Assembly (NCBI GenBank): GCA_002683405.1 | Contig: NYTH01000047.1 | Location: forward strand, 1-64,000 | Length of the DNA stretch: 64,000 nucleotides | From: Salinisphaeraceae bacterium | Lineage (GTDB): Bacteria; Pseudomonadota; Gammaproteobacteria; Nevskiales; Salinisphaeraceae | Direction of reading: 5' to 3' | Shown: positions 1 to 64,000 of the stretch, piece after piece | Numbering within the stretch: the stretch's first letter is position 1 | How the letters are laid out: each line of letters begins with the position of its first letter | Position numbers and translations under genes: made by a program | Notes under the pieces: generated by a model | What the model was told of the DNA's origin: nothing | The model's input: the letters and a program-made list of their open reading frames with translations, nothing else | Databases searched by the model: none

Positions 1-2
1 CG

Positions 3-95
3 AGTCATAGCCGTAGCTATGGCGAGGAGGTGCAACGCCGCATGGCGGAAAATGGGGCCGGTATAAGTGCCAGACAGTGTGGCGCACTACACTAG
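3..95 (+). CDS. possible 3' end of an unknown gene running in from the left edge
   Basis: An open frame enters from the left edge and ends with TAG at 93-95, giving about 30 residues rich in Arg, Ser, Gly and Ala that end QCGALH. It stops just before the convergent kinase gene ends at 100, so the spacing would suit a real gene end. A second frame is also open up to a TAA at 64-66. Nothing is recognisable in either. The stretch contains a short hairpin (6-21), so it could equally be non-coding. Confidence 0.25.
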   Translation, partial: SHSRSYGEEVQRRMAENGAGISARQCGALH

Positions 96-99
96 GGCT

Positions 100-1347
100 T
101 CAGGCCGGCGGGTTCAGCGAACGCGCACTGAAGCGCGCCACATCACTCTGCTCACCGGGCAGACGCATGACGATGCTGGTGCCCTGGCCGCCGGGCGCCG
201 GCTCGGCGCGAATGCTGCCGCCGTGCTGCTGCACGATCTTTCTGGCAATCGCCAGTCCGATACCATTGCCCACCGGCTGCGAGCCGTCGTGGGCAACACT
301 GAAGGCATCGAACACCTGCTCCCGCGCCTCGTCCGGGATACCGACCCCGGCATCGGTTACCCGAATATCCCATTCCGCGCCGACCGCCGTGGCCGTGATC
401 TGCACACGAGCGGGGCTGTCCCCCCGGAATTTCAGCGCATTCTCGAGAACCTGGCCGAACAGTTCGAGCAGCCGGCCGTGCTCGCCCTGCAGCGTCGGCA
501 GGGGAGCGCGACTGATAATCCCGCTCGTATCGAAGCCGCGCGCCGCCAGCTTTCTGATCGACCAGTGCAGCAGGTCGTCGGCCGACACCGGCTGAAAGCG
601 GATGTCATCACCATCCGCGGCCGTGAGGGTGGCCAGATCGGCCATCAGGCCGTTCATGTCATCCACGCACTCCATCGCCAGGTCCACCAGCGCCCGGCCA
701 TCCGGGTCCAGCTTGTCGGCATAGCGCTTGCGCATAAGCTCGGTAAAGCGGCGAATGCTGAGCAGAGGCGCCTTGATTTGATGCGACGCGGCGTGCGCAA
801 TGCGCGCGGATTCGGCGCGGCTGCGGTCCAGCACGCGCGTCTGCCACTGCAGTCGCCGCAGCTGCCGATAGGACGACAGGCTGGTATACAGCACGGTGAA
901 GAGTCGATCCCGCGTGAGCTCGGTCTTGTGCTTGTAATCGTTGATGTCATAGCGGGTCACCACGTCGCGCTCCGGCGCCAGGCCGGGCTGGCCCGTCCGC
1001 AGCACCAGCCTGATATAGGGATTGTCCAGCTCCTCTCGCACGAAGCGGGCGCCCTCCAGCCCCGCCTCGTCGGACTCCATGACCACGTCCAGCAGCATGA
1101 GGGCAATATCCTCGTGCTCGCGCAACAGCGCTTTCGCCTCGGCGCCCGAATAGGCGTGCAGCAGCTGCAGGCCGCGATCGGCGTATTCGAAGTCGGACAG
1201 CGCAATCCGGGTGACGCTGTGAACGGCCTCGTCGTCGTCAACCACCAGCAGCTTCCAGCGGCCGTCCTGTCCGCCGACAGCCGGCACCGCCGCCTCGACG
1301 TCCTCGATGATCTCGAAGCCGCGATCAGACTCATCCCGGTCTTTCAT
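100..1347 (-). CDS. response regulator-histidine kinase hybrid (receiver first, kinase second)
   Basis: Predicted 415-residue cytoplasmic signalling protein. Residues about 32-165 are a receiver domain of the type that continues into a DUF3369-like region: acidic pocket D37-D39, phospho-acceptor D87 in LMLLDVVM, and K139 in DINDYKHK. Residues about 180-400 form a kinase core with H-box SHQIKAPLL (H189), N-box LENALKF, and glycine boxes DAGVGIP and GNGIGLAI. There is no membrane segment and no DNA-binding output, so it probably relays phosphate to another regulator. The start at 1347 follows a GGAAGAG ribosome-binding site; longer starts (1362, 1482) would overlap the upstream kinase gene. It is the last gene of the leftward operon with TonB receptor, YfiR and kinase. 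Confidence 0.85.
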   Translation of the reverse strand: MKDRDESDRGFEIIEDVEAAVPAVGGQDGRWKLLVVDDDEAVHSVTRIALSDFEYADRGLQLLHAYSGAEAKALLREHEDIALMLLDVVMESDEAGLEGARFVREELDNPYIRLVLRTGQPGLAPERDVVTRYDINDYKHKTELTRDRLFTVLYTSLSSYRQLRRLQWQTRVLDRSRAESARIAHAASHQIKAPLLSIRRFTELMRKRYADKLDPDGRALVDLAMECVDDMNGLMADLATLTAADGDDIRFQPVSADDLLHWSIRKLAARGFDTSGIISRAPLPTLQGEHGRLLELFGQVLENALKFRGDSPARVQITATAVGAEWDIRVTDAGVGIPDEAREQVFDAFSVAHDGSQPVGNGIGLAIARKIVQQHGGSIRAEPAPGGQGTSIVMRLPGEQSDVARFSARSLNPPA

Positions 1348-1414
1348 GCTCTGCTCTTCCATCCTGGCCCCGTGACCACTGACGACCTGGCCACCGCGTC
1401 TATCGTCGCGAAGC

Positions 1415-3055
1415 TCATCTTGCGTCTGCCTCACGTTCGAACGGGTGTCTGGGAAAATCAATGTTGACGCGGGCGCCTTCACCCGGGCGGCTGTCCACCT
1501 GGATGCGTCCGCGCAGCGTGTTGGTCACCAGGTTGTAAACGATGTGCATGCCAAGCCCGCTGCCGCCACGGCCGCGACGCGTGGTGAAGAACGGATCAAA
1601 GATGCGTTGACGCACCGTCTCTTCCATGCCCGCGCCGTCGTCGCTGTAGCGCAGGCTGACACGGTCGGCCGTGGCGCTCACGTCAATCCGCATCACGCCC
1701 GCCTGGCCGGGCGCGTAGGCATGGGTCAGGGAATTGAGCAGCAGGTTCGTCAGAATCTGGGACAGCGCGCCGGGGAAGCCGTCAATGCGCAGGTTCTCCG
1801 GGCAGTCCAGTTCGACGCGGTGCGGCCCCTGCTTGTATTTCGGCCACAGGCTGAGCAGCGTTTCCTGAAGAGAGTCGTGCATGTCGAACATACGGCGCTC
1901 GCTGCTTGACTGGTCCACGGCCACTTGCTTGAAGCTTTGAATCAGTTCGGCCGAGCGCGTCAGGTTGCTCAGGATGATGGCGCTGGATTGGTCTGCCGTG
2001 TCCACGAACGCGTCGAGCTTTGACCGGTTGATCCGGCCGGACTGATAGACCTCGCGCAGCTCGACGGCCTTTTCGCGGAGCGTGGAGGCAGCGGTCACGC
2101 TGATCCCGACCGGCGTGTTTATTTCGTGCGCCACGCCCGCCACGAGCCCGCCCAGGGAGGCCATCTTCTCGTTCTGGACCAGCTGGGTCTGCAGGTCCCG
2201 CAGCTCGACCAGGGCGGTTTCCATTTCATTGTTCGCCCGCGTGCGTTCGGCCACCTCGCGCAGCAGATCGGCGCGAATCGCCTCCAGGGCCTCGTCTCGA
2301 ATCCGGATCTGCTCGAGCATGGTGTTGAAGTTGTCGATCAAGTCACCCACCTCGTCGTCGGATTCCTTGTCCAGGCGCAGGCGGTAATCCCGCGAGGCCG
2401 ACACGGCCTGCGTCGCCTGCGCCAGGCGGGTGATGCCACGGGTGATCAGCCGCTGCGAGACTCGAGTAAGCGCGAAGGCAATCAGCAGCCCGACAAACAG
2501 GATCACCACCGCGATACGCAGATAGACAAACAGCCGCTCCCACAATTCGTCCAGGGTCTTGGCGATGGTCAGATGGCCCACTGTTTCTTCCCCCACGACC
2601 ACCGGCACCGTCACCTGCAGCAGGTTGTCGGCGAACAGCTCATCGGCCTGGCGTGACCGGGCATCGCAGGAGAAATCGGCGCCCGCTCTGGCATAGCGCG
2701 CCAGCACGCCGGCCGGCGCCGCGGTGCTGCCGGCAGTGTCCAGACAGGCGCCCAGCACGTTCGGCTTGGCCTTCAGGGAGCGCAACACCTCCGCGGCGGC
2801 CTCAGCATCCCCGAAAACCACCGGCGCCGTGCTGTTGCCGGCCAGGACTTCGGCCAGCACCGTCAGATCGCGCTGCATGCTGATACGCACCAGATACCAT
2901 TCGTAGGACAGGAACGCGAGCGTGGTCATGAGAATCACCAGGCTGCTGATGCCCATCACCGCGGCGTGCATGCGCGTGGATATTGCCCGGCGACGCCGCC
3001 CCGGCGCGCCGGGAAGCCAGGCGGCGGTCGACATGCGCCGAATCAGCGAGGGCAT
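1415..3055 (-). CDS. membrane sensor histidine kinase with periplasmic CHASE8-like domain
   Basis: 546 residues. A first membrane helix (about 31-52) and a second (about 178-198) bracket a periplasmic domain that looks like CHASE8 (STAPVVFGDAEAA region). HAMP follows (about 197-250), then a coiled coil, the phospho-acceptor histidine in GVAHEINTP (H310), the N-box with LLLNSLTHAY, and ATP-binding motifs DDGAGM and GSGLGMHI. Its first base overlaps the end of the YfiR-like gene, so the two are translationally coupled. In such clusters the periplasmic YfiR-like protein probably modulates the kinase; that is inference. The partner regulator is likely the hybrid protein encoded just downstream. 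Confidence 0.88.
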   Translation of the reverse strand: MPSLIRRMSTAAWLPGAPGRRRRAISTRMHAAVMGISSLVILMTTLAFLSYEWYLVRISMQRDLTVLAEVLAGNSTAPVVFGDAEAAAEVLRSLKAKPNVLGACLDTAGSTAAPAGVLARYARAGADFSCDARSRQADELFADNLLQVTVPVVVGEETVGHLTIAKTLDELWERLFVYLRIAVVILFVGLLIAFALTRVSQRLITRGITRLAQATQAVSASRDYRLRLDKESDDEVGDLIDNFNTMLEQIRIRDEALEAIRADLLREVAERTRANNEMETALVELRDLQTQLVQNEKMASLGGLVAGVAHEINTPVGISVTAASTLREKAVELREVYQSGRINRSKLDAFVDTADQSSAIILSNLTRSAELIQSFKQVAVDQSSSERRMFDMHDSLQETLLSLWPKYKQGPHRVELDCPENLRIDGFPGALSQILTNLLLNSLTHAYAPGQAGVMRIDVSATADRVSLRYSDDGAGMEETVRQRIFDPFFTTRRGRGGSGLGMHIVYNLVTNTLRGRIQVDSRPGEGARVNIDFPRHPFEREADAR

Positions 3056-3612
3056 CAGTAACCGCGCGCCGGCGTCAGCCGCGCGACACTCAGCAGCCGG
3101 GAACTGATGTCCAGACCGGCCGCGCGGGCCGCAGCGGGGTTGATTTCGAAGCGGACTTTACCGTTCTCCACGAGCAGACGGATCATCCCGCCCCGAAAAG
3201 CGAATTCCGGCAGCTCGCTCACGGTCAGCACGGGTTCAGTCGTCACGCCCGCCAGCAGCTCGTGCAGACGATCGCTTTCCGACTCGCCGATGAAGAGTAT
3301 TTCGCAGGCCGGCAGGCGGTCCGGCGCCTGCGCGTAATGCAGGCTGATCATCCGGCCGGCCACGCGCTTGTCGCGCACTACGTCGGCCAGGTGACGACCG
3401 AAGGGGTCGCGTCCGAGCACGCAAAGGTCCAGCGGCGCGTCCGGGCCGGCAAAACGGTCGGCGGGCCAGGTCACGAACCTCGCAAAGTTGAATACGAAGG
3501 CCGCCTTGACGCGGTATTCCAGGGCCAAATCATCAGCCCGCGCGGAAACGGCCACCACGGCCGCGAGAAACACGCAGGCAGCGATCTTTCTGCCGGGTTT
3601 CAGTAGCGCCAC
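3055..3612 (-). CDS. YfiR-family periplasmic protein (DUF4154)
   Basis: 185 residues with a signal peptide (positive start, hydrophobic stretch 10-23, cleavage near SARA/DD). The mature part shows the family pattern EYRVKAAFVFNFARFVTWP followed by LCVLGRDPFG and a closing ENGKVRFEINPAAARAAGLDISSRLLSVA. YfiR in Pseudomonas is a periplasmic repressor of the diguanylate cyclase YfiN; in many other bacteria the family sits, as here, between a TonB-dependent receptor and a sensor kinase. The gene overlaps the receptor gene by 13 bp and the kinase gene by 1 bp. No GGDEF gene is next to it, so its partner here is probably the kinase. Confidence 0.88.
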   Translation of the reverse strand: MALLKPGRKIAACVFLAAVVAVSARADDLALEYRVKAAFVFNFARFVTWPADRFAGPDAPLDLCVLGRDPFGRHLADVVRDKRVAGRMISLHYAQAPDRLPACEILFIGESESDRLHELLAGVTTEPVLTVSELPEFAFRGGMIRLLVENGKVRFEINPAAARAAGLDISSRLLSVARLTPARGY

Positions 3613-5636
3613 GTCAACTCGCCGTACAGGGCGCGCTCAATCTCGTAGATGCTGGCGCCACGGCCGTATTCGGGGTGGGCGTCATGCAGCAGATTGCGGC
3701 CGGACACCGCGAGCTCCACGCCCTCGAACGGGGTCCAGGCCGCCCGCAGATCAAGCTCGGTATAGCTGTCCAGGCCCACCGGCCGGCCCAGGGCATCAAA
3801 CTCGCCCTGACCGGGCAGGCTGTCGACATAGCGCAGCATGCCCGAGACATAAACCGTGTTGCTCACCTCCCAGATGCCCCGCACGAAGCCCTGGTGGCGC
3901 GGGTCGTTCTGGTTGTCGCCCAGGGCGGCGGACACCGTGTCGGTGGCGCCGGGCAGCAGATCGAGCGTCAGATCGAGATAGCCGTAGCCGGCGTGCAGGC
4001 GCAGGTTGTCGCGCAGTTGCCAGCCCAGGTTCAGCTCGCCGCCATAGGTCTCGCCTGACAGCTGGTTGTCGATCAGCGCGTCGGGCGTGGCGGTGTTGTC
4101 CACGCCGCGCAGCTTGTCGTAGTCGTTGAAGTAGAGCGAGACATCCAGCGAGACACGCTCGCTCAGCCGGACCCGGTAGCCCGTCTCCCAGGCCAGGACG
4201 GTTTCCGATTCGAATGCAGGATTGCCGGAGATGAACCCGCTCGGGCCCTGGCCGGTGAAGGCCCGGATATCGTCATCCAGGCGATTGGGGGTTCTCACCG
4301 CGCTCGACACGGCCGCCCACAGGTTGTGGCCCGGCCGCAGCTGCCAGCTGGCCCGTAGGCTGGGCTGTACTTCCGTTCCGGTGAAATCGTTGTGCTCCAG
4401 CTTCACTCCCAGCGTCAGCCGCAGCGCGTCATTCGCCAGCGACAGCTGGTCCTGGGCAAACAGGCTCCAGGTCGTGAGCGTGCGGCGGGCCGGGTCGAAG
4501 CGGAATGCGGCCGGCATGAGGTTGTCTACCTCGTCTTCCGAACGCCGGTAGCCCAGCCCCCAGGTCAGCGCATGCCGCGGGCCGAGGTTGAAATGATGTT
4601 GTAGCTGGATGTCATAGGTATCGCGCTGCTCGGCATAGGTACCGGGGTCACGCCGCTCGCTGTGATCGTAGTAGGCCTGCAGCTGCAGACCGGACGTGGC
4701 GGACAGGCTGCGGCTCCAGCGCGTGATCACGTTGTGGCCGGAAAAGTCCTCGGCGCGCGCCGCCGGATTCAGAGCCGAAATCCGCTGATCCAGCTCGCCA
4801 TCATAGATATCGCCCTGGGCCGTGAATTGATCGCTGCCGAAGGCCAGCCAGTCGGCGCGAAACCCCGCCTGCGAACGCTGCCAGGCATCCCCACCCGACT
4901 GCTCACTGGGGCCGGCGCCGGGCGGCACGCGATCCACCTGCAGGCTGTCGCCAAAATTCGCCGCCTTCGCGTAGGCGCGGATATGGCCCCTGTCTCCCAG
5001 CCTGCCGCCCGCGCGCAGGCCGCCGAACGACTCGTACTCGCTACCGCCGCCGGCATTGAACAGGATGCCGGTGGTTTCGGCCGCCGGCTTGGTGACGATG
5101 TTCACCACGCCGTTGACCGCATTGGCGCCCCAGACCGAAGCGCCCGGCCCGCGGATGACCTCGATACGGTCGATATCCTGGATAAACGTGTCCTGGGCGT
5201 CCCAGAACACGCCAGAGAACAGCGGTGTGTACAGACTGCGGCCGTCCATGACCACTTCCAGCTTGTCGGCCAGCCCACCGCTGAAGCCGCGCGCCGTCAC
5301 GCCCCAGTTCTGCGAGTCGATGCGCACCACCTGCATGCCCGGAATCATGCGCAGCGCCTCGGGCAGAGTGCGCACGCCGGCCCGGCGGATGTCCTCCCCG
5401 GACAGCACGAAAACCGCCGCGGCCGCCCGGTCCTGGGCCTCCGGCCGCTTCGACACGGCGGTCACCCGGATATCCAGCAGCTGATCGAGACTGAGCTCCG
5501 TGAGGTCGGCGTCTGCGCGCGCGCCATCGGGCGCCGCCAGACCGGGCATCGCACAGACAATCGGCGCGGCAAAGCAGACGCAGCGGGCCAGACGCTCAAG
5601 AGCGGCTGGCAGGCGTCTACGGCGGGGGTGGAGCAT
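3600..5636 (-). CDS. TonB-dependent outer-membrane receptor
   Basis: 678 residues. Signal peptide to about residue 35, a short TonB-box-like segment (TELSLDQLLDIRVTAVSKR), a plug domain (SGEDIRRAGVRTLPEALRMIPGMQV ... VIRGPGASVWGANAVNGVVNIVTK in two stretches) and a 22-strand-type barrel ending in the aromatic beta-signal LTWRY. The substrate cannot be read from the sequence; the plug resembles colicin-I/catecholate-type receptors. It is the first gene of a four-gene leftward operon with a YfiR-like protein and two-component proteins, suggesting that substrate sensing or uptake is coupled to signalling. Confidence 0.9.
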   Translation of the reverse strand: MLHPRRRRLPAALERLARCVCFAAPIVCAMPGLAAPDGARADADLTELSLDQLLDIRVTAVSKRPEAQDRAAAAVFVLSGEDIRRAGVRTLPEALRMIPGMQVVRIDSQNWGVTARGFSGGLADKLEVVMDGRSLYTPLFSGVFWDAQDTFIQDIDRIEVIRGPGASVWGANAVNGVVNIVTKPAAETTGILFNAGGGSEYESFGGLRAGGRLGDRGHIRAYAKAANFGDSLQVDRVPPGAGPSEQSGGDAWQRSQAGFRADWLAFGSDQFTAQGDIYDGELDQRISALNPAARAEDFSGHNVITRWSRSLSATSGLQLQAYYDHSERRDPGTYAEQRDTYDIQLQHHFNLGPRHALTWGLGYRRSEDEVDNLMPAAFRFDPARRTLTTWSLFAQDQLSLANDALRLTLGVKLEHNDFTGTEVQPSLRASWQLRPGHNLWAAVSSAVRTPNRLDDDIRAFTGQGPSGFISGNPAFESETVLAWETGYRVRLSERVSLDVSLYFNDYDKLRGVDNTATPDALIDNQLSGETYGGELNLGWQLRDNLRLHAGYGYLDLTLDLLPGATDTVSAALGDNQNDPRHQGFVRGIWEVSNTVYVSGMLRYVDSLPGQGEFDALGRPVGLDSYTELDLRAAWTPFEGVELAVSGRNLLHDAHPEYGRGASIYEIERALYGELTWRY

Positions 5637-5780
5637 GGCGCGGTCTGGCGAGCGGGGCGGCTGGCTAGGTTATCGACCGGCCCGCCGCTTTCCCTTAAAC
5701 GGTCGACCGGCAGCCCCGATCCGGCCCGGTCAGCCGGCGGGCGCGATAGACTGCGCCCCCGACTGCCCCCACATCCGCTT

Positions 5781-6326
5781 ATGGAACAGCCTGACGAAAT
5801 CGACAATCCGCGCACCGGTGAACACATCCGCTTTGTCGAAACGGCGGCGGACACCGAGGGCCGACGGCTCACCCTGGAATGCACCCGGCCACCCTCGCGG
5901 CTGCTGGAGGCCGCCCACCGGCATCCCAAGCAGATCAATCGTCTGACCGTGGAGGACGGGCATCTGGGGCTGCGCCTGGCGCACGAGAAGCACATGCTGG
6001 GGCCGGGAGACAGCGTTGAGATCGCACCCGGCGCCGTTCACCAGATCTGGGTCATGGGGGATGCCCCGCTGCGCTTTCTTCAGGACTTCGAGCCGGCCCT
6101 GAATTCCGAAGCCTTCTTCCGCACCGTGTTCCACCTGGCCGAATCGGGTGAATTCCGTGCGGACGGTCGGCCTGGCGCCATGATCATGGCGGAGCTGGGC
6201 CTGTATTTCTGGGAAGAATTCCAGGTCGCGCAGCCGCATCCGCTGGCGCAGCGGCTGGTGTACTCGATGATCTGGCCGTTCAGTTCCGCCCTGGGTTACG
6301 GGGCGCGAGTGCGCCAGTTCGGCTGA
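5781..6326 (+). CDS. cupin-domain protein of unknown function
   Basis: 181 residues starting at ATG 5781. The central part is a cupin barrel: HRHPKQINRLTVEDG (metal-motif-like, with Gln where the usual Glu stands) and PGDSVEIAPGAVHQIWVMGDAP. The C-terminal third (FFRTVFHLAESGEF ... FWEEFQVAQP) is helical and shared with small uncharacterised cupins. It is probably a cytosolic metal- or ligand-binding protein. It is divergent from the TonB-receptor operon and followed in the same direction by an MscS channel, with no clear functional link. A much longer upstream extension of the frame lies antisense to the receptor gene and was discarded. Confidence 0.7.
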   Translation: MEQPDEIDNPRTGEHIRFVETAADTEGRRLTLECTRPPSRLLEAAHRHPKQINRLTVEDGHLGLRLAHEKHMLGPGDSVEIAPGAVHQIWVMGDAPLRFLQDFEPALNSEAFFRTVFHLAESGEFRADGRPGAMIMAELGLYFWEEFQVAQPHPLAQRLVYSMIWPFSSALGYGARVRQFG

Positions 6327-6417
6327 CCGCAGACCGCCCGCCCGCCGGGCATGGCACGAAGTTCGCATCCTCCATGACCGGGTCCTCACGCGCGGCCACC
6401 GCGCCGCGGCTATCGTC

Positions 6418-7533
6418 ATGCCGGAATGGTCTTCCATGCTTGAACCGGGGTCGGTGCACTGGTTGCTGCCGGCCTCGACCGTGGCCCTGTTTCTGCTGTT
6501 GTGGCTGCTCAGCCGCCTGGTGCTGACGCGGCTTGAGCGGCTGCTCGCTCGGGCCGCATCCCCGCTGTATGCCCGGCTGATTGCCGCCGGCCGGCTGCCG
6601 GTTGCGCTGCTCATTCTCACCACCGGCCTGGCCTGCCTGCGGCTGGAGCTGGTGGCGCTGGATCAGATCGACACGGCCGTGGCCCAGGCGCTGCTGACGG
6701 GCCTGAAGGCGCTGGTCATCCTGACGCTGGTGCTGTTCGTCGATGCGCTCGCGCGGGTATCGATCACGCGCTTCATTGAGCAGCGCGAGGCGCTGAAAAG
6801 CAGCGGCAGCATTGCGCGCATTCTCGTGCGGGCCGTCGTGCTGGGGCTCGGGCTGCTGGTGCTGCTCGGCACGCTGGGGATTGCCGTCACGCCGCTGGTG
6901 GCGTCGCTGGGCATTACTTCGCTGGCCGTTGCCCTGGCGCTGCAGCCGACGCTCGAGAATTTTTTCTCCGGCGTGCAGATCGTCATGGATCGCCCCGTGC
7001 GGGCCGGTGATTTCGTCGAGCTGGAATCCGGTGAGCAGGGCTTCGTGGAAACCATCGGCTGGCGCTCCACGCACATCCGCATGCTGCAGAACAATATCGT
7101 GATCATGCCCAACAGCAAGCTGGCGCAGTCGAAGCTGATCAACTACTACCTGCCCCAGAAGGAGCTGTCGGTGCCGGTGGCCTTCCGGGTGCGCTACGAC
7201 GCCGATCTGGAGCGGATCGAGCAGATCACCCTGGACGTGGCGCGACGCGTGCTGCGCGACCACGAATGGGGCGTGACCGAGTACAACACCTTCGTGCTGT
7301 TCACCGATTTCGACGACTTCGCCATCCGCGTCACCTGCATGCTTCGGGCCAAGGAGTACTTCAACCGCTTCTGGGTCAAATCGGCGTTCATCAAGGCGCT
7401 GCACGCGCGCTTTCGACAGGAGGGCATCGTCATGCCCTACCCCATTACCGCGCTGGACCTTGACCAGCAGGCCGGCGGCGCCCGCGCGGCGCCGGCCCAG
7501 GCGTCGCCCCCGCGGGCGGCGGGCTCGGGCTAG
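6418..7533 (+). CDS. small-conductance mechanosensitive channel (MscS family)
   Basis: 371 residues. Membrane helices lie near residues 13-33, 55-80 and 88-110, followed by the pore-lining helix around 135-170, rich in Gly/Ala/Leu (LGITSLAVALALQPTLENFFSG). The cytosolic MscS beta domain follows (DRPVRAGDFVELESG, ETIGWRSTHIRMLQNNIVIMPNSKL). The size suits the short bacterial MscS-like family that releases solutes on osmotic downshock. The C-terminal 25 residues are Ala/Pro-rich and look disordered. A start seven codons further in (6436) is also possible. It ends head-on against the RND pump gene, overlapping it by 4 bp. Confidence 0.88.
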   Translation: MPEWSSMLEPGSVHWLLPASTVALFLLLWLLSRLVLTRLERLLARAASPLYARLIAAGRLPVALLILTTGLACLRLELVALDQIDTAVAQALLTGLKALVILTLVLFVDALARVSITRFIEQREALKSSGSIARILVRAVVLGLGLLVLLGTLGIAVTPLVASLGITSLAVALALQPTLENFFSGVQIVMDRPVRAGDFVELESGEQGFVETIGWRSTHIRMLQNNIVIMPNSKLAQSKLINYYLPQKELSVPVAFRVRYDADLERIEQITLDVARRVLRDHEWGVTEYNTFVLFTDFDDFAIRVTCMLRAKEYFNRFWVKSAFIKALHARFRQEGIVMPYPITALDLDQQAGGARAAPAQASPPRAAGSG

Positions 7534-10500
7534 GACGGACTGCGCGGCTGGTAGCGAATACGGAAGAACAGGCTGTAGAGCACGGGCGTGACGCCGAGCG
7601 TGAGAATGGTCCCCACCGCCAGACCGAAGGCGATCACGCTGGACATGCCGTAGAACAGCGCATCCCGGCCGATGATCAGCGGCATCAGGCCGATCACCGT
7701 CGTGCCCATGGTCATGAGAATCGGGCGCAACCGCCGCATGCTGGCCGAGACGATGGCGTCGAAGTCGCTCTTGTCGGGATCGGCGCGCTCGATGTCGAAG
7801 CGGTTAATCAGCACGATGGCGTTGTTCATGATGATGCCGGCCAGCGCGTAGATGCCCAGGATTTCCATGAACCCGAAGGTCGCCCGCATGACAAACAGGC
7901 CGATCACGACGCCGATGACGATCAGCGGCGCGGTGAGCATGATGATGACCGGCCGCCGGTAGGAATTGAATAACGTGACCAGCAGAATCAGGATCATGCC
8001 CAGGCAGAGCGGGGCATTGGCCTGCAGCGCCGCCTGCGCCTCCTTGGACTCGGCCACCACGCCGTCGTATTCAATGAAATGGTTGGGCGGCAGGTCCGCG
8101 CGCAGTCGTGCCAGGCCGTCGGCCAGCCGCGGGACCATGTCCTCGGCGTTCATGACGCTGTTGCGCGCCTCGACCGTGATGGTGCGGATCATGTCTTCAC
8201 GCTCTATCCGGGCGAACTCGTTCTTCAGCTCGAAGTCGGCCAGCTGGAACAGCGGCACGCCGGCGGTGCCGGCCGGCGCGTTGGCCGGGTAGATAGCCAG
8301 GCTGCGCACGCGGTCCATGTCCCGGCGCTCGGCATCGACCCCTCGCACCACGATCGGCACCAGATCGTCACCGTCGCGAAAATCGGTAATCGCCTCGCCC
8401 GAGAAGTAGCGCGACAGTCCCCGCGCGACGTCCGCAGAGGTAATTCCGGCCCGCCGTGCGCGCGTCTGGTCCACCTGGACCACCAGCTTGCTGACGCGAT
8501 TCTCCCAGTCCTGCTGCACGTTGATCGCCCCCGGCACCGATTCGAGCAGCCGCTCCATGTGGCCCGCGATGGCGTAGACATGGTCGGCGTCGGGTCCCCG
8601 GACCTGCACCTCCAGCTTGGCCGAATCGCTGGGCCCGAGGAACATGCGGGCCACCTCCGCCGACAGGCCGGGAAACTCCTTGGCAAACAGCTCGCGCAGG
8701 CCCGTGACCATGGGCGTCATGTGCTCGAACCGATCCACATTGATCATCACGAACGCCTTGTTGGGCGCTCGATCAATGGGGGTGAGCGACAGCACGAAGC
8801 GCGGTCCGCCGAAACCGATGTAGGCCGCGTAGTCTTCGATATGGGGAAAGCGCTCGCGATCGTCAAGAAAGCCGAACAGGCGATTGACCGCCGCGTCCGT
8901 CGTGCGCGTGGTGACGCCGGCCGGCAGGTCGATATAGACCAGGATCTGGCTGCGGTCGGACGCCGGGAAGAATTTCTTGGGCACCAGCCCCATACCCACC
9001 ACCGCCGCCACGAGCAGCCCGCCCATGACCAGCAGGAACAGCGCGCGCTGTTTCAGTATGCCGCGCAGCAGCCGGCCGTAGCCGCGCTCAAGGCGCTCCA
9101 GAGCCGGGCTGTGGCCGTCGCTGCCGGCCCGGTCAGGATCGATCCGGATGAAGCGGTGGCACAGCGTCGGCGTGAGCATCAGCGCCAGCACCCAGGACAC
9201 CGACAGCGTGATCAGGATGACCAGCGACACCGACCGGGTGTATTCACCGGACACGTGATCGGCCAGCATGAGCGGCAGAAACACCAGAATGGTGGTGAGC
9301 GACGAGGCCAGCAGCGGGAAAGCCAGCTCGCCGCCGGTCTGCCGCAGCGCCTCGTCCCGGCTGATGCCCTCCTCCAGCCGGCGCTTGAAGTCCTCGGCCA
9401 CCACGATGCCGTTGTCCACCAGAATGCCCAGCGCAATCACCAGCGTGGCCAGGCTCATCCGCTCGAGTTGCATGTCGGCAAAGCCCATCACCCCCAGTGA
9501 CGCCAGCATGACCGCCGGCACGATGGAACCGACAATCAGCCCCGTGCGCAGCCCCAGAAAGAGAATGACGACGATCAGCACGATGACCACCGTCTGCAGC
9601 ACGCTGGCGCTGACGCCGAATACCGCCTTGCCGACCTGCTCGGCCTGGTGCGTGATCAGATCGAGCTGGTAGCCTGCCGGCAGCGTGTCGGCGATCGACT
9701 CCAGTCGGGCCTTGGCGCGCGCGCCGTAACTGAGCACGCTGTTGTGGCCCACCATGGCCACCGCAAAGACGATGGCCGGGCGGCCGTTGTAGTAGGCCTT
9801 GGTGATGGGCGGGTCCTGATAACCGCGCTTCACGGTAGCCAGGTCGCGCAGCGGCACGGCGCCGTTGCCGCCGGGCAGACGTACCAGGGTGTCGCCGATG
9901 GCCTCCAGATCATCGTAATTCCCGCTGGGCTCGAGAATGAAGGCGCGCTCGCCGGTATCGACTTCGCCGCCCGGCCGGATGATGTTCTGTTCCGCCAGCA
10001 TGGCGCCCAGCACCTGCGGGTCCAGGCCCAGTTCGGCCAGCCGCGCGTTCTTCGCCTCGACGTAGATGCGCTCGGGCTGGACCCCGAGCAGATCAACTCG
10101 CTTGGTGCCGGGTACGCCGTACATCAGGTCGCGCACGTGCTGCGCCATGTCGTACATGTCGGCCATGTCGAAGTCGTCCGCCGTCAGCGCGGCCGTCACT
10201 ACCGCCACGTCGCCGAAATCGTCGAACACGCGCGGCGGACCGGTGCCCTCCGGAAGCTGTGCACGCGCCGCCTCGACCTCGGCCCGGACCTCGTCCCAAA
10301 CCTGATCCAGCTCGAAGATGCTGTCGCGCAGCTCTACATGGATGATCGACAGCCCCGACTGCGTGACCGAGCGAATTTCCTCGACCTCGGGGATCTGCCG
10401 CACGGCCTCTTCCAGCGTCTTGGTGACCAGCAGCTCCATGCGCTCGGCCGACAGCCCCGGGTATTCCGTGGTGACCAGAGCCTCGCGAATGGTGATTTCG

Positions 10501-10616
10501 GGGTCCTCGCGCGCGGGTAGAGTGAAGTAGTTCACCGCGCCGATGCCCATCAGCAACACCGTGACCAGATAGACCACGGCCCGCCGCCGGTAGGCCATTT
10601 CGCTCAGCGTCATCAC
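7530..10616 (-). CDS. RND-family efflux pump inner-membrane protein
   Basis: 1028 residues, the usual length for AcrB-like pumps. An N-terminal helix (about 10-28) precedes the first porter region; the TM4 proton-relay motif reads GILVDNGIVVAEDF, in which the second of the usual two aspartates is Asn, as in several non-AcrB RND branches. The second half repeats the fold (GIYALAGIIMNNAIVLINRF). It lies directly downstream of a membrane-fusion lipoprotein gene, separated by 5 bp, and a TetR gene. No outer-membrane channel gene is present here, so a TolC-type protein would be shared from elsewhere. Substrate unknown. Confidence 0.9.
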   Translation of the reverse strand: MMTLSEMAYRRRAVVYLVTVLLMGIGAVNYFTLPAREDPEITIREALVTTEYPGLSAERMELLVTKTLEEAVRQIPEVEEIRSVTQSGLSIIHVELRDSIFELDQVWDEVRAEVEAARAQLPEGTGPPRVFDDFGDVAVVTAALTADDFDMADMYDMAQHVRDLMYGVPGTKRVDLLGVQPERIYVEAKNARLAELGLDPQVLGAMLAEQNIIRPGGEVDTGERAFILEPSGNYDDLEAIGDTLVRLPGGNGAVPLRDLATVKRGYQDPPITKAYYNGRPAIVFAVAMVGHNSVLSYGARAKARLESIADTLPAGYQLDLITHQAEQVGKAVFGVSASVLQTVVIVLIVVILFLGLRTGLIVGSIVPAVMLASLGVMGFADMQLERMSLATLVIALGILVDNGIVVAEDFKRRLEEGISRDEALRQTGGELAFPLLASSLTTILVFLPLMLADHVSGEYTRSVSLVILITLSVSWVLALMLTPTLCHRFIRIDPDRAGSDGHSPALERLERGYGRLLRGILKQRALFLLVMGGLLVAAVVGMGLVPKKFFPASDRSQILVYIDLPAGVTTRTTDAAVNRLFGFLDDRERFPHIEDYAAYIGFGGPRFVLSLTPIDRAPNKAFVMINVDRFEHMTPMVTGLRELFAKEFPGLSAEVARMFLGPSDSAKLEVQVRGPDADHVYAIAGHMERLLESVPGAINVQQDWENRVSKLVVQVDQTRARRAGITSADVARGLSRYFSGEAITDFRDGDDLVPIVVRGVDAERRDMDRVRSLAIYPANAPAGTAGVPLFQLADFELKNEFARIEREDMIRTITVEARNSVMNAEDMVPRLADGLARLRADLPPNHFIEYDGVVAESKEAQAALQANAPLCLGMILILLVTLFNSYRRPVIIMLTAPLIVIGVVIGLFVMRATFGFMEILGIYALAGIIMNNAIVLINRFDIERADPDKSDFDAIVSASMRRLRPILMTMGTTVIGLMPLIIGRDALFYGMSSVIAFGLAVGTILTLGVTPVLYSLFFRIRYQPRSPS

Positions 10617-10621
10617 CGCGG

Positions 10622-11743
10622 CTACTCCTGAAAGCGGGTGGTGCCGGTGCCCAGACGCTGAACGCGCTGGCCGTCATGCAGGAAAGCCAGACCCTTGCTC
10701 ACGATGATCTCTCCGGGAGCGAGGCCGTCGAGCACCCGGGCGCGACCGTTTTCGATGCTGCCGATGTCCACGGCGCGGGCCTCCAGCCGGCTGCTCTCGG
10801 GGTCGATCACGAACACCCGCCGCTGTTCGCCTTCGGCCGCGAGAAAGGCGGTGACGGGGATAAACGTCATCTGGCCTTCGGATGTCGGACTGTTCTGCAG
10901 CCGAAAGCCGACCTCGGCCGTCATGCCGGGTCGCAGGGTGGCCGGCGGCGACGACAGCACCAGGGTGACGGGAAAGGCGTTGCGTTCAACCGCACCCGCG
11001 CCTATTTCGCTCACGCGGGCGGTAAGCGACAGGCCGGGCCGCGAGGGGAACGCCAGCGTCGCGTCGTCCCCTACCGATAGACGGTTCACGACGGTTTCGG
11101 GCGCGGAGACCATGACCTCGATGCGGTCGGACCGGCCTTCGATCTGGAAGACCGTCTGCCCCGCCTGAACCTGCTGTGACGGCTCGATCATGCGCTGCAG
11201 CACCGAACCGTCGTAGGGGGCATCGAGCGTCACGTCGGCGAGATCTTCTTCAGCCAGGTCCACCAGTGCTCTCAGGCGCGCCACCTGCGCGGCCGCGGAG
11301 TCCCGCGTGGCCTGCGCATTATCCACCGCGGCCTGCGAGGCGACCTTGCGCGCCAGCAGTTCGCGTTTGCGGGCCAGATTCTTGTCCGCCTCGGTAAGCC
11401 GGGCCCGCGCGTCGGCAAGATTGGCGCGGCGCTCTTCCAGCGTGAGCCGGAAGTTTCGGTCATCCAGCGCGGCCAGCGCGTCGCCCGCTGCAAACGACTC
11501 GCCAATTTCGGCGTTCACCTCGACCACGCGGCCGGGCACCTCGAAACTCAGGGGCGCCTGTCGGGCCGCCCGCAGCACGCCGGGCAACCGGCGCAACTCG
11601 CCGCCTTCGTCCGCCTGCACGGTGGTCCAGGCCACCGGCCGGGGCGGCGTGGGCGCCGGCTCTTCCGAGCCACAGCCCGTCAGCAAGACAGACAGGCCCA
11701 GCATCACCAGGGCCGTACTTGCTCGACGATCAGGCATGACCAA
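10622..11743 (-). CDS. RND efflux periplasmic adaptor (membrane-fusion) lipoprotein
   Basis: 373 residues with a lipoprotein signal (lipobox LTGC about residues 22-25). The mature part has the adaptor order: beta-barrel and lipoyl halves (LSFEVPGRVVEVNAEIGES and DVTLDAPYDGSVLQRMIEPSQQV) around an alpha-hairpin coiled coil (residues about 105-170, TLEERRANLADARARLTEADKNLA), then barrel and membrane-proximal domains. It bridges the RND pump encoded next to it and an outer-membrane channel. Its start overlaps the stop of the TetR gene by 14 bp, so regulator, adaptor and pump form one operon. Confidence 0.9.
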   Translation of the reverse strand: MVMPDRRASTALVMLGLSVLLTGCGSEEPAPTPPRPVAWTTVQADEGGELRRLPGVLRAARQAPLSFEVPGRVVEVNAEIGESFAAGDALAALDDRNFRLTLEERRANLADARARLTEADKNLARKRELLARKVASQAAVDNAQATRDSAAAQVARLRALVDLAEEDLADVTLDAPYDGSVLQRMIEPSQQVQAGQTVFQIEGRSDRIEVMVSAPETVVNRLSVGDDATLAFPSRPGLSLTARVSEIGAGAVERNAFPVTLVLSSPPATLRPGMTAEVGFRLQNSPTSEGQMTFIPVTAFLAAEGEQRRVFVIDPESSRLEARAVDIGSIENGRARVLDGLAPGEIIVSKGLAFLHDGQRVQRLGTGTTRFQE

Positions 11744-12404
11744 TCTCCCGCTGCAGCGCGGCCACGTTGGTATCCGCCACGAATTCGGCGATCTGGCGCG
11801 GGTCCAGCGTGTCCCGGTTCAGCCGACGCAGCAGCACTTCGCGGCCGACACGGAAACCCAGCACCTGGCCGATCAGGCACTGGCAGCGGAATGCCATGGC
11901 CGGATCCTCGTCGGGACAGCCCAGCAGCCGGGCATGCAGTCTGGTCATCACGGAGTGCAGTTCGCGCATGAAACCCTCGTAAAGCACGTCAAAAGAGGCG
12001 CTGGGACGCAGTTGCTCCCGCAGTATGTAGCCGGCCCGCAGCCGCGCATCCGCCACGCCTACCACTTCGTGACTGAAGGCCAGAATGACTTCCCGCAGGG
12101 CCTGCAGCAGACGGTGTGCACCGGCGTCGGGCGTATCGGCGCACCGTCCGGCGGTCAGCAGCGCCGCCCGCGTGGACGGCTGAATGCTGGCCACGATGTC
12201 TTCGGCGACGGCCTGGTACAGGGCCTGCTTGGTGCCGAAATGATAGGGAATGGCCGCCAGATTGGCGCCGGCCAGATCGGCCAGCTGGCGAGTCGTGACG
12301 TTGTCGTAATCGCGCTGGCCGAACAGCTCCAGCCCGGCACGCAACAGGCGCCGTCGGGTCTGGCTGCCGCGATTGACGGCTTGTATGGCATCGACGCCGG
12401 GCAT
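11730..12404 (-). CDS. TetR-family repressor of the efflux operon
   Basis: 224 residues from ATG 12404, which is preceded by an AGGAAA ribosome-binding site; the longer frame upstream has no support. The N-terminal HTH is clear (TRRRLLRAGLELFGQRDYDNVTTRQLADLAGANLAAIPYHFG in two parts, about 17-60), and the rest matches the CerR-like group with a DUF1956-type C-terminal domain. It is the first gene of the operon with adaptor and pump, the typical arrangement for an autoregulated drug-responsive repressor. A perfect 7-bp-arm palindrome at 12558-12573 in the divergent promoter region is a candidate operator. Confidence 0.85.
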   Translation of the reverse strand: MPGVDAIQAVNRGSQTRRRLLRAGLELFGQRDYDNVTTRQLADLAGANLAAIPYHFGTKQALYQAVAEDIVASIQPSTRAALLTAGRCADTPDAGAHRLLQALREVILAFSHEVVGVADARLRAGYILREQLRPSASFDVLYEGFMRELHSVMTRLHARLLGCPDEDPAMAFRCQCLIGQVLGFRVGREVLLRRLNRDTLDPRQIAEFVADTNVAALQREIGHA

Positions 12405-12557
12405 GTGTTTTCCTGAACGGCCCCCACGCTCATTCATACGTTTGTGTGACTCAAAAAGCAAGCGGCCCGACCGCCAGTCCAAGACCGGTCCGCGGTGTCC
12501 GGCCATACAAGCATGGCTTGCCGTTTTGCGTCCCCCGCGGGTCACGGTATTGTTCGG

Positions 12558-12573
12558 TGTTGAATGTTCAACA
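12558..12573. promoter_or_regulatory. candidate TetR operator in the divergent TetR/monooxygenase region
   Basis: TGTTGAA and TTCAACA form perfect 7-bp arms around a 2-bp centre (TG). The palindrome lies between the divergent TetR gene (start 12404) and the monooxygenase gene (start 12620), about 46 bp upstream of the latter's ATG. Size and symmetry suit a TetR-type dimer site that could control both directions. Binding is inference. Confidence 0.45.
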
Positions 12574-12619
12574 TGAACGCGCCGGCTACCGCGTGCCCGG
12601 CGCCGATGAGGAGAGACCC

Positions 12620-14149
12620 ATGGCCGCTGCAAACAAACCCCGGTCAGACAACGAAATGCTGGATGTGCTGATCATCGGTGCCGGCATTTCCGGTATCGGG
12701 ACCGCCTGTCATCTGGAGCGCGAATGCCCGGGCAAGCGCTACGCCATTCTTGACCGGCGCCAGGACATGGGTGGCACCTGGGACCTGTTTCGCTATCCGG
12801 GCATCCGGTCGGACTCGGATGTCTTTACCTTCGCCTTCAAGTTCCGCCCCTGGAAGCGCACCGAGATTCTCGCCGACGGCGACAAGATCAAGGCCTATCT
12901 GAAGGAAACCGCGCGCGAATACGGCGTGGCCGATCACGTGCGCTTCGGCCTCAAGGTGTCTCGGGCGAACTGGTCCAGCGAGCAGCGCTGCTGGGAGGTC
13001 ACGGCCCTGCACGAGCCCAGCGGCCAGCTGCAGACCTTCCGCAGCCGCTTCCTGATCATGGGCACCGGCTACTACAAGTACGACCATGGCTACACGCCCG
13101 AGATTCCGGGTCTTGATCAGTTCGGCGGCGAAGTCATTCACCCGCAAAACTGGCCGGAAGGGCTGGACTACAGCGGCAAGAAGGTGGTGGTGATCGGCAG
13201 TGGCGCGACGGCCGTCACGCTGGTGCCGGCCATGGCCGAAAAGGCCGGGCACATCACCATGCTGCAGCGTTCCCCCTCCTATATCTTCTCCGTACCGCAG
13301 AACGATGAGCTGTCGAAGCAGCTCAAGAAGGTCTTTTCGGACGAAACGGTCTACGAACTGGCGCGCAAGCGGCACATCCTGCTCTACCGGCTGATCTGGA
13401 ATACCTCCAAGCGTTTTCCCGCGCTGATGCGAAAAATCCTGCTCGGCGCGGTCCGCAAGCAGGTCGGCCGCGACCAGATGCACCATTTCACGCCGGACTA
13501 TCAGCCCTGGGACGAGCGGCTGTGTGCCGTGCCGGGCAACGACCTGTTCAAGGCCATGAACAGCGGCAAGGCTTCGGTCGTCACCGACCATATCGACAAG
13601 GTCGACGAGGCCGGCATTCAATTGAAATCCGGCCAACGCCTGGACGCCGACATCATCATCACCGCCACCGGGCTTGAACTGCAGATCATGGGCGGCGCCG
13701 ACATGCAGGTGGACGGCGAATCGCAGGATCTGAGCCGGCTCATGATGTACAAGGCCTCCATGGTGGAAAACCTGCCCAACTTCTCCTGGATAATGGGCTA
13801 CGTGAACTACCCCTGGACGCTGAAGGCCGACATCGTGGCCGGCTACATGTGCCGGCTGATCAACCACATGGATGAACACGGCCATGATGTGGCGGTGGCG
13901 CTGGACCAGACCGGCTGTCGCACGGACGGGCCGTTTCTCGACCAGCTTGATTCCGGCTACATCAAGCGCTCGAAGCACCTGATGCCGCGCCAGGGCGAGC
14001 GGGCGCCATGGAAGGTCACCAGCGACTATCCGAGTGACCGCGAGCTGCTGCTCGAGGGCCGCATCGACGACGGTGTACTGCAGTTCGACCCCGAGAGCCA
14101 CGCCGGCAGTGACGCCGCCCCCGCGCTGAAGATGGCGGCCAGCGGCTGA
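12620..14149 (+). CDS. flavin-containing monooxygenase, Baeyer-Villiger type
   Basis: 509 residues from ATG 12620, with GAGGAGAG as ribosome-binding site. FAD-binding GAGISG at residues 20-25; NADPH-binding GSGATA at 193-198; between them the Baeyer-Villiger fingerprint FxGxxxHxxxWP is complete (F168, G170, H174, W178, P179). The segment FRYPGIRSDSDVFTF is typical of the EthA/acetone-monooxygenase-like group. Such enzymes insert oxygen next to ketones to give esters or lactones using NADPH. The substrate is unknown; the surrounding lipid-catabolism genes suggest alkyl or cyclic ketones. Divergent from a TetR/RND efflux operon. Confidence 0.9.
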   Translation: MAAANKPRSDNEMLDVLIIGAGISGIGTACHLERECPGKRYAILDRRQDMGGTWDLFRYPGIRSDSDVFTFAFKFRPWKRTEILADGDKIKAYLKETAREYGVADHVRFGLKVSRANWSSEQRCWEVTALHEPSGQLQTFRSRFLIMGTGYYKYDHGYTPEIPGLDQFGGEVIHPQNWPEGLDYSGKKVVVIGSGATAVTLVPAMAEKAGHITMLQRSPSYIFSVPQNDELSKQLKKVFSDETVYELARKRHILLYRLIWNTSKRFPALMRKILLGAVRKQVGRDQMHHFTPDYQPWDERLCAVPGNDLFKAMNSGKASVVTDHIDKVDEAGIQLKSGQRLDADIIITATGLELQIMGGADMQVDGESQDLSRLMMYKASMVENLPNFSWIMGYVNYPWTLKADIVAGYMCRLINHMDEHGHDVAVALDQTGCRTDGPFLDQLDSGYIKRSKHLMPRQGERAPWKVTSDYPSDRELLLEGRIDDGVLQFDPESHAGSDAAPALKMAASG

Positions 14150-14170
14150 CTTCAGGCTGCAACACAAAAG

Positions 14171-14217
14171 GATGAAGGTGGCCGTCGGTCAATCACACGA
14201 CAGGCGGCGCCTTCATC
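14171..14217. terminator. hairpin between convergent genes, possible bidirectional terminator
   Basis: GATGAAGG at 14171-14178 pairs with CCTTCATC at 14210-14217, with further partial GC pairing inside. On the minus strand the hairpin is followed by CTTTTG. It lies between the convergent monooxygenase and saccharopine-dehydrogenase-like genes. The T tract is short, so terminator strength is uncertain. The remaining 140 bp to the next gene hold a short Pro/Arg-rich open frame with no sign of being real. Confidence 0.4.
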
Positions 14218-14359
14218 ATGAACAGCTGGATTCTGCTCGGACGGGTACTGTCCGGCTGCGGCGATTGCCGGGCCCCACGCGACCCGCGCCGGCATGCCGA
14301 ACCGGGCCACGAACCCGGCCAACCCGACGCCGCGCCCCGGCCGCCCGCCGACCCGAAAC

Positions 14360-15430
14360 CTAGCCTTCCCCGATCGTCAGCTCGCCCGAGCCGGGCAGGC
14401 GTTTGACCAGGTCCTTGTCCACCAGCGTGGACGGCGTGTGGTACCCGCCCTCGACGGTCTGCGTTAGCAGGTGCTGCGCCACCATGAGCGAGCCGTCGCG
14501 CGTCACGTTGTAGCCGTTGCCGGTGACGATGCGCGCCACCCGCCGATCACCACGGTCGTCGGTGACCTCGCCCCAGACATGCGTGATGAGCTTGTCGCGC
14601 TTGCCGGCGTCCGGGCCGGTCACGCGTCGACCAGCCAGGGTTTTCAATAGCGACTGCACCGGCCCGAAACCCATGAGCGGCCGTACCCAGTTCGCCCGCC
14701 GCGCCTGCTTGATAAGGCGAGGCGAAGCGGGCACGTAGACTTCGATGTCGGGAATGCCGGTGCTGTGGAAAGCGGTGGAAACGTCGCCCCAGGGAATGGT
14801 CATGGCCATCTTGCTGCCGTTGCCGAAATCAATTTCCCGGACACTGGCCGCCAGCGGTACCGGCTTGATGACGCCGCCCTGGCGCACACGGCCACCCGCC
14901 GCCATGCCCTCGATGCTGGACTTGGCGGTGCCCGGCGACATGCCCGAGCGTGAATCAAAGCCCAGCGCCAGCCGGGTTGCGCCGGGCAGCGCCTCCTTCA
15001 GATGCGCCGCCACGCAGTCGGTGGGGATGACGTCGAACCCGACGCCGGGACACAGGGCCACACCGGCGGCGCGCGCCTGGGCGTCGCGTCGCGCGCCGGC
15101 CTCGAACACCTCGATTTCGCCGGTAATGTCCAGATAGTGGGTCTGGCTGGCGATACAGGCGTCCATCATCGGCCCGGCGGTGGCCGAAAACGGCCCGGCG
15201 CAGTGCAGCACCAGGTGCATGGGCTGCAGCGCCATGGCCAGTTCGGCCTCGTCGTGGAGGTCGAGCACGGCGATGTCGAGGCCGAGTTCCCTTCCCAACG
15301 GCTCAAGCTTGGCCTCGTTGCGGCCGGCCAGCACCGGCTCAAGCCCCAGCCTGGCGGCTTCGCGGGCAATCAGCTCACCGGAGTAACCGTAAGCGCCGTA
15401 GATCATCCAGCGGTGTGTCTGCTCAGTCAT
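14360..15430 (-). CDS. saccharopine-dehydrogenase-like reductase (trans-acting enoyl reductase type)
   Basis: 356 residues. N-terminal Rossmann motif GAYGYSG at about 12-18, then the family segments HLVLHCAGPFSATAGPMMDACIASQTHYLDITGE (in parts) and CPGVGFDVIPTDC. This group includes the mycobacterial trans-acting enoyl reductases of lipid synthesis and many uncharacterised proteins annotated as saccharopine dehydrogenase; lysine metabolism is unlikely. It lies downstream of an SDR gene on the same strand, separated by about 70 bp that include a hairpin. A role in lipid reduction is inference. Confidence 0.75.
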   Translation of the reverse strand: MTEQTHRWMIYGAYGYSGELIAREAARLGLEPVLAGRNEAKLEPLGRELGLDIAVLDLHDEAELAMALQPMHLVLHCAGPFSATAGPMMDACIASQTHYLDITGEIEVFEAGARRDAQARAAGVALCPGVGFDVIPTDCVAAHLKEALPGATRLALGFDSRSGMSPGTAKSSIEGMAAGGRVRQGGVIKPVPLAASVREIDFGNGSKMAMTIPWGDVSTAFHSTGIPDIEVYVPASPRLIKQARRANWVRPLMGFGPVQSLLKTLAGRRVTGPDAGKRDKLITHVWGEVTDDRGDRRVARIVTGNGYNVTRDGSLMVAQHLLTQTVEGGYHTPSTLVDKDLVKRLPGSGELTIGEG

Positions 15431-15479
15431 GGCTTGTCCTCTCGGGCATGGCTTGTCTGTTGAGTTGGGGCGCAGAAGG

Positions 15480-15498
15480 CCGGCCTGCTGCAGGCCGG
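15480..15498 (-). terminator. GC-rich hairpin just after the SDR gene
   Basis: CCGGCCTG at 15480-15487 and CAGGCCGG at 15491-15498 form a perfect 8-bp stem with a 3-nt loop, one base beyond the SDR stop codon. On the minus strand it is followed by CCTTCTG rather than a T run, so it is at best a weak terminator or an mRNA 3'-end stabiliser. Confidence 0.35.
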
Positions 15499-15499
15499 A

Positions 15500-16327
15500 T
15501 CAGTCGCGCTCGCTCGCCCCGGAGAATTTCTTCATGGACTGGCGAACGGCGTGAAAGAAGGCTTCCGGATCGGCCCGCTTGGCATCGTACTGCTGGCGCG
15601 ACTGCGCGTGCGCAATGGCCAGAAACTCGCCCGAGCGCACCGCCTGAACAATACCGTCGGCCACGTCCTCGGCCGTAACGCCCGAGCGTTCCATCATTTT
15701 CCGCGCTGCCTCGCGCTGCGAGGCCTGCGGGCTGTCGAAGTTCTCCAGCAGGTTGGTCGGGAAAAAGGCCGGGCAGGCCACCGTGACGCCAATATCGGCG
15801 TCCCAGACCTCGGCCCGCACCGATTCGGACAAGGCAATGACCGCTGCCTTGACGCTGTTGTAGCTGACCATGCCGGGCGGGCAGGCAATACCGGCAAATG
15901 ACGCGACGTTCACGATATGGCCGCTGCCCTGCTCCAGCAGCAGGGGCATGACCGCACGACAGCCGCGCAGCACGCCCAGCAAATTAACTTCGATCTGCGT
16001 CTGCCACTGCGCCAGGTCGGCCTCCAGCAGACTGCCGCCGGCGGCCACGCCGGCATTGTTCACAAACACATCCACGCCGCCCCACTCGCGCTGCAGGCGA
16101 TCGCACAGCCGTGCGAAATCAGCCTCCCGGGTGACGTCAAGCGGTTCCACCAGTGCGTGGCCCCCGGCCGAGTCGACCTCCCGGCCTACGGTATGCGCTC
16201 GCGCCTCGATGCGGTCGGTCACTGCCACCCGCCAGCCTTCGCCGGCGTAGCGCAGCGCCAGGGCCCGCCCCAGACCGCTGCCCGCACCGGTAATCGCGAT
16301 ACGCCGTTCGCTGAACTCTCGAGTCAT
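15500..16327 (-). CDS. short-chain dehydrogenase/reductase (SDR)
   Basis: 275 residues from ATG 16327, preceded by GAGGAGG; the longer frame would run into the operator region. Classical SDR features: cofactor motif ITGAGSGLGRA near the start, NNAG, catalytic Ser in VNVASFAG, and YNSVK (YxxxK). The Asp in VAVTDR after the second strand favours NAD(H). The substrate is unknown. It is divergent from the histidine phosphatase / acyl-CoA dehydrogenase / TetR / SDR run and shares the promoter region that contains the palindrome at 16388-16409. Confidence 0.85.
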   Translation of the reverse strand: MTREFSERRIAITGAGSGLGRALALRYAGEGWRVAVTDRIEARAHTVGREVDSAGGHALVEPLDVTREADFARLCDRLQREWGGVDVFVNNAGVAAGGSLLEADLAQWQTQIEVNLLGVLRGCRAVMPLLLEQGSGHIVNVASFAGIACPPGMVSYNSVKAAVIALSESVRAEVWDADIGVTVACPAFFPTNLLENFDSPQASQREAARKMMERSGVTAEDVADGIVQAVRSGEFLAIAHAQSRQQYDAKRADPEAFFHAVRQSMKKFSGASERD

Positions 16328-16387
16328 TTCTGCCTCCTCGCTGTCCCCGGACCTGTGGCTGCCGAGTATAGAGCAGCTGCCTTGAAT

Positions 16388-16409
16388 ATATCGAACGTTC
16401 GTTCGATAT
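16388..16409. promoter_or_regulatory. TetR-type operator palindrome in a divergent promoter
   Basis: ATATCGAAC at 16388-16396 and GTTCGATAT at 16401-16409 are perfect 9-bp inverted arms around GTTC; a nested CGAACGTTCG palindrome (16392-16401) also exists. It lies 61 bp before the SDR start (16327, minus) and 38 bp before the phosphatase start (16447, plus). A TetR gene lies in the rightward operon (18349), so local control of both directions is a reasonable inference. Confidence 0.6.
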
Positions 16410-16446
16410 TGACCGGCCGGCACGGCTCGCTTAGGTTAACGGCGCC

Positions 16447-17148
16447 ATGACAACGCTCTACATCATCCGCCACGGACAGGCCTCCTTCGGCGCGGAAAAT
16501 TACGACAAGCTTTCCGCACCCGGAGAGCAACAGGCCACCGTTACCGGCCAGCACCTTGTGCGCCTGGGCCTGAGGCTGGATCACGCCGTGGCCGGCGACC
16601 TGTCCCGCCAGCAGGTGACCGCGCGGCGAGCGCTCGAGGCCTGGGACGCCCCGCCGGCCATCGAGACCCGGCCCGAATTCAACGAATACAACGCCGACGC
16701 GCTGTTCCGGGCCTATTTGGGGCCGGTGCTCGACGAGCATCCCGATCTGGCGGCGCAGCACGACGAAATGATGCGTCAGCCGCGGGTGTTCCAGCGGATC
16801 TTCGAGCGCGTCACCCACAAGTGGCTGGCCGATGCGGATCACGACGCCGAACCCTTCGAGGGCTGGAACGCGTTCCGGTCCCGCGTGGTGGCGGGGCTCG
16901 CCCGACTGCGCGATGACTACGACCGCCGTGCGCGCATCGCCCTGTTCACGTCCGGCGGGCCCGTGTCGGTCTGCGTGGGCGAAAGCCTGGGTCTGGCGCC
17001 GGAAGCCATCGTCCAGCTCAACTGGGTTGTGAACAACTGCAGCATTACCCTGCTGCGCAGCAGCCGTGACGGCTGGCGCATGACGGGCTTCAACAACATC
17101 ACCCATCTGCAGCTGGCCGGGCGTGACGATCTCGTCACGCTGCGATAG
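16447..17148 (+). CDS. histidine phosphatase superfamily protein (phosphoglycerate-mutase-like)
   Basis: 233 residues. The catalytic RHG motif is in LYIIRHGQASFG (about 4-15); a second conserved region (FTSGGPVSVCVGESLGL) is present, but Gly stands where the usual second catalytic His would be expected. The family covers phosphatases of many small phosphoesters; a glycolytic mutase role is unlikely given the context. It is the first gene of a rightward run with acyl-CoA dehydrogenase (20-bp gap), TetR and SDR, a pairing often seen in lipid catabolism clusters. Substrate unknown. Confidence 0.8.
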   Translation: MTTLYIIRHGQASFGAENYDKLSAPGEQQATVTGQHLVRLGLRLDHAVAGDLSRQQVTARRALEAWDAPPAIETRPEFNEYNADALFRAYLGPVLDEHPDLAAQHDEMMRQPRVFQRIFERVTHKWLADADHDAEPFEGWNAFRSRVVAGLARLRDDYDRRARIALFTSGGPVSVCVGESLGLAPEAIVQLNWVVNNCSITLLRSSRDGWRMTGFNNITHLQLAGRDDLVTLR

Positions 17149-17168
17149 CAGGCCGGCAAGGAGTCGCC

Positions 17169-18356
17169 ATGGATTTTTCCGTTTCCGAACAGACGCAGAC
17201 CCTGCTGGCGCGTACCCAGCGGTTTGTCGACGAGGAACTCATACCGCTCGAGCCCGAGATTCAGAAGGGCTGGTGGCACATCGAGCCGCTGCTGCAGGCC
17301 AAGCGCGAGCAGGTGAAAAAGCTGGGGCTGTGGGCGCCCAACCTGCCGCAGGATATTGGCGGCATGGGATTGCCGCTGATCGACCTGGGGCTCATGTTCG
17401 AGGTAATGGGCCAGACGCCCATCGGCAACTACGTGTTCGGTGCGCAGGCGCCGGATGCGGGGAACATGGAAATCCTGCACGAGTTCGGCTCGCCCGAACA
17501 GCAGGACAGCTGGCTCAAGCCGCTGGCCGAAGGCGCGATACGAAGCTGCTTTGCCATGACGGAACCGCAGACCGCCGGCTCCAACCCCACGCTGCTGACC
17601 AGCCGCGCGGTGCGCGACGGCGACAGCTGGGTCATCAACGGCCACAAGTGGTTCACCAGTTGCTTTGACGGCGCCGCCTTCACCATTGCCATGGTCGTCA
17701 CCGACGACGACGCCGAGCGGCATCAGCGCGCCTCGATGATCATCGTGCCGCTGGATATCCCGGGCATCGAGCATGTGCGCAACATTTCCATCATGGGCCA
17801 CGCCGGCGAGGGCTACTTCAGCCACGCCGAGATCAAGTTTCACGACGTGCGCGTGCCGGCAGAAAATATGCTGGGGGAGCCGGGCCAGGGCTTCCTGATT
17901 GCGCAGAAACGCCTCGGACCGGGAAGAATCCATCACTGCATGCGCTGGCTGGGTATCTGCAAACGGGCGCAGAAGCTGCTGTGCCAGCAGGCGCTCGGGC
18001 GCGAGGTACGCAACGGCGAGCGGCTGGCCGATCAGCAGACCATCCAGAACTGGATCGCCGAGAATGCCGCCGAGATCGAGGCCGCCCGCTGCATGACGCT
18101 GAAGGCCGCCTGGACCGGTGACCATTACGGCTGGAAGGCGGCCCGCACGGAAATCGGCATGATCAAGTACCACTGCGCCGGCATCCTGCAGCGCGTGGTG
18201 GACCGCGCTCTGCAGGCGCACGGCTCGCTGGGGATGACCGACGACACCCCGCTGGCGCACTGGTACAGCCACGAGCGGGCCTCGCGCATCTACGACGGCC
18301 CGGACGAGGTGCACAAGCAGAAGGTCGCCCAGCAGGTGCTCGGCAGCCTTGCCTGA
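17169..18356 (+). CDS. acyl-CoA dehydrogenase
   Basis: 395 residues, standard family length. N-terminal helical domain, middle beta domain (FAMTEPQTAGSNPTLL, VINGHKWFTS) and C-terminal four-helix domain. The catalytic glutamate stands in RIYDGPDEVHK near the C-terminus, the pattern of the ACAD10/11-like and FadE-like groups. The FAD enzyme introduces the 2,3-double bond into acyl-CoA and passes electrons to ETF. Ribosome-binding site AAGGAG before ATG 17169. It sits between a histidine phosphatase and a TetR gene and overlaps the latter by 8 bp. Confidence 0.9.
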   Translation: MDFSVSEQTQTLLARTQRFVDEELIPLEPEIQKGWWHIEPLLQAKREQVKKLGLWAPNLPQDIGGMGLPLIDLGLMFEVMGQTPIGNYVFGAQAPDAGNMEILHEFGSPEQQDSWLKPLAEGAIRSCFAMTEPQTAGSNPTLLTSRAVRDGDSWVINGHKWFTSCFDGAAFTIAMVVTDDDAERHQRASMIIVPLDIPGIEHVRNISIMGHAGEGYFSHAEIKFHDVRVPAENMLGEPGQGFLIAQKRLGPGRIHHCMRWLGICKRAQKLLCQQALGREVRNGERLADQQTIQNWIAENAAEIEAARCMTLKAAWTGDHYGWKAARTEIGMIKYHCAGILQRVVDRALQAHGSLGMTDDTPLAHWYSHERASRIYDGPDEVHKQKVAQQVLGSLA

Positions 18357-19074
18357 GCGGACGGCCGACAGCGAAAGCGCCGAACTGGCGCGGTTTCGCC
18401 GCGCCCATGGCCTGACGCTGGCTGCAGCCTGCCGGGAAATCTTTCGCTCGCAGTCGCACGCCATCCAGGTGCGCAACGAGACGATTGCGGTCGAGAATCT
18501 CGGCCGTATCATCTCGGCCACGCTGGCGCTGTCCAATCGCCAGGGCTTTGCCAGCATGAGCCTGCGGCAGCTCGCCGCGCGGGCCGGGCTATCGCTGGGC
18601 GGCCTGTACGCCTACATCAGCAGCAAGACCGGGCTGGTGGAAATGATCCAGGCCCAGGGCCGACGCCAGATGCTGCGGGTCATGCAGGACGCGCTGCAGG
18701 AACCCGTGGCCGCCAGCGATCGGCTGGCCGCCGCGATCCGGGCGCACCTGCTGCTGTCGGAAGCCATGCGGCCCTGGTTTCACTTTCTGTACATGGAGGC
18801 GCGCCTGCTCCCGACCGGGCCGCGCCAGGCCGCCATCCGCAGCGAGCTCGAATCCGAGGATCTGTTCGCCGGCCTGATTGCCGACGGCGTCGAGGCCGGC
18901 GATTTCCGCGCCGTGAATCCGCGCACGACGGCCAGCCTGCTCAAGCCCCTGCTGCAGGACTGGTATCTGAAACACCGCAAGCATTCCGACCGCGGCCTGA
19001 CCGCAGGCCGTTACGCTGATAGCGTGACCGACCTGATGCTGCACTATCTGCAAGCCCCCGACACAGGAGATTGA
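18349..19074 (+). CDS. TetR-family regulator with an N-terminal extension
   Basis: 241 residues from a TTG start that overlaps the acyl-CoA dehydrogenase stop. The HTH region is about residues 48-90 ([19 protein letters not shown] ... [25 protein letters not shown]), so about 45 residues precede it, more than usual for the family; no in-frame ATG exists earlier than the HTH, though a GTG near 18469 could shorten the protein. It has a hydrophobic helical C-terminal ligand domain. Probably regulates the local lipid genes through the palindrome at 16388-16409; that link is inference. Confidence 0.8.
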
Positions 19075-19076
19075 CC

Positions 19077-19841
19077 ATGCGTGAACGACTGTACGACCTG
19101 ACCGGCAAGGTGGCCGTGGTGACCGGTGCCTCCCGCGGCATCGGCGAAGTCACGGCCCGGCTGCTCGCCGAGTGCGGCGCCCACGTGGTGGTGTCCTCGC
19201 GCAAGATCGAAGGCTGCCAGGCCGTCGCGGACGATATCCGGGCCGCCGGCGGTCAGGCCACCGCCCTGGCCTGCCACATCGGCGATCCACAGGCCATGGA
19301 CAGCTTCTTTCGGCGCATTGAAGACGAGCTGGGCGGGCTGGACATCATGATAAACAACGCCGCGACCAATCCCACTTTCGGCCACGTGCTGGACACCGAC
19401 CTGGCGGCCGTGGACAAGACGGTCGACGTGAACATCCGCGGCTATTTCTACGCCAGCCAGAAGGCGGCGCGCCTCATGCAGAAGCGCGGCGGCGGCGCCA
19501 TCGTCAACACCTCGTCGATCACCGGTTTCCGCCCAGGCGACATGATGGGCATCTATTCCATCACCAAGGCCGCCGTAATCAACATGACCAAGGTGTTCGC
19601 CAGCGAATGCGGCGCCCATAACATCCGCGTAAACGCCGTGGCGCCCGGCGTGACCGACACCAAGTTCGCGAGCGCGCTGGTCGACAACGACGAGATTCGC
19701 GAAGGCTTTCTGAAACAGACGCCGCTCGGCCGGGTGGCCACGCCCGACGAAATCGCGCCGGTCATCCTGTTCCTGGCCAGCCCCGCGGCGTCTTACGTGA
19801 CGGGCTCGGTCTACGTCGTGGACGGTGGCACCACGATCTAG
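19077..19841 (+). CDS. short-chain dehydrogenase/reductase (SDR)
   Basis: 254 residues from ATG 19077, with AGGAGA six bases upstream. Complete classical SDR set: TGASRGIGE cofactor loop, NNAA, catalytic Ser in NTSSITG, YSITK (YxxxK) and the closing YVVDGG. Likely acts on a hydroxy- or keto-intermediate of acyl or alcohol metabolism. It is the last gene of the operon from the histidine phosphatase. Its stop codon TAG is part of the CTAG that flanks the MITE-like insertion starting at 19842. Confidence 0.87.
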
Positions 19842-20096
19842 CCCGCATATTTCACCAGGGCAATTGGCGCGGGCGCGCAAACAATTGATACGAATGAGAA
19901 AAACGCTAGTTTTAGGGGCATTTTATTCGGTACAGTTTGGATTCCGCGCCAATCTATCGCGGTGCCTTGCGTTTCTCGCGGCGTATCGCTTGTCTTTCAC
20001 GCAAACCCTAGCTACGGCTAGGATTGGCGCTCCAAGACCGCGCGCTACTTGCTGCGAATTCGCAATTCACTCGCGATCCCTCATGAAATATCCGAG
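19842..20096. mobile_element. 255-bp MITE-like element with inverted ends and CTAG flanks
   Basis: The two ends are inverted repeats matching at 15 of 19 positions; both contain ATATTTCA and AGGG at the same offsets (19847-19854 and 20084-20091 for ATATTTCA). The element is bounded exactly by CTAG on each side (19838-19841 and 20097-20100), as expected for a 4-bp target duplication. The interior is richer in A/T than the neighbouring genes and has no credible transposase frame. CTAG duplications occur in some IS5-related groups, but the family cannot be assigned from sight. It fills almost the whole 308-bp gap between the SDR and GST genes; the rest holds only the GST leader. Confidence 0.6.
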
Positions 20097-20149
20097 CTAG
20101 CCGCGCTCGAGGCTGCGCCTTCTTTTCACCCGCAACGCAGGTAATCGCA

Positions 20150-20767
20150 ATGAAACTGTATTCCGCCGATCGCGCCCCCAGCCCGCGCCGTGCCCGCATC
20201 GTCATGGCCGAAAAGGGCATCAATCTCGACGAGATCGAAGTCATCAACCTGGACCTGGGGGGCGGCGACAACCTCAAACCCGAATTCCGCCAGAAGAACC
20301 CCATGACGCGCGTGCCCCTGCTCGAGCTGGACGACGGCACCTGCCTGGCCGAGGGCGCGGCGATTGCGCGCTACTTCGAGGAGACCATTCCCGAGCCGCC
20401 CCTGCTCGGCCGCAATGCGCTCGAAAAGGCGCGGGTCGCCATGTGGAGTCAGCGCATGGAAATCAACCTGTTCCTGCACGTCGGCATGGCCTTCCGGAAT
20501 ATCTCCGGCTTTTTCAAGGATCGCGAAACGCCGGTGCCGGAATGGGGCGAGCTGTGTCGACAGGAAGTCGTGTCGATGATCGATTTCCTGGACCGGCACC
20601 TGGGGGATAACGAATACATCGTGGGTGACTACTACAGCTTTGCCGATATCACCGCGCTCATCGCCATCGACTTTGCGGCCGTGATCAAGGCCCGGATCGA
20701 AGACCGCCACCAGAACCTGGCACGCTGGCATGAAACCGTATCCTCCCGGCCTGCCGCTTCTGCCTGA
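20150..20767 (+). CDS. glutathione S-transferase family protein
   Basis: 205 residues. N-terminal thioredoxin-like domain (MKLYSADRAPSPRRARIVMAE ending RVPLLELDDGTCLAEGAAIARYF) with the cis-Pro of the VPLL segment, then an all-helical C-terminal domain (YYSFADITALIAIDF carries the N-capping Asp of the GST fold). The Ser near position 11 of the N-terminal loop is a plausible glutathione-activating residue. It could detoxify electrophiles arising from the neighbouring oxidative pathways. It follows the MITE-like element and precedes the FadL-type porin gene. Confidence 0.87.
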   Translation: MKLYSADRAPSPRRARIVMAEKGINLDEIEVINLDLGGGDNLKPEFRQKNPMTRVPLLELDDGTCLAEGAAIARYFEETIPEPPLLGRNALEKARVAMWSQRMEINLFLHVGMAFRNISGFFKDRETPVPEWGELCRQEVVSMIDFLDRHLGDNEYIVGDYYSFADITALIAIDFAAVIKARIEDRHQNLARWHETVSSRPAASA

Positions 20768-20776
20768 CCACGCTAA

Positions 20777-20791
20777 TTGACACCGTGTTAA
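20777..20791. promoter_or_regulatory. imperfect palindrome / possible -35 region before the first FadL gene
   Basis: TTGACAC-C-GTGTTAA is a 7-bp inverted repeat with one mismatch, 70 bp before the ATG at 20861. TTGACA within it equals a consensus -35 box, but the base run 17 nt on (TGAGTA) is a poor -10. A related TTGACACC occurs at 23256 before the second FadL gene. Shared control of the two porins is possible but weakly supported. Confidence 0.25.
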
Positions 20792-20860
20792 TCTCCGCCT
20801 GAGTAGAAAACGATGCCGGATGGTCGGTCGCCGCCGTCCGGCCGCGAACAAGGGGGAGAC

Positions 20861-22168
20861 ATGGGCATTCGCGGGCGTCTCTTGCTAGGCCTGCTGGCGG
20901 GCCTGGCCGCCGGCCAGGTGCAGGCCACGGGTTATTTTCTGAATGGCGCAGGCGCCAGCGCGCGCGGCATGGCGGGGGCCGGCGTGGCGCTGGCGGAGGA
21001 CGCCATGTCCATCGCCAACAACCCGGCCGCCGCCGTCGGCCTGAGCGGCCGGCAATGGCAGATCGGGAGCATCTTCCTTCATCCACGCCCCAAGGTGATT
21101 GTCGGCGAGCAGCCGCAGGAGGCCCCGCCGCCCGGCGCCATCCCGCTGCGCCCGGGCATCTACAGCAGCCGCCCGGAAGTGGCCACGCAGGCCGGCGGCA
21201 CCTTTGCCATCCCGTTCGGCGCGATCAGCTGGCGGCTCAACGAGCGCTGGGCGGTGGGTCTGTCCGTCTATGGCAACGGCGGCTTGAATTCCACCTTCCG
21301 GGCCAACGCGCCCAACCCCAACTGCGGCCCGGGGACTCGCGGCGAGGGGCTGCTCTGCGGCGGCACCCTGTCGTCGGACATCGGTCAGACCTTTATCTCG
21401 CCCACGGTCGCCTGGCAGCCGCTGTCCTGGCTCAGGCTGGGTCTGGCGCCCCAGATCGTCTGGCAGTCGCTGGAAATCCAGGGGTTCGAGCTGTTGGCCG
21501 GCCAGTCGAATGATCCGGACAACTTCACCAACAACGGGCACGATCACGCGCTGGGTTATGCGCTGATGGGTGGCCTGCAGATCAATATCCTGGACAAGGT
21601 CCAGTTCGGCCTGGTGGCGCAGACCAAGACCGAAATGGACGAGTTCGACGACTACGCCGGTCTGCTGCCCGAACAGGGCAAGCTGGATATTGCCCCCTAC
21701 TTCCAGGCCGGTCTGGCCTGGGACGTCAGTTCGCGGCTCACGTTTGCGGTCGATTTTCAGCGCATCTACTTCGGCTCCGTCAGCGCCACCGGCAACGACG
21801 TGGTCACCGGGGAGCCCTACGGCGCCGACAACGGTCCGGGCTTTGGCTGGGGTGACACCAAGACCTGGAAATTCGGCTTCCGCTACCGCGCCAACGATGA
21901 CTGGACGTTTCGCGGCGGCTACGCGGACGGGCGCTCGCAAATCGAGTCGGATGAGGTCTTCTACAACCTCGTCTCCGGCAGCATCCTGGCCGATCGTTTC
22001 GATATCGGCGTGACGCGCCGGGTGGGCGAGAAAACCTATCTGGACGCCACGCTGGGTTATTTTCCCGACCAGCAGCTGACCGGGCCCAACGCCACGCTGC
22101 CCGAGCAGGAAATCACGCTGTCGCTGGGCGGCGTGGCGGTGGACCTCGGCATCGGCCGGCGATTCTAG
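20861..22168 (+). CDS. FadL/Toluene_X-type outer-membrane transport protein
   Basis: 435 residues from ATG 20861, preceded by AGGGGGAGA. Signal peptide to about residue 22 (VQA/TGYFLNG). The mature N-terminus has the FadL family signature: GASARGMAGAGVALAEDAMSIANNPAA. The rest is a beta-barrel with repeated amphipathic strands and a final IGRRF. FadL-type barrels admit hydrophobic compounds such as long-chain fatty acids or hydrocarbons. A clear paralogue is at 23287. The gene lies in the lipid catabolism block, which suits uptake of a hydrophobic substrate. Confidence 0.85.
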   Translation: MGIRGRLLLGLLAGLAAGQVQATGYFLNGAGASARGMAGAGVALAEDAMSIANNPAAAVGLSGRQWQIGSIFLHPRPKVIVGEQPQEAPPPGAIPLRPGIYSSRPEVATQAGGTFAIPFGAISWRLNERWAVGLSVYGNGGLNSTFRANAPNPNCGPGTRGEGLLCGGTLSSDIGQTFISPTVAWQPLSWLRLGLAPQIVWQSLEIQGFELLAGQSNDPDNFTNNGHDHALGYALMGGLQINILDKVQFGLVAQTKTEMDEFDDYAGLLPEQGKLDIAPYFQAGLAWDVSSRLTFAVDFQRIYFGSVSATGNDVVTGEPYGADNGPGFGWGDTKTWKFGFRYRANDDWTFRGGYADGRSQIESDEVFYNLVSGSILADRFDIGVTRRVGEKTYLDATLGYFPDQQLTGPNATLPEQEITLSLGGVAVDLGIGRRF

Positions 22169-22257
22169 ACCGGGTCTGATACAGCCCCCGGGCGGCCGCG
22201 GCGCGACCCGCGGCCAATACATAAACAGCCGTTCATGAAAACGGCGGAGGACGTGCG

Positions 22258-23214
22258 ATGGAGAAGCTCGGCCTGTTTCTGAGGCTGCTGGCGGGCGCGC
22301 TGCTGCGCGGACCAGGCAGGCTGGCGGCGGCAGATCGCTACCTGCGCGACTGGAACCAGCACGCGGTGGACGCGCTGGCCCGCTTTCCCTATCAGGACCC
22401 GCTGACGGGCGAAACCATCGAGGGCGAAGCGCTGCGGGCGCATGCGGCGATGCTGCTGAAGGCCTTCCCGGACCTGCGTTTCGAGCTTGACGGCCCGCTC
22501 ACCGCCGGCGAAAGCAGCGTGGCCGCCCGCTACGTGCTGCACGCCACCCACAACGGCCCCCTGCCCGGCCGTATCGGCTTCAGCGAGATAGCCGCCACGG
22601 GCCGGCGCATCGCTTTGCCCGGCGCGCTGTTCATCGAATTCAGCGGCGCGCGTATTCAGCGCGTCATCAACCGCTTTGATCAGGTCGCGCTGGGCGAAGC
22701 CCTTGGCTTCCAGGCGCTGATCCTGCCCCAGCAAATGGGAGATTACGGCTTTGGCGGCTTTTACCGCCTGAACCGCGGCAACTCGGCGCCGCCCGAAGCC
22801 ATCGGCACCACGTGGATTACGGTGAAAGGCGGCGAAGCCCCCTTCGAGCACGTCGCCACCATCACGAAGAATGCGCTGGAGCATCTGTCAGAACAGAAGG
22901 GCTTCATCACCGGCATCGTCGGCGCGCGGCTGCCTGATGCCGACGGCGAGGGCTACGGTTTCACGGTATCCGCCTGGGAATCGCTGGCCGACATGGACCA
23001 GATCCTGCCCAACGAAGCGCACCGCGACGTCGTGCAGCAGTTCATGAAGGAAAACGTGGCCTACGCCACCCATTCCCGCGTCTATCAGCTGGTACGGACC
23101 AAACCGGTAATGATCGCCTGCGAAGCCTGCGGCAAGAAAAACAATGCGCACAACAAGACCGGTCGCTGCAGCCGATGCGAGGCCGAGCTGGGGCCGGTGC
23201 CGCCGTACTGGTAG
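22258..23214 (+). CDS. three-domain protein: SnoaL-like, dimeric alpha/beta-barrel-like, zinc ribbon
   Basis: 318 residues. Residues about 25-155 look like a SnoaL/ester-cyclase NTF2 fold (AADRYLRDWNQHAVDALARF, HAAMLLKAFPDLRFEL). Residues about 165-285 resemble a monooxygenase-like dimeric alpha/beta barrel (TTWITVKGG ... LEHLSEQKGFITGIVGAR ... VYQLVRTKPVM). The C-terminus is a small zinc ribbon with C288-C291 and C304-C307 (CEACGKKN, CSRCEAELG). I know no named protein with this order. It lies between two FadL-type porin genes. Function unknown; small-molecule binding or an oxidation step in hydrophobic-compound metabolism is plausible. Confidence 0.6.
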   Translation: MEKLGLFLRLLAGALLRGPGRLAAADRYLRDWNQHAVDALARFPYQDPLTGETIEGEALRAHAAMLLKAFPDLRFELDGPLTAGESSVAARYVLHATHNGPLPGRIGFSEIAATGRRIALPGALFIEFSGARIQRVINRFDQVALGEALGFQALILPQQMGDYGFGGFYRLNRGNSAPPEAIGTTWITVKGGEAPFEHVATITKNALEHLSEQKGFITGIVGARLPDADGEGYGFTVSAWESLADMDQILPNEAHRDVVQQFMKENVAYATHSRVYQLVRTKPVMIACEACGKKNNAHNKTGRCSRCEAELGPVPPYW

Positions 23215-23286
23215 GCCAACGTACGGTTCCCGGCTTCACCACCCCGCTTTTCCTATTGACACCACGCAAATAAATCGGAATCCACC

Positions 23287-24588
23287 ATGACGCGCCAACG
23301 CTGCTCCTTCAGCCTGCTGTTCATGCTGCTATGCCAGCCCGCCGTTGCGAGCACCGGCTATTTTCCGGACGGCTGGGGCGCGGCGAGTCGCGGCTACGCC
23401 GGTTCCGGGGCGGCGATCGCCGAAGAGCCGCTGTCCATGGCGAACAACCCGGCCAGTCTCGCCGGATTACACGGCCGGGAGCTGCAGTTCGATGTTCTCC
23501 TGCTCAAGGCCTACACCACGGTGGATATCGGGCCGCTGAATGCCGACCCGGCCGACGCCGACCCGGGCGCGTTTCCGCTGCCGCCCGGCCGCATCGAAAG
23601 CGATCCGGAAGTGCCCGGCGACATATTCGTCATACCGCAATTCGCCCTGAGCTGGCGGCTGAATGCCCACTCTGCGATCGGGCTGGCCGTCTATGGCAAC
23701 GGCGGTTTGAACAGCACCTATGACGATTTCGACAACCCGGTCTGCCCGCCCGAGAGCAGCGGCCAGGGCGTGTACTGCAGCGGGGGCGCCGGCGTGGATA
23801 TCGCCCAGACCTTCATCTCCCCCACCTACGCGCATCAGTTCGGCGACTGGCTGCGCATCGGCGTGGCGCCGATTCTGGCGATCCAGGCGTTCGAGGCCCG
23901 GGGACTATCCGCCTTTGGTCCCGTGTCTCGCGACCCTGATGCGCTGACCAACAACGGGCATGATTATTCGCTGGGCTACGGCGCCAAGCTGGGCGCGCAG
24001 CTGCGCCTTGCGCCGCGGCTTTCGATGGGCCTGGTCTACCAGACCCGGGTGCGCGTGGATCCGTTCGACGATTATGCCGGCCTGCTCCCCGACGAGGGCC
24101 GGCTGAACATTCCCCCCCTGGCTCAGGTCGGCCTTGCGGTGGACGTCACGCCGCGCCTGACCTGGATGCTGGACTGGCGCCGCGTCTTCTTCAGCCGCGT
24201 GGCGGCTCAGGCCAACAGCCCGGACGCGCCGGCGCCGCTCGGGGCCAGCGGCGGCCCCGGGTTCGGCTGGGGCAACGGCACGTCCTTTAGCACCGCCATA
24301 CGCTATGACACGGGCGGCCCCTGGGTCTGGCGCGCCGGCTATCGCTACAGCCGGTCGCCGGTCGACTCGGAACAGTTCTTTTTCAATCTGCTCGCGGCGA
24401 GCATCCTCAAGCATCACGTGGCAGTCGGCGCTCACTACCGCCTGTCTCGCCGCATCGGCCTCGACTTCTCCTTCCTTTATGCCTTCGAGAACGACCGGCA
24501 GGGGCAGAATTCGCGTTTTCCCTCCCAGCGTATCGAGGCCAGCCTGAGTGATATCGAGATGGACCTGTCCCTGCGCTATCGATTCTGA
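23287..24588 (+). CDS. second FadL-type outer-membrane transport protein
   Basis: 433 residues; signal peptide ends near AVA/STGYFPDGWG. It is clearly paralogous to the protein at 20861: shared GAASRGYAGSGAAIAEEPLSMANNPASLAGL, AVYGNGGLNSTY, DIAQTFISPTYA, DNPVCPPE/NPNCGPG loops and FDDYAGLLPDEG segments. The barrel ends LSLRYRF, a good outer-membrane beta-signal. The two copies probably differ in substrate range. A GC palindrome (CCGCGCCGGCGCGG) after the gene, near 24616-24629, may act as a weak 3'-end hairpin. Confidence 0.85.
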   Translation: MTRQRCSFSLLFMLLCQPAVASTGYFPDGWGAASRGYAGSGAAIAEEPLSMANNPASLAGLHGRELQFDVLLLKAYTTVDIGPLNADPADADPGAFPLPPGRIESDPEVPGDIFVIPQFALSWRLNAHSAIGLAVYGNGGLNSTYDDFDNPVCPPESSGQGVYCSGGAGVDIAQTFISPTYAHQFGDWLRIGVAPILAIQAFEARGLSAFGPVSRDPDALTNNGHDYSLGYGAKLGAQLRLAPRLSMGLVYQTRVRVDPFDDYAGLLPDEGRLNIPPLAQVGLAVDVTPRLTWMLDWRRVFFSRVAAQANSPDAPAPLGASGGPGFGWGNGTSFSTAIRYDTGGPWVWRAGYRYSRSPVDSEQFFFNLLAASILKHHVAVGAHYRLSRRIGLDFSFLYAFENDRQGQNSRFPSQRIEASLSDIEMDLSLRYRF

Positions 24589-24668
24589 TCGCCCCGCTGA
24601 CGGCGACGGCAAATCCGCGCCGGCGCGGCCTTTCAATTCACCACGCCTGACCGCATGATGCGCGGCAG

Positions 24669-25304
24669 ATGGACAGCACCGATTCCTCGATTGATCTTGC
24701 CGAACAGCTGGCCGCCTGTGTGCGGACCCTGGCCGAAGCCGGCTACTGCCCGGCCACCGGCGGCAACTTTTCTATTCGTGTGGACGCGGACAGCCTGTGG
24801 ATGACGGCATCCGGCGTGGACAAGCGGCGCCTGACCACCAGCGATCTGATTCGCATGGGCGTCGACGGCCAGGCCCGGGGCTACGGCAAACCCTCCGCCG
24901 AAACCGCCCTGCACCTCTGGCTCTACCAGCACCGGCCGGACACCGGCTGCGTACTGCATGTGCATTCCCGCGCCAACACGGTGGTATCGCGCTGTGCCGG
25001 CCGGGGCGTTCGCTTCCAGGGCTACGAGATGCAGAAGGCCGTGCGCGGTCAGCCGGACCACGAAAGCCCGCTCACTCTGCCGATTGTAGAAAACAGTCAG
25101 AAAATGGCAGACATATGCCGCGAACTGGAGTCTATCCGCGCCAATAAACTGCCTTTCGGCTTTCTGGTCAGAGGCCATGGCCTGTATGCCTGGGGGCAGG
25201 ATCTGGCGGAAGCCCGTCGGCATCTCGAGGGCTGGGAGTTTCTGCTTGAATGCCATCTCGCCGAGCTGAGCCTGGCGGGCAATGGCAGCGAAAAGGACTT
25301 ATAA
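24669..25304 (+). CDS. mtnB: methylthioribulose-1-phosphate dehydratase
   Basis: 211 residues, a class II aldolase/adducin fold enzyme of methionine salvage. It dehydrates 5-methylthioribulose-1-phosphate to the diketo compound used by MtnC. Visible features: N-terminal ATGGNFSIR, the zinc-ligand HVHSRAN, and the closing FGFLVRGHGLYAWG with further His ligands. The stop overlaps the mtnC start by one base (TAATG), so translation is coupled. First gene of mtnB-mtnC-mtnD; mtnA faces it from 27604. Confidence 0.92.
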   Translation: MDSTDSSIDLAEQLAACVRTLAEAGYCPATGGNFSIRVDADSLWMTASGVDKRRLTTSDLIRMGVDGQARGYGKPSAETALHLWLYQHRPDTGCVLHVHSRANTVVSRCAGRGVRFQGYEMQKAVRGQPDHESPLTLPIVENSQKMADICRELESIRANKLPFGFLVRGHGLYAWGQDLAEARRHLEGWEFLLECHLAELSLAGNGSEKDL

Positions 25305-26005
25305 TGCGCGATATTGCAGCGATCGTTACCGATATAGAGGGCACAACCACGGATATCGCCTTTGTCCATGACGTCCTTTTCCCCTATGCGGCGCGGGCGC
25401 TACCGGCCTTTATCGACGCGCAGGCTCAGGCCTCGTCAGTCGCCGAACAGCTTGAGGCGGTGCGGGCCGAGGCGGGCGAGCCGAATGCGTCGTCCGATCG
25501 GGTCAGGGACATCCTGCTGGCCTGGATGGCCGAAGATCGCAAGGCAACGCCGCTCAAGGCCCTGCAGGGCATGGTCTGGCGGCGCGGCTATGAACAGGGC
25601 GACTTTACGGGCCACGTCTATCCCGACGCCGCGGCGAGACTGCGCGCCTGGTCAGCCGCCGGCCTGGACCTGTACGTCTATTCCTCCGGCTCCGAAGCGG
25701 CGCAGCGACTGCTTTTCGGCTACAGCAGCGCGGGCGACCTGACGCCCCTGTTCAGCGGCTATTTCGATACCCGTATTGGCGCCAAGCGGGACGCCACCAG
25801 CTACGAGGCGATCACGGCGCAACTGGCGCTCGACCCGGATCGCGTGCTGTTCCTCTCCGACGTAGAGGCCGAACTGGCTGCTGCGGCCACGGCCGGCATG
25901 CGGACTTGCCTGCTGTTACGCGAAGGAGGCGCCAAGACACTGGAAACCGGTCATGGAGTAGCGCACAATTTTGACGAAGTCGCACAGCTTTTCGATCTGC
26001 CATGA
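25304..26005 (+). CDS. mtnC: enolase-phosphatase E1 (acireductone synthase)
   Basis: 233 residues from ATG 25304. HAD-superfamily motifs: DIEGTTTDIAFVHDVLFPYA (nucleophile Asp in motif I), YSSGSEAAQRLLFG (motif II), and FLSDVEAELAAAATAGM (motif III/IV), all typical of the E1 family. The bifunctional enzyme enolises and dephosphorylates the diketo intermediate to acireductone, replacing separate MtnW/MtnX steps. It overlaps mtnB by 1 bp and mtnD by 4 bp (ATGA). Confidence 0.93.
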   Translation: MRDIAAIVTDIEGTTTDIAFVHDVLFPYAARALPAFIDAQAQASSVAEQLEAVRAEAGEPNASSDRVRDILLAWMAEDRKATPLKALQGMVWRRGYEQGDFTGHVYPDAAARLRAWSAAGLDLYVYSSGSEAAQRLLFGYSSAGDLTPLFSGYFDTRIGAKRDATSYEAITAQLALDPDRVLFLSDVEAELAAAATAGMRTCLLLREGGAKTLETGHGVAHNFDEVAQLFDLP

Positions 26006-26547
26006 GTCAACTCACCGTTTACCCCGAAAGTAATCCCGCCGAGCCCGAGCTGGTGGCCCGCGAGGGCGGGCAGATCGCCGATGCGCTGGCCGCAGTGGGC
26101 GTCGTGTTCCGCCGCTGGCCCGCCGAACAGACGCTGGCGCCCGATGCCGGCGCCGAAGAGATCGCGGCGGCCTATCGCACGGAAATCGATCGGCTCCTGG
26201 AAGAGGGCGGCTATCAGACCTGGGACGTCATCGGGCTGCACCCGTCGCATCCGGACAAGGCTGCGCTTCGCCAGAAATTTCTGGAGGAACACACGCATAG
26301 CGAAGACGAAGTGCGCTTTTTCGTCGACGGCCAGGGGCTGTTCACCCTGCACATCCGCGACCGCGTCTACGAAGTGCTGTGCGAGCAGGGTGATCTGATC
26401 AGCGTGCCGGCCGGGACCCCGCACTGGTTCGACATGGGCCCGAACCCGCATTTCAAGGTGATCCGCGTGTTCGACAACCAGGAGGGCTGGGTGGCGAAGT
26501 TCACCGGCTCGAGCATCGCACAGGCCTTCCCGCGCCTGGACAACTAA
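26002..26547 (+). CDS. mtnD: acireductone dioxygenase
   Basis: 181 residues, cupin fold. The metal site reads EEHTHSEDEVRFFVDG (HxH and Glu) with the third His in GTPHWFDMG. With Fe it gives the keto-acid precursor of methionine; with Ni an off-pathway reaction is known in this family. Last gene of the mtnBCD operon, ending 10 bp before the convergent mtnA gene ends. Confidence 0.93.
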   Translation: MSQLTVYPESNPAEPELVAREGGQIADALAAVGVVFRRWPAEQTLAPDAGAEEIAAAYRTEIDRLLEEGGYQTWDVIGLHPSHPDKAALRQKFLEEHTHSEDEVRFFVDGQGLFTLHIRDRVYEVLCEQGDLISVPAGTPHWFDMGPNPHFKVIRVFDNQEGWVAKFTGSSIAQAFPRLDN

Positions 26548-26557
26548 AGCCGCCCGC

Positions 26558-27604
26558 TCAGCCGCCCGATGCCGTCCCGCGGTCAGGGGCCGTCAGGGCG
26601 CTCTGGCCGATATCGTCAAGCCGGAAGGCGCCCGAATCCAGTATCCAGCCGGTCACCAGGTGGGCAGGGGTAACATCAAACGCCGGATTGTGGACGGCAG
26701 CATCCGCCGGACTCCAGCGGCGGAAGCCGTCCCGCGTCACCGCGCCGCGGATTTCATCGGCGTCACGCTGTTCAATGGGAATATCCGCACCGCTGGCGCA
26801 AGCCGGATCCACGGTGGTTCGCGGCGCCGCCACGTAAAAGGGTATGTCGTGGTATCTCGCGAGCACCGCCAGCGGATAGGTGCCCACCTTGTTGGCAAAG
26901 TCGCCGTTGGCGGCAATGCGGTCGGCCCCGACGATGACGACATCCACCTCGCCGGACGCCATCAGCGAGCCGGCCATGTTGTCGGCAATCAGCCGGTAGG
27001 GGATGCCGAGTTTGCCGCACTCCCAGGCCGTCAATCGCCCGCCCTGCAGCAGCGGCCGCGTTTCATCCACCCAGACGCGAATCTGCTTGCCCGTCTCGTG
27101 CGCCCGGCGGATGACGCCCATGGCCGTCCCCACACCCGCCGTGGCCAGGCTGCCGGTATTGCAGTGGGTGAGCACGTGATCACCCGGTGCGATGAGCGGC
27201 TCACCGTGTGCGGCAATGGCGTCACAGCAGGCACGGTCAGCCTCGATCAGCGCCACCGCTTGGTCGATGAGTTCGGCGGTATGCCCGGCATGCTGCAGCG
27301 TGTCGGTGAGCGCGTCCATGGCGTGCATCAGATTGACCGCCGTCGGCCGCGCGTCGCGTAACGCCGCGGCGGCCCGGACCAGCGTCGCCGCCTCGTCACC
27401 CGCGGCGGCACGGCAGCCCAGCATGGCGGCCGCGGCGTTGGCGATCTGCGGCGCGCCGCGCACGCGCAGCGCGCGGATATGGTCGATCACGTCGGCCACC
27501 GAGCGGCACTCGAGCCAGATCTCGTCGTGGGGCAGGCGGGTCTGGTCGAGCAGGCTCAGCTGCCCGCCGCGCACCCGCAGGCTGGTTGATTCGAAATCCT
27601 TCAT
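26558..27604 (-). CDS. mtnA: methylthioribose-1-phosphate isomerase
   Basis: 348 residues, eIF2B-alpha-like fold. Characteristic stretches: LRVRGAPQIANAAAA, HCNTGSLATAGVGTAMGV (catalytic Cys), VWVDETRPLLQG-type segment, and IVGADRIAANGDFANKVGTYPLA (catalytic Asp). It converts 5-methylthioribose-1-phosphate to the ribulose form used by MtnB. It starts inside the stop of a TfoX-like gene (ATGA overlap) and converges on mtnBCD, so salvage enzymes are split over two facing operons. Confidence 0.92.
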   Translation of the reverse strand: MKDFESTSLRVRGGQLSLLDQTRLPHDEIWLECRSVADVIDHIRALRVRGAPQIANAAAAMLGCRAAAGDEAATLVRAAAALRDARPTAVNLMHAMDALTDTLQHAGHTAELIDQAVALIEADRACCDAIAAHGEPLIAPGDHVLTHCNTGSLATAGVGTAMGVIRRAHETGKQIRVWVDETRPLLQGGRLTAWECGKLGIPYRLIADNMAGSLMASGEVDVVIVGADRIAANGDFANKVGTYPLAVLARYHDIPFYVAAPRTTVDPACASGADIPIEQRDADEIRGAVTRDGFRRWSPADAAVHNPAFDVTPAHLVTGWILDSGAFRLDDIGQSALTAPDRGTASGG

Positions 27605-27969
27605 GTCCGTTTCCGCTTGATCCGTCGCTTGTTCGGCAAATCCTTGGGGGGCAGGGCGCCGGCAAAGTCGATGCCGCGCTGAACCCAGGCCGCCAGCTCA
27701 TCGTCATCTTCGAGCCCCCCGGGCTGCACAAACACGAAGCCGGTCAGCGGCCGGTTCGTGAAATCCATGGGCCGCACGTGCGGCTGCAACAGCGTCTGCT
27801 CGTAGGTCGGGGCACCGACCCGCAGCATCAGCCGGTCTCCCATGACGCCGCAACACATGTGGCCGTTAATCATGAAGGTCAGACCGCCGAACATGCGCTT
27901 CTCGGTTACGAAACTCACGCCCTGCAGCGCCTCGCGCACGCGCGCGGCCAGCCCCTCGTCAAACGCCAT
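27601..27969 (-). CDS. TfoX/Sxy N-terminal-domain protein
   Basis: 122 residues from ATG 27969 (a TTG two codons upstream is also open). Matches the TfoX N-terminal family: REALQGVSFVTEKRMFGGLTFMINGHMCCGV ... LMLRVG ... GFVFVQPGGLEDDDELAAWVQRG (in parts). Single-domain members are widespread and mostly uncharacterised; full-length Sxy/TfoX activates competence genes with CRP, but the second domain is missing here, so a competence role should not be assumed. A basic tail (KRRIKRKRT) ends the protein. Overlaps mtnA by 4 bp. Confidence 0.83.
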   Translation of the reverse strand: MAFDEGLAARVREALQGVSFVTEKRMFGGLTFMINGHMCCGVMGDRLMLRVGAPTYEQTLLQPHVRPMDFTNRPLTGFVFVQPGGLEDDDELAAWVQRGIDFAGALPPKDLPNKRRIKRKRT

Positions 27970-28107
27970 GGTCAAACGGCCCGGCCATCAGCTGATCCCA
28001 TGTTAGCGCCCTCTTGGCGACCACCGTATCCCGGCGTATTGTCTGGCGGACAACGCGGGGATGACCCTGCGGACATATCATGTGCGAAAAACGGAGGACA
28101 AAGAACC

Positions 28108-29619
28108 ATGTGTGCAGTTGCAGCATCGGAAGTTTCGCTGGACCCGACCGTGCAGAGCTTTGTGGGCGAGCCCCGCAAGATGCTCATCGGCGGGCAATGG
28201 GTCGCCGCGGAATCGGGCAAGACCTTTGAAATCTATAACCCCGCCACCGCCGAGGTCATCGGCCACGCGCAGTCGGCGGACGCAAGCGATGTCGACAAGG
28301 CCGTGAAGGCCGCCCGCAAGGCCTTTGACGAAGGCCCCTGGACCAGGATGTCGCCGTCCGAGCGGCAGAAAATTGTCTGGCGTATCGGCGAGTTGATCGA
28401 CGAGAACACGGAAAAGCTGGCGCAACTCGAATCGCTGGATAACGGCAAGCCCATCAGCGTGGCGCGCGCGGCCGATGTGCCCATGAGCGCCGACATGTTC
28501 CGCTACATGGCGGGCTGGGCCACCAAGCTCGACGGCAAGTCGATCAGCCCGTCGGTGGTCTACGCGCCGGGCGCCGAGTGGCATGCCTACAGCCGGCGCG
28601 AGCCGGTGGGCGTCTGCGCGCAGATCATCCCCTGGAATTTCCCGCTCCTGATGGAGGCCTGGAAGCTGGCCCCGGCGCTGGCCACCGGCAACTGCGTGGT
28701 CATGAAGCTGGCCGAGGAAACGCCGCTCTCCGGCCTGTTCCTGGCCGAGCTGATGCAGCAAGCCGGCTTGCCGGATGGGGTGGTCAACATGCTCACCGGT
28801 TTTGGCGAAACCGCCGGCGCACCGCTGGCGGCGCATCCGGGTGCCGACAAGGTGGCCTTCACCGGCTCCACGGAAGTCGGCAAGCTCATCGTCAATGCAT
28901 CCCAGAACGACCTGAAGCGGGTGTCGCTGGAGCTGGGCGGCAAGAGTCCGAATATCATTCTGAACGACTGCGACGTGGAGAAAGCCATTGCCGGCGCAGC
29001 CAACGCCATCTTCTTCAACGGCGGACAGTGCTGCACGGCCGGGTCACGGCTGTTCGTGCAGGAGGGCGTGTACGACGAAATCGTGGAAGGTCTGGCCAAC
29101 TATGCCAGAGGCATCAAGCTCGGCCCCGGCCTGGACCCGGAAACACAAATGGGGCCACTGGTCTCGCAGACCCAGCTAGAACGCGTGACCGGTTATCTCG
29201 AGTCCGGCAAGGCGCAGGGCGCGCGGGCCGCCAGTGGCGGTGGTCGACACGGGGATACGGGTTATTTCGTGGACCCGACTGTCCTGGTCGACGTGCAGGA
29301 CAACATGAAGGTCTATCAGGAGGAAATCTTCGGGCCGGTGGTGGCCGCCACCAAGTTCAAGGATTTCGATGATGACCTGATTCGCCGTGCCAACGATACG
29401 GTCTACGGGTTGGCGTCCGGTATCTGGACCCAGGACATCAGCAAGGCGCACAAGCTGGCGGCCAGAATCCGGGCCGGCACCGTCTGGGTGAACACCTACA
29501 ACATTTTCGATCCGTCACTGCCGTTTGGGGGTTACAAGCAGTCTGGCTGGGGCAGGGAGATGGGTGAAAAGGTGCTCGATCATTACCTGGAGCACAAGAC
29601 GGTTTGCGTCGGGCTTTGA
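28108..29619 (+). CDS. NAD(P)-dependent aldehyde dehydrogenase
   Basis: 503 residues from ATG 28108, with CGGAGGA upstream. ALDH superfamily hallmarks: oxyanion Asn in IIPWNFPLLM, general-base Glu in LELGGKSPN, catalytic Cys in FNGGQCCTAGSR, and NPF-type EEIFGPVVAATKF. The overall pattern is closest to the betaine/phenylacetaldehyde dehydrogenase group; the natural aldehyde is unknown. It is a single gene closed by a strong terminator at 29645-29673. Confidence 0.9.
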   Translation: MCAVAASEVSLDPTVQSFVGEPRKMLIGGQWVAAESGKTFEIYNPATAEVIGHAQSADASDVDKAVKAARKAFDEGPWTRMSPSERQKIVWRIGELIDENTEKLAQLESLDNGKPISVARAADVPMSADMFRYMAGWATKLDGKSISPSVVYAPGAEWHAYSRREPVGVCAQIIPWNFPLLMEAWKLAPALATGNCVVMKLAEETPLSGLFLAELMQQAGLPDGVVNMLTGFGETAGAPLAAHPGADKVAFTGSTEVGKLIVNASQNDLKRVSLELGGKSPNIILNDCDVEKAIAGAANAIFFNGGQCCTAGSRLFVQEGVYDEIVEGLANYARGIKLGPGLDPETQMGPLVSQTQLERVTGYLESGKAQGARAASGGGRHGDTGYFVDPTVLVDVQDNMKVYQEEIFGPVVAATKFKDFDDDLIRRANDTVYGLASGIWTQDISKAHKLAARIRAGTVWVNTYNIFDPSLPFGGYKQSGWGREMGEKVLDHYLEHKTVCVGL

Positions 29620-29644
29620 CGCGCCTGGCTTACCATCAGGATCA

Positions 29645-29673
29645 ACGCCCCGGCCAATCCGGGGCGTTTTTTT
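29645..29673 (+). terminator. intrinsic terminator of the aldehyde dehydrogenase gene
   Basis: CGCCCCGG (29646-29653) pairs perfectly with CCGGGGCG (29659-29666) over a 5-nt loop, followed by seven T (29667-29673), 26 bp after the stop codon. Confidence 0.9.
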
Positions 29674-29684
29674 GTTGGTCTTTC

Positions 29685-29821
29685 GTAGGCCGGATGGAGC
29701 AAAGCGGAATCCGGCGTATTCGGTCTTGTGGCCTCCGCTCCTGAGGAGTTTCGCCGCTGCTTTGTGAGCGAAGGCGACAACCAAGAAAACGCCGGATTCC
29801 GCCGTGCTCCATCCGGCCTAC
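29685..29821. repeat. 137-bp element with 32-bp inverted repeats (REP/MITE-like)
   Basis: The arms at 29685-29716 and 29790-29821 are inverted copies matching at 30 of 32 positions. Each begins with GTAGGCCGGATGGAGC and contains GCGGAATCCGGCG. Similar gtaggccggat-type hairpins are scattered as intergenic repeats in many proteobacterial genomes. There is no coding frame. It lies in the 400-bp gap between the convergent aldehyde dehydrogenase and manB genes; the rest of the gap holds the two terminators and about 140 bp with nothing recognisable. No target duplication is evident. Confidence 0.75.
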
Positions 29822-29959
29822 ATGATGCGTAAACAGCAGCGCCGCGCAGCCATTAAAGACATCGCATGGCGGCAGCAAGCGGACAGCTCATCGCTCGCAT
29901 CCTGCCGGCACCCTTTGCATCAATCGCCAGCTGATCCTGCCCAAGCCACCAGGTACGAA

Positions 29960-29994
29960 AAAGCCGGGACAGGTCTGCGCCTGATCCCGGCTTT
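29960..29994 (-). terminator. intrinsic terminator of the manC-manB operon
   Basis: AAAGCCGGGA (29960-29969) and TCCCGGCTTT (29985-29994) form a perfect 10-bp stem. On the minus strand it is followed by TTTC, 25 bp after the manB stop. Confidence 0.8.
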
Positions 29995-30019
29995 GAAGAC
30001 GAAAACATTCGGCCTGCGA

Positions 30020-31369
30020 TCAGCCCAGCAGGCCCAGCAATTCCTTTGTCTTGGCCTCCATCAGCGCCTTGTCGCCGCGTGATTCCACGTTCAGGCGAAC
30101 CACCGGCTCGGTATTGGACTTGCGCAGATTGAAGCGCCACTGGCCCATATCCATTGACAGCCCGTCCACGTGCTCGACGTTCTGGGCCTCGTCCGCAAAC
30201 CGCGCCTCCATGGCCTTGAGCGCCGCATCGGGATCGGCAATTTCGCGATTGATTTCGCCCGACGCCGGATAGGCCGCGATGCACTCGTTGACGAGTGATG
30301 ACAGCGACTGACCGGTCTCGCTCATGAGTTGCGCCACCACCAGCCAGGGCAGGTGACCGTTGTCGCAGTAGGCGAAATTCCTGAAGTAGTGATGCGCGCT
30401 CATTTCGCCGCCATAGATGGCGTCCTGCTCACGCATGCACTGTTTCATGAACGAATGGCCTGATTTGGTCTGGACGGGCGTACCGCCGGCCTGCTCGACC
30501 ATTTCGATCGTGTTCCAGGTCAGGCGCGGGTCGTGCACGATCTTCGCGCCGGGCTGCATGGCCAGCAGCAATCGGGCGATCAGGCCGACGATGTAGTAAC
30601 CCTCGATGAATGCGCCGGTCTCGTCGAACAGAAAACAGCGATCAAAGTCGCCATCCCAGGCCAGACCCAGATCGGCTCCCGCCTCGCGCACGGCGCGCGC
30701 GGTGGCGTCGCGATTCTCGGGCAGCAGCGGGTTGGGTATGCCGTTGGGCAGATTTCCGTCCGGCTCGAAATGCACCCGGGTGACCTCGAACGGCAGCCGC
30801 TTTTCCAGCTCGGCCATCACCAGTCCAGCGCAGCCGTTGCCGGGGTTGGCCACGATCTTCAGCGGCTTCATCTTCTCCGGCTGGATCTGGTCGAGCAGGA
30901 AATCGATGTAATCGCCGCGCTGATCCAGCGGAATGATTTCGCCACCACCGGGCGCATCGCCCAGATCATTCTCGAACACGCGGCGTTCTATATCGAACAG
31001 GCCGGTATCGGACGATATCGGGCGCGATTGCTCGCGCACAAACTTCATGCCGTTGTAGTCGACGGGATTGTGGCTGGCAGTCACCATGATGCCGCCGTCG
31101 GCGTTCTGGCTGAAGGTGCCGTAATACACCTCTTCGGTGCCGCACAGGCCGACGTCCAGCACGTGGGCGCCGGCGTCGGTCAGACCCCGCGACAGAGCCT
31201 TCGCCAGCGGCTGGCTCGACAGGCGCATGTCGCGGCCCACCACGACGCGCCGGGCCGACAGCTCGTGCACGAAAGCGCGACCGATGCGGTAGGCGAGGTC
31301 TTCATCGAGTTCATCGGGCACTCGGGCCCGCACGTCATATGCCTTGAAGAAGGGGTAATACTGACCCAT
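30020..31369 (-). CDS. manB: phosphomannomutase
   Basis: 449 residues, alpha-D-phosphohexomutase family. Catalytic phosphoserine loop TASHNPVDYNGMKF (Ser99), metal loop DGDFDRCFLF, sugar-binding GGEMSAHHYF, and the C-terminal phosphate loop RKSNTEPVVRLNVES. It interconverts mannose-6-phosphate and mannose-1-phosphate, possibly also the glucose forms, as AlgC does. It overlaps the manC stop by one base, so GDP-mannose synthesis is encoded as a unit. The product would feed exopolysaccharide or LPS. Confidence 0.9.
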   Translation of the reverse strand: MGQYYPFFKAYDVRARVPDELDEDLAYRIGRAFVHELSARRVVVGRDMRLSSQPLAKALSRGLTDAGAHVLDVGLCGTEEVYYGTFSQNADGGIMVTASHNPVDYNGMKFVREQSRPISSDTGLFDIERRVFENDLGDAPGGGEIIPLDQRGDYIDFLLDQIQPEKMKPLKIVANPGNGCAGLVMAELEKRLPFEVTRVHFEPDGNLPNGIPNPLLPENRDATARAVREAGADLGLAWDGDFDRCFLFDETGAFIEGYYIVGLIARLLLAMQPGAKIVHDPRLTWNTIEMVEQAGGTPVQTKSGHSFMKQCMREQDAIYGGEMSAHHYFRNFAYCDNGHLPWLVVAQLMSETGQSLSSLVNECIAAYPASGEINREIADPDAALKAMEARFADEAQNVEHVDGLSMDMGQWRFNLRKSNTEPVVRLNVESRGDKALMEAKTKELLGLLG

Positions 31370-32814
31370 CAGGCCGATTCCTTTTTGCTGCTTTCACTGT
31401 CTTCCGGCGCCCGTCCGTAGACGTCTTCGAAGCGCACGATATCGTCCTCGCCCAGATAGGCGCCCGACTGCACCTCGATCAGCTCCAGCGGGATGGTGCC
31501 GGGATTTTCCAGGCGGTGAATGGCGCCGAGCGGCAGGTAGGTGGACTGATCCTCGGTCAGCAGAAAGCTTTCGCCGTCTCGCGTGACGCGGGCGGTGCCC
31601 CGCACGACCACCCAGTGTTCGGCGCGGTGGTGATGCTGCTGGAGAGACAGCCGGCCGCCGGGCGTCACGATGATGCGCTTGACCTGGAACCGCTCGCCGC
31701 GGGCGATGCTTTCGTAACTGCCCCAGGGCCGGTACATCTTGCGATGTTCCGTGGCCTCGCTTCGTTCTGCCTGCTTGAGCTTGCCCACCACGTTCTTGAT
31801 GTCCTGCTGACGCGACTCGTGCGCCACCAGCACCGCGTCCGCCGTTTCCACAATCACGTGATTCTTCACGCCCAGCACGGCCACGAGGCGGCCGTCGCTG
31901 TGCACCAAGCACTCGTCGCTGTCGGTGAGCATGACGTCGCCGCGGGTGACGTTGCCGCGCGGGTCCGGCCGGCTGGCCTCGCGGACCGACGCCCAGCTGC
32001 CCAGGTCGTTCCATTCGGCAGCGAAGGGCACCACCACGGCCGAGCGCGTTTTCTCCATGACGGCATAGTCAATGGAATCCTCGCGGCTGGCCGCAAAGGC
32101 CTCGGCGTCCACCCGGAGAAAGTCCTGGTCGCGCTGCGCGCCGGCGTGCGCCTTCTCGCAGGCCGCGAGTATGTCCGGCGCGTGCTCACCCAGCGCGTCC
32201 AGATACTGGCGCGCCGGAAACAGAAACATGCCGCTGTTCCAGAAATAGCCGCCTGCGTCCAGATAGCCCTGCGCGGTCTGGGCGTCGGGCTTCTCCACGA
32301 AGGCGTCGATACGCCGCACCCCGTCGCCGGTATCTTCGCCGGCGCGGATGTAGCCGTAGCCGGTTTCGGGCTCGGTGGGCACCACACCGAAGGTCACCAG
32401 CTGCTTGTGCTCGGCCGCCTTCAGACCCAGCGCGACCGCCTTGCCGAACTCGTCGGATTCCTCGATGGCGTGATCTGACGGCAGAATCAGCATGACCGCG
32501 TCTTCGCCCGCGGAGCGGATGGCCTCCAGAGCGGCGACCGCGGCGGCCGGCGCCGTGTTGCGGCGGGCGGGCTCCAGCAGCACCAGGCCGGTCACGCCGG
32601 CGCGGCGCATCTGCTCGGCAATCATGAAGCGATGAGGTTCACTGCCGACAATGAGCGGATCGGTCACGGCCTCGAGTGCACACACGCGTCTAAGCGTCTG
32701 CTCCAGAAGGCTGCGCTCACCGACCAGCGGCAGGAACTGCTTGGGCCGGGCCTCGCGGGACAACGGCCACAGACGCGTTCCGGAACCTCCGGCCAGCAGC
32801 ACGGGGACGATCAT
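31369..32814 (-). CDS. manC: mannose-1-phosphate guanylyltransferase / mannose-6-phosphate isomerase
   Basis: 481 residues from ATG 32814, with AGGAGA upstream; the longer frame has no ribosome-binding site. N-terminal nucleotidyltransferase with GGSGTRLWPLSRE and PKQFLPL; C-terminal cupin isomerase domain (PWGSYESIARG, QQHHHRAEHWVVVRG, IHRLENPG). The bifunctional enzyme (ManC/AlgA type) makes mannose-6-phosphate from fructose-6-phosphate and GDP-mannose from mannose-1-phosphate. The last 12 residues are Ser/Lys/Glu-rich and probably disordered. Followed by manB. Confidence 0.92.
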   Translation of the reverse strand: MIVPVLLAGGSGTRLWPLSREARPKQFLPLVGERSLLEQTLRRVCALEAVTDPLIVGSEPHRFMIAEQMRRAGVTGLVLLEPARRNTAPAAAVAALEAIRSAGEDAVMLILPSDHAIEESDEFGKAVALGLKAAEHKQLVTFGVVPTEPETGYGYIRAGEDTGDGVRRIDAFVEKPDAQTAQGYLDAGGYFWNSGMFLFPARQYLDALGEHAPDILAACEKAHAGAQRDQDFLRVDAEAFAASREDSIDYAVMEKTRSAVVVPFAAEWNDLGSWASVREASRPDPRGNVTRGDVMLTDSDECLVHSDGRLVAVLGVKNHVIVETADAVLVAHESRQQDIKNVVGKLKQAERSEATEHRKMYRPWGSYESIARGERFQVKRIIVTPGGRLSLQQHHHRAEHWVVVRGTARVTRDGESFLLTEDQSTYLPLGAIHRLENPGTIPLELIEVQSGAYLGEDDIVRFEDVYGRAPEDSESSKKESA

Positions 32815-32974
32815 AAAGTTCTCCTGAATCTGACGATTGAACCGGACCCCGAATCCGGGGCCAAGTGATACCAGCAATACCGACGCAAGGCCAGTACAGA
32901 CGCCGTTAAACCAGCCCGCCGCGCCTTTAAATCCGCCCCTCGCGCAGACGCTGGCGATCGGGGTTTACGAGCGC

Positions 32975-32986
32975 ATTAGTGTATAC
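32975..32986. promoter_or_regulatory. possible -10 element in the manC/TPR divergent region
   Basis: The 289-bp gap between manC (minus) and the TPR gene (plus) contains AGTGTATACTCG; TATACT is a near-consensus -10 box on the plus strand, and GTATAC is itself symmetrical. No good -35 lies at the right distance on the plus strand. Nothing else recognisable was seen in this gap. Confidence 0.25.
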
Positions 32987-33103
32987 TCGCGGCACGATTG
33001 CATATCCAATATTGATGCCACGTCATGCGCCGACGAGCGTTGACCGTGGCCCGAACAAGCACCGTATTCTCAAAGCTGGGAATCATCGAGGGAAAAGCCG
33101 ATC

Positions 33104-34249
33104 GTGATGCGACTTGACCGCCGTCCCGTAGCGATTGCCGCGCTGGCAGCCGCACTCATCACCCTGCCTGTCCACGCAGCCTCGATCAGCGAAGCTCAGA
33201 CGCTGATCGACAAGGGCCTGTACAAGCAGGCGCTCCAGCAGATCGACACGCTGCTCGACGCCAATCCCGACAACACCCAGGCCAAATTCCTGCATGCCGT
33301 GGCGCAGGCGCGCATGGGGCAGACAAATGCCGCCATCGAGGCCTTCGCCGCGCTGGCGAAAGCCTACCCTGATGCGCCCGAACCGGCCAACAATCTCGCC
33401 GTGCTCTACGCCCAGCAGGGTGATTACGAAAAGGCACGCCGCTGGCTCGAGTCGGCCATGAGCACCCATCCGGCCTACGCAACGGCGCATCGCAACCTGG
33501 GTGACGTTTACACCGCGCTGGCTGCGGTTGCCTACAGTCGCGCACTTGAGCAGGAGCAGTCGTCCGACCTGGGCGTGGATCTGGAAATGGTCCAGAGCTT
33601 CAGCGGCTCCGCGGATCGCGGCAGCGCCACGGCGCTGGCCCAGTCGGCCCGGTCACAGCCGGCCGCGCCGTCCCAGCCGCGGCCGGTGATGCCCGCCCGC
33701 AACCCCGAGCCGTTCGAGCCGGCCGACACCGCCGACAAGCCGCTGGCCACCCGGCCGGCCCCCGCGCCCGCCGCCACGCCGGCGCAGACGGCCACGGCGC
33801 CTGCCTCACAGCCGGCCGCCGGCCCGACGACGGCGCCGACGCCCGCGCAAACCGTGCCGGCCACCGCACCGGTGGCTCAATCGGCCGGGCAGTCGCCCGC
33901 GGAGGCGCGTGCGGCGATACTGGCGGCCGTGGAAAACTGGGCGCGCGCCTGGGCCAGCCAGGATGTGGAAGGCTATCTGAACAGCTACGCGGACAATTTC
34001 TACCCCGGCGACGGCCTGTCGCTGCCCCAGTGGAAGGCGCAGCGCCGCCAGCGTGTTGGCAAGCCGGGCGATATTGCCGTGCGGGTCGTCAATCCGGAAG
34101 TGTCACTTCAGGCTGAAGACCGCGCCAGCGTGACGTTCCGGCAGACCTACGAATCCATCAACTACAGTGATCAGGTCAGCAAGACGCTCACCATGCAGCG
34201 TAATGACGGACGCTGGTTGATCGTGCGCGAAACCAGTCAACCGCTGTAA
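33104..34249 (+). CDS. secreted TPR protein with C-terminal NTF2-like domain
   Basis: 381 residues. GTG at 33104 has the better spacing from GAGGGA; ATG 33107 is the alternative. Signal peptide ends near VHA/ASISEA. About residues 28-145 hold TPR-like repeats (LIDKGLYKQALQQIDTLLDANPD, AVAQARMGQTNAAIEAF, LYAQQGDYEKARRWLESAM). A long Ala/Pro linker (about 175-265) leads to an NTF2-like domain (AVENWARAWASQDVEGYLNSYADNFYP in parts). The same C-terminal fold ends the neighbouring L,D-transpeptidase, as in the Cds6-type family. Likely a periplasmic partner in cell-wall cross-linking; that is inference. Confidence 0.78.
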   Translation: MMRLDRRPVAIAALAAALITLPVHAASISEAQTLIDKGLYKQALQQIDTLLDANPDNTQAKFLHAVAQARMGQTNAAIEAFAALAKAYPDAPEPANNLAVLYAQQGDYEKARRWLESAMSTHPAYATAHRNLGDVYTALAAVAYSRALEQEQSSDLGVDLEMVQSFSGSADRGSATALAQSARSQPAAPSQPRPVMPARNPEPFEPADTADKPLATRPAPAPAATPAQTATAPASQPAAGPTTAPTPAQTVPATAPVAQSAGQSPAEARAAILAAVENWARAWASQDVEGYLNSYADNFYPGDGLSLPQWKAQRRQRVGKPGDIAVRVVNPEVSLQAEDRASVTFRQTYESINYSDQVSKTLTMQRNDGRWLIVRETSQPL

Positions 34250-34272
34250 GCGACCGCAGGCATAAGCTCAAG

Positions 34273-35469
34273 ATGCGCGGTCGTCTGTGCGCCTTACTCT
34301 CCGGTCTGTCGCTGTCGATGGCCGCCGCGGCGTCGGCCGAAACGCGCGATGCCTTCCATTCCGATCCCGAAGTCCGGCTGCTGGATGCACTGTCGCAGTT
34401 CAACAGCGGTGACTACGAGGATGCGCTGTCCGACCTGAGCCTGCTGATCGAGGATCAGCCCGACTTCCGCCTCGCCAATATCGTCTATGCCGATCTGCTG
34501 CTGGCCAAGGCCGGCCGGCCGCTGCCGCAGAGCGACGGCCCGTTCAGCGACAAGCGCTCCGAATTGCTCGAAGAGGCCCGGGTGCGGTGGTCCCATCGCC
34601 TGCAGTCGCCTGCGCAGGACGCCACCCCCAGCGCCGTGCTGACCCTGGCCGATCGTTACGAGTACGTGATCGTGGTCGACCTGGTGCGCAACCGACTCTA
34701 TCTGATGCGCAACGACGGCGGACAACCCGAAATCGTCGCCGACTTCTACGCCAGCATCGGCGTGCAGGGCATTGGCAAACAGCTGGAAGGGGATGCCAAG
34801 ACGCCCATCGGCGTGTATCACGTGACCGAATACAAGCCCGACGAGGAACTGCCCGAGCTTTACGGCAACGGTGCGTTCCCGGTGAACTACCCCAACAGTC
34901 TGGATCGCGTATTCGGCCGGACCGGCTACGGCATCTGGGTGCACGGAGTCCCCCGCAGCACCTACAATCGCGCACCCCGCGCCAGCCAGGGCTGTGTGGT
35001 GGTCTCGAACGATGATCTGGAAACCCTGCGCGACTACATTCGGCCGGGCATCACGCCGGTGGTATTCAGCAACGATCTGGAATGGCTCGACCCCGCGGAG
35101 GCCGCCGAACGGCGCAATCGCCTGGTCAAGGTCATTGCCCAGTGGCGACAGGACCGCGAATCGGCAGACCCGTCACGGCTGGCCCGCCACTACGCCGAGG
35201 ATTTTGTCAGCAGCAATGGTCAGGAGCGACGCGAATATCTGGCCGATATTGCAGACTCGCCCGCCGCCGGCAACATGAAGGTGCGCCTGGAGGACATCAG
35301 CATTTTCGGCTACCCCGGCTACCGGGAGATGGCGCTGATCAGCTTTACCCAGCGGGTCTATTCGACCACCAGCAAGTTCCAGGATTCGGAATCGCGCCGG
35401 CAGCAGTTCTGGCGCAAGGACGATTCGGGCTGGCAGGTCATACACGAGGCCGAATCGCCCGACAGATAG
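34273..35469 (+). CDS. periplasmic L,D-transpeptidase (YkuD) with NTF2-like tail
   Basis: 398 residues; signal peptide to about residue 22 (SAETRDA). TPR-like N-terminal region (about 34-110), YkuD catalytic domain about 130-265 with H224 in IWVHGVP and the nucleophile C241 in ASQGCVVVSNDD (the motif reads SQGC where many enzymes have SHGC). Residues about 285-398 are an NTF2-like domain resembling the tail of the preceding TPR protein. Such enzymes form 3-3 cross-links or attach proteins to peptidoglycan. It follows the TPR gene by 23 bp and its last 112 bp overlap the M14 peptidase gene antisense. Confidence 0.87.
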   Translation: MRGRLCALLSGLSLSMAAAASAETRDAFHSDPEVRLLDALSQFNSGDYEDALSDLSLLIEDQPDFRLANIVYADLLLAKAGRPLPQSDGPFSDKRSELLEEARVRWSHRLQSPAQDATPSAVLTLADRYEYVIVVDLVRNRLYLMRNDGGQPEIVADFYASIGVQGIGKQLEGDAKTPIGVYHVTEYKPDEELPELYGNGAFPVNYPNSLDRVFGRTGYGIWVHGVPRSTYNRAPRASQGCVVVSNDDLETLRDYIRPGITPVVFSNDLEWLDPAEAAERRNRLVKVIAQWRQDRESADPSRLARHYAEDFVSSNGQERREYLADIADSPAAGNMKVRLEDISIFGYPGYREMALISFTQRVYSTTSKFQDSESRRQQFWRKDDSGWQVIHEAESPDR

Positions 35470-36422
35470 GCCGGCGTAATCCCGGAGTTGTCGGCGACCT
35501 GATCGCTTTTCTGCTCCGGCTCCCGCCGTTCCTGTCGCTGCACGTTCCGCTTGAGCCAGTAGATCAGGTCGTTCCAGACCTGCGAACTCTGCTCCCGGGT
35601 GGGCATGATGCCCGCGTGCGGCAGCTCCATCGTGATAACCGGCAGTTTGCGCTGCACCCCCGCAAAATTGCCCAGTGACCCTGGGTAGGTCCCCAGCCGG
35701 TTGAGATAGAGATAGCCCAGATGGTGAGGCGGGTTCTTGGGCCCGTCGAAATCGAGGATGCCGTAAGGCGCGTGCAGCGCCACGATGGCGTCGGGCTTGA
35801 AGCGCTCGATTTCATCGAAAAGATACTGGCTTTCCGGCTCCGACAGCGGCGCCTCGCCCGGATAGCGGCGCGGGTCCCGCCCCGTGAACTCCACCCAGTA
35901 TTCCTGCTTGTTCTCGTGCCAGTTCGGCGTGGGGAAGTTGCGGTTCAGATCGATACCGTTGGCGTTCATGCGCTCGGCCGGGCCGGCGTTCAGCCCGTCG
36001 AGATTCAGACCCGGGATGACGCGCCAGTGAAACAACCCGGAATGATGCTCGTTGAGCACCTCGAGCCAGCGAAACACCACGGAAAAGGAGGAATACTCGT
36101 CGCCGTGGATGCCGCCCACCAGCAGTACGCGCGCCTGCGGTTCGCGCGGCGCGAGCGGCGGGTATTCGCGAACCAGGATAGGCCGTCCCTGCACGGTGAA
36201 GGCGCCGGATGGCTTCAGCCCGATGTTCAGGCAGTCATTCATGTCCACGCTGCCCAGCACGCCGGCCATGGCGTCGCAGCCGCGCCGGATCAGCGCCTGT
36301 TCGGAGGCCGTATCCTGACCGGTACCCGCGTCACTGGCTTCCGCCCCGCGCGCCTTGGACAGGGCCGGCGGCGACATCGCCAGAACGCCCGAGACCATAA
36401 CCGGCCAGAGCCAGCGAATCAT
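35358..36422 (-). CDS. M14-family zinc carboxypeptidase (MpaA-like)
   Basis: 354 residues with a signal peptide (cleavage near residue 27). Zinc ligands H106 and E109 in GGIHGDEYSS, substrate-binding Arg in NGIDLNRNFP, third zinc His in ALHAPYG, and catalytic Glu in VITMELPHAG. MpaA-type enzymes cut the Glu-diaminopimelate bond of murein peptides, so a role in peptidoglycan turnover next to the L,D-transpeptidase is plausible. The signal peptide places it outside the cytoplasm. The last 37 codons, a Cys-rich tail (CMTC, NCC), are antisense to the transpeptidase 3' end. It overlaps dsbA by 4 bp. Confidence 0.82.
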   Translation of the reverse strand: MIRWLWPVMVSGVLAMSPPALSKARGAEASDAGTGQDTASEQALIRRGCDAMAGVLGSVDMNDCLNIGLKPSGAFTVQGRPILVREYPPLAPREPQARVLLVGGIHGDEYSSFSVVFRWLEVLNEHHSGLFHWRVIPGLNLDGLNAGPAERMNANGIDLNRNFPTPNWHENKQEYWVEFTGRDPRRYPGEAPLSEPESQYLFDEIERFKPDAIVALHAPYGILDFDGPKNPPHHLGYLYLNRLGTYPGSLGNFAGVQRKLPVITMELPHAGIMPTREQSSQVWNDLIYWLKRNVQRQERREPEQKSDQVADNSGITPAYLSGDSASCMTCQPESSLRQNCCRRDSESWNLLVVE

Positions 36423-37063
36423 TGCGAGGCCTTCTCCCGACGAATGAGGTAGTCGGCCACTTCGAACATGGCCTGGTTGCTGCCGGCCATGCGGGCGGTG
36501 ACCCAGTACTTGCCGGCAATACCCAGGCTGGGCACCGCCGTGACGCGAAACGCCTTCATGGCCGCCACCGACTCGGCCACGCCCCGATCAACCGACTCGC
36601 TGTCGAGCGCGTCCAGCGCCGATTGTTCGGAAACGTCCGAAGCCTCGGCCATGAAACGCGCGATCGCCGGCAACGCCGTCAGGCGCCGGCCGGCCTCGTG
36701 GATGGCGGTAAAGGTCTTGCTGTGAAGTAATTCGAGCACACCGAGGTTATCGGCCGCGTAGAACAGCCGCGCATAGGCCTCGCCGTGATTGCCGAACAAC
36801 ACCGGCACGCGCCGGAAATGGGCATGCTCGGGCAGCGTGCCGGCCCACTCGGTCACCGCGTCATCAAGGTCATAGCAGTGGGAGCAGGCATAGAGAAAGA
36901 ATTCGATGACGTCCACGACGTCCGATTCGGCCGCCGGGAGCGGCTGCTCGAGCACCTGATAGTCCTGACCCGCCACGAAGCGCAGCGGCAGCTGGGCGGC
37001 CGCCGCCAACGGCCAGCCCAGCAGCAGGATCAGCCCTGCCGCGCATGCCTGCTTGCGGCGCAT
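36419..37063 (-). CDS. dsbA: thiol:disulfide interchange protein DsbA
   Basis: 214 residues; signal peptide to about residue 23. Thioredoxin fold with active site C60-S-H-C63 in FFLYACSHCYDL (CSHC rather than the E. coli CPHC; Ser variants occur in DsbA relatives) and cis-Pro in TAVPSLGI. It introduces disulfides into periplasmic proteins; the SodC-type proteins of this window have conserved cysteines and could be substrates. It begins immediately after the cytochrome c4 stop codon and overlaps the M14 gene, so the three are one operon. Confidence 0.9.
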   Translation of the reverse strand: MRRKQACAAGLILLLGWPLAAAAQLPLRFVAGQDYQVLEQPLPAAESDVVDVIEFFLYACSHCYDLDDAVTEWAGTLPEHAHFRRVPVLFGNHGEAYARLFYAADNLGVLELLHSKTFTAIHEAGRRLTALPAIARFMAEASDVSEQSALDALDSESVDRGVAESVAAMKAFRVTAVPSLGIAGKYWVTARMAGSNQAMFEVADYLIRREKASQ

Positions 37064-37732
37064 CTATTCGGCGCCGCGCGGATACAGGCCCGACATGTAG
37101 GACGCCAGAGCCTTGATTTCGGCATCCGTGAGGTTCTCCGCCACGGCCGTCATGATCTTCGACAGCCGGGTGTTGTCGCGTTCGCCGCTGCGATAGGCCT
37201 TGAGCTGGGCTTCGAGATAGGTGGCGTGCTGTCCCGAGACGCGCGGATAGATGGCGCCGGGATTGCCCAGACCGGACGGTCCATGGCAGCCCGAGCAGGC
37301 GGGTACGTTCTTCGAGCTCACGCCGCCGCGGTAGATCTTGCCGCCGGTTTCGATCGACTCTTCCGTGGCCAGGCCGGGCGACATGCTCTGGCCAGCGTAG
37401 AATACGCCCAGATCACGCATATCCTGTTCGCTCATGTTGGCGACCTGACCGGCCATGATCGCGTTCTGCCGGTCGCCGCTCTTGAAGGCCATGAGCTGTT
37501 CATGAATATAGGCGGCGTGCTGTCCGCCAATCTTGGGCCACTGGGGATTGCTGCTGTTTCCGTCCGTGCCGTGACAGGCCACGCAGGTGCCGGACAGCTC
37601 GGCGCCCTTGGCCTTGTCACCCTCGAACAACTGCACTTCCTGCTCATCGCCGCCGTTTTCGGCAGCGACCGCGACCGAGGCACCCCAGACAAGCCCCAGA
37701 CAAGCCAGCGCAGTTACGAAAACAGATTTCAT
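37064..37732 (-). CDS. dihaem cytochrome c4
   Basis: 222 residues from ATG 37732 (two upstream start codons are also open at 37741 and 37747). Signal peptide ends near SVAVA/AENG. Two haem motifs, CVACH and CSGCH, each with a distal Met in the following segment (IMAGQVANMS region; IMTAVAENL region), give the tandem c4 architecture. It carries electrons in the periplasm to terminal oxidases. The order c4-dsbA downstream of a divergent engB is conserved in Pseudomonas and relatives. Confidence 0.9.
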   Translation of the reverse strand: MKSVFVTALACLGLVWGASVAVAAENGGDEQEVQLFEGDKAKGAELSGTCVACHGTDGNSSNPQWPKIGGQHAAYIHEQLMAFKSGDRQNAIMAGQVANMSEQDMRDLGVFYAGQSMSPGLATEESIETGGKIYRGGVSSKNVPACSGCHGPSGLGNPGAIYPRVSGQHATYLEAQLKAYRSGERDNTRLSKIMTAVAENLTDAEIKALASYMSGLYPRGAE

Positions 37733-37840
37733 ATCGTACATTCTCAACGGGTTGGACAGCGCGGGCGCAGCCCGGCCGGATGACTCAAAGCGTTTATCCG
37801 CGCGATATTGTATACCAGCCGCCCGCCCCGTTCACTGATC

Positions 37841-38458
37841 ATGACCCCTTCCAAAACAAATACGTCGGCCCGCGCACTGCAGGCCCCTGCCTTTCTGATC
37901 AGCGCCGCATCGGCGCGCCAGTTTCCGGGCGACGGCCGGCCGGAGGTCGCGTTCGCGGGCCGCTCCAACGCGGGCAAGTCCAGCGCGCTCAACCTGATCT
38001 GCGAGCGCCGCAAACTGGCGCGCACCAGCAAGACACCCGGCCGTACGCAGCTGGTGAATTTCTTTGATGTCGAGGCGGGCCGTCTGGTCGATCTGCCGGG
38101 TTACGGGTTTGCGCGCGTGCCGCCCGCCGTTCGCGCGAAATGGCAGACACTGGTGGAAAGCTATTTCAGCCAGCGCGATGCGCTCCGCGGCGTGGTGCTC
38201 ATCATGGATTCGCGACATCCGCTGACGGCATTCGACGAGCAGATGCTTGGGTGGACTCTCGCCGGCGGTCTGCCGACGCATATCCTGCTGACCAAGGCCG
38301 ACAAGCTGGGGCGCGGGGCTCAGACGGACTGTCTGCGCAGCGTCCGCAAGGCGCTCGAAGAAACGCCCGCTACCGTGCAGACGTTTTCGGCGACCACGCG
38401 GATCGGTCTGGACGAGGCGCGCGCGCAGATTCAGGGCTGGCTGACCGAGCCGGTCTGA
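37841..38458 (+). CDS. engB: ribosome-biogenesis GTPase EngB (YsxC/YihA)
   Basis: 205 residues from ATG 37841. TRAFAC GTPase motifs: G1 AGRSNAGKSSALN, G2-region TSKTPGRTQLVNFF, G3 DLPGYGFARVP, G4 LTKADKL, G5 TFSATTRIG. It assists assembly of the large ribosomal subunit. It converges on the sRNA and polA on the other strand, reproducing the enteric and Pseudomonas gene neighbourhood. No strong ribosome-binding site is visible before the ATG. Confidence 0.92.
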   Translation: MTPSKTNTSARALQAPAFLISAASARQFPGDGRPEVAFAGRSNAGKSSALNLICERRKLARTSKTPGRTQLVNFFDVEAGRLVDLPGYGFARVPPAVRAKWQTLVESYFSQRDALRGVVLIMDSRHPLTAFDEQMLGWTLAGGLPTHILLTKADKLGRGAQTDCLRSVRKALEETPATVQTFSATTRIGLDEARAQIQGWLTEPV

Positions 38459-38473
38459 GCCCGAATAGCGGAC

Positions 38474-38584
38474 AAAAAAAATCCCCGATGGCAGGGGGAG
38501 TACCATCGGGGGAACTTCTCCGGTCTTGGGGGGAACCGGATTTTCCGCTCAGGGAGAACAAGCGGGTAAGCGTGTTGCGCTTAC
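38474..38584 (-). ncRNA. structured sRNA with C-rich loops between polA and engB
   Basis: Predicted transcript of about 111 nt on the minus strand. Stem-loop 1: GTAAGCG/CGCTTAC (38566-38584). Stem-loop 2: CCGCT/AGCGG with loop TGTTCTCCCTG (38545-38565). Stem-loop 3: TCCGGT/ACCGGA with loop TCCCCCCAAG (38519-38540). Stem-loop 4: CCCCGATGG/CCATCGGGG with loop TACTCCCCCTG (38483-38511), followed by eight U (38481-38474). Three of the four loops carry pyrimidine/C runs complementary to Shine-Dalgarno-like G-rich sites. The locus downstream of polA is that of Spot 42 (enterics) and ErsA (Pseudomonas); the C-rich-loop design recalls Xanthomonas sX13. Family membership is inference. Confidence 0.8.
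38483..38511 (-). terminator. intrinsic terminator of the sRNA (and of polA read-through)
   Basis: Perfect 9-bp stem CCCCGATGG / CCATCGGGG with an 11-nt C-rich loop, followed on the minus strand by A and then eight T down to 38474. It doubles as stem-loop 4 of the predicted sRNA. Confidence 0.9.
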
Positions 38585-38589
38585 GGGAA

Positions 38590-38617
38590 TTAAGACCGGT
38601 GTTCTCGAGGTTAGTTC
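38590..38617 (-). promoter_or_regulatory. candidate sigma-E-like promoter of the sRNA
   Basis: On the minus strand GAACTA (38617-38612), 16 bp, then TCTTAA (38595-38590) resembles the RpoE/AlgU consensus GAACTT-N16-TCTGA. Transcription would start about 7 bp on, at 38584, the first base of stem-loop 1. Directly upstream lie runs of eight to nine A or T (about 38618-38650), like an UP element. The same bases can also be read as a weak sigma-70 promoter (TTGAAC, 18 bp, TCTTAA). The rest of the gap to polA (38651-38791) is A/T-rich with nothing else recognisable. Confidence 0.5.
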
Positions 38618-38791
38618 AAAAAAAATTCCATTTTTTTTTCATTTTTTTTCAAAGACTTGCAAAGAAGCTGAACAGCTTATTAAAAACCGGAATCAAAAGA
38701 GCAACTTAGCATCAGGGCTATTTTCTGACGCAATTTGCAGACAGTTTTTTGTAGGACAAACAGCCGCTTACGGCAGACGTGTATCAGCGGT

Positions 38792-41503
38792 TTAGTGCGC
38801 CTGATCCCAGTTTTCTCCGGAACCGGCCTCCGCGAGCAGCGGGACCCGCAATTCGGCCACGGCGCACATGCGGTCGCACAGGGTCTTGGAAAGGGTCTTC
38901 AAACAGTCCTCGCGCACCTCGAAAACCAGTTCGTCGTGCACCTGCATGATGATGCGGGCCTCGTCGGAGCGCTGCGCGAGATAGCCGTGGATATCGATCA
39001 TCGCCAGCTTGATCAGGTCGGCCGCCGTGCCCTGGAGCGGCGCGTTGATCGCGGTGCGCTCCGCGTACTGACGCCGCTGGGCGTTGCGTGAGCGGATATC
39101 GGGCAGATAGAGCCGGCGGCCGAACAGGGTTTCCACATAGCCCTGCTCGCGGGCGGCGCGGCGGGGGTTGTCCATGAATGCCCGCACGCCGGCAAACCGC
39201 TCGAAAAAGCGATCAATATAGTCGCCCGCCTCGCCGCGGCTGACGTGCAGCTGACGCGACAGCCCGAAGGCGCTCATGCCGTACATCAGCCCGAAATTGA
39301 TGGCCTTGGCCGCGCGGCGCTGATCGCCGGTCACGGCATCGGCGGCCGTATCGAATACCTCGGCCGCGGTGGCCTGGTGAATATCGGCGCCGTCGCGGAA
39401 AGCCCGCACCAACACCGGGTCTTCGGAAAGATGCGCCATGAGCCGCAGCTCGATCTGCGAGTAGTCCACCGCCAGCAGCTTGTAGCCCTGCGGCGCGATG
39501 AAGGCCTCGCGGATGCGCCGACCGCTCTCGGTGCGGATGGGAATGTTCTGCAGGTTCGGATCGGACGAGGACAGCCGTCCGGTCGCCGCGACCGCCTGGT
39601 GGTAGCTGGTATGCACGCGACCGGTCTGCGGGTTGACCTGCTCGGGCAACTTGTCGGTGTAGGTTGAGCGCAGCTTCGACAGTTCGCGCCAGTCGAGAAT
39701 GAGCTGGGGCAGGGCGTGCTGATCGGCCAGTTCCGCCAGCACGTCTTCCGCCGTCGAGGGCGCGCCCTTGGGCGTCTTGCGCAGTACCGGCAGTTCGAGC
39801 CGGTCGAACAGGATGTCCTTGAGCTGGGCGGGCGAGCCCAGGTTGAACTTGCCCCCCGCCTGCTCGAAGGCCTGCTGCTCGAGATCGACCATGCGCTTGC
39901 CCATTTCCTGGCTCAACCCGGCCAGAAAATCGCAATCGATCAGCACGCCGGTGTGCTCGATATCCGCCAGCACCGGCATGAGGGGCATCTCGATGTCGTG
40001 AAACAGCCGGGCCAGCCCGTCATCCTTGCGCAGACGACCATAAAGATGCTGATGCAGCTGCAGGGTGATGTCGGCGTCCTCGGCCGCGTACGGCCCGGCC
40101 TCGTCAAGGCCGATCTGATTGAAGCTGAGCTGTTTCTTGCCCTTGCCGGCCACGTCCTCGAACTTGATGGTGCCGCGGTTCAGGTAATTGCGGGCCAGCG
40201 AGTCCATGTCGTGGCGCGTAGCGGTGCTGTTGAGCACATAGGATTCGAGCATGGTGTCGAAGTCCGCACCCTGTAGCCGGATGCCGTGGCGCGCCAACAC
40301 GTTGATGTCGTACTTCAGGTGCTGGCCAAGCTTGGGCCTGTCCGGGTCTTCGAGCAGCGGCTTGAGCTGCTCGATCACCCAGTCGCGGGGCAGCTGATCG
40401 GGCGCGCCGGGGTAGTCATGCGCCACGGGCACGTACCAGGCCTGGCCCGGCTCGACCGCGAGCGACAGCCCGACCAGCCCCGACTGCATGCTGCTCAGGC
40501 TGTCGGTTTCGGTGTCCACGCAAATCAGCTCGGCCCGCTCGAGCGCCTTGAGCATGACGCCAAACGCGGCCTTGTCGGTGACGGTCTGATAGTCGGTGCT
40601 GGCGGGCGCTTCCGGGGCCGGCTCGGCCTGCACGGGCTCGCCGGCCTCAAGCTCTTCGAGCCAGCTGTTGAACTCGAACTGGCGGAAGAGGGCGGCCAGC
40701 GCGTCTTCGTCAACCTCTCCACGCCGGATGTCGGCCAGGCCGATGTCCAGCTCAAGCTCGCAGCGGATGGTGGCCAGATCCTGGTACAGCGGCAGCTCAT
40801 CGAGCGCCGCCTTGAGATTGTCGGCCACCTTGCCGCCGATATCGCCCGCGTTGTCGATCACGCCCTGCAGGTCGCCGTACAGCTCCAGCCATTTGGCCGC
40901 CGTTTTCGGCCCCACCTTGGATACGCCCGGAATATTGTCCGAGCTGTCGCCCACCAGCGCCAGATAATCGGTGATGCGTTCGGGCGCCACGCCGAATTTC
41001 TCCCGCACGCGGGCTACGTCGGTGCGCTTGTCCTGCATGGTGTCCAGCAGCACCACGTGATCGTCGACCAGCTGGGCCATGTCCTTGTCGCTGGTGACGA
41101 TGAGCACGTCTTCGTCCGCGCCACGCGCCTGGCGGGTGAGCGTGCCGATCACGTCATCGGCCTCGACGCCCTCCATCTGGATCAGCGGCAGCCCCATGGC
41201 CTGAATGATGTCCCGCAACCCGGCAAACTGGGCCGACAGTTCTTCGGGCACCGGCGGCCGGTTGGCCTTGTAGTCGGCAAACAGCTCGTGCCGGAAACTC
41301 TTGCCGCGCGCATCGAAGATGACGGCAATACGCTCGCCCGGAAACTGCCGCAACAGCTTGCGCAGCATATTGGTCATGCCGTAGATCGCGCCGGTGGGCT
41401 CGCCCTGGCTGTTGGTGAGCGGCGGCAGCGCGTGAAAGGCCCGATACAGCCAGGAGGAGCCGTCGATGAGAATGAGCGGGGCGTTCGATTCGGATGGACT
41501 CAT
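38792..41503 (-). CDS. polA: DNA polymerase I
   Basis: 903 residues from ATG 41503. Residues 1 to about 290 are the 5'-3' exonuclease (LILIDGSSWLYRAFHALPPL, VEADDVIGTL, DNIPGVSKVGPKTA). The 3'-5' proofreading domain keeps the DTET metal motif (ICVDTETDSL). The polymerase domain has motif A YSQIELRLMAH, motif B region RRAAKAINFGLMYGM and motif C VHDELVFEV. Full-length and apparently fully active. It follows lysA after 60 bp on the same strand, and the sRNA gene lies downstream. Confidence 0.96.
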   Translation of the reverse strand: MSPSESNAPLILIDGSSWLYRAFHALPPLTNSQGEPTGAIYGMTNMLRKLLRQFPGERIAVIFDARGKSFRHELFADYKANRPPVPEELSAQFAGLRDIIQAMGLPLIQMEGVEADDVIGTLTRQARGADEDVLIVTSDKDMAQLVDDHVVLLDTMQDKRTDVARVREKFGVAPERITDYLALVGDSSDNIPGVSKVGPKTAAKWLELYGDLQGVIDNAGDIGGKVADNLKAALDELPLYQDLATIRCELELDIGLADIRRGEVDEDALAALFRQFEFNSWLEELEAGEPVQAEPAPEAPASTDYQTVTDKAAFGVMLKALERAELICVDTETDSLSSMQSGLVGLSLAVEPGQAWYVPVAHDYPGAPDQLPRDWVIEQLKPLLEDPDRPKLGQHLKYDINVLARHGIRLQGADFDTMLESYVLNSTATRHDMDSLARNYLNRGTIKFEDVAGKGKKQLSFNQIGLDEAGPYAAEDADITLQLHQHLYGRLRKDDGLARLFHDIEMPLMPVLADIEHTGVLIDCDFLAGLSQEMGKRMVDLEQQAFEQAGGKFNLGSPAQLKDILFDRLELPVLRKTPKGAPSTAEDVLAELADQHALPQLILDWRELSKLRSTYTDKLPEQVNPQTGRVHTSYHQAVAATGRLSSSDPNLQNIPIRTESGRRIREAFIAPQGYKLLAVDYSQIELRLMAHLSEDPVLVRAFRDGADIHQATAAEVFDTAADAVTGDQRRAAKAINFGLMYGMSAFGLSRQLHVSRGEAGDYIDRFFERFAGVRAFMDNPRRAAREQGYVETLFGRRLYLPDIRSRNAQRRQYAERTAINAPLQGTAADLIKLAMIDIHGYLAQRSDEARIIMQVHDELVFEVREDCLKTLSKTLCDRMCAVAELRVPLLAEAGSGENWDQAH

Positions 41504-41563
41504 GGCTTGCGCTCGGGCTGAAACGGTCGAATGAAACACGCACCGGCCGGGGCCGGTCACGCA

Positions 41564-42808
41564 TCAGTAGGGCGAGCGCTCACCGCGAAACAGGTCGTCT
41601 AGCGTCTCTCGCTCGCGCACCAGGAACATCTGCTCGCCTTCCACCAATATCTCCGGCGGCCGGGGCCGGCTGTTGTAGTTGGAGGCCATCACGAAACCAT
41701 AGGCGCCAGCGGAACGCACGGCCAGATAGTCGCCGGTCTGGATGGCCAGCTCGCGCTCACGGCCGAGCCAGTCACCGGTTTCGCAGACCGGCCCCACGAT
41801 GTCCCAGATCTTGTGACCGTCTTCGCGCGGCGAGACCGGCAGAATGTCGTGATAGGCGTCGTACAGGGTCGGGCGAAGCAGGTCGTTCATGGCTGCATCC
41901 ACGACCGCAAAGTTCCTGTGATCGGCGGGCTTGAGCAAAAGGACCTGCGTCAGCAGCACGCCGGCATTGCCGACCAGAACACGGCCGGGCTCGACCAGCA
42001 GCTCCAGATCGCGTCCCTGCAGCAATTCGCCCACCGTGCGGGCGTAATCGGCCGGCGCAGGCGGGTTTTCGTTGCGATATCGAATGCCCAGACCACCGCC
42101 GGCGTCCAGATGTCGCAGCACGATGCCCTGATCCGCCAGCCGATCCACCAGGTCGAGCACGCGCTGCGTGGCATCCCGGAAGGGCGACAGGTCGGTCAGC
42201 TGCGAGCCGATGTGAAAATCCACGCCGCAGACGTCCAGGTGGGGCAGATCAGCCGCCTGCCGATAGGCCGCCTCGGCCGCGTCGATGGCAATGCCGAACT
42301 TGTTCTGCTTCAGGCCGGTGGCGATATAGGGGTGGGTTTTCGCGTCAACATCGGGATTCACGCGCAGCGACACCGGCGCCCGGCGGCCCAGGCTGCCGGC
42401 AACGTCGTTGAGTTGCGTCAACTCCGCCTGCGATTCCACGTTGAAACAGCGAATGCCGGCCTCCAGCGCCTGCGCCATTTCGTCGCGGCGTTTGCCGACC
42501 CCAGAAAATACGACGCGATCAGCCCGGCCACCGGCGCGCAGCACCCGCGTGAGCTCGCCGCCCGAGACGATATCGAACCCGGCGCCCAGACTGGCGAGCA
42601 GGCCGAGAATCGCCAGATTGGAATTCGCCTTGACGGCGTAGCAGATCAGATGGGACTGACCGGCCAGCGCCTGCTCGAACACATCGAAATGCCGGCGGAT
42701 GGTGGCGCCGGAGTACACGTACGCCGGCGTGCCGTAGGTTTGCGCGATGGCCTCCAGCGGGACATCCTCGACGCACAACCGGTCGGCCTGGTAGTTGAAA
42801 TGATCCAC
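41564..42808 (-). CDS. lysA: diaminopimelate decarboxylase
   Basis: 414 residues, fold-III PLP enzyme. The PLP lysine is in YAVKANSNLAIL, the phosphate loop in LDAGGGLGIRY, with HIGSQ and the C-terminal active-site VCETGDWLG of the partner subunit. It makes L-lysine from meso-diaminopimelate. It begins two bases after the lptM stop codon; lptM-lysA-polA are probably co-transcribed. Confidence 0.94.
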   Translation of the reverse strand: MDHFNYQADRLCVEDVPLEAIAQTYGTPAYVYSGATIRRHFDVFEQALAGQSHLICYAVKANSNLAILGLLASLGAGFDIVSGGELTRVLRAGGRADRVVFSGVGKRRDEMAQALEAGIRCFNVESQAELTQLNDVAGSLGRRAPVSLRVNPDVDAKTHPYIATGLKQNKFGIAIDAAEAAYRQAADLPHLDVCGVDFHIGSQLTDLSPFRDATQRVLDLVDRLADQGIVLRHLDAGGGLGIRYRNENPPAPADYARTVGELLQGRDLELLVEPGRVLVGNAGVLLTQVLLLKPADHRNFAVVDAAMNDLLRPTLYDAYHDILPVSPREDGHKIWDIVGPVCETGDWLGRERELAIQTGDYLAVRSAGAYGFVMASNYNSRPRPPEILVEGEQMFLVRERETLDDLFRGERSPY

Positions 42809-42810
42809 CG

Positions 42811-42996
42811 TCAGCCTGCCTCCGGGCGGGTGCCCGCTGGCGGCGCTTCGGGCTCGGCCGGCTCGGACGTCTCGTCCGCGCCGGCCTGTCCCGGCGGCTG
42901 CTCGCCCGGCAGATACAGCGGACCCTTCTGGCCACAGCCGGCCAGGCCGACGGCGTACAGACAGAAAAACGTAAGCACGGCGCGCCTGAACTTCAT
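42811..42996 (-). CDS. lptM: LPS-assembly lipoprotein LptM (YifL-like)
   Basis: 61 residues from ATG 42996. Short lipoprotein signal with the lipobox LAGC (C21) followed by the diagnostic GQKGPLYLP; the remaining tail is Pro/Glu/Ala-rich and disordered. In E. coli LptM binds the LptD-LptE translocon and helps its disulfide maturation. Location directly before lysA is the usual gammaproteobacterial context. A longer start is open but would add an unlikely 28 residues before the signal. Confidence 0.88.
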   Translation of the reverse strand: MKFRRAVLTFFCLYAVGLAGCGQKGPLYLPGEQPPGQAGADETSEPAEPEAPPAGTRPEAG

Positions 42997-43039
42997 GAAA
43001 ACCAACCGGTCCACGGGAAATCGGGCCGGTATTCTAATC

Positions 43040-43072
43040 AAAAAAAGGGCAGGCACCCGAAAATGCCTGCCC
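43040..43072 (-). terminator. intrinsic terminator of sodC
   Basis: GGGCAGGCA (43047-43055) pairs with TGCCTGCCC (43064-43072) over an 8-nt loop; on the minus strand it is followed by seven T (43046-43040). It lies 28 bp after the sodC stop and before lptM. Confidence 0.9.
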
Positions 43073-43100
43073 CTGTACACAGCGCGTGGTCCGGTTCGGA

Positions 43101-43736
43101 TTATTGCGGTGCGTTGGTGATCACGCCGCAGGCCACTCGGGCTCCCGCATCACCGCTGGGCTGACTGCTCATGTCGTCCGCGCCGGCGTGCACCACGACC
43201 GCCTTGCCCATGATGCTGTTGTCGGCCTCCGGATCGAGCACCAGAAAGCGGTATTCGGCGTCGACGCGCGCGGTGCCGTCGTCGCCCGCAGTAATGTTGC
43301 CCATGTCGCCCATGTGCTGTCGCTCGGCGTCCGGACCGGCGTGCTCGTGATCAGCCGGATTGAAATGACCGCCGGCCGAGCTGGCATCGGGCGCCGAGCA
43401 ATCGCCGTTTTCGTGCACGTGGAAGCCGTGTTCGCCGGGCTCAAGGCCCTTGATTTCCGCCTGCACGAGCACGACATCCGCGCTGGCCTGAAACACCACC
43501 TGACCGCTCACCGACTCGTTGCCCTGGGTGCCCTTCAGCATGGCGGTAGCCCGTGGCATGGCGTCAGTGGGCGCCATGGGCGCCTCAACACCGGCCATGG
43601 CGCTTTCGTCGGCCGCGCTCGTATTCGATGACGGCGCCGCCGGTTCGTCCTGCATCGACTGCTGAGACTGCTCCTGCGAACAGGCAGCCAGGGTCAGGGC
43701 GGCGCAGGCCAGTAGGGTCGTACGAAAGGCTTGCAT
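43101..43736 (-). CDS. sodC: Cu/Zn superoxide dismutase, predicted lipoprotein
   Basis: 211 residues with lipobox LAAC near residue 19, then an acidic/Ser linker to about residue 60. The catalytic domain keeps all metal ligands: HVH in HGFHVHENGDC (copper), GGHFNP (bridging His), the HEHAGPDAERQHMGD zinc loop with its Asp, and the last copper His in VVVHAGADD. The disulfide pair is C in GDCSAP and C in RVACGVI; the electrostatic Arg is in GARVAC. It detoxifies superoxide in the periplasm, probably anchored to the outer membrane. The related protein encoded 127 bp upstream lacks the ligands. Confidence 0.93.
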   Translation of the reverse strand: MQAFRTTLLACAALTLAACSQEQSQQSMQDEPAAPSSNTSAADESAMAGVEAPMAPTDAMPRATAMLKGTQGNESVSGQVVFQASADVVLVQAEIKGLEPGEHGFHVHENGDCSAPDASSAGGHFNPADHEHAGPDAERQHMGDMGNITAGDDGTARVDAEYRFLVLDPEADNSIMGKAVVVHAGADDMSSQPSGDAGARVACGVITNAPQ

Positions 43737-43863
43737 GATTCACTCCTGATTGAATGATTTCCGACAATCGGGCCGGGCCACGTACGGCGATCGATTCCGC
43801 CGCCTGGCCCGCCAGACCCGCACTATACCGGCCGACAGGCGTCAGCTCGGCAGCTTGTGCACG

Positions 43864-44388
43864 CTAGGGAATGGTTGCGCAGGCCAACCGGCTGCTGGCC
43901 GACGCGCCGCGATCCTTTTCGTAGGCATTGGCGACCACAACCACCGACTGGCCGCTGATGCTGTTCTCTCCGGTCAGGCTCAGATCATCAATCTGGTCGC
44001 TAAAACTGGCATCGGCACCTTCTTCAGTGGCCTGGACCGGCAGCAGACCCTGGCCACCGGCAACCAGACCCTCGGGCTTGTCGCCGGGCAGTCCACCCGT
44101 ACCTTCCTTGAGCTGGAAATGCTCGGAGTCGGTATTGGCCAGCGCCTCATCGCAGGAAATATCCATCAACACGAGCGCATGCTCGCCCGCCGGCAGATGC
44201 TTGAGCTGCCCCTCGATATGGATACCGCCGTCCTTCGGCTTCAGCTGACCCTGACCCATCGTCTTGCCGTCCTTGGCCGGCTGGAAGTCGAGCATCCGCG
44301 CTTTGTCCTGTGCCCCTGCCGGGCCGGTGGTGGCCAAAGCCAGCAGCAGGCTGGTACAAGCGGCGGTGAGTATTCCCTTACTTTTCAT
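43864..44388 (-). CDS. SodC-like periplasmic protein lacking metal ligands
   Basis: 174 residues from ATG 44388; signal peptide ends near AGA/QDKAR. By eye it follows the SodC fold of its neighbour: LPAGEHALVLMDISCDEA aligns with the HGFHVHENGDC segment, DSEHFQLKEG with GGHFNPADH, and SISGQSVVVVANAYEKD ... SSRLACATI with SIMGKAVVVHAGADD ... GARVACGVI. The disulfide cysteines and Arg are kept, but HVH is LVL, the zinc-loop histidines are gone and the last copper His is Ala/Asn. It should not bind Cu/Zn in the usual way. Its role is unknown; a scaffold or copper-handling partner is speculation. Confidence 0.7.
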   Translation of the reverse strand: MKSKGILTAACTSLLLALATTGPAGAQDKARMLDFQPAKDGKTMGQGQLKPKDGGIHIEGQLKHLPAGEHALVLMDISCDEALANTDSEHFQLKEGTGGLPGDKPEGLVAGGQGLLPVQATEEGADASFSDQIDDLSLTGENSISGQSVVVVANAYEKDRGASASSRLACATIP

Positions 44389-44500
44389 GATGGTTCCTGA
44401 TTCAAGTCGTTGATCGCATGAGTAATGCGGTTCCCCTACTTTGAACCGTCTGACAGGCTGCGCAATCAGCATTTACACGCAGCAAGGCCCCGCGGCCGGC

Positions 44501-44537
44501 AAAAGAAAGCCCGCACCGGCATTCGCCGGTGCAGGCT
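44501..44537 (-). terminator. intrinsic terminator of the barrel-protein gene
   Basis: AGCCCGCACCGGC (44508-44520) pairs with GCCGGTGCAGGCT (44525-44537) with one mismatch over a 4-nt loop; on the minus strand it continues TTTCTTTT. It separates the barrel gene from the SodC-like gene. Confidence 0.82.
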
Positions 44538-44559
44538 GAAGCATCAGGCCGTGGACGGC

Positions 44560-46194
44560 CTAGTAGCTGTAGCGAACGCCGAAGGAGAGGGCGTCGAAAT
44601 CGATGTCCTCTTCTGTCGTGCCGTCGTCAACGTCGAATTCGCCGTCAGTAAAGCTGATGACGAAATCGATATCATCCCACTTCTCGGCGTTCTCCGGCCC
44701 CATGACCAGTCGCAGGCCCCAGAGCGAGGGATCGACGTCCAGATCACCCGTGCCGACATCGCCTTCACTGCGACCTTCGCGGTACCAGGCGTTGAACTCC
44801 AGGCCGGGCAATACCATCCAGCGAAGACCGGCTTCGCCGCCGTAGCCTTCGGTCGCAAAGCCGGCCAGATTCATGCGGTCATAGGTGACCTGCAGATAGC
44901 CGTCCACATAGCTCTTGCCCACAGGCATGCCGTAACGCAGACCGGGGCCCACATTGAGCATGTCGGTCAGAACCAGATCGGTCGTGCTGCCGGCTACGCC
45001 GTAGTCGAAGGTCCAGTTCTGCGCCCGCAGGAAAAGATTGCTGGTCAACAGGTAGGACGCTTCCAGGCCGATCCCCCGGTCGACATCCAGCGCATCGTTC
45101 ACGCCATCATCGATGTCGACCTCGCCGTCGACCACATAGTCGAACTGCAGATAGTTGTAGCTGGTGACCGGATCCTCGGGCGCGGCGCGACTGCTCGACC
45201 ACGGCAGTCCGTAGTAGTAGCGCAGCCCGGCGGTAAACATGCTCAGGTCGGGCTCTTCATCGATCCCCAGACCACTGTTCTTGATCTCGGCGTCGCCCTC
45301 GGCATAGCCGACGCTCAACGCCAGGTTGGGCGTGACGCGGTAGCGCACGTCCAGGCCGTAGAGCAGCGGTTCGACGTCATAGTCGCCCGCTTCGGCATCC
45401 GCGTACCGCGCATGCAGATCAACCTCGAAGCTGTTGACCTTCAGGCGAAGTCCGCCCGCCAGGCCGTAGCCCGTCGCCGGTTCTGCGATCAGCGGCCCGC
45501 CCACCTGCAGGCGGTCGTAGCCCGCCTGGAGAAACACGTCCAGATGCGTACTGCCGCGATCCAGCACCTCCTCGCGCAGACCCACGGCAACGCTCTGCCA
45601 GTCGGTCAGCGCGAATTCGGTGCTACCAACCAGATCATCATCATAGTTGGGCGCCCAACTGCTACCCCGCAGGTAGAACAGCTCGCCCAGACTCTTGGAC
45701 GCATCCAGGGTGATCCCTTCGCCGTCCACATCCTCGTCGTTGATGTCCTCGACCTCGGCATCGATGATCCAGCCCACCTGGAAGTAGTCGTAGCTGATGT
45801 CGTCGCCGGCATCCCGCATCATCTGACGGCTGGCGGCGGCCCCCGCTGCGGCCTGGTTCGCCGCGGCGCCGCCCACCAGATTCACGCGCAGGGCGTGGCT
45901 GCCGCTGGCCGGCACGCTCACGCGGACCCGTTCCTCGGCGCCGTTGGGCGCGCGCGTGACGATCTGGTAATTGCCCGGCTGTGTCACCGGTATCATCACG
46001 ATGCCGTCGCTGTTGTCATCGCGGGCGGCCGATACCGTGTTGCCCTGGCTATCGACCAGGTTGACCGTCACGCCCGACACGGGCTGTTCGGCGTCCACAA
46101 CGCGGATATTGAGATTGGCCGTGGCCCACGCGGCCCCCTGCCATCCCAGCAGCAGGCCGGCGCACAACCCGGCTGTTCGCACATGTGTCTTCAT
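44560..46194 (-). CDS. outer-membrane protein with N-terminal beta-sandwich and two homologous barrel modules
   Basis: 544 residues. Signal peptide to about residue 25; residues 26-108 look like a carboxypeptidase-regulatory-type beta-sandwich (NLNIRVVDAEQPVSGVTVNLVD). Module A (about 135-335) and module B (346-544) are related by eye: YDYFQVGWIIDAEVED and YNYLQFDYVVDGEVDI at their starts, then matching LASKSLGELFYLRGSSW / LLTSNLFLRAQNW-type strands and DVFLQAGYDRLQVGG / DGYLQVTYDRMNLAG. Each would form about eight strands. The protein ends FGVRYSY, an outer-membrane beta-signal. Acidic DID/DVD turns recur and may bind cations. Function unknown. Confidence 0.72.
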   Translation of the reverse strand: MKTHVRTAGLCAGLLLGWQGAAWATANLNIRVVDAEQPVSGVTVNLVDSQGNTVSAARDDNSDGIVMIPVTQPGNYQIVTRAPNGAEERVRVSVPASGSHALRVNLVGGAAANQAAAGAAASRQMMRDAGDDISYDYFQVGWIIDAEVEDINDEDVDGEGITLDASKSLGELFYLRGSSWAPNYDDDLVGSTEFALTDWQSVAVGLREEVLDRGSTHLDVFLQAGYDRLQVGGPLIAEPATGYGLAGGLRLKVNSFEVDLHARYADAEAGDYDVEPLLYGLDVRYRVTPNLALSVGYAEGDAEIKNSGLGIDEEPDLSMFTAGLRYYYGLPWSSSRAAPEDPVTSYNYLQFDYVVDGEVDIDDGVNDALDVDRGIGLEASYLLTSNLFLRAQNWTFDYGVAGSTTDLVLTDMLNVGPGLRYGMPVGKSYVDGYLQVTYDRMNLAGFATEGYGGEAGLRWMVLPGLEFNAWYREGRSEGDVGTGDLDVDPSLWGLRLVMGPENAEKWDDIDFVISFTDGEFDVDDGTTEEDIDFDALSFGVRYSY

Positions 46195-46291
46195 CAGTCT
46201 TGCTCCCTGTTATCGCTTATATTCCGGACCGGCGATGGTCGCCGGCGGGATCGGCGCACCCGGGCGTGCCCAAAAATGGTGCATCCTGCCG

Positions 46292-46305
46292 CAGGTTATA
46301 ACCTG
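46292..46305. promoter_or_regulatory. perfect 14-bp palindrome in a divergent promoter
   Basis: CAGGTTATAACCTG reads the same on both strands. It lies 97 bp before the barrel-protein start (46194, minus) and 110 bp before the esterase start (46416, plus). A second hairpin-like repeat CCGGCGA-TGG-TCGCCGG is at 46229-46245. The binding protein is unknown. Confidence 0.4.
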
Positions 46306-46415
46306 TTTGAATCGCTCGTAAAAGTGCCGCCGGTTTGCGGCAGCGCGGCCGCAAGCGGCAAAATCGCGCGCTGTTTTCCTCCACCCCCTCCGGGGCCCGA
46401 CTCGCTGGAAGCCAC

Positions 46416-47090
46416 ATGCTTGAATGTCTCGAGATGAATCCCGAAGGTCCCGTCCGGTCCGTGGTGATCTGGCTGCACGGCCTGGGCGCGGACGGCAACG
46501 ATTTTCTGCCGATCGTGCCCGAGCTGAAGCTGCCCGACGCGCTCGGCGTGCGCTTCGTGTTTCCGCACGCGCCGATACGGCCCGTCACGCTGAACAACGG
46601 CATGGCCATGCGCGCCTGGTACGACATCTACGGACTCGACATCAACCGGCGCGAGGATGCCGAAGGCGTGGAGGCGTCCCGCGACGCCGTGGAGGCGCTT
46701 ATCCAGCGCGAGAAGGACGCCGGTGTGCCGGCCTCGCATATTTTCCTGGCCGGCTTTTCGCAGGGCGGCGCCATTGTGCTGCACACCGGACTGCGCCATT
46801 CGGAACCGCTGGGCGGGATCATCGCGCTATCGACCTACCTGCCGCTGCGGGATCGGCTGGCCGAGGAAAAGCAGGCCGCCAACCAGAGCATTCCGATCTT
46901 TCAGGCGCACGGCAGCATGGATCCGATGCTGCCGCAGCAGCTGGGCGAAATCAGCCGGGACCTGCTCAAGGCGGAAGGCTACGACGTGGCCTGGCACAGC
47001 TACCCGATGCAGCATCAGGTCTGCCTGGAAGAGATACAGGACCTGTCCCGCTGGATGCAGACCTACATGAGCCGGCCCGACGAAGGCTGA
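46416..47090 (+). CDS. carboxylesterase/phospholipase of the alpha/beta-hydrolase fold
   Basis: 224 residues from ATG 46416, preceded by GGAAG. Family marks: VVIWLHGLGADGNDFLPIVPEL (oxyanion HG), RFVFPHAPIRPVTLNNGMAMRAWYDIYG in two stretches, nucleophile in FLAGFSQGGAIVLH, catalytic Asp in AHGSMDPMLP, and a final His in YPMQHQVC. It belongs to the carboxylesterase 2 / EstB group that cleaves short acyl esters and lysophospholipids. It ends 8 bp before the convergent tamB stop. Confidence 0.92.
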   Translation: MLECLEMNPEGPVRSVVIWLHGLGADGNDFLPIVPELKLPDALGVRFVFPHAPIRPVTLNNGMAMRAWYDIYGLDINRREDAEGVEASRDAVEALIQREKDAGVPASHIFLAGFSQGGAIVLHTGLRHSEPLGGIIALSTYLPLRDRLAEEKQAANQSIPIFQAHGSMDPMLPQQLGEISRDLLKAEGYDVAWHSYPMQHQVCLEEIQDLSRWMQTYMSRPDEG

Positions 47091-47097
47091 GGCCCGC

Positions 47098-50000
47098 CTA
47101 CTGCCCGCGCTCGATGGTGTAGATGATGTCGCCGCCGCTACCAACACTGCTGGACTGCGTTTCAACCTGCCAGCGCTCGGTGAGCGTATAGCGCATCCGC
47201 AGCGTGGAAATGGGCTCGAACAGGCCGATTCCGTAGCTGACGTAGAGCTTGGGCGTAAGATATTTGCCGATGACCAGGGCGGCCTGCTCAGCGCCGGTGG
47301 ACGTCGAACCGCTTTCCAGACCCAGCTCGTCCACGCCCAGGCGTTCGCCGATCCTGCTGGTCAGCACGTTGCCGCCCTTGAGCCCCAGCGCCAGCGCCGC
47401 GCGCGTGACCAGGCTGCTCTCCGACGAGGACGCGCCGGAAAGCGGCCGCCCCAGCACCAGCCAGGAGAGCTGCTCGGACTGGGTCATGCTGCTGGGCTCG
47501 GAAAACAGCGTGAACTTCGGCGCTTCCAGTCGGCCCCGCACCCGTATACCGACCAGAATTTCCTCGCGGGGCCGCCGCACCGCGCTGATGTTCAGGGCCG
47601 GCTCGGCAACCGGGCCGCCGCCGAACAATATCCGGCCGTTGCGAATGCTCAGATCCTGGCCGTAGGCCTTGTACTGGCCGACGACCACCCGCAACTCGCC
47701 GGTGCCCAGGGCCGGCTTGCCGGGGTTCTGCGTCACCAGCAGATCACCCGCCAGTACCGATTTCAGACCGAAGCCTTCGAAGACAACCTTGTCGCCCGGG
47801 ATACGCCGCACCACGTCGGCGTAGTTGCGGCCGCGATCCACGAACTCGGTGACCTGAACCGAAGGGTCGCCTATGATGACCCGCACCCGCGCATGCAGCG
47901 CGCGGCCGGCGCCGTCGGTCTGCGCCTCAACGCCGGGGGTGATCATGACCTGGTCGGACGACACCGTCACCGCGCCCGACTCGGGCAGGTTGCGCGGCGT
48001 GATCTCGGCCACCGGCACAGCCACGCTGCCCGTGATGTCGATTCGCTCGGGTCGCATGACGACCGTCAGGTCCGGGGTGGCGAAGGCGCGGGCCTCGTTG
48101 TTGTCGATCACCTTGAAGCGATTGCCGCGGATGGCCAGATCAACCGTCTGCGCGCGGTCGGCCACGTTCACGCTGCCGTCCACGTCGAGCGTGCCGCCGC
48201 CGGATTTGGCGTCGAGCGTCACGTCCAGGGTTTCACCACGCCCGACCAATGCCAGGTGCAGGTCCTTGATATCCAGTCCCGGCGTGGTGAGCGCCAGCTG
48301 GCTGGTCTTCAGATCGGTCCGCCCGGTGACGCGCGGCGACTCGAGGGTGCCGCCCAGGTCCATCCGGCCAGTCAACGCGCCGCGTATGCTTTCTACCTCG
48401 GCGGTAATTTCCGAAATGAAATCCAGCGCCTGGACCTCGATGTCCAGTCCGCCCGTTAGCGGTCGCCCGGTCAGTGCGCCCTCGCCCGGGGCCACCGCCG
48501 CGGTGGCCTGGATGCCCCCGCCCTGGCTCAGCGGCAGCGACATGCTTGCATCGAGCCCGTCGTTCTCCATGCGCAGGGCAATCAGGCCCGGCTCCAGCGC
48601 GAGAACCTGCACGGTTTCGCCGTCCTGCGTCTGCGTGGTCACCGTCCCCGCGCTGGTGTTCAACTCCACCTGCGCGTCCAGGCTGCCGTTGGCGGGCAGG
48701 CTCACCCGGCCATTGGCCGACAGCGAACCCGTGATGACCGGGTCGGAGGGCAGCAGCGGCTTGGCGTAGGCGTAGTCCAGGTCATCCAGCGTGAAGCGCG
48801 CATTGGCGCCGTCGCCGTCGTTGCTCCCCTGCAGACACAGCCGCGCGGCGCCGCTGCCCAGGCAGACCTGCTCGAGCTGCTGCGTCTCGGCGCTGAGCAG
48901 CCCTTCGGCGGGCGCCTGCAAATCCCAGGGCGCCAGTTCGTCGTAGCGCGCGTACAGCTCGTTGAGCGTAAAGCGCCAGCGCTCGAAGCTGTCCGGCAGG
49001 CCGCCGGTCAGCGCCAGCCGCAGCTCGCTCTGCATGGCGCTGACGTCCAGCGACAGGGCGTGGTCTGCCGGCGTGCCCTGCAGTTCCAGCGACAGGCTGT
49101 CCAGCTGGGTGGCCCCCATCTGGCCGTTGCCGAGGGTCAGCGCGACGTCGGAGGGCGTCTGGCCGGTAGCGTCCAGGTTCGCCTGCAGCCGCAGCGTTTC
49201 CAGCAGGTTGCCCTGAAACAGCAGCTCGTCACCGCTGGCCTGCAGCGACAGGCGGGGCCGTTCCGGGCGACCGCTGACCTGCCCGCTGGCCTGCAGACGG
49301 CCCTCGGCGCCCGGCACCGTTGTGGCGAGGTCGGGTGCGTCGAGATCGAAACGCAGATCCAGCCGGTCGAGGACCTGGCCGCTGGCGGTCAGCACGGTGG
49401 TGCCGGCGGTCAGCGCGAGCGTTTCGAGCACCGTGCTGTCCGGTGCGTGCCGGGCGCGAGCCTCCAGCGACAACGGCTGATTGCGCAGCTCTCCCTCGGC
49501 GGTCAGCCGCTCCAGCCGGGCATGCAGACCATCGGCTTGCTGGCGGGCGGTTGCCTTGAGATCCAGCGCAATGTCGCCGGGCCACTCGGGCGCGAATACG
49601 CCGGGATTGAGGTTTTCGCCGGTGAGCGTGGCCGACAGATCCAGCGCCGGCGCCCAGGTCACGTCGGCCTGGCCGGTGAGGGTGCCGGGGGCGCCCGTGA
49701 GCGCCAGGGATTCAAGAGAAAAGGCCGACAGGTTGCCTTCGCCGGCAATATCCAGACGACCGGCAGGAGGCCCGCCGTCAGCGCCGGCGCCGGCCGCAGC
49801 CGCCAGCAGCCAGTCCAGCCCGCCCTCGAGGCGGTAATCGTCCAGCTGACCGGTCAGCTGGAAGCGCCCGGCCGGGCTGGCGTAGTCGGCGCTGCCGGAC
49901 AACGGCCACTGCAGCTTTTCCCAGTCGATGACCAGGTCCATGCGGTTACCCTGCGCCAGCGCCACGTCGCCACGCGCCTGCAGGCGGGCGGGCGTGTCCG

Positions 50001-51072
50001 GGCTGGTGAGCAGAAGCTGCTCGATGCGTACGGCCTCCCCGGTGTAGCGGGCGGCCAGGTCAATCAGCGCCGCGCCGTAGTCGGTTTCGGTGGCGCGCAG
50101 GTCAAGCTGGACGCCCAGGTCGTCCAGACTGCCTTCGGCCTGGGCGTTGACGTTCAGCGTGGCCGGCGGCAGATCGGCCCGGATGGCGCGGGTTTGCGTG
50201 GCCTCCAGCGCCAGGCTGGCCTGCAGCGTCAACGCGTCGAGCGGGTCGCTGACCACGGCGCTGGCCTTCAGGTTATAGGGCGCCGCGATGACCTGATTCA
50301 GCCGCAGCCGGTCAAGGTCGCCTTCCAGACGCGTGTCGCCCTGCAGCGGCGCCAGGTCCGGCGCATTGAAACGCCAGCGGAACTGCGCCTGATTGGCATA
50401 GCGGCCGGAGGGCCTGAGCCGCGCGCCGCCATCAATCTCGAACAGCGGCCCGCGGGCCGACAGGCGCGAGATGCGCCAGTTGTCGCCGGCCAGGCTGGCC
50501 ACCAGTTCCGCACGGTCCACCACGAAGGGCTCGGCGTCAGGGGCGCTGTGAATGCGGGCGTCAGTCAGCAGGAACTCACCCAGGCGAATGTCGATCGGCA
50601 AATCGACGGCGTCGGGTATTTCAAACGGTTCGGCCGGCGGGTCCGGCTCGGTCTTTTCCACGGGCAGGGCGGTGTAGTCCAGACCGCTGAGACGAACGCT
50701 GTGAATATTGAGCAGCAGATCAACCAGATCGCCGGGCCGCCAGTCCACATAGGCCGAATCCAGCCGCAGGCGCATGCCTTCCATGTCCACGCGTACACCG
50801 CTCACCTCGAGCGGCCCGATCAGGCGACCCTCCACGGAGGCCACTTCGATGCCTTCCGGCAGCATGGGCTCGGCGGTCTGCCAGGCCCAGCGCAGCGCGG
50901 TTTCGGAACTGACCAGAAACAGCAGACCCGCCGTGAGCACCAGCACAAGCAGCAGCACGGCGGCGCCGCTCCAGAGCAGCAGCCGCGACATCCGGCGGCC
51001 GGCCCGGCGCGCGAGGTGGCGGCCGCGGCCCCGTGGTTTTCCTGTCGGCTCAGGCGTGCTCGGCTTGCTCAC
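47098..51072 (-). CDS. tamB: translocation and assembly module subunit TamB
   Basis: 1324 residues. A basic N-terminus and one membrane helix (about 29-55) are followed by a very long periplasmic beta-rich region, with the conserved TamB (DUF490) C-terminal domain in the last 350 residues, including QYKAYGQDLSIRNGRILFGG, IGVRVRG-like strands, LGLKGGNVLTSRIGERLGVDELGLES (in parts) and the final YTIERGQ. TamB spans the envelope and works with TamA in outer-membrane protein insertion and phospholipid transport. It overlaps tamA by 4 bp (ATGA). Confidence 0.93.
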   Translation of the reverse strand: MSKPSTPEPTGKPRGRGRHLARRAGRRMSRLLLWSGAAVLLLVLVLTAGLLFLVSSETALRWAWQTAEPMLPEGIEVASVEGRLIGPLEVSGVRVDMEGMRLRLDSAYVDWRPGDLVDLLLNIHSVRLSGLDYTALPVEKTEPDPPAEPFEIPDAVDLPIDIRLGEFLLTDARIHSAPDAEPFVVDRAELVASLAGDNWRISRLSARGPLFEIDGGARLRPSGRYANQAQFRWRFNAPDLAPLQGDTRLEGDLDRLRLNQVIAAPYNLKASAVVSDPLDALTLQASLALEATQTRAIRADLPPATLNVNAQAEGSLDDLGVQLDLRATETDYGAALIDLAARYTGEAVRIEQLLLTSPDTPARLQARGDVALAQGNRMDLVIDWEKLQWPLSGSADYASPAGRFQLTGQLDDYRLEGGLDWLLAAAAGAGADGGPPAGRLDIAGEGNLSAFSLESLALTGAPGTLTGQADVTWAPALDLSATLTGENLNPGVFAPEWPGDIALDLKATARQQADGLHARLERLTAEGELRNQPLSLEARARHAPDSTVLETLALTAGTTVLTASGQVLDRLDLRFDLDAPDLATTVPGAEGRLQASGQVSGRPERPRLSLQASGDELLFQGNLLETLRLQANLDATGQTPSDVALTLGNGQMGATQLDSLSLELQGTPADHALSLDVSAMQSELRLALTGGLPDSFERWRFTLNELYARYDELAPWDLQAPAEGLLSAETQQLEQVCLGSGAARLCLQGSNDGDGANARFTLDDLDYAYAKPLLPSDPVITGSLSANGRVSLPANGSLDAQVELNTSAGTVTTQTQDGETVQVLALEPGLIALRMENDGLDASMSLPLSQGGGIQATAAVAPGEGALTGRPLTGGLDIEVQALDFISEITAEVESIRGALTGRMDLGGTLESPRVTGRTDLKTSQLALTTPGLDIKDLHLALVGRGETLDVTLDAKSGGGTLDVDGSVNVADRAQTVDLAIRGNRFKVIDNNEARAFATPDLTVVMRPERIDITGSVAVPVAEITPRNLPESGAVTVSSDQVMITPGVEAQTDGAGRALHARVRVIIGDPSVQVTEFVDRGRNYADVVRRIPGDKVVFEGFGLKSVLAGDLLVTQNPGKPALGTGELRVVVGQYKAYGQDLSIRNGRILFGGGPVAEPALNISAVRRPREEILVGIRVRGRLEAPKFTLFSEPSSMTQSEQLSWLVLGRPLSGASSSESSLVTRAALALGLKGGNVLTSRIGERLGVDELGLESGSTSTGAEQAALVIGKYLTPKLYVSYGIGLFEPISTLRMRYTLTERWQVETQSSSVGSGGDIIYTIERGQ

Positions 51073-52895
51073 AGATCCGGTCCGAGACTGAAGTGAATCC
51101 GGTAGTCGCTGTCCGGGTCATCGAAGGGGTGGGCCACGTCCAGCCGAACGGTGCCCACGGGTGACAGCCAGCGAAAGCCGATACCCGCGCCGCGTTTCAG
51201 GTCGGCGCTGGTGTCATTGGTGGCGTCACCGGCATCGAAAAATACCGCAGCGCCGAAATCCCTGTAAACCAGGTACTCCGCCTCGATACTGCCCACGAAA
51301 AGATACTGCCCGCCGATGTCGTTGCCATCGGCATCTTCGGGGCTGATGTCCTGATAATCGTAACCGCGCACGCTGCGATCACCGCCGGTGAAGAAGCGCT
51401 GCGATGGCGGCAGGGCGTCAAAATTGTCGGTTTCAATGGTGCCGAATTCCCCGCGCGTGAGCAGGCGACCCTTGCGGCCCAGGGGCAGCACGGAAGCCCC
51501 GCGCAGCGTGAAGCGAAGGAAGTCGGTGGACGACAGCGCCGCCTCGCTGCCGCCGCGCAGGTCGGCCGTCACGCTGAAGCCCTTGCGGGTGCGCAGATTG
51601 TTGTCGGCAATCTGGCTGCTGATCGTGATGCCGGGGTATAGCAGGTCGGCGCTGCGAGGCTCGGCCTCCTCGGTGAGACCGTCACCAAAGGTGTAGTTCT
51701 CGCGCTCGAGATTCAGGTAGAACTGCCGGCGGCCATAGCGCCAGCCATCCTCCCGGATCACGTTGATTCCGTAATTGGTGGTGTCGGCGTCGCCGAATTC
51801 CTCCGACTTGATGGCCGCGCCGAAGCTCAGGCTGTCGCGGGCCACGTCGTCGATGGGAATGATGTAGCGCGCCGAGAGCGCCTGACGCACCACGGAAAGC
51901 CGCGCGTCGGCGCGGAACTTGTGACCCCGCCGGTTGATGCGCCGCAGCTCCATGCCGGCGCCGATCCGCGGGCCGGTGTCGGTGCCGTAGCCGGCGCTGA
52001 AGCTGTATTTCTGCGGTGCACGCGGGGTGGCGCGCACCACGACAGGCAACTGGGGCAGCCGGTCAGCTTCGTTCGCCGCAGCGCCGTCCGGCGGCAGCAG
52101 CGCCTTGTCGCGGTCGGCCTCGATCTCGATCTGGCTGAAGTAGTCGGCATCGGTCAGCGCGAGCTGCAGGTCGGTGAGCTTGTCGGTATCAAAGACTTCA
52201 CCCTGCTCGAAATTCAGGTACCGGCGCAGGAAGTCGTCGTTGAGCACGCTCTGCTCGAAGCTGATGGGCCCGAAGTGGAACCGGGGCCCGGTCTCCAGCC
52301 GCAGCTCGACCTCGGCCCGGTTCTGCCCGCTGATGATGCGCAGCTGCGAGGCCGTGAATTCTGCGTCGAGATAGCCCGATGCGTAGGCGGCGTCAAGCAG
52401 GGCGGTCTTGGTGGCATCGTAGCGGCTGTGGACAATGCGCTCGCCGCGCTTGAGCTCGCTTTCGGCAATGGCCTGCTGCACGGCTTCGACCTGGCGGCCC
52501 TCGCCGCTGGCCTCGACGACCAGCGAGGGGATACGGGTTTCCGGACCGGGACGGATCTCGTACTCCGCCCGCCATTGCGCCGGCTCCTCGCCTTCGGCCG
52601 GCTGTTTCTGCAGATCCGTCTTCACCACCGGTTGGTAGTAGCCGAATGGCTGGAGGGCAGAGCGGATTTCGCCAAGCGCGCGGCGATGCGCGCGCTGGAT
52701 CTGTCGCTCGGTCAGCTCGTCGCCCACCAGGTTGTTGATGGACAGGAACTTGAGGACATTGTCCTCGATCTCACCGCCCAGACCGTCGACGTCCACGGCG
52801 ACGCTGTCCGCCCGCGCCGCGAGCGAAACAGCCAAGGCAGCCAGCGCCAGGGCGACAGCCAAGCCGCGCCCGGAGGGAAACAATCGAAAAGCCAT
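51069..52895 (-). CDS. tamA: translocation and assembly module subunit TamA (Omp85 family)
   Basis: 608 residues. Signal peptide to about residue 29 (AARA/DSVAV). POTRA domains occupy about residues 30-275 (VDGLGGEIEDNVLKFLSINNL, YEIRPGPETRI, LETGPRFHFGPISFEQ). The rest is a 16-strand Omp85 barrel: SFSAGYGTDTGPRIGAGMELRR, FTGGDRSVRGYDYQDISPED (the loop with the VRGY motif) and a final strand IHFSLGPDL. It forms the outer-membrane part of the TAM complex with TamB, encoded immediately downstream. Confidence 0.94.
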   Translation of the reverse strand: MAFRLFPSGRGLAVALALAALAVSLAARADSVAVDVDGLGGEIEDNVLKFLSINNLVGDELTERQIQRAHRRALGEIRSALQPFGYYQPVVKTDLQKQPAEGEEPAQWRAEYEIRPGPETRIPSLVVEASGEGRQVEAVQQAIAESELKRGERIVHSRYDATKTALLDAAYASGYLDAEFTASQLRIISGQNRAEVELRLETGPRFHFGPISFEQSVLNDDFLRRYLNFEQGEVFDTDKLTDLQLALTDADYFSQIEIEADRDKALLPPDGAAANEADRLPQLPVVVRATPRAPQKYSFSAGYGTDTGPRIGAGMELRRINRRGHKFRADARLSVVRQALSARYIIPIDDVARDSLSFGAAIKSEEFGDADTTNYGINVIREDGWRYGRRQFYLNLERENYTFGDGLTEEAEPRSADLLYPGITISSQIADNNLRTRKGFSVTADLRGGSEAALSSTDFLRFTLRGASVLPLGRKGRLLTRGEFGTIETDNFDALPPSQRFFTGGDRSVRGYDYQDISPEDADGNDIGGQYLFVGSIEAEYLVYRDFGAAVFFDAGDATNDTSADLKRGAGIGFRWLSPVGTVRLDVAHPFDDPDSDYRIHFSLGPDL

Positions 52896-52936
52896 ATATC
52901 GAATCAGACCGCAGATTCTGCAGGACGTTCTTCGCC

Positions 52937-52985
52937 CCGGGCCGCGCTACTCGGTCCGGGCGGTCAGGCCCGTGGCGCGGCCCGG
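52937..52985 (-). terminator. GC-rich hairpin between the S9 peptidase and tamA genes
   Basis: CCGGGCCGCGC (52937-52947) and GCGCGGCCCGG (52975-52985) are perfect 11-bp inverted arms with a 27-nt loop. It lies after the S9 peptidase stop and before tamA, on the same strand. There is no T run, so it may attenuate or protect mRNA rather than terminate it. Confidence 0.35.
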
Positions 52986-53030
52986 CAGACTAACCACTAC
53001 GCCGGTCAATTGCGAGCCGGTCGCTTCGCG

Positions 53031-54962
53031 TCAGTCCAGGTTGTCGATGATGAGCGGGGTCGCCGGCAGCGGGACGTCGAGACCGAGCACGCGCGCATAG
53101 AATGTCAGCTCGCTTTCCAGCGCGCGCGTCAGATTGGCGGCATCGCGGAAGCCGTGGCGTTCCTCGGGAAAGGTGACCTGCGCCACGGCCAGCCCGCGTT
53201 CGCGCAGCGCGGCGGCCATGGTGTCGGCCTGGTCGGGCGGCACCACGCGATCCTTGCCGCCCTGCAGAAACAGCACGGGACAGCTGATCCGATGGGCGTG
53301 CTGCAGCGGTGAGCGGGCGTCGTATTCGCTGTCGTCGGGGCCGATCAGACGGCCCAGATAGCGCGATTCGAACTTGTGGGTACCGGCCAGCAGCCGCTTG
53401 AGATCACCGATACCGTAATAGCTCGTCCCGGCAGCCGCGATGTTGCTCCAGGTCAGCACGCAGAGCACCGTGTAGCCGCCCGCGCTGGCGCCGCTGATAA
53501 CGACCCGCGCCGGGTCGATCAGATCTTCGCGGATCAGGTGGCGCACGCCGGCTTCACAGTCCTGTACATCGGCGATCCCCCACCGGCCATAGAGCTTGCG
53601 GCGATATTCACGGCCGTAGCCCGTGCTGCCGCGGTAATTGACGTCAAGGACCGCGAATCCCCGCGACGTCCAGAACTGGATACGCGGGTCCAGCGCCGTG
53701 CTGGTCGCGCCGGTCGGCCCGCCATGGCACTTGATCAGCAGCGGCGGACGCCGCTCCGTCGGCGCCTGAATCCGCGGATTGCGGGGCGGATAGAACAATG
53801 CATGGGCCTGATCGTCATCGGCCGTAGGAAAGACGGTGGCCTGCGGCGTGGAAATCAGGGTTTCGTCCCAGACGGACTCGCTCGCCGAGCGCAGCCGCTG
53901 CAATCCCGCACCCGAGGCGCTCATCACGCACAGCGTGGGCGCTTCGCTCGGGCTACCGCCAATGAAGGCCAGCTCGCCGCCCCGGGCGCGCAGTTGCTCC
54001 AGATGTGTAAAGGGCAGGTCGAATATGTCCAGCCGGCCGCCATCCACGTCGATCCGCGCCATTTGCCAGAAGCCGGATTCGCTGAACAGCGCATATAGCT
54101 GGCCGTCATCGTCGAAGCTCAGCGTGCTTTGACCGAACATCCACTGGGGCTGACCAAAATCAGCCTGCCGCACCAGGACCGGGGTGAAGCCGCCCGCCGC
54201 GTCGAGCCGGCCGATATTCCACCAGCCGCTCGCGTCGCTGACCACGTACAGCCGGCCGTCCGGGGCGAATAGCGGATTGAACAGCGACTCCCCGGGGCCG
54301 CCGGCCAGGGGGCAAGGGGATTGCAGCCGACCTGCCGTATCCCAGTCCGCCCGCCACAGCCGAGTGCCGTCCCAGGGCATGTCGGGATGACGCCAGGTCA
54401 ACCACACCAGCGACTGACCGTCCGGCGACAGTCGCGGGCTGGCGAAGAAATCCTCGCCGTCTGTCAGGGTCTGCACGGCGGCGGGTGGGTCAAGAGCGAT
54501 GCTGACCAGGCTGGCGGCCGGTCCGGGCGTGGCGGCATGGTCTTCGCGTACGGCGATGATGCGGCGGCGGCGAACATCAAACTGAAGATCGGCATAGCTC
54601 GCGGCGGCCTGCGCCGGGGTCAGCCGTCGCGGCGCAGCGTCACGCCCGGAGAGCAGATAGACGCACTGATCGGCTGCATTCACGAAAGCCAGCCCGGGCT
54701 CGCCCACGCAGAAGGCGCCGCCGCCGTATTCGTGCACGGCGCTGCGGGCGTCGAAGCCTTCGGGAAGCTCGTCACGCGGCGCGCCGTCGCGGGCCATGCT
54801 CACGACCACGCTGCGGCCCTGTTCCTCCGGGCGACCCTCCACCCACCAGACGCGGCCCGCGTGCCAGGCAGCCTGGCCCAGCCGCGTGCCGGCCCGGGCG
54901 ACGTCGGCCGCGCTGATCGGCGACGGCCAGCCGCCGTAGTCGGCTACTGCGTGATCTGCCAT
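53031..54962 (-). CDS. S9-family prolyl oligopeptidase-type serine peptidase
   Basis: 643 residues. The N-terminal two-thirds is a beta-propeller with WD-like blades (ARDGAPRDELPEGFDARSAVHEYGGGAFCVG in parts, SPDGQSLVWLTWRHPDMPWDGT). The C-terminal alpha/beta-hydrolase domain has the nucleophile in ISGASAGGYTVL, catalytic Asp in LFLQGGKDRVVPPDQ and His in PEERHGFRDAAN; the conserved NYRGSTGYGREYRR precedes it. No signal peptide, so it is cytosolic and probably trims oligopeptides. It overlaps the NRDE-protein gene by 19 bp. Confidence 0.9.
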   Translation of the reverse strand: MADHAVADYGGWPSPISAADVARAGTRLGQAAWHAGRVWWVEGRPEEQGRSVVVSMARDGAPRDELPEGFDARSAVHEYGGGAFCVGEPGLAFVNAADQCVYLLSGRDAAPRRLTPAQAAASYADLQFDVRRRRIIAVREDHAATPGPAASLVSIALDPPAAVQTLTDGEDFFASPRLSPDGQSLVWLTWRHPDMPWDGTRLWRADWDTAGRLQSPCPLAGGPGESLFNPLFAPDGRLYVVSDASGWWNIGRLDAAGGFTPVLVRQADFGQPQWMFGQSTLSFDDDGQLYALFSESGFWQMARIDVDGGRLDIFDLPFTHLEQLRARGGELAFIGGSPSEAPTLCVMSASGAGLQRLRSASESVWDETLISTPQATVFPTADDDQAHALFYPPRNPRIQAPTERRPPLLIKCHGGPTGATSTALDPRIQFWTSRGFAVLDVNYRGSTGYGREYRRKLYGRWGIADVQDCEAGVRHLIREDLIDPARVVISGASAGGYTVLCVLTWSNIAAAGTSYYGIGDLKRLLAGTHKFESRYLGRLIGPDDSEYDARSPLQHAHRISCPVLFLQGGKDRVVPPDQADTMAAALRERGLAVAQVTFPEERHGFRDAANLTRALESELTFYARVLGLDVPLPATPLIIDNLD

Positions 54963-55711
54963 TGCTCGTCCTGGCGCCCAACGACTTCGGCCTGGGCGTT
55001 GTAGCGCACTTCTATGAAGCGCACGCCGCCGTCGATGTCCTTCAGAATGACCGTGGACGCCCGCGTGCCGTAGTCCGGTGTCTTGACGAAGATGGGGCTG
55101 AGGACCTGCTCCGCCGGCAGGCCCACGCCAGTGTCTGGCAGCGCCTCGTCCGGGGCAGGGCGCCGGTCGGCCAGCAGGGTCAGCAATTCCTGTGTATCCG
55201 CCTGGTCGCCGGCCAGCGCCGATTGCAGCCCGCTGATGGCGCGCTCGGTCTTGGGCCAGCGGTCCCCCAGCACGCCGTTGGACAGGGCGTGGATGCCGGG
55301 CTTCACGCCCGTAATGCCGCCGGGGTGCCGGTTGCTCAGATAGAACATGTCGTCTGCATCGGCCAGCAGCAGGTTGAAGCCGCCGTAGCGATCACGGCCG
55401 GCCTGGACCGCCTCGGCGAAATCGCGGGTGGTGGCCGGGGCCTTCAGAAATCCGGCGACCAGATCACCGCGGGAGCGCTCTCCGCGGTCCGGACGAGCGT
55501 CGCGGTAGTTGGTCACCGCGGCGAAGCGGCCATCGCTGTGCATGCCGCACCACGCGCCACCCGCCTGCAGATCCCGCCCGGCATAGACCTGGGGCGCGTC
55601 GGACCAGAAGCCGGCCGGCTCGGCCGGACGCGCATGGAATTCATCTCGGTTGGCGGCCACCACGAGTTCGTAGCGCGGATGGGCACGCCAGGCAAAGGCA
55701 ATCAGGCACAT
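54944..55711 (-). CDS. NRDE/TANGO2-family protein
   Basis: 255 residues starting MCLIAFAW, with Cys2 as the expected N-terminal nucleophile position of this Ntn-like family, and the naming motif AANRDEFHARPA. Further family marks: YAGRDLQAGGAWCGMHSDGRFAAVTNYRD (in parts) and LSNGVLGDRWPKTERA-like segment. Bacterial and animal members have been linked to haem trafficking and lipid homeostasis, but the reaction is unsettled. Co-transcribed with the S9 peptidase gene, which it overlaps; this pairing is probably of convenience. Confidence 0.87.
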   Translation of the reverse strand: MCLIAFAWRAHPRYELVVAANRDEFHARPAEPAGFWSDAPQVYAGRDLQAGGAWCGMHSDGRFAAVTNYRDARPDRGERSRGDLVAGFLKAPATTRDFAEAVQAGRDRYGGFNLLLADADDMFYLSNRHPGGITGVKPGIHALSNGVLGDRWPKTERAISGLQSALAGDQADTQELLTLLADRRPAPDEALPDTGVGLPAEQVLSPIFVKTPDYGTRASTVILKDIDGGVRFIEVRYNAQAEVVGRQDEQWQITQ

Positions 55712-55802
55712 GGGACAAGCTTAGGGGGCCGGGCGGCTGCGTGGCCAGCCCATGCGGGTTGTCCACTATTGTGCAACGCAACATTTAGGCGTAGATTCAG
55801 CA

Positions 55803-55818
55803 CTGACATATATGTCAG
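55803..55818. promoter_or_regulatory. perfect 16-bp palindrome before the NADH dehydrogenase gene
   Basis: CTGACATATATGTCAG is perfectly symmetrical and lies 29 bp before ATG 55848, where a bound dimer could block transcription or translation start. The divergent NRDE gene begins at 55711. The binding protein is unknown. Confidence 0.5.
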
Positions 55819-55847
55819 GCGGACATCATGCCGCCAGCGGAGTCAAC

Positions 55848-57176
55848 ATGAGCGAAGATCATCAGCTACATCGCGTCGTCATCATCGGCGGCGGTTTCGG
55901 CGGCCTGTTCGCCGCGCGCGAGCTGGGCAACAGCGGCTACGACGTCACGCTGCTCGACAAGCGGAACTTCCACACCTTCCAGCCGCTGCTCTACCAGGTG
56001 GCCTCCGGCATGCTGACGCCGGGCGATGTCTGCGTGCCGCACCGGGTGGCCATGCGCCGGTACAAGAATGTGAAAACCGTCATGGGGGCGGCGTATGACA
56101 TCGATCCCGATACGCGCGTGGTCACGCATCAGTACGGCGAGCTGCCCTACGACACGCTGATCGTAGCGACCGGCGTGAAACACGACTATTTCGGCCACGA
56201 CGACTGGCAAGACCATGCGCCGGGCCTGAAGACCGTCGAACACGCGCTGCGCATGCGACGCAAGATTTTCTACGCCTTCGAGATGGCCGAGCAGGAAAGT
56301 GACCCGGTGGCGCGCGAGCGCTGGCTGACCTTTGTCGTGGTGGGCGCGGGCCCCACCGGGGTGGAGCTGGCGGGCGCGATCGGCGAACTGGCCAACCGGA
56401 CCATGCCGGGAGACTTTCGCCGCATCGACCCCCGCAACGCGCGGATTCTGCTCGTCGAGGGGGCCGATCGCATTCTGCCCGGCTACCCCGAGGCCTTGTC
56501 GCGCGAAGCCGAAAAAATGCTGGGCCAGCTCGGCGTCACGGTGCGCACCCGCACTCTGGTCGAGGACATCGAGGACGGACTGGTCACCATGAAAGGCGAC
56601 CAGCAGCAGCAGTCGAACGTGCCCACCGAAACCATTCTCTGGGCCGCCGGCGTGCGCGCTTCGGCCTTTGCGGAAACGCTGGCCAAGCGCACCCGCACGC
56701 CCCGTGAAAAGGGCGGCCGGCTGCGGGGTCAGCCCGATCTGTCGCTGCAGGGGCATCCCGAAATCTTTGTCATTGGCGATCTGGCGGACATTACCGATGC
56801 CCGGGGCGTGATCGTGCCGGGCCTGGCGCCGGCCGCGATTCAGCAGGGCGAATATGTGGCCGGCCTGCTGAAGAAGCGCCTGAAGGCCCGGGCCGGCAAG
56901 CCGTTCGTGTACAAGGACAAGGGCTCGATGGCGGTCATCGGCCGCAACCGCGCGGTGGGTGACCTCGGCTGGGCACGCGTGGCCGGCTTCTGGGCCTGGC
57001 TGCTGTGGATTGGCGTGCACATCTGGTCGCTGATCGGCAACGAGCGGCGCAGCCGCGTCATGCTGCAGTGGATGTGGAAGTATTTTTCACACCGCACGGG
57101 CGATCGGCTCATCACCGGCCGGCCGCCCAGCACGCGCCGCCTGAAAGACCAGGAAAGCCGCAAGCGCGCGGCCTGA
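55848..57176 (+). CDS. type II NADH:quinone oxidoreductase (NDH-2)
   Basis: 442 residues from ATG 55848, with CGGAG upstream; the longer frame runs through the palindrome. FAD motif VVIIGGGFGGLFAARELG, NADH motif VVVGAGPTGVELAGAIGEL, and the second FAD contact IFVIGDLADI; the quinone-site region AIQQGEYVAGLL is present. The C-terminus (VAGFWAWLLWIGVHIWSLIG) is the amphipathic membrane anchor. It oxidises NADH without proton pumping. The basic tail (RRLKDQESRKR) is typical. Likely regulated through the palindrome at 55803. Confidence 0.9.
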   Translation: MSEDHQLHRVVIIGGGFGGLFAARELGNSGYDVTLLDKRNFHTFQPLLYQVASGMLTPGDVCVPHRVAMRRYKNVKTVMGAAYDIDPDTRVVTHQYGELPYDTLIVATGVKHDYFGHDDWQDHAPGLKTVEHALRMRRKIFYAFEMAEQESDPVARERWLTFVVVGAGPTGVELAGAIGELANRTMPGDFRRIDPRNARILLVEGADRILPGYPEALSREAEKMLGQLGVTVRTRTLVEDIEDGLVTMKGDQQQQSNVPTETILWAAGVRASAFAETLAKRTRTPREKGGRLRGQPDLSLQGHPEIFVIGDLADITDARGVIVPGLAPAAIQQGEYVAGLLKKRLKARAGKPFVYKDKGSMAVIGRNRAVGDLGWARVAGFWAWLLWIGVHIWSLIGNERRSRVMLQWMWKYFSHRTGDRLITGRPPSTRRLKDQESRKRAA

Positions 57177-57185
57177 TGGCGCTGT

Positions 57186-58151
57186 TCAGTCGGTCCAGAC
57201 CAGCTTGACCGACCCCGCCAGGCAGGCGCGGTTCTTGCCGGCGCTCTTGGCCCGGAACATGGCCTCGTCGGCCTCGTTGATGAGATCCTGCAGCTCGCTG
57301 TCGGGCTGAGGGCGCATCACCGCCACCCCGACGCTGACCTGCAGGGGCAGCGGGGTTCGCAGACCTGATACCTGGCAGGGATGGGCCGCGACCCGGTCGA
57401 CCACCTGCTGGGCCAGGCGCATCGCCTTGTAGACATCTGCGCCGAACGAGGCGATCAGGAATTCCTCGCCGCCGAGCCTGAGCACCACGTCGGATTCGCG
57501 CCGGAACTGCATGGAAAGCAGGTTTGCGACGTGGGCCAGGCAATGATCGCCCGCGTCGTGGCCGTATTTATCATTGATACGCTTGAAATCGTCCAGGTCG
57601 ATATAGAGCAGCGCGAAATTGCCGCCCACCCGCTGCGCCGTGCGCCAGAGCATGGAGACTTCCTCGTCCAGCACCTTGCGGTTGTAGATGCCGGTGAGCG
57701 CGTCAACCTTGTTTTCCTTCTCCAGCCGATCGTTGATCTGCTTGAGCCGCGTGTTGGCCGAGCCCAGCCGGTTGGCCAGCTCGACGCGTTCGGTCACATC
57801 CTTCTGAATACCCACGAACAGCGTCTGTTCCCCGGCGCTGGACGTGACCGGTGACACCGACAGCTCGTTCCAGAAAGGGCTGCCGTCCTTGCGGTAGTTC
57901 TTGAGAATGACCTGGGTGCTGCGGCGCTGGCGAATGGCGGCCGACAATTCCGCTACGCCGGGCTGGTCGGCGTCGGGGCCCTGCAGGAAACGGCAATCCT
58001 GTCCGATGATCTCGTGTTCGGCGTAGCCGGTCAGGGCCTCGAACGCGGGGTTGGCAAAAATGATCGGGTTGTCGGTGCCCTGCGTTTCGGTCACGACAAT
58101 ACCGTCCTGCGCGGAATGAATGATATCCCGCAGCGTATTCTCATCCAGCAT
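57186..58151 (-). CDS. LOV-domain blue-light-type diguanylate cyclase (GGDEF)
   Basis: 321 residues from ATG 58151. Residues about 10-120 are a LOV-type PAS domain with the flavin-adduct cysteine C53 in GQDCRFLQGPD (the canonical motif has Asn where Asp52 stands), plus the flavin-contacting N85 (NYRKDG), N95 (FWNELS) and Q116 (VGIQKDV). A helical linker (120-148) leads to a GGDEF domain: DLDDFKRINDKYGHDAGD, GGEEF at 227-231 and an inhibitory RxxD site (R218-D221) five residues before it. It should make cyclic di-GMP under light control. There is no EAL domain and no membrane segment. Confidence 0.85.
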   Translation of the reverse strand: MLDENTLRDIIHSAQDGIVVTETQGTDNPIIFANPAFEALTGYAEHEIIGQDCRFLQGPDADQPGVAELSAAIRQRRSTQVILKNYRKDGSPFWNELSVSPVTSSAGEQTLFVGIQKDVTERVELANRLGSANTRLKQINDRLEKENKVDALTGIYNRKVLDEEVSMLWRTAQRVGGNFALLYIDLDDFKRINDKYGHDAGDHCLAHVANLLSMQFRRESDVVLRLGGEEFLIASFGADVYKAMRLAQQVVDRVAAHPCQVSGLRTPLPLQVSVGVAVMRPQPDSELQDLINEADEAMFRAKSAGKNRACLAGSVKLVWTD

Positions 58152-58330
58152 GTCTACCGGTGCACTCCTTACCGCAGGCCAGTTCGCCTTGGGTACATGG
58201 CACCCCCCAACCATCTATAGCGCGGTCAAGTCTACGCGATGCCGGGCATTTTCCAGTCCGTACATCTGCGTAGTTCGCGCGCTGAAAATCGCCTGTGCAC
58301 AGACATTTACACCGTCTCGACGACGATTGG

Positions 58331-59593
58331 TTACCAGCGTCCCAGCATGGCGGCCATGGGATCGTAACCGTCGCGCTGCATCATCTGATGCAGACGGCGA
58401 CGCCGAATACCCATGTTGCCCCCGTCGTAAACCGGAAAGCACAGGGCGTCCTGCATGAGGCCGGCCAGGGGGGTCCCGCTGGTATAGCTGTCCACGCCGA
58501 CCAGCCGCATGGCGTCGTAAATGACCTGCACACAGGTTTCCGAGGCGAAAATCTTGGTCATGGTCGGCAACTCTTCGGACAGACCGCCGGACCGGTCCAG
58601 CTCCACGCAGGCCTTCCAGGCCATATAGCGGCAGGCTTCGATTCGGGTCTTGATATCCACCAGCATGTAGCCGGCGTTCTGATACTCGATGATCGGCACC
58701 GATCCGGCCCGTTTTTCGGACCGGCAGTATTCGAAGGCATAGTCGAAGGCGCTGCGCATAACCCCCACGCAAGCGGCGCCAATGAGGCCGGCCGTCCATG
58801 AAAATGTCTTATATTTCAGTTCGACGCCGTCGCCCGGCTCGCCCAGCAGGTTTTCCGCAGGGACCCGCACATCGTTGAAGTGAATGATCGGCGAGTCCAC
58901 CGCGCGGTGACCCGGCATGTCGTGCCAGCCCACGATTTCGATCCCGGGGGTATTGCCCGGTACCATGATGACGGCCATGGATTCGCTGGCCGGCACCCGG
59001 CGGTCGCGGTGCTCTTCTGCACGGCAGACCACGGAAAACAGATAGGCGCCCTTGCCGTCCCAGCCGCTTCCGTTGGTGTTGTACTGCTTGCGGCCGTTGA
59101 TCACCCAGTCGTCACCGTCGCGGTGGGCGAAGGTCTGCAGGCCGGCATCGGGGTTTGGATCATCGAAATTGGCGGCCCCGCCAACGTCGGTGAATGCCAG
59201 GCAGGCCAGACGGTCGGCCGGCTTTTCGATGAAGGCCGGAAGGAAGCGCTGTTTCTGCTCGTGACTGCCGTGAATCAGTAGCGGCTGCAGCCCCAGGCCA
59301 ACCCCCAGCATGGTCGTCGGAACGCTGACGTCCACGGCCATCAGTTCCTCGGCGGCGATGGCCAGGTCGATATTCGAATAACCCGCGCCGCCGTAGGCTT
59401 CCGGGATAAGCGCATTGATGAAACCGGCGTCGGCCACCTCGTCGAAGAAGGGCTTGGTCGCGAAGAAGCGCTTTTGCGGCTTGTCGTGGGCCGCGATTAC
59501 GTCACGAACGCCGCCCAGTACGCCCTGCGCGAACGCCCGCGCGTTGGTCTGCAGTTCAAGTTGTGCATCGGTAAGCGTGAAATCGATGGGCAT
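58331..59593 (-). CDS. acyl-CoA dehydrogenase-like protein lacking the usual catalytic Glu
   Basis: 420 residues with the ACAD fold: N-terminal helices (LFIDTLTD-like start MPIDFTLTDAQLELQ), the middle domain (CLAFTDVGGAANF, WVINGRKQYNTNGSG) and C-terminal helices. The normal base position near the C-terminus (YEGTNE in most members) reads VYDGGNMGIRRR, without Glu. The alternative position used by isovaleryl- and long-chain enzymes also appears to lack Glu by manual alignment. It may use another base or not be a dehydrogenase. Upstream (minus strand) of the LOV-GGDEF gene, with about 180 bp between them holding nothing recognisable. Confidence 0.8.
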   Translation of the reverse strand: MPIDFTLTDAQLELQTNARAFAQGVLGGVRDVIAAHDKPQKRFFATKPFFDEVADAGFINALIPEAYGGAGYSNIDLAIAAEELMAVDVSVPTTMLGVGLGLQPLLIHGSHEQKQRFLPAFIEKPADRLACLAFTDVGGAANFDDPNPDAGLQTFAHRDGDDWVINGRKQYNTNGSGWDGKGAYLFSVVCRAEEHRDRRVPASESMAVIMVPGNTPGIEIVGWHDMPGHRAVDSPIIHFNDVRVPAENLLGEPGDGVELKYKTFSWTAGLIGAACVGVMRSAFDYAFEYCRSEKRAGSVPIIEYQNAGYMLVDIKTRIEACRYMAWKACVELDRSGGLSEELPTMTKIFASETCVQVIYDAMRLVGVDSYTSGTPLAGLMQDALCFPVYDGGNMGIRRRRLHQMMQRDGYDPMAAMLGRW

Positions 59594-59777
59594 GAGTCAC
59601 CCTGGCTGTTGACGAGTGTGAAGCGTGGTCGACCGCCGTGGACAGCGCGCTCGGCGCAGGCTGGCCGCATTGACCTATCTTTTAGCCGCCCCCTGCTGAT
59701 CCGGTCAAGCAGATTCTCCCCTCCGCTTTTGCTATTTTGGACGCCAAAGTGGGATCACCTTCACGGGAATACCAACC

Positions 59778-60554
59778 ATGCAGACTGATCAGACGCGGCG
59801 GCGAATACTGCTCATGCTGGGGGCGGGCACCACGGTGCTTGCACCGGCGGGCCTGGCCCGGGCGGGCTGGCAGGACGTCTTCCGGGATTTCATGCGTGGC
59901 GCCACCGCGCCAGACAGCCCCGCGGCGGCCGGGCTGGAGGTGGCCGAAGTCGCCGAAGGGCTGAAGCAGGCGCTCGCGCAGGGCGCGGGCAAGGCCGTAA
60001 GCGAACTGGGGCGCACGGACGGTTTCTGGAAGCGCGACGCCGTTCGGATTCGGCTGCCGAGCGTTGTTCAGCAGTCTCAGGCCATTCTAAGCGCCGCCGG
60101 CTTCGACACCCAGGTGGAGCAGTTCCGCCTGACCCTGAACCGGGCGGCGGAGACGGCCACCGCGGAGGTCGGGGACGTCGTGACAACGACCATCGAGCAG
60201 ATGTCGCTGCAGGACGCCTGGGGCATTTTGCAGGGGGCCGACGACGCCGCCACGCAATATCTGCGCGATACCGCCGGAACGGCGCTGTATGAGCGGATTC
60301 TCCCCGTCGTGACGAACGCGACGTCGCAAACCGGTGTGACACAGGCCTACAAGAACATGATCGCCCGATCCGGCCCGGTGGCCGACATGCTGGGCGCAGG
60401 CAATCTCGACCTGGATGACCATGTCACCCGCGGTACGCTGGACGGGCTCTACCACGTGGTCGCGCAGGAGGAAGCGCGCATTCGGGAGAACCCCGCGGCC
60501 CGCACGACCGAACTGCTCGAGAAGGTATTTTCCAGCCAGTCGTCCGGCGGCTAG
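59778..60554 (+). CDS. DUF4197 family periplasmic protein
   Basis: 258 residues. N-terminal signal with consecutive arginines (TRRRILLMLGAGTTVLAPAGLARA), possibly a Tat-type leader. The mature protein is helical and matches DUF4197: GLKQALAQGAGKAVSELGRTDGFWKRDAVRIRLPS (in parts), MNRAAE-like LNRAAETATAEV, and TLDGLYHVVAQEEARIRENP with the family's closing EKVFSS. The family is widespread in proteobacteria and uncharacterised. It converges on ntrC, overlapping it by 4 bp. Confidence 0.85.
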   Translation: MQTDQTRRRILLMLGAGTTVLAPAGLARAGWQDVFRDFMRGATAPDSPAAAGLEVAEVAEGLKQALAQGAGKAVSELGRTDGFWKRDAVRIRLPSVVQQSQAILSAAGFDTQVEQFRLTLNRAAETATAEVGDVVTTTIEQMSLQDAWGILQGADDAATQYLRDTAGTALYERILPVVTNATSQTGVTQAYKNMIARSGPVADMLGAGNLDLDDHVTRGTLDGLYHVVAQEEARIRENPAARTTELLEKVFSSQSSGG

Positions 60555-62002
60555 ACGTCCATCTCCAGCTCCTTGATCTTGCGCGTCAGGGTGTTGCGGC
60601 CCCAGCCCAGCAGCCGGGCGGCCTCCTGCCGGTGGCCATCGGTCTTCTCCAGCGCCGCGGTAATCATGACCCGCTCGAAGCTGGGCAGGGCTTCGTCGAG
60701 AATGTGATCAGCGCCTTCGGCCAGCCGCCGTGTCGCCCACTGCGAGAGCTGATTATCCCAGCCGCCGGGCATGGGCGGCGGGGCCGCCGCGGGGTGAGTG
60801 TCGCCCCCCGCCTGGCCGTTCAGGTTTGGCCGGTTGGCCGCGTCGGTGCTGATTTCCGACGGCAGGTCCTCGGCAAAGACTTCCCGCCCCGGCGCCATGA
60901 CCGTCAGCCAGCGACACAGGTTTTCGAGCTGACGCACGTTGCCCGGCCAGTCTATGCCTTCAAGAATATCGACCACTTCGGGCCGCAGCATCTTGACGTC
61001 GGTGCCCAGTTCGCGCGCCGCACGGGCCAGAAAATGGTCGAGCAGCAAGCCGACGTCCTCGCGCCGCTCCCGGAGTGACGGCACCCGCAGCCGGATGACA
61101 TTCAGGCGGTGATACAGGTCCTCGCGGAAACTGCCCGCCTGGACGTGCTTTTCAAGGTTCTGGTGCGTGGCCGCGATGATGCGCACATTGACGCTGATGG
61201 GCATGTGGCCACCCACCCGGTAGAACTGGCCGTCCTGAAGCACGCGCAGCAGGCGCGTCTGCAGGGCAGCGGGCATATCTCCGATCTCGTCAAGAAACAG
61301 CGTGCCGCCGTCTGCCTGCTCGAACCGCCCGCGCCGCTGGGTGGCCGCACCGGTAAAGGCCCCTTTCTCGTGGCCGAAAAATTCCGATTCCATGAGATCG
61401 CGGGGGATCGCCGCGGTATTGATGGCGATGAAGGGCCGGTCGGCGCGAGGACTGTGTTCATGCAGGGCGCGCGCCACCAGCTCCTTGCCGGTACCCGATT
61501 CGCCGGTGATGAGTACCGTGATGTGCGATGCCGACAGGCGACCGATGGCGCGGAAGACTTCCTGCATCGCGGGTGCTTCACCGATGATATGGGCGGTGGG
61601 CTGTGGCTTGGCCTCTGCGGCCGATCCCTTGTCGGTCCCGCTTTCGGCGGCGCGGCGCACCAGATCGATGGCATCGTCAATATCAAAGGGTTTGGGCAGG
61701 TACTCGAACGCGCCGCCGCGGTAGGCGGCCACGGCGGACTCCAGATCGGAGTGCGCGGTCATGATGATGATGGGCAGATCCGGCTGAACCTCGTCCACGC
61801 GCCCCAGCAGGTCCAGCCCGCTGATACCCGGCATGCGGATGTCGGAAAGCAGCACGTCCGGCACCTCTTCTTCCAGCGCGTCCAGCAGCTCTGCACCGCC
61901 CGGGAAACTGCGTACTGCGATACCGGCATTGCCCAGGGCCTTTTCCAGTACCCAGCGGATGGATTCGTCGTCATCGACAATCCAGGCGGTCACGTCACTC
62001 AT
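60551..62002 (-). CDS. ntrC: nitrogen regulation response regulator NtrC
   Basis: 483 residues from ATG 62002, with CGGAGA upstream. Receiver with D10-D12 and phospho-acceptor D54 (LLSDIRMPG); sigma-54 activator AAA+ domain with GESGTGKE (Walker A), the sigma-54 contact GAFTGA and DEIGDM; a Fis-type HTH at the end (DGHRQEAARLLGWGRNTLTRKIKEL in parts). It activates glnA and other nitrogen genes when phosphorylated by NtrB. It overlaps ntrB by 4 bp. A Pro/Gly linker precedes the HTH. Confidence 0.95.
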   Translation of the reverse strand: MSDVTAWIVDDDESIRWVLEKALGNAGIAVRSFPGGAELLDALEEEVPDVLLSDIRMPGISGLDLLGRVDEVQPDLPIIIMTAHSDLESAVAAYRGGAFEYLPKPFDIDDAIDLVRRAAESGTDKGSAAEAKPQPTAHIIGEAPAMQEVFRAIGRLSASHITVLITGESGTGKELVARALHEHSPRADRPFIAINTAAIPRDLMESEFFGHEKGAFTGAATQRRGRFEQADGGTLFLDEIGDMPAALQTRLLRVLQDGQFYRVGGHMPISVNVRIIAATHQNLEKHVQAGSFREDLYHRLNVIRLRVPSLRERREDVGLLLDHFLARAARELGTDVKMLRPEVVDILEGIDWPGNVRQLENLCRWLTVMAPGREVFAEDLPSEISTDAANRPNLNGQAGGDTHPAAAPPPMPGGWDNQLSQWATRRLAEGADHILDEALPSFERVMITAALEKTDGHRQEAARLLGWGRNTLTRKIKELEMDV

Positions 62003-63093
62003 TGAATTTCTCCGCGGTCCGGGTCCAGCGGCAGAAAGACTGAAAACAGTGTTTCCCCGGGTCTGCTCGCGCATTCGATGATGCCGCCGTGCAGATGAAC
62101 CAGATACTGGGCAATGGGCAGCCCCATGCCGTGACCGTCCGCGCGGGAGGTCACCATGGGATGAAATATTTTCGGCCGCAGCTCCTCGGGAATGCCGGGG
62201 CCGTCGTCCTGGATGTCGACACGAATGACCAGCCGGTGCTGAACGGCGCCGATAGTGAAAAGGCGTTGGGTTCGCGTTCGCAGCACGATGTTGCCGGACT
62301 CGCCCACCGCGTTCACCGCGTTGCCGAACAGATTCAGGAATATCTGAATGAGCTGACTGCGGTCCGCTTCGAAATCCGGAATGCTGGGGTCGTAGTCGCG
62401 AACAATCTGAATGCTGCCGCTCAGGTCGACGCTAACGAGCTGGCGCACATGCTCCAGCGCCTCGTGCACGTTCATCTGCTTTTTCTGGGGCGGCTTGCGG
62501 GGCCCGAGCATGTCGTCGACCAGACGCTGCAGGCGGTCCGCCTCGCGAATTATAACGCCGGTGTAATCCTTCAGCTCGGCATCCGCAATCTGGCCCGCCA
62601 GCAGCTGCGCAGCGCCCCGCAGGCCGCCCAGCGGATTCTTGATCTCGTGGGCCAGCCCGCGCAGCATTTCGCGGTTGGCCTGGTTCTGATTGCGCATCTG
62701 CGCTTCGCGACTGATGCGCAGATGCTGTTCGAGCGAGAGGAACTCGAGCAGCAGATTCGCCTGGCCGTCGGTATCGGTATACGGCGTGACCACACAGTCA
62801 ACATTGACCGGCTGACGATTGTTGCGCCGCAGCCTGACTTCACGCTGCGTGTAGGCCGCGCCGTTGTCGATCGCCTGGCGGAACAGGGATGAATAGCGCC
62901 CCAGCTCCGGGATGGCCTTGTGCACCGGATCGGTCCCGCAATGCCGCGCGCTCACGCCCAGAAGGACCTCGCAGGCGGGGTTCAGATAGAGCAGTTCCAG
63001 CGATTCGTTCAGACACATCACCGCCGTGGACATGCTGTCCAGAATCGGATTGGCGGCAAATCGGGCCTTCTTGCGGCGTAGGCTCATGGGCAC
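61999..63093 (-). CDS. ntrB: nitrogen regulation histidine kinase NtrB
   Basis: 364 residues from GTG 63093; ATG 63087 and ATG 63033 are alternatives. PAS domain about 17-120 (STAVMCLNESLELLYLNPACEVLLG), phospho-acceptor H149 in GLAHEIKNPLGGLRGAAQLL, and ATP-binding boxes (FGNAVNAV, DDGPGIP, GHGMGLPI). Soluble kinase/phosphatase controlled by PII proteins. The predicted sigma-54 promoter at 63100-63114 would start transcription near 63089, making the first two start codons practically leaderless; the start at 63033 would leave a normal leader and keep the whole PAS core. Confidence 0.93.
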   Translation of the reverse strand: MPMSLRRKKARFAANPILDSMSTAVMCLNESLELLYLNPACEVLLGVSARHCGTDPVHKAIPELGRYSSLFRQAIDNGAAYTQREVRLRRNNRQPVNVDCVVTPYTDTDGQANLLLEFLSLEQHLRISREAQMRNQNQANREMLRGLAHEIKNPLGGLRGAAQLLAGQIADAELKDYTGVIIREADRLQRLVDDMLGPRKPPQKKQMNVHEALEHVRQLVSVDLSGSIQIVRDYDPSIPDFEADRSQLIQIFLNLFGNAVNAVGESGNIVLRTRTQRLFTIGAVQHRLVIRVDIQDDGPGIPEELRPKIFHPMVTSRADGHGMGLPIAQYLVHLHGGIIECASRPGETLFSVFLPLDPDRGEIQ

Positions 63094-63099
63094 GCCGTT

Positions 63100-63114
63100 G
63101 CAAAACTCGCGCCA
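63100..63114 (-). promoter_or_regulatory. sigma-54 promoter of ntrBC
   Basis: On the minus strand TGGCGCGAGTTTTGC matches TGGCACG-N4-TTGC with one mismatch, and GG (63113-63112) and GC (63101-63100) are exactly 10 bp apart, as sigma-54 requires. Together with the NtrC-type box at 63154-63170, it predicts autoregulation of ntrBC. Confidence 0.65.
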
Positions 63115-63153
63115 TTAAATAGAGGGTTAATCCTAGCTCAGGATGGCGTTGTA

Positions 63154-63170
63154 CGCACTAAAATAGTGCA
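63154..63170 (-). promoter_or_regulatory. NtrC-binding site upstream of ntrB
   Basis: GCACT-AAAAT-AGTGC with one more matching base at the right (GCACTAAAATAGTGCA) fits the known NtrC consensus TGCAC-N7-GTGCA, with 5-bp arms and a 5-bp centre. Its centre is about 73 bp upstream of the predicted sigma-54 start at 63089. It sits 12 bp before the end of the upstream DUF4124 gene. Confidence 0.65.
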
Positions 63171-63182
63171 TGAACTCGTCCG

Positions 63183-63827
63183 TCAGGGCGCGGCAGGGGC
63201 GCCTGTGCCGGACGAGCGAGGCGCGCCGAGTACGCCTCCGGTCTGGGTCGCCGGAGGCGCGTTCGCGTTGTTGGACGGGCCGCCGCTCCCCGGTGTTCGC
63301 AGCGGCTTGATGGCCGTGGGGGGACGCATGAAAAACACCACCGGGCTGGCACGCGCCACCTCCACGCCGTCGCGCACAGCAGCGGCGGATACCGTATGCG
63401 AGCCCGCCGTGACGCCCTCGATCCGGATGCGCTCGGCCCGGGTGGCCTCGCTGGAGACAGGGCTGCCGTTGATGAAGTACATCAGGCTCACGCCGGCGGG
63501 CAGGCCCGGATCAAGTTGCAGCGCGACCTCCACCGAGCCTTGCGGGTCGCGGAAAGTCTGCTCGGCCTCCGGACTGACGATGCGCATTACGGTCAGGGCG
63601 GCCTTGGCGCTGTCAGCGACGCTGTCGTTCGGCCGGTTCGTGGGCACGGGAATACGATCAGCCTTGTACAGATCCGGCAGGTCGGCCGGCTTGGCGCCGC
63701 GCTTGGGCTGATCGCCATAGTGCACGGTGCCGTCGGCATCCACCCACCGGTAGATTTCGGCCTGGGCGGCCGCGGCGAACAGGCTCGCGAAGAGCACAGC
63801 GGTCAGGAAACGGCTTGCGGTTTTCAT
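63183..63827 (-). CDS. DUF4124-domain periplasmic protein
   Basis: 214 residues from ATG 63827; signal peptide ends near AQA/EIYRW. The mature N-terminus is the DUF4124 motif EIYRWVDADGTVHYGDQP. The middle part (about 80-175) looks like an Ig-like beta domain (IVSPEAEQTFRDPQGSVEVALQLDPGLPAG in parts), and the C-terminal 40 residues are Pro/Gly/Asn-rich. A DUF4124 gene between glnA and ntrB is frequent in Pseudomonas and related gammaproteobacteria. Function unknown; a link to nitrogen control is only positional. Confidence 0.85.
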   Translation of the reverse strand: MKTASRFLTAVLFASLFAAAAQAEIYRWVDADGTVHYGDQPKRGAKPADLPDLYKADRIPVPTNRPNDSVADSAKAALTVMRIVSPEAEQTFRDPQGSVEVALQLDPGLPAGVSLMYFINGSPVSSEATRAERIRIEGVTAGSHTVSAAAVRDGVEVARASPVVFFMRPPTAIKPLRTPGSGGPSNNANAPPATQTGGVLGAPRSSGTGAPAAP

Positions 63828-63884
63828 GCTTTGACCATACCCCCGGCAGCCGGAGCCGGCAATATACCGGCTGACCAATGCTCA

Positions 63885-63916
63885 TAAAAAAGCCCCCGGC
63901 GGTGCGGGGGCCTTGT
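63885..63916 (-). terminator. intrinsic terminator of glnA
   Basis: On the minus strand AAGGCCCCCGC and the complementary GCCGGGGGCTT-type arm form a strong GC stem followed by six T (63890-63885), 17 bp after the glnA stop codon. It separates glnA from the DUF4124-ntrBC unit. Confidence 0.85.
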
Positions 63917-63932
63917 TTCACCTGCGGTGGGT

Positions 63933-64000
63933 CTAACAGGAGTAGTACATGTCGAACTCGCAGGGATGCGTGGCCATCTGGAAGCGCAGCACCTCTTCGG
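63933..64000 (-). CDS. glnA: glutamine synthetase, C-terminal end (gene runs off the right edge)
   Basis: The last 21 codons of a leftward frame read EEVLRFQMATHPCEFDMYYSC and then TAG at 63935-63933. This is the type I glutamine synthetase C-terminus (E. coli ends with a very similar PVEFELYYSV). The identity is supported by the neighbouring ntrB and ntrC. The rest of the gene and its promoter lie outside the window. Confidence 0.9.
   Translation of the reverse strand, partial: EEVLRFQMATHPCEFDMYYSC

Follow-up and report, generated by a model that had tools for sequence, protein, structure and literature searches.

In the 64,000-nucleotide stretch of Salinisphaeraceae DNA analyzed here (contig NYTH01000047.1; hereafter the window), the gap between polA (38792..41560, minus strand) and engB/ysxC (37808..38458, plus strand) contains a predicted sRNA transcript at 38474..38584 on the minus strand. 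The polA gene is the upstream neighbor on the same strand, while engB lies downstream in convergent orientation, giving the order polA → sRNA ← engB. The transcript is supported by its fold z score, our own covariance model and the conservation of the locus, and its 5′ end, placed from the -10 box, has a margin of a few nucleotides. Our model spans positions 38473-38590 with 105.7 bits, a score to be read with the window copy being a member of the training set. Judged from its sequence, the element is a small regulatory RNA gene adjoining the gene for DNA polymerase I, as the initial annotation had proposed; Spot 42 lies at this locus in E. coli, and sX13 lies beside polA (PMC3771888).

The promoter was read on the minus strand as a sigma-E-type -35 box, GAACTA (38612..38617), and, after a spacer of 16 nucleotides, a -10 box, TCTTAA (38590..38595). 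A/T runs at 38618..38648, on the 5′ side of the -35 box, may serve as an UP element. A scan of the window locus found no sigma-70-type promoter site. The predicted RNA, also on the minus strand, consists of four consecutive hairpins. Hairpin 1 (38566..38584), assigned by folding and covariation, forms the 5′ stem GUAAGCG/CGCUUAC around a variable loop that is not C-rich. In hairpin 2 (38545..38565), the arms CCGCUUG and UGAGCGG enclose the loop UUCUCCC, and the core CUCCCUGAGCGG lies at 38545-38556. Hairpin 3 (38519..38540), UCCGGUU[CCCCCCAA]GACCGGA, was assigned by folding and the family alignment. Hairpin 4 (38474..38511), CCCCGAUGGUA[CUCCCCC]UGCCAUCGGGG followed by a T8 tail, is the putative intrinsic terminator, supported by folding, covarying pairs and a consensus terminator scan of the window locus, which recovered it. 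The predicted RNA has a minimum free energy of -47.1 kcal/mol (z -6.0), and none of 200 shuffled sequences was equally stable. The promoter-like motif, the upstream A/T runs, the terminator and the three C-rich loops, which are those of hairpins 2, 3 and 4, had all been described in the initial annotation and are present. Its four stem-loops are there as well, but calling them perfect was slightly generous, because stems 2-4 have wobble pairs at their inner ends.

When 60 relatives were searched at the DNA level, the sRNA was recovered from 15 of the 16 genomes of the same family, often several times, and at each retrieved locus it sits between polA and engB. The window's genus and the genus g3 carry one copy each, and the sister genus g2 carries tandem arrays at all 13 loci examined (the polA-engB gaps L031-L043), with three copies at six loci, four at four, five at two and six at one. 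Every array copy has its own promoter, GGAAC[T/A/C]-N15-17-GTCTNA with minor variants, and its own terminator, and many copies are preceded by AAAATTTT runs resembling the A/T runs upstream of the -35 box in the window. In a tree of the copies, some proved to be positional orthologs in different species, such as the engB-proximal copies of L035, L037, L038 and L040, and others to be recent local duplicates (copies 3-5 of L036 and copies 2-4 of L039). The amplification in g2 probably serves dosage, and the arrays provide naturally graded doses of the sRNA gene. No paper on a tandem sRNA array at the polA-engB locus was found in the library searched.

Two- to four-copy tandem sets of RNAs resembling the Rfam family anti-hemB (RF02837), to which we return below, occur in other families as well (G321:C3:217579-218301; G050:C3, locus L047; G165:C1:904217-904516; G187:C20; G207:C5; G209:C7; G320:C1), and the amplification of this sRNA gene therefore seems to have occurred more than once. 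The gaps themselves contain further insertions. At about 4380-5700 of L041, an IS-like transposase reading frame of ~1.3 kb has, by reading, apparently been inserted between array copies 2 and 3. In L031-L038 of the sister genus, a small ORF that follows a Fur-box-like GATAATGATTCTCATT separates the last sRNA copy from engB; this ORF is absent from the window. In L044 (G002), polA and the one sRNA copy are separated by ~1.7 kb of additional coding sequence, which by eye is dihydroxyacetone-kinase-like.

The sequence CCGCUU..CUCCCUGAGCGG is invariant in all 49 copies of the family alignment, in which hairpin 1 and the terminator stem covary. Among 44 copies from many families, 95.8% of the pair cells are standard pairs, and all four modeled pairs of hairpin 1 have changed on both sides. 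Both-sided changes were found in 18 of the 21 pairs, a number reached by none of 500 shuffles and far from that of slid versions, although this alignment was fitted to the structure model and the count thus leans towards structure; the unfitted family alignment showed such changes in 13 of the 21 pairs. Distant copies form hairpin 2 with different but compensated arms (GCCTGT/ACAGGC in Woeseiaceae MAGs, CCACTC/GAGTGG and CCGTCC/GGACGG), while the loop CUCCCU is kept, a conservation that is partly ascertained because the distant copies were recruited with models rewarding this loop. The conservation of stems and C-rich loops in related genomes, which the initial annotation had named as a check by covariance alignment, was thus observed.

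These data bear on the simplest alternative, in which the element is a strong terminator region of polA with chance hairpins and no independent RNA. Its position downstream of polA on the same strand fits such a region, but chance hairpins would not explain why hairpins 1 and 2 are conserved and covary across many families, why the promoter motif is conserved with each copy, or why each tandem copy has both a promoter and a terminator, and we give this explanation almost no credence. The loops themselves suggest another alternative. Of 34 copies, 26 have the anti-Shine-Dalgarno core CCUCC in their loop region, several loops are carried per molecule, and gene amplification would increase the amount of a sponge; the RNA might thus mimic the 3′ end of 16S rRNA and titrate ribosome-related or RNA-binding proteins, with no pairing to mRNAs. 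However, the window's lineage has UCUCCC instead of CCUCC in loop 2, and such a decoy would leave the enrichment of envelope genes described below unexplained. We therefore regard a decoy function as very improbable.

The Rfam search found no match in the window at the gathering thresholds. The best match of the window copy was anti-hemB RF02837, with 44.8 bits (E 3.6e-9) against a cut-off of 49.5. It was followed by sX13 RF02232, with 22.7 bits (E 0.047), and ErsA RF01719, with 21.3 bits (E 0.1), both against a cut-off of 50; these E values count all 4227 families, and by our own arithmetic the single-family values for sX13 and ErsA are about 1e-5 to 2e-5. The classification as an sX13/ErsA-type regulator in the initial annotation holds for the locus and the C-rich loops, but the scores of the window copy are weak, and the closest family, anti-hemB, had not been named; copies of the sister genus reach 43.5 bits with the sX13 model (cut-off 50). 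Relatives from the same order exceed the RF02837 cut-off (G060, 54.4 bits; G050, 53.2 and 49.7 bits). In the full-length alignment to positions 1-81 of the RF02837 model, the CUCCCUGAGCGG loop/stem hairpin, the middle hairpin and the U-tailed terminator hairpin are all present.

Of 274 genomes sampled across the class, 124 matched RF02837 at E <= 1e-3, 13 of them above the cut-off. At least 55 of the 76 genomes with confident matches have one beside engB and/or polA, a lower bound obtained by comparing the 84 best matches with the positions of EngB and PolA, with Burkholderia not examined by name. Our own covariance model, built from the window's family alone, recovered the same distant loci. 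The same sRNA occupies the polA-engB locus in many Gamma- and Betaproteobacteria, across many families of the class, where its members have mostly gone unrecognized because their scores fall just under the Rfam cut-offs. The strongest class-wide anti-hemB match (65.7 bits; L050 1501-1613, G166) adjoins a HemJ-like reading frame, identified by eye, and not engB or polA. Short two-copy RNAs with a CCUCCCUGAGCGGG hairpin and a terminator loop that is likewise C-rich were found at L054 (1499-1580 and 1698-1784) and L057 (1297-1380 and 1499-1584); engB and polA are absent within 1.5 kb of them, and they are possibly relocated family members.

The locus also raises the question of Spot 42 (RF00021), which is of similar length. 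Spot 42 is controlled, namely repressed, by CRP and depends on Hfq. The gene order in E. coli is likewise polA-sRNA-engB (yihA), and the best match of our family model in the E. coli polA-engB stretch is Spot 42 itself, so that a carbon- or metabolism-control RNA sharing its locus by common descent could be envisaged. That match, however, amounts to 8.5 bits (E 0.053), Spot 42 has no listed match to anti-hemB, sX13 or ErsA, and the promoter in the window is sigma-E-like instead of CRP-repressed. The Rfam search of the window listed no match to RF00021, and the homology for which the initial annotation had suggested a search was not borne out. A Spot 42-like RNA is accordingly a very improbable interpretation.

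A promoter of the sigma-E type, GGAACT-N16-GTCTNA, precedes essentially every family copy. The 23.4 kb of gap sequence on the polA strand contain the motif GGAAC-N-GTC 50 times, as compared to 18 times in the remaining ~308 kb. The looser GAAC-N-TC motif is found before 23 of the 31 distant copies, as compared to 5.8% of random windows. The genome encodes a true RpoE (TIGR02939, above cut-off) as well as Hfq. The exact enteric consensus, GGAACTT-N15-17-TCTGA, has no site anywhere in the window's genome, which implies a less strict consensus than that of E. coli. Upstream of rpoE, no clear matching promoter or autoregulatory site was recognized. The class-wide synteny, the matches of our own model at the same distant loci and the promoter motif together define a single family that keeps its genomic position and, in most of the lineages sampled, has a sigma-E-type promoter. 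The sRNA thus appears, from its promoter, to be switched on by envelope stress via sigma E, and the envelope-stress control that had been raised as a possibility gains in plausibility from the conservation of this promoter with the gene.

At 40 sites in the genome, an ATG is preceded at a distance of 4-9 nt by CAGGGAG, the complement of loop 2, as compared to 4 sites for the reversed pattern, and CAGGGAG is ~1.9 times above its XAGG background; A/G/T-AGGGAG occurs before ATG at 24 sites. Signal peptides are encoded by 10 of 18 genes with an AGGGAG ribosome-binding site and by 31 of 287 other genes of the same loci (Fisher p 1.3e-5), a comparison that rests on crude gene calls. The Pfam families of genes with AGGGAG-type sites include OmpA, Porin_5, a TonB receptor, DUF1302 (twice), DUF481, MlaA and an OMP barrel, and PhoX and DUF3015 genes also follow CAGGGAG sites, whereas the control Shine-Dalgarno sequence GAAGGAG leads to cytosolic enzymes. 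Within the window, a candidate CAGGGAG site (46192..46209, minus strand) precedes the start codon of a β-barrel outer-membrane protein gene (44560-46194; Pfam OMP_b-brl), and a second candidate, AGGGGGAG, the complement of loop 4, is found directly before the start codon (20851..20863, plus strand) of a FadL/OmpP1 family gene (20861-22168; Pfam Toluene_X). The exact 7-mer CAGGGAG was considered as the sole mark of envelope genes, a view that was weakened: A/G/T-AGGGAG marks exported genes too, and the association therefore belongs to the six-base core. Genes that follow the loop-2 complement in the sister genome G010 include several for exported proteins, again with DUF3015, but the sites are mixed, and no Pfam outer-membrane protein is among these genes. 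Since the association recurs only in part in G010, we consider it real for the window's genome but not proof of regulation; it could also reflect the Shine-Dalgarno habits of envelope genes. The prediction of targets at start codons, called for in the initial annotation, thus gave enrichment at exported-protein genes in the genome itself and a weaker signal in G010, and the anti-Shine-Dalgarno action proposed in that annotation appears likely. At another locus (L182 1500-1515; G000:C8:160515), the start codon of an FmdB-like gene is preceded by AGGGAGAACAA, which is complementary over 11 bases to the loop 2 region UUGUUCUCCCU of the window RNA.

The main competitor of an envelope-directed regulator is a general one of the sX13 type, whose C-rich loops would act on G-rich ribosome-binding sites of functionally mixed genes for motility, metabolism and regulation, with envelope genes being only a part. 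sX13 itself lies beside polA, has three C-rich loops and acts as a repressor of mRNAs that have G-rich motifs close to the start (PMC3771888), and the high sX13 scores of the sister copies point in the same direction. In the window's genome, CAGGGAG is also found before genes for citrate synthase, short-chain dehydrogenases, a cation efflux protein and others, in keeping with the mixed sites of G010; CAGGGAG is absent from the start of hfq, which is a target of sX13. On the other hand, a general regulator does not account for the strong enrichment of exported and outer-membrane genes in this genome or for the conserved sigma-E-type promoter, and we consider it unlikely, though the most serious of the alternatives.

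We favor, with a probability of about 0.62, a sigma-E-driven, trans-acting anti-Shine-Dalgarno repressor of envelope mRNAs that belongs to an ancient sRNA family of the polA-engB locus. Under envelope stress, sigma E (RpoE) would start transcription at the GAACT-N16-TCTNA promoter, and the sRNA would fold into four hairpins displaying CUCCC-type loops, above all that of the conserved hairpin 2. The loops could then base-pair with mRNAs at Shine-Dalgarno sequences of the GGGAG type, and many of these mRNAs encode outer-membrane or exported proteins. The predicted pairing would block translation, reduce the amount of these proteins and relieve the envelope, as do MicA, RybB and VrrA. The loops would act as in sX13 (PMC3771888), and the sigma control would resemble that of ErsA (PMC5819304). 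A broader and more tentative proposal, which we hold to be possible but somewhat short of probable, is that the polA-engB gap of many Gamma- and Betaproteobacteria houses one ancient sigma-E-controlled anti-Shine-Dalgarno sRNA family, split by Rfam into anti-hemB, sX13 and possibly ErsA. It would provide a brake on outer-membrane proteins independent of the enteric MicA and RybB, with its dosage tuned in some lineages by tandem amplification to as many as six self-standing copies. Four results go beyond what the initial annotation had described: that the sister genus has tandem arrays, that the synteny extends across the class, that loop 2 is specially conserved, and that there is a link to genes for outer-membrane proteins.

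Among known RNAs, the closest is anti-hemB (RF02837; ncS04 of Burkholderia cenocepacia), which shares the hairpin with a CCUCCCUGAGCGG-type loop, a second hairpin and a C/G-rich terminator hairpin, and whose class-wide matches lie at engB/polA, relatives of the same order passing the cut-off. The window copy differs by an extra 5′ hairpin, longer C-rich loops and its score below the cut-off, and the family members of the sister genus form tandem arrays. ncS04 is transcribed and reported to bind Hfq, and it showed no response to the stresses applied in that study (PMC5688073). By analogy, this lack of response would count against the envelope-stress reading. ErsA (Pseudomon-1, RF01719) of Pseudomonas also has C-rich loops and lies at the same polA-engB locus; it differs in its length of 132 nt and in the long unstructured 5′ part of its Rfam consensus. 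It is driven by sigma 22/AlgU, the RpoE homologue (PMC5819304). sX13 (RF02232) of Xanthomonas has in common with the window sRNA the position beside polA and the three apical C-rich loops; it is described as having stable stems with 4C/5C loops that act on G-rich motifs near start codons without Hfq, and as a single gene with no sigma-E link reported there, as opposed to the arrays of the sister genus and the sigma-E-type promoter found here (PMC3771888).

MicA, RybB and VrrA follow the logic proposed here, from sigma E through an sRNA to less outer-membrane protein, but they differ in locus, sequence and structure, and we found no evidence of homology with the window sRNA. They pair via single-stranded seeds, whereas the proposed pairing of the window sRNA uses hairpin loops. 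For VrrA, Hfq is not strictly required (PMC2628432). The Bordetella 'MicA homolog' CT_532 was considered as a relative and rejected; it is reported to be RpoE-independent, with anti-hemB and engB unmentioned. The NmsR and NgncR_162-163 RNAs of Neisseria and the double-hairpin RNAs of Burkholderia are likewise near-identical sRNAs, some of them in tandem, that direct CU-rich unpaired stretches against ribosome-binding sites; they differ in loci and structures, Neisseria has two tandem copies and not up to six, and no sigma-E promoter is reported there (PMC5688073).

C-rich-loop sRNAs of the polA locus and sigma-E-dependent sRNAs are thus known kinds. As far as our literature search shows, four points are new: synteny across the class together with a common promoter, a link joining anti-hemB to sX13, the tandem arrays, and the hypothesis of outer-membrane targets. 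The sX13 report raised the question of whether sRNAs exist at the polA locus of other bacteria and whether they act alike (PMC3771888). Our data answer its first part with one sequence-structure family at this locus across many families of the class, and for the second they lead to a specific hypothesis, in which envelope stress controls the sRNA, its loops reproduce the anti-Shine-Dalgarno sequence and the mRNAs of outer-membrane proteins are the targets.
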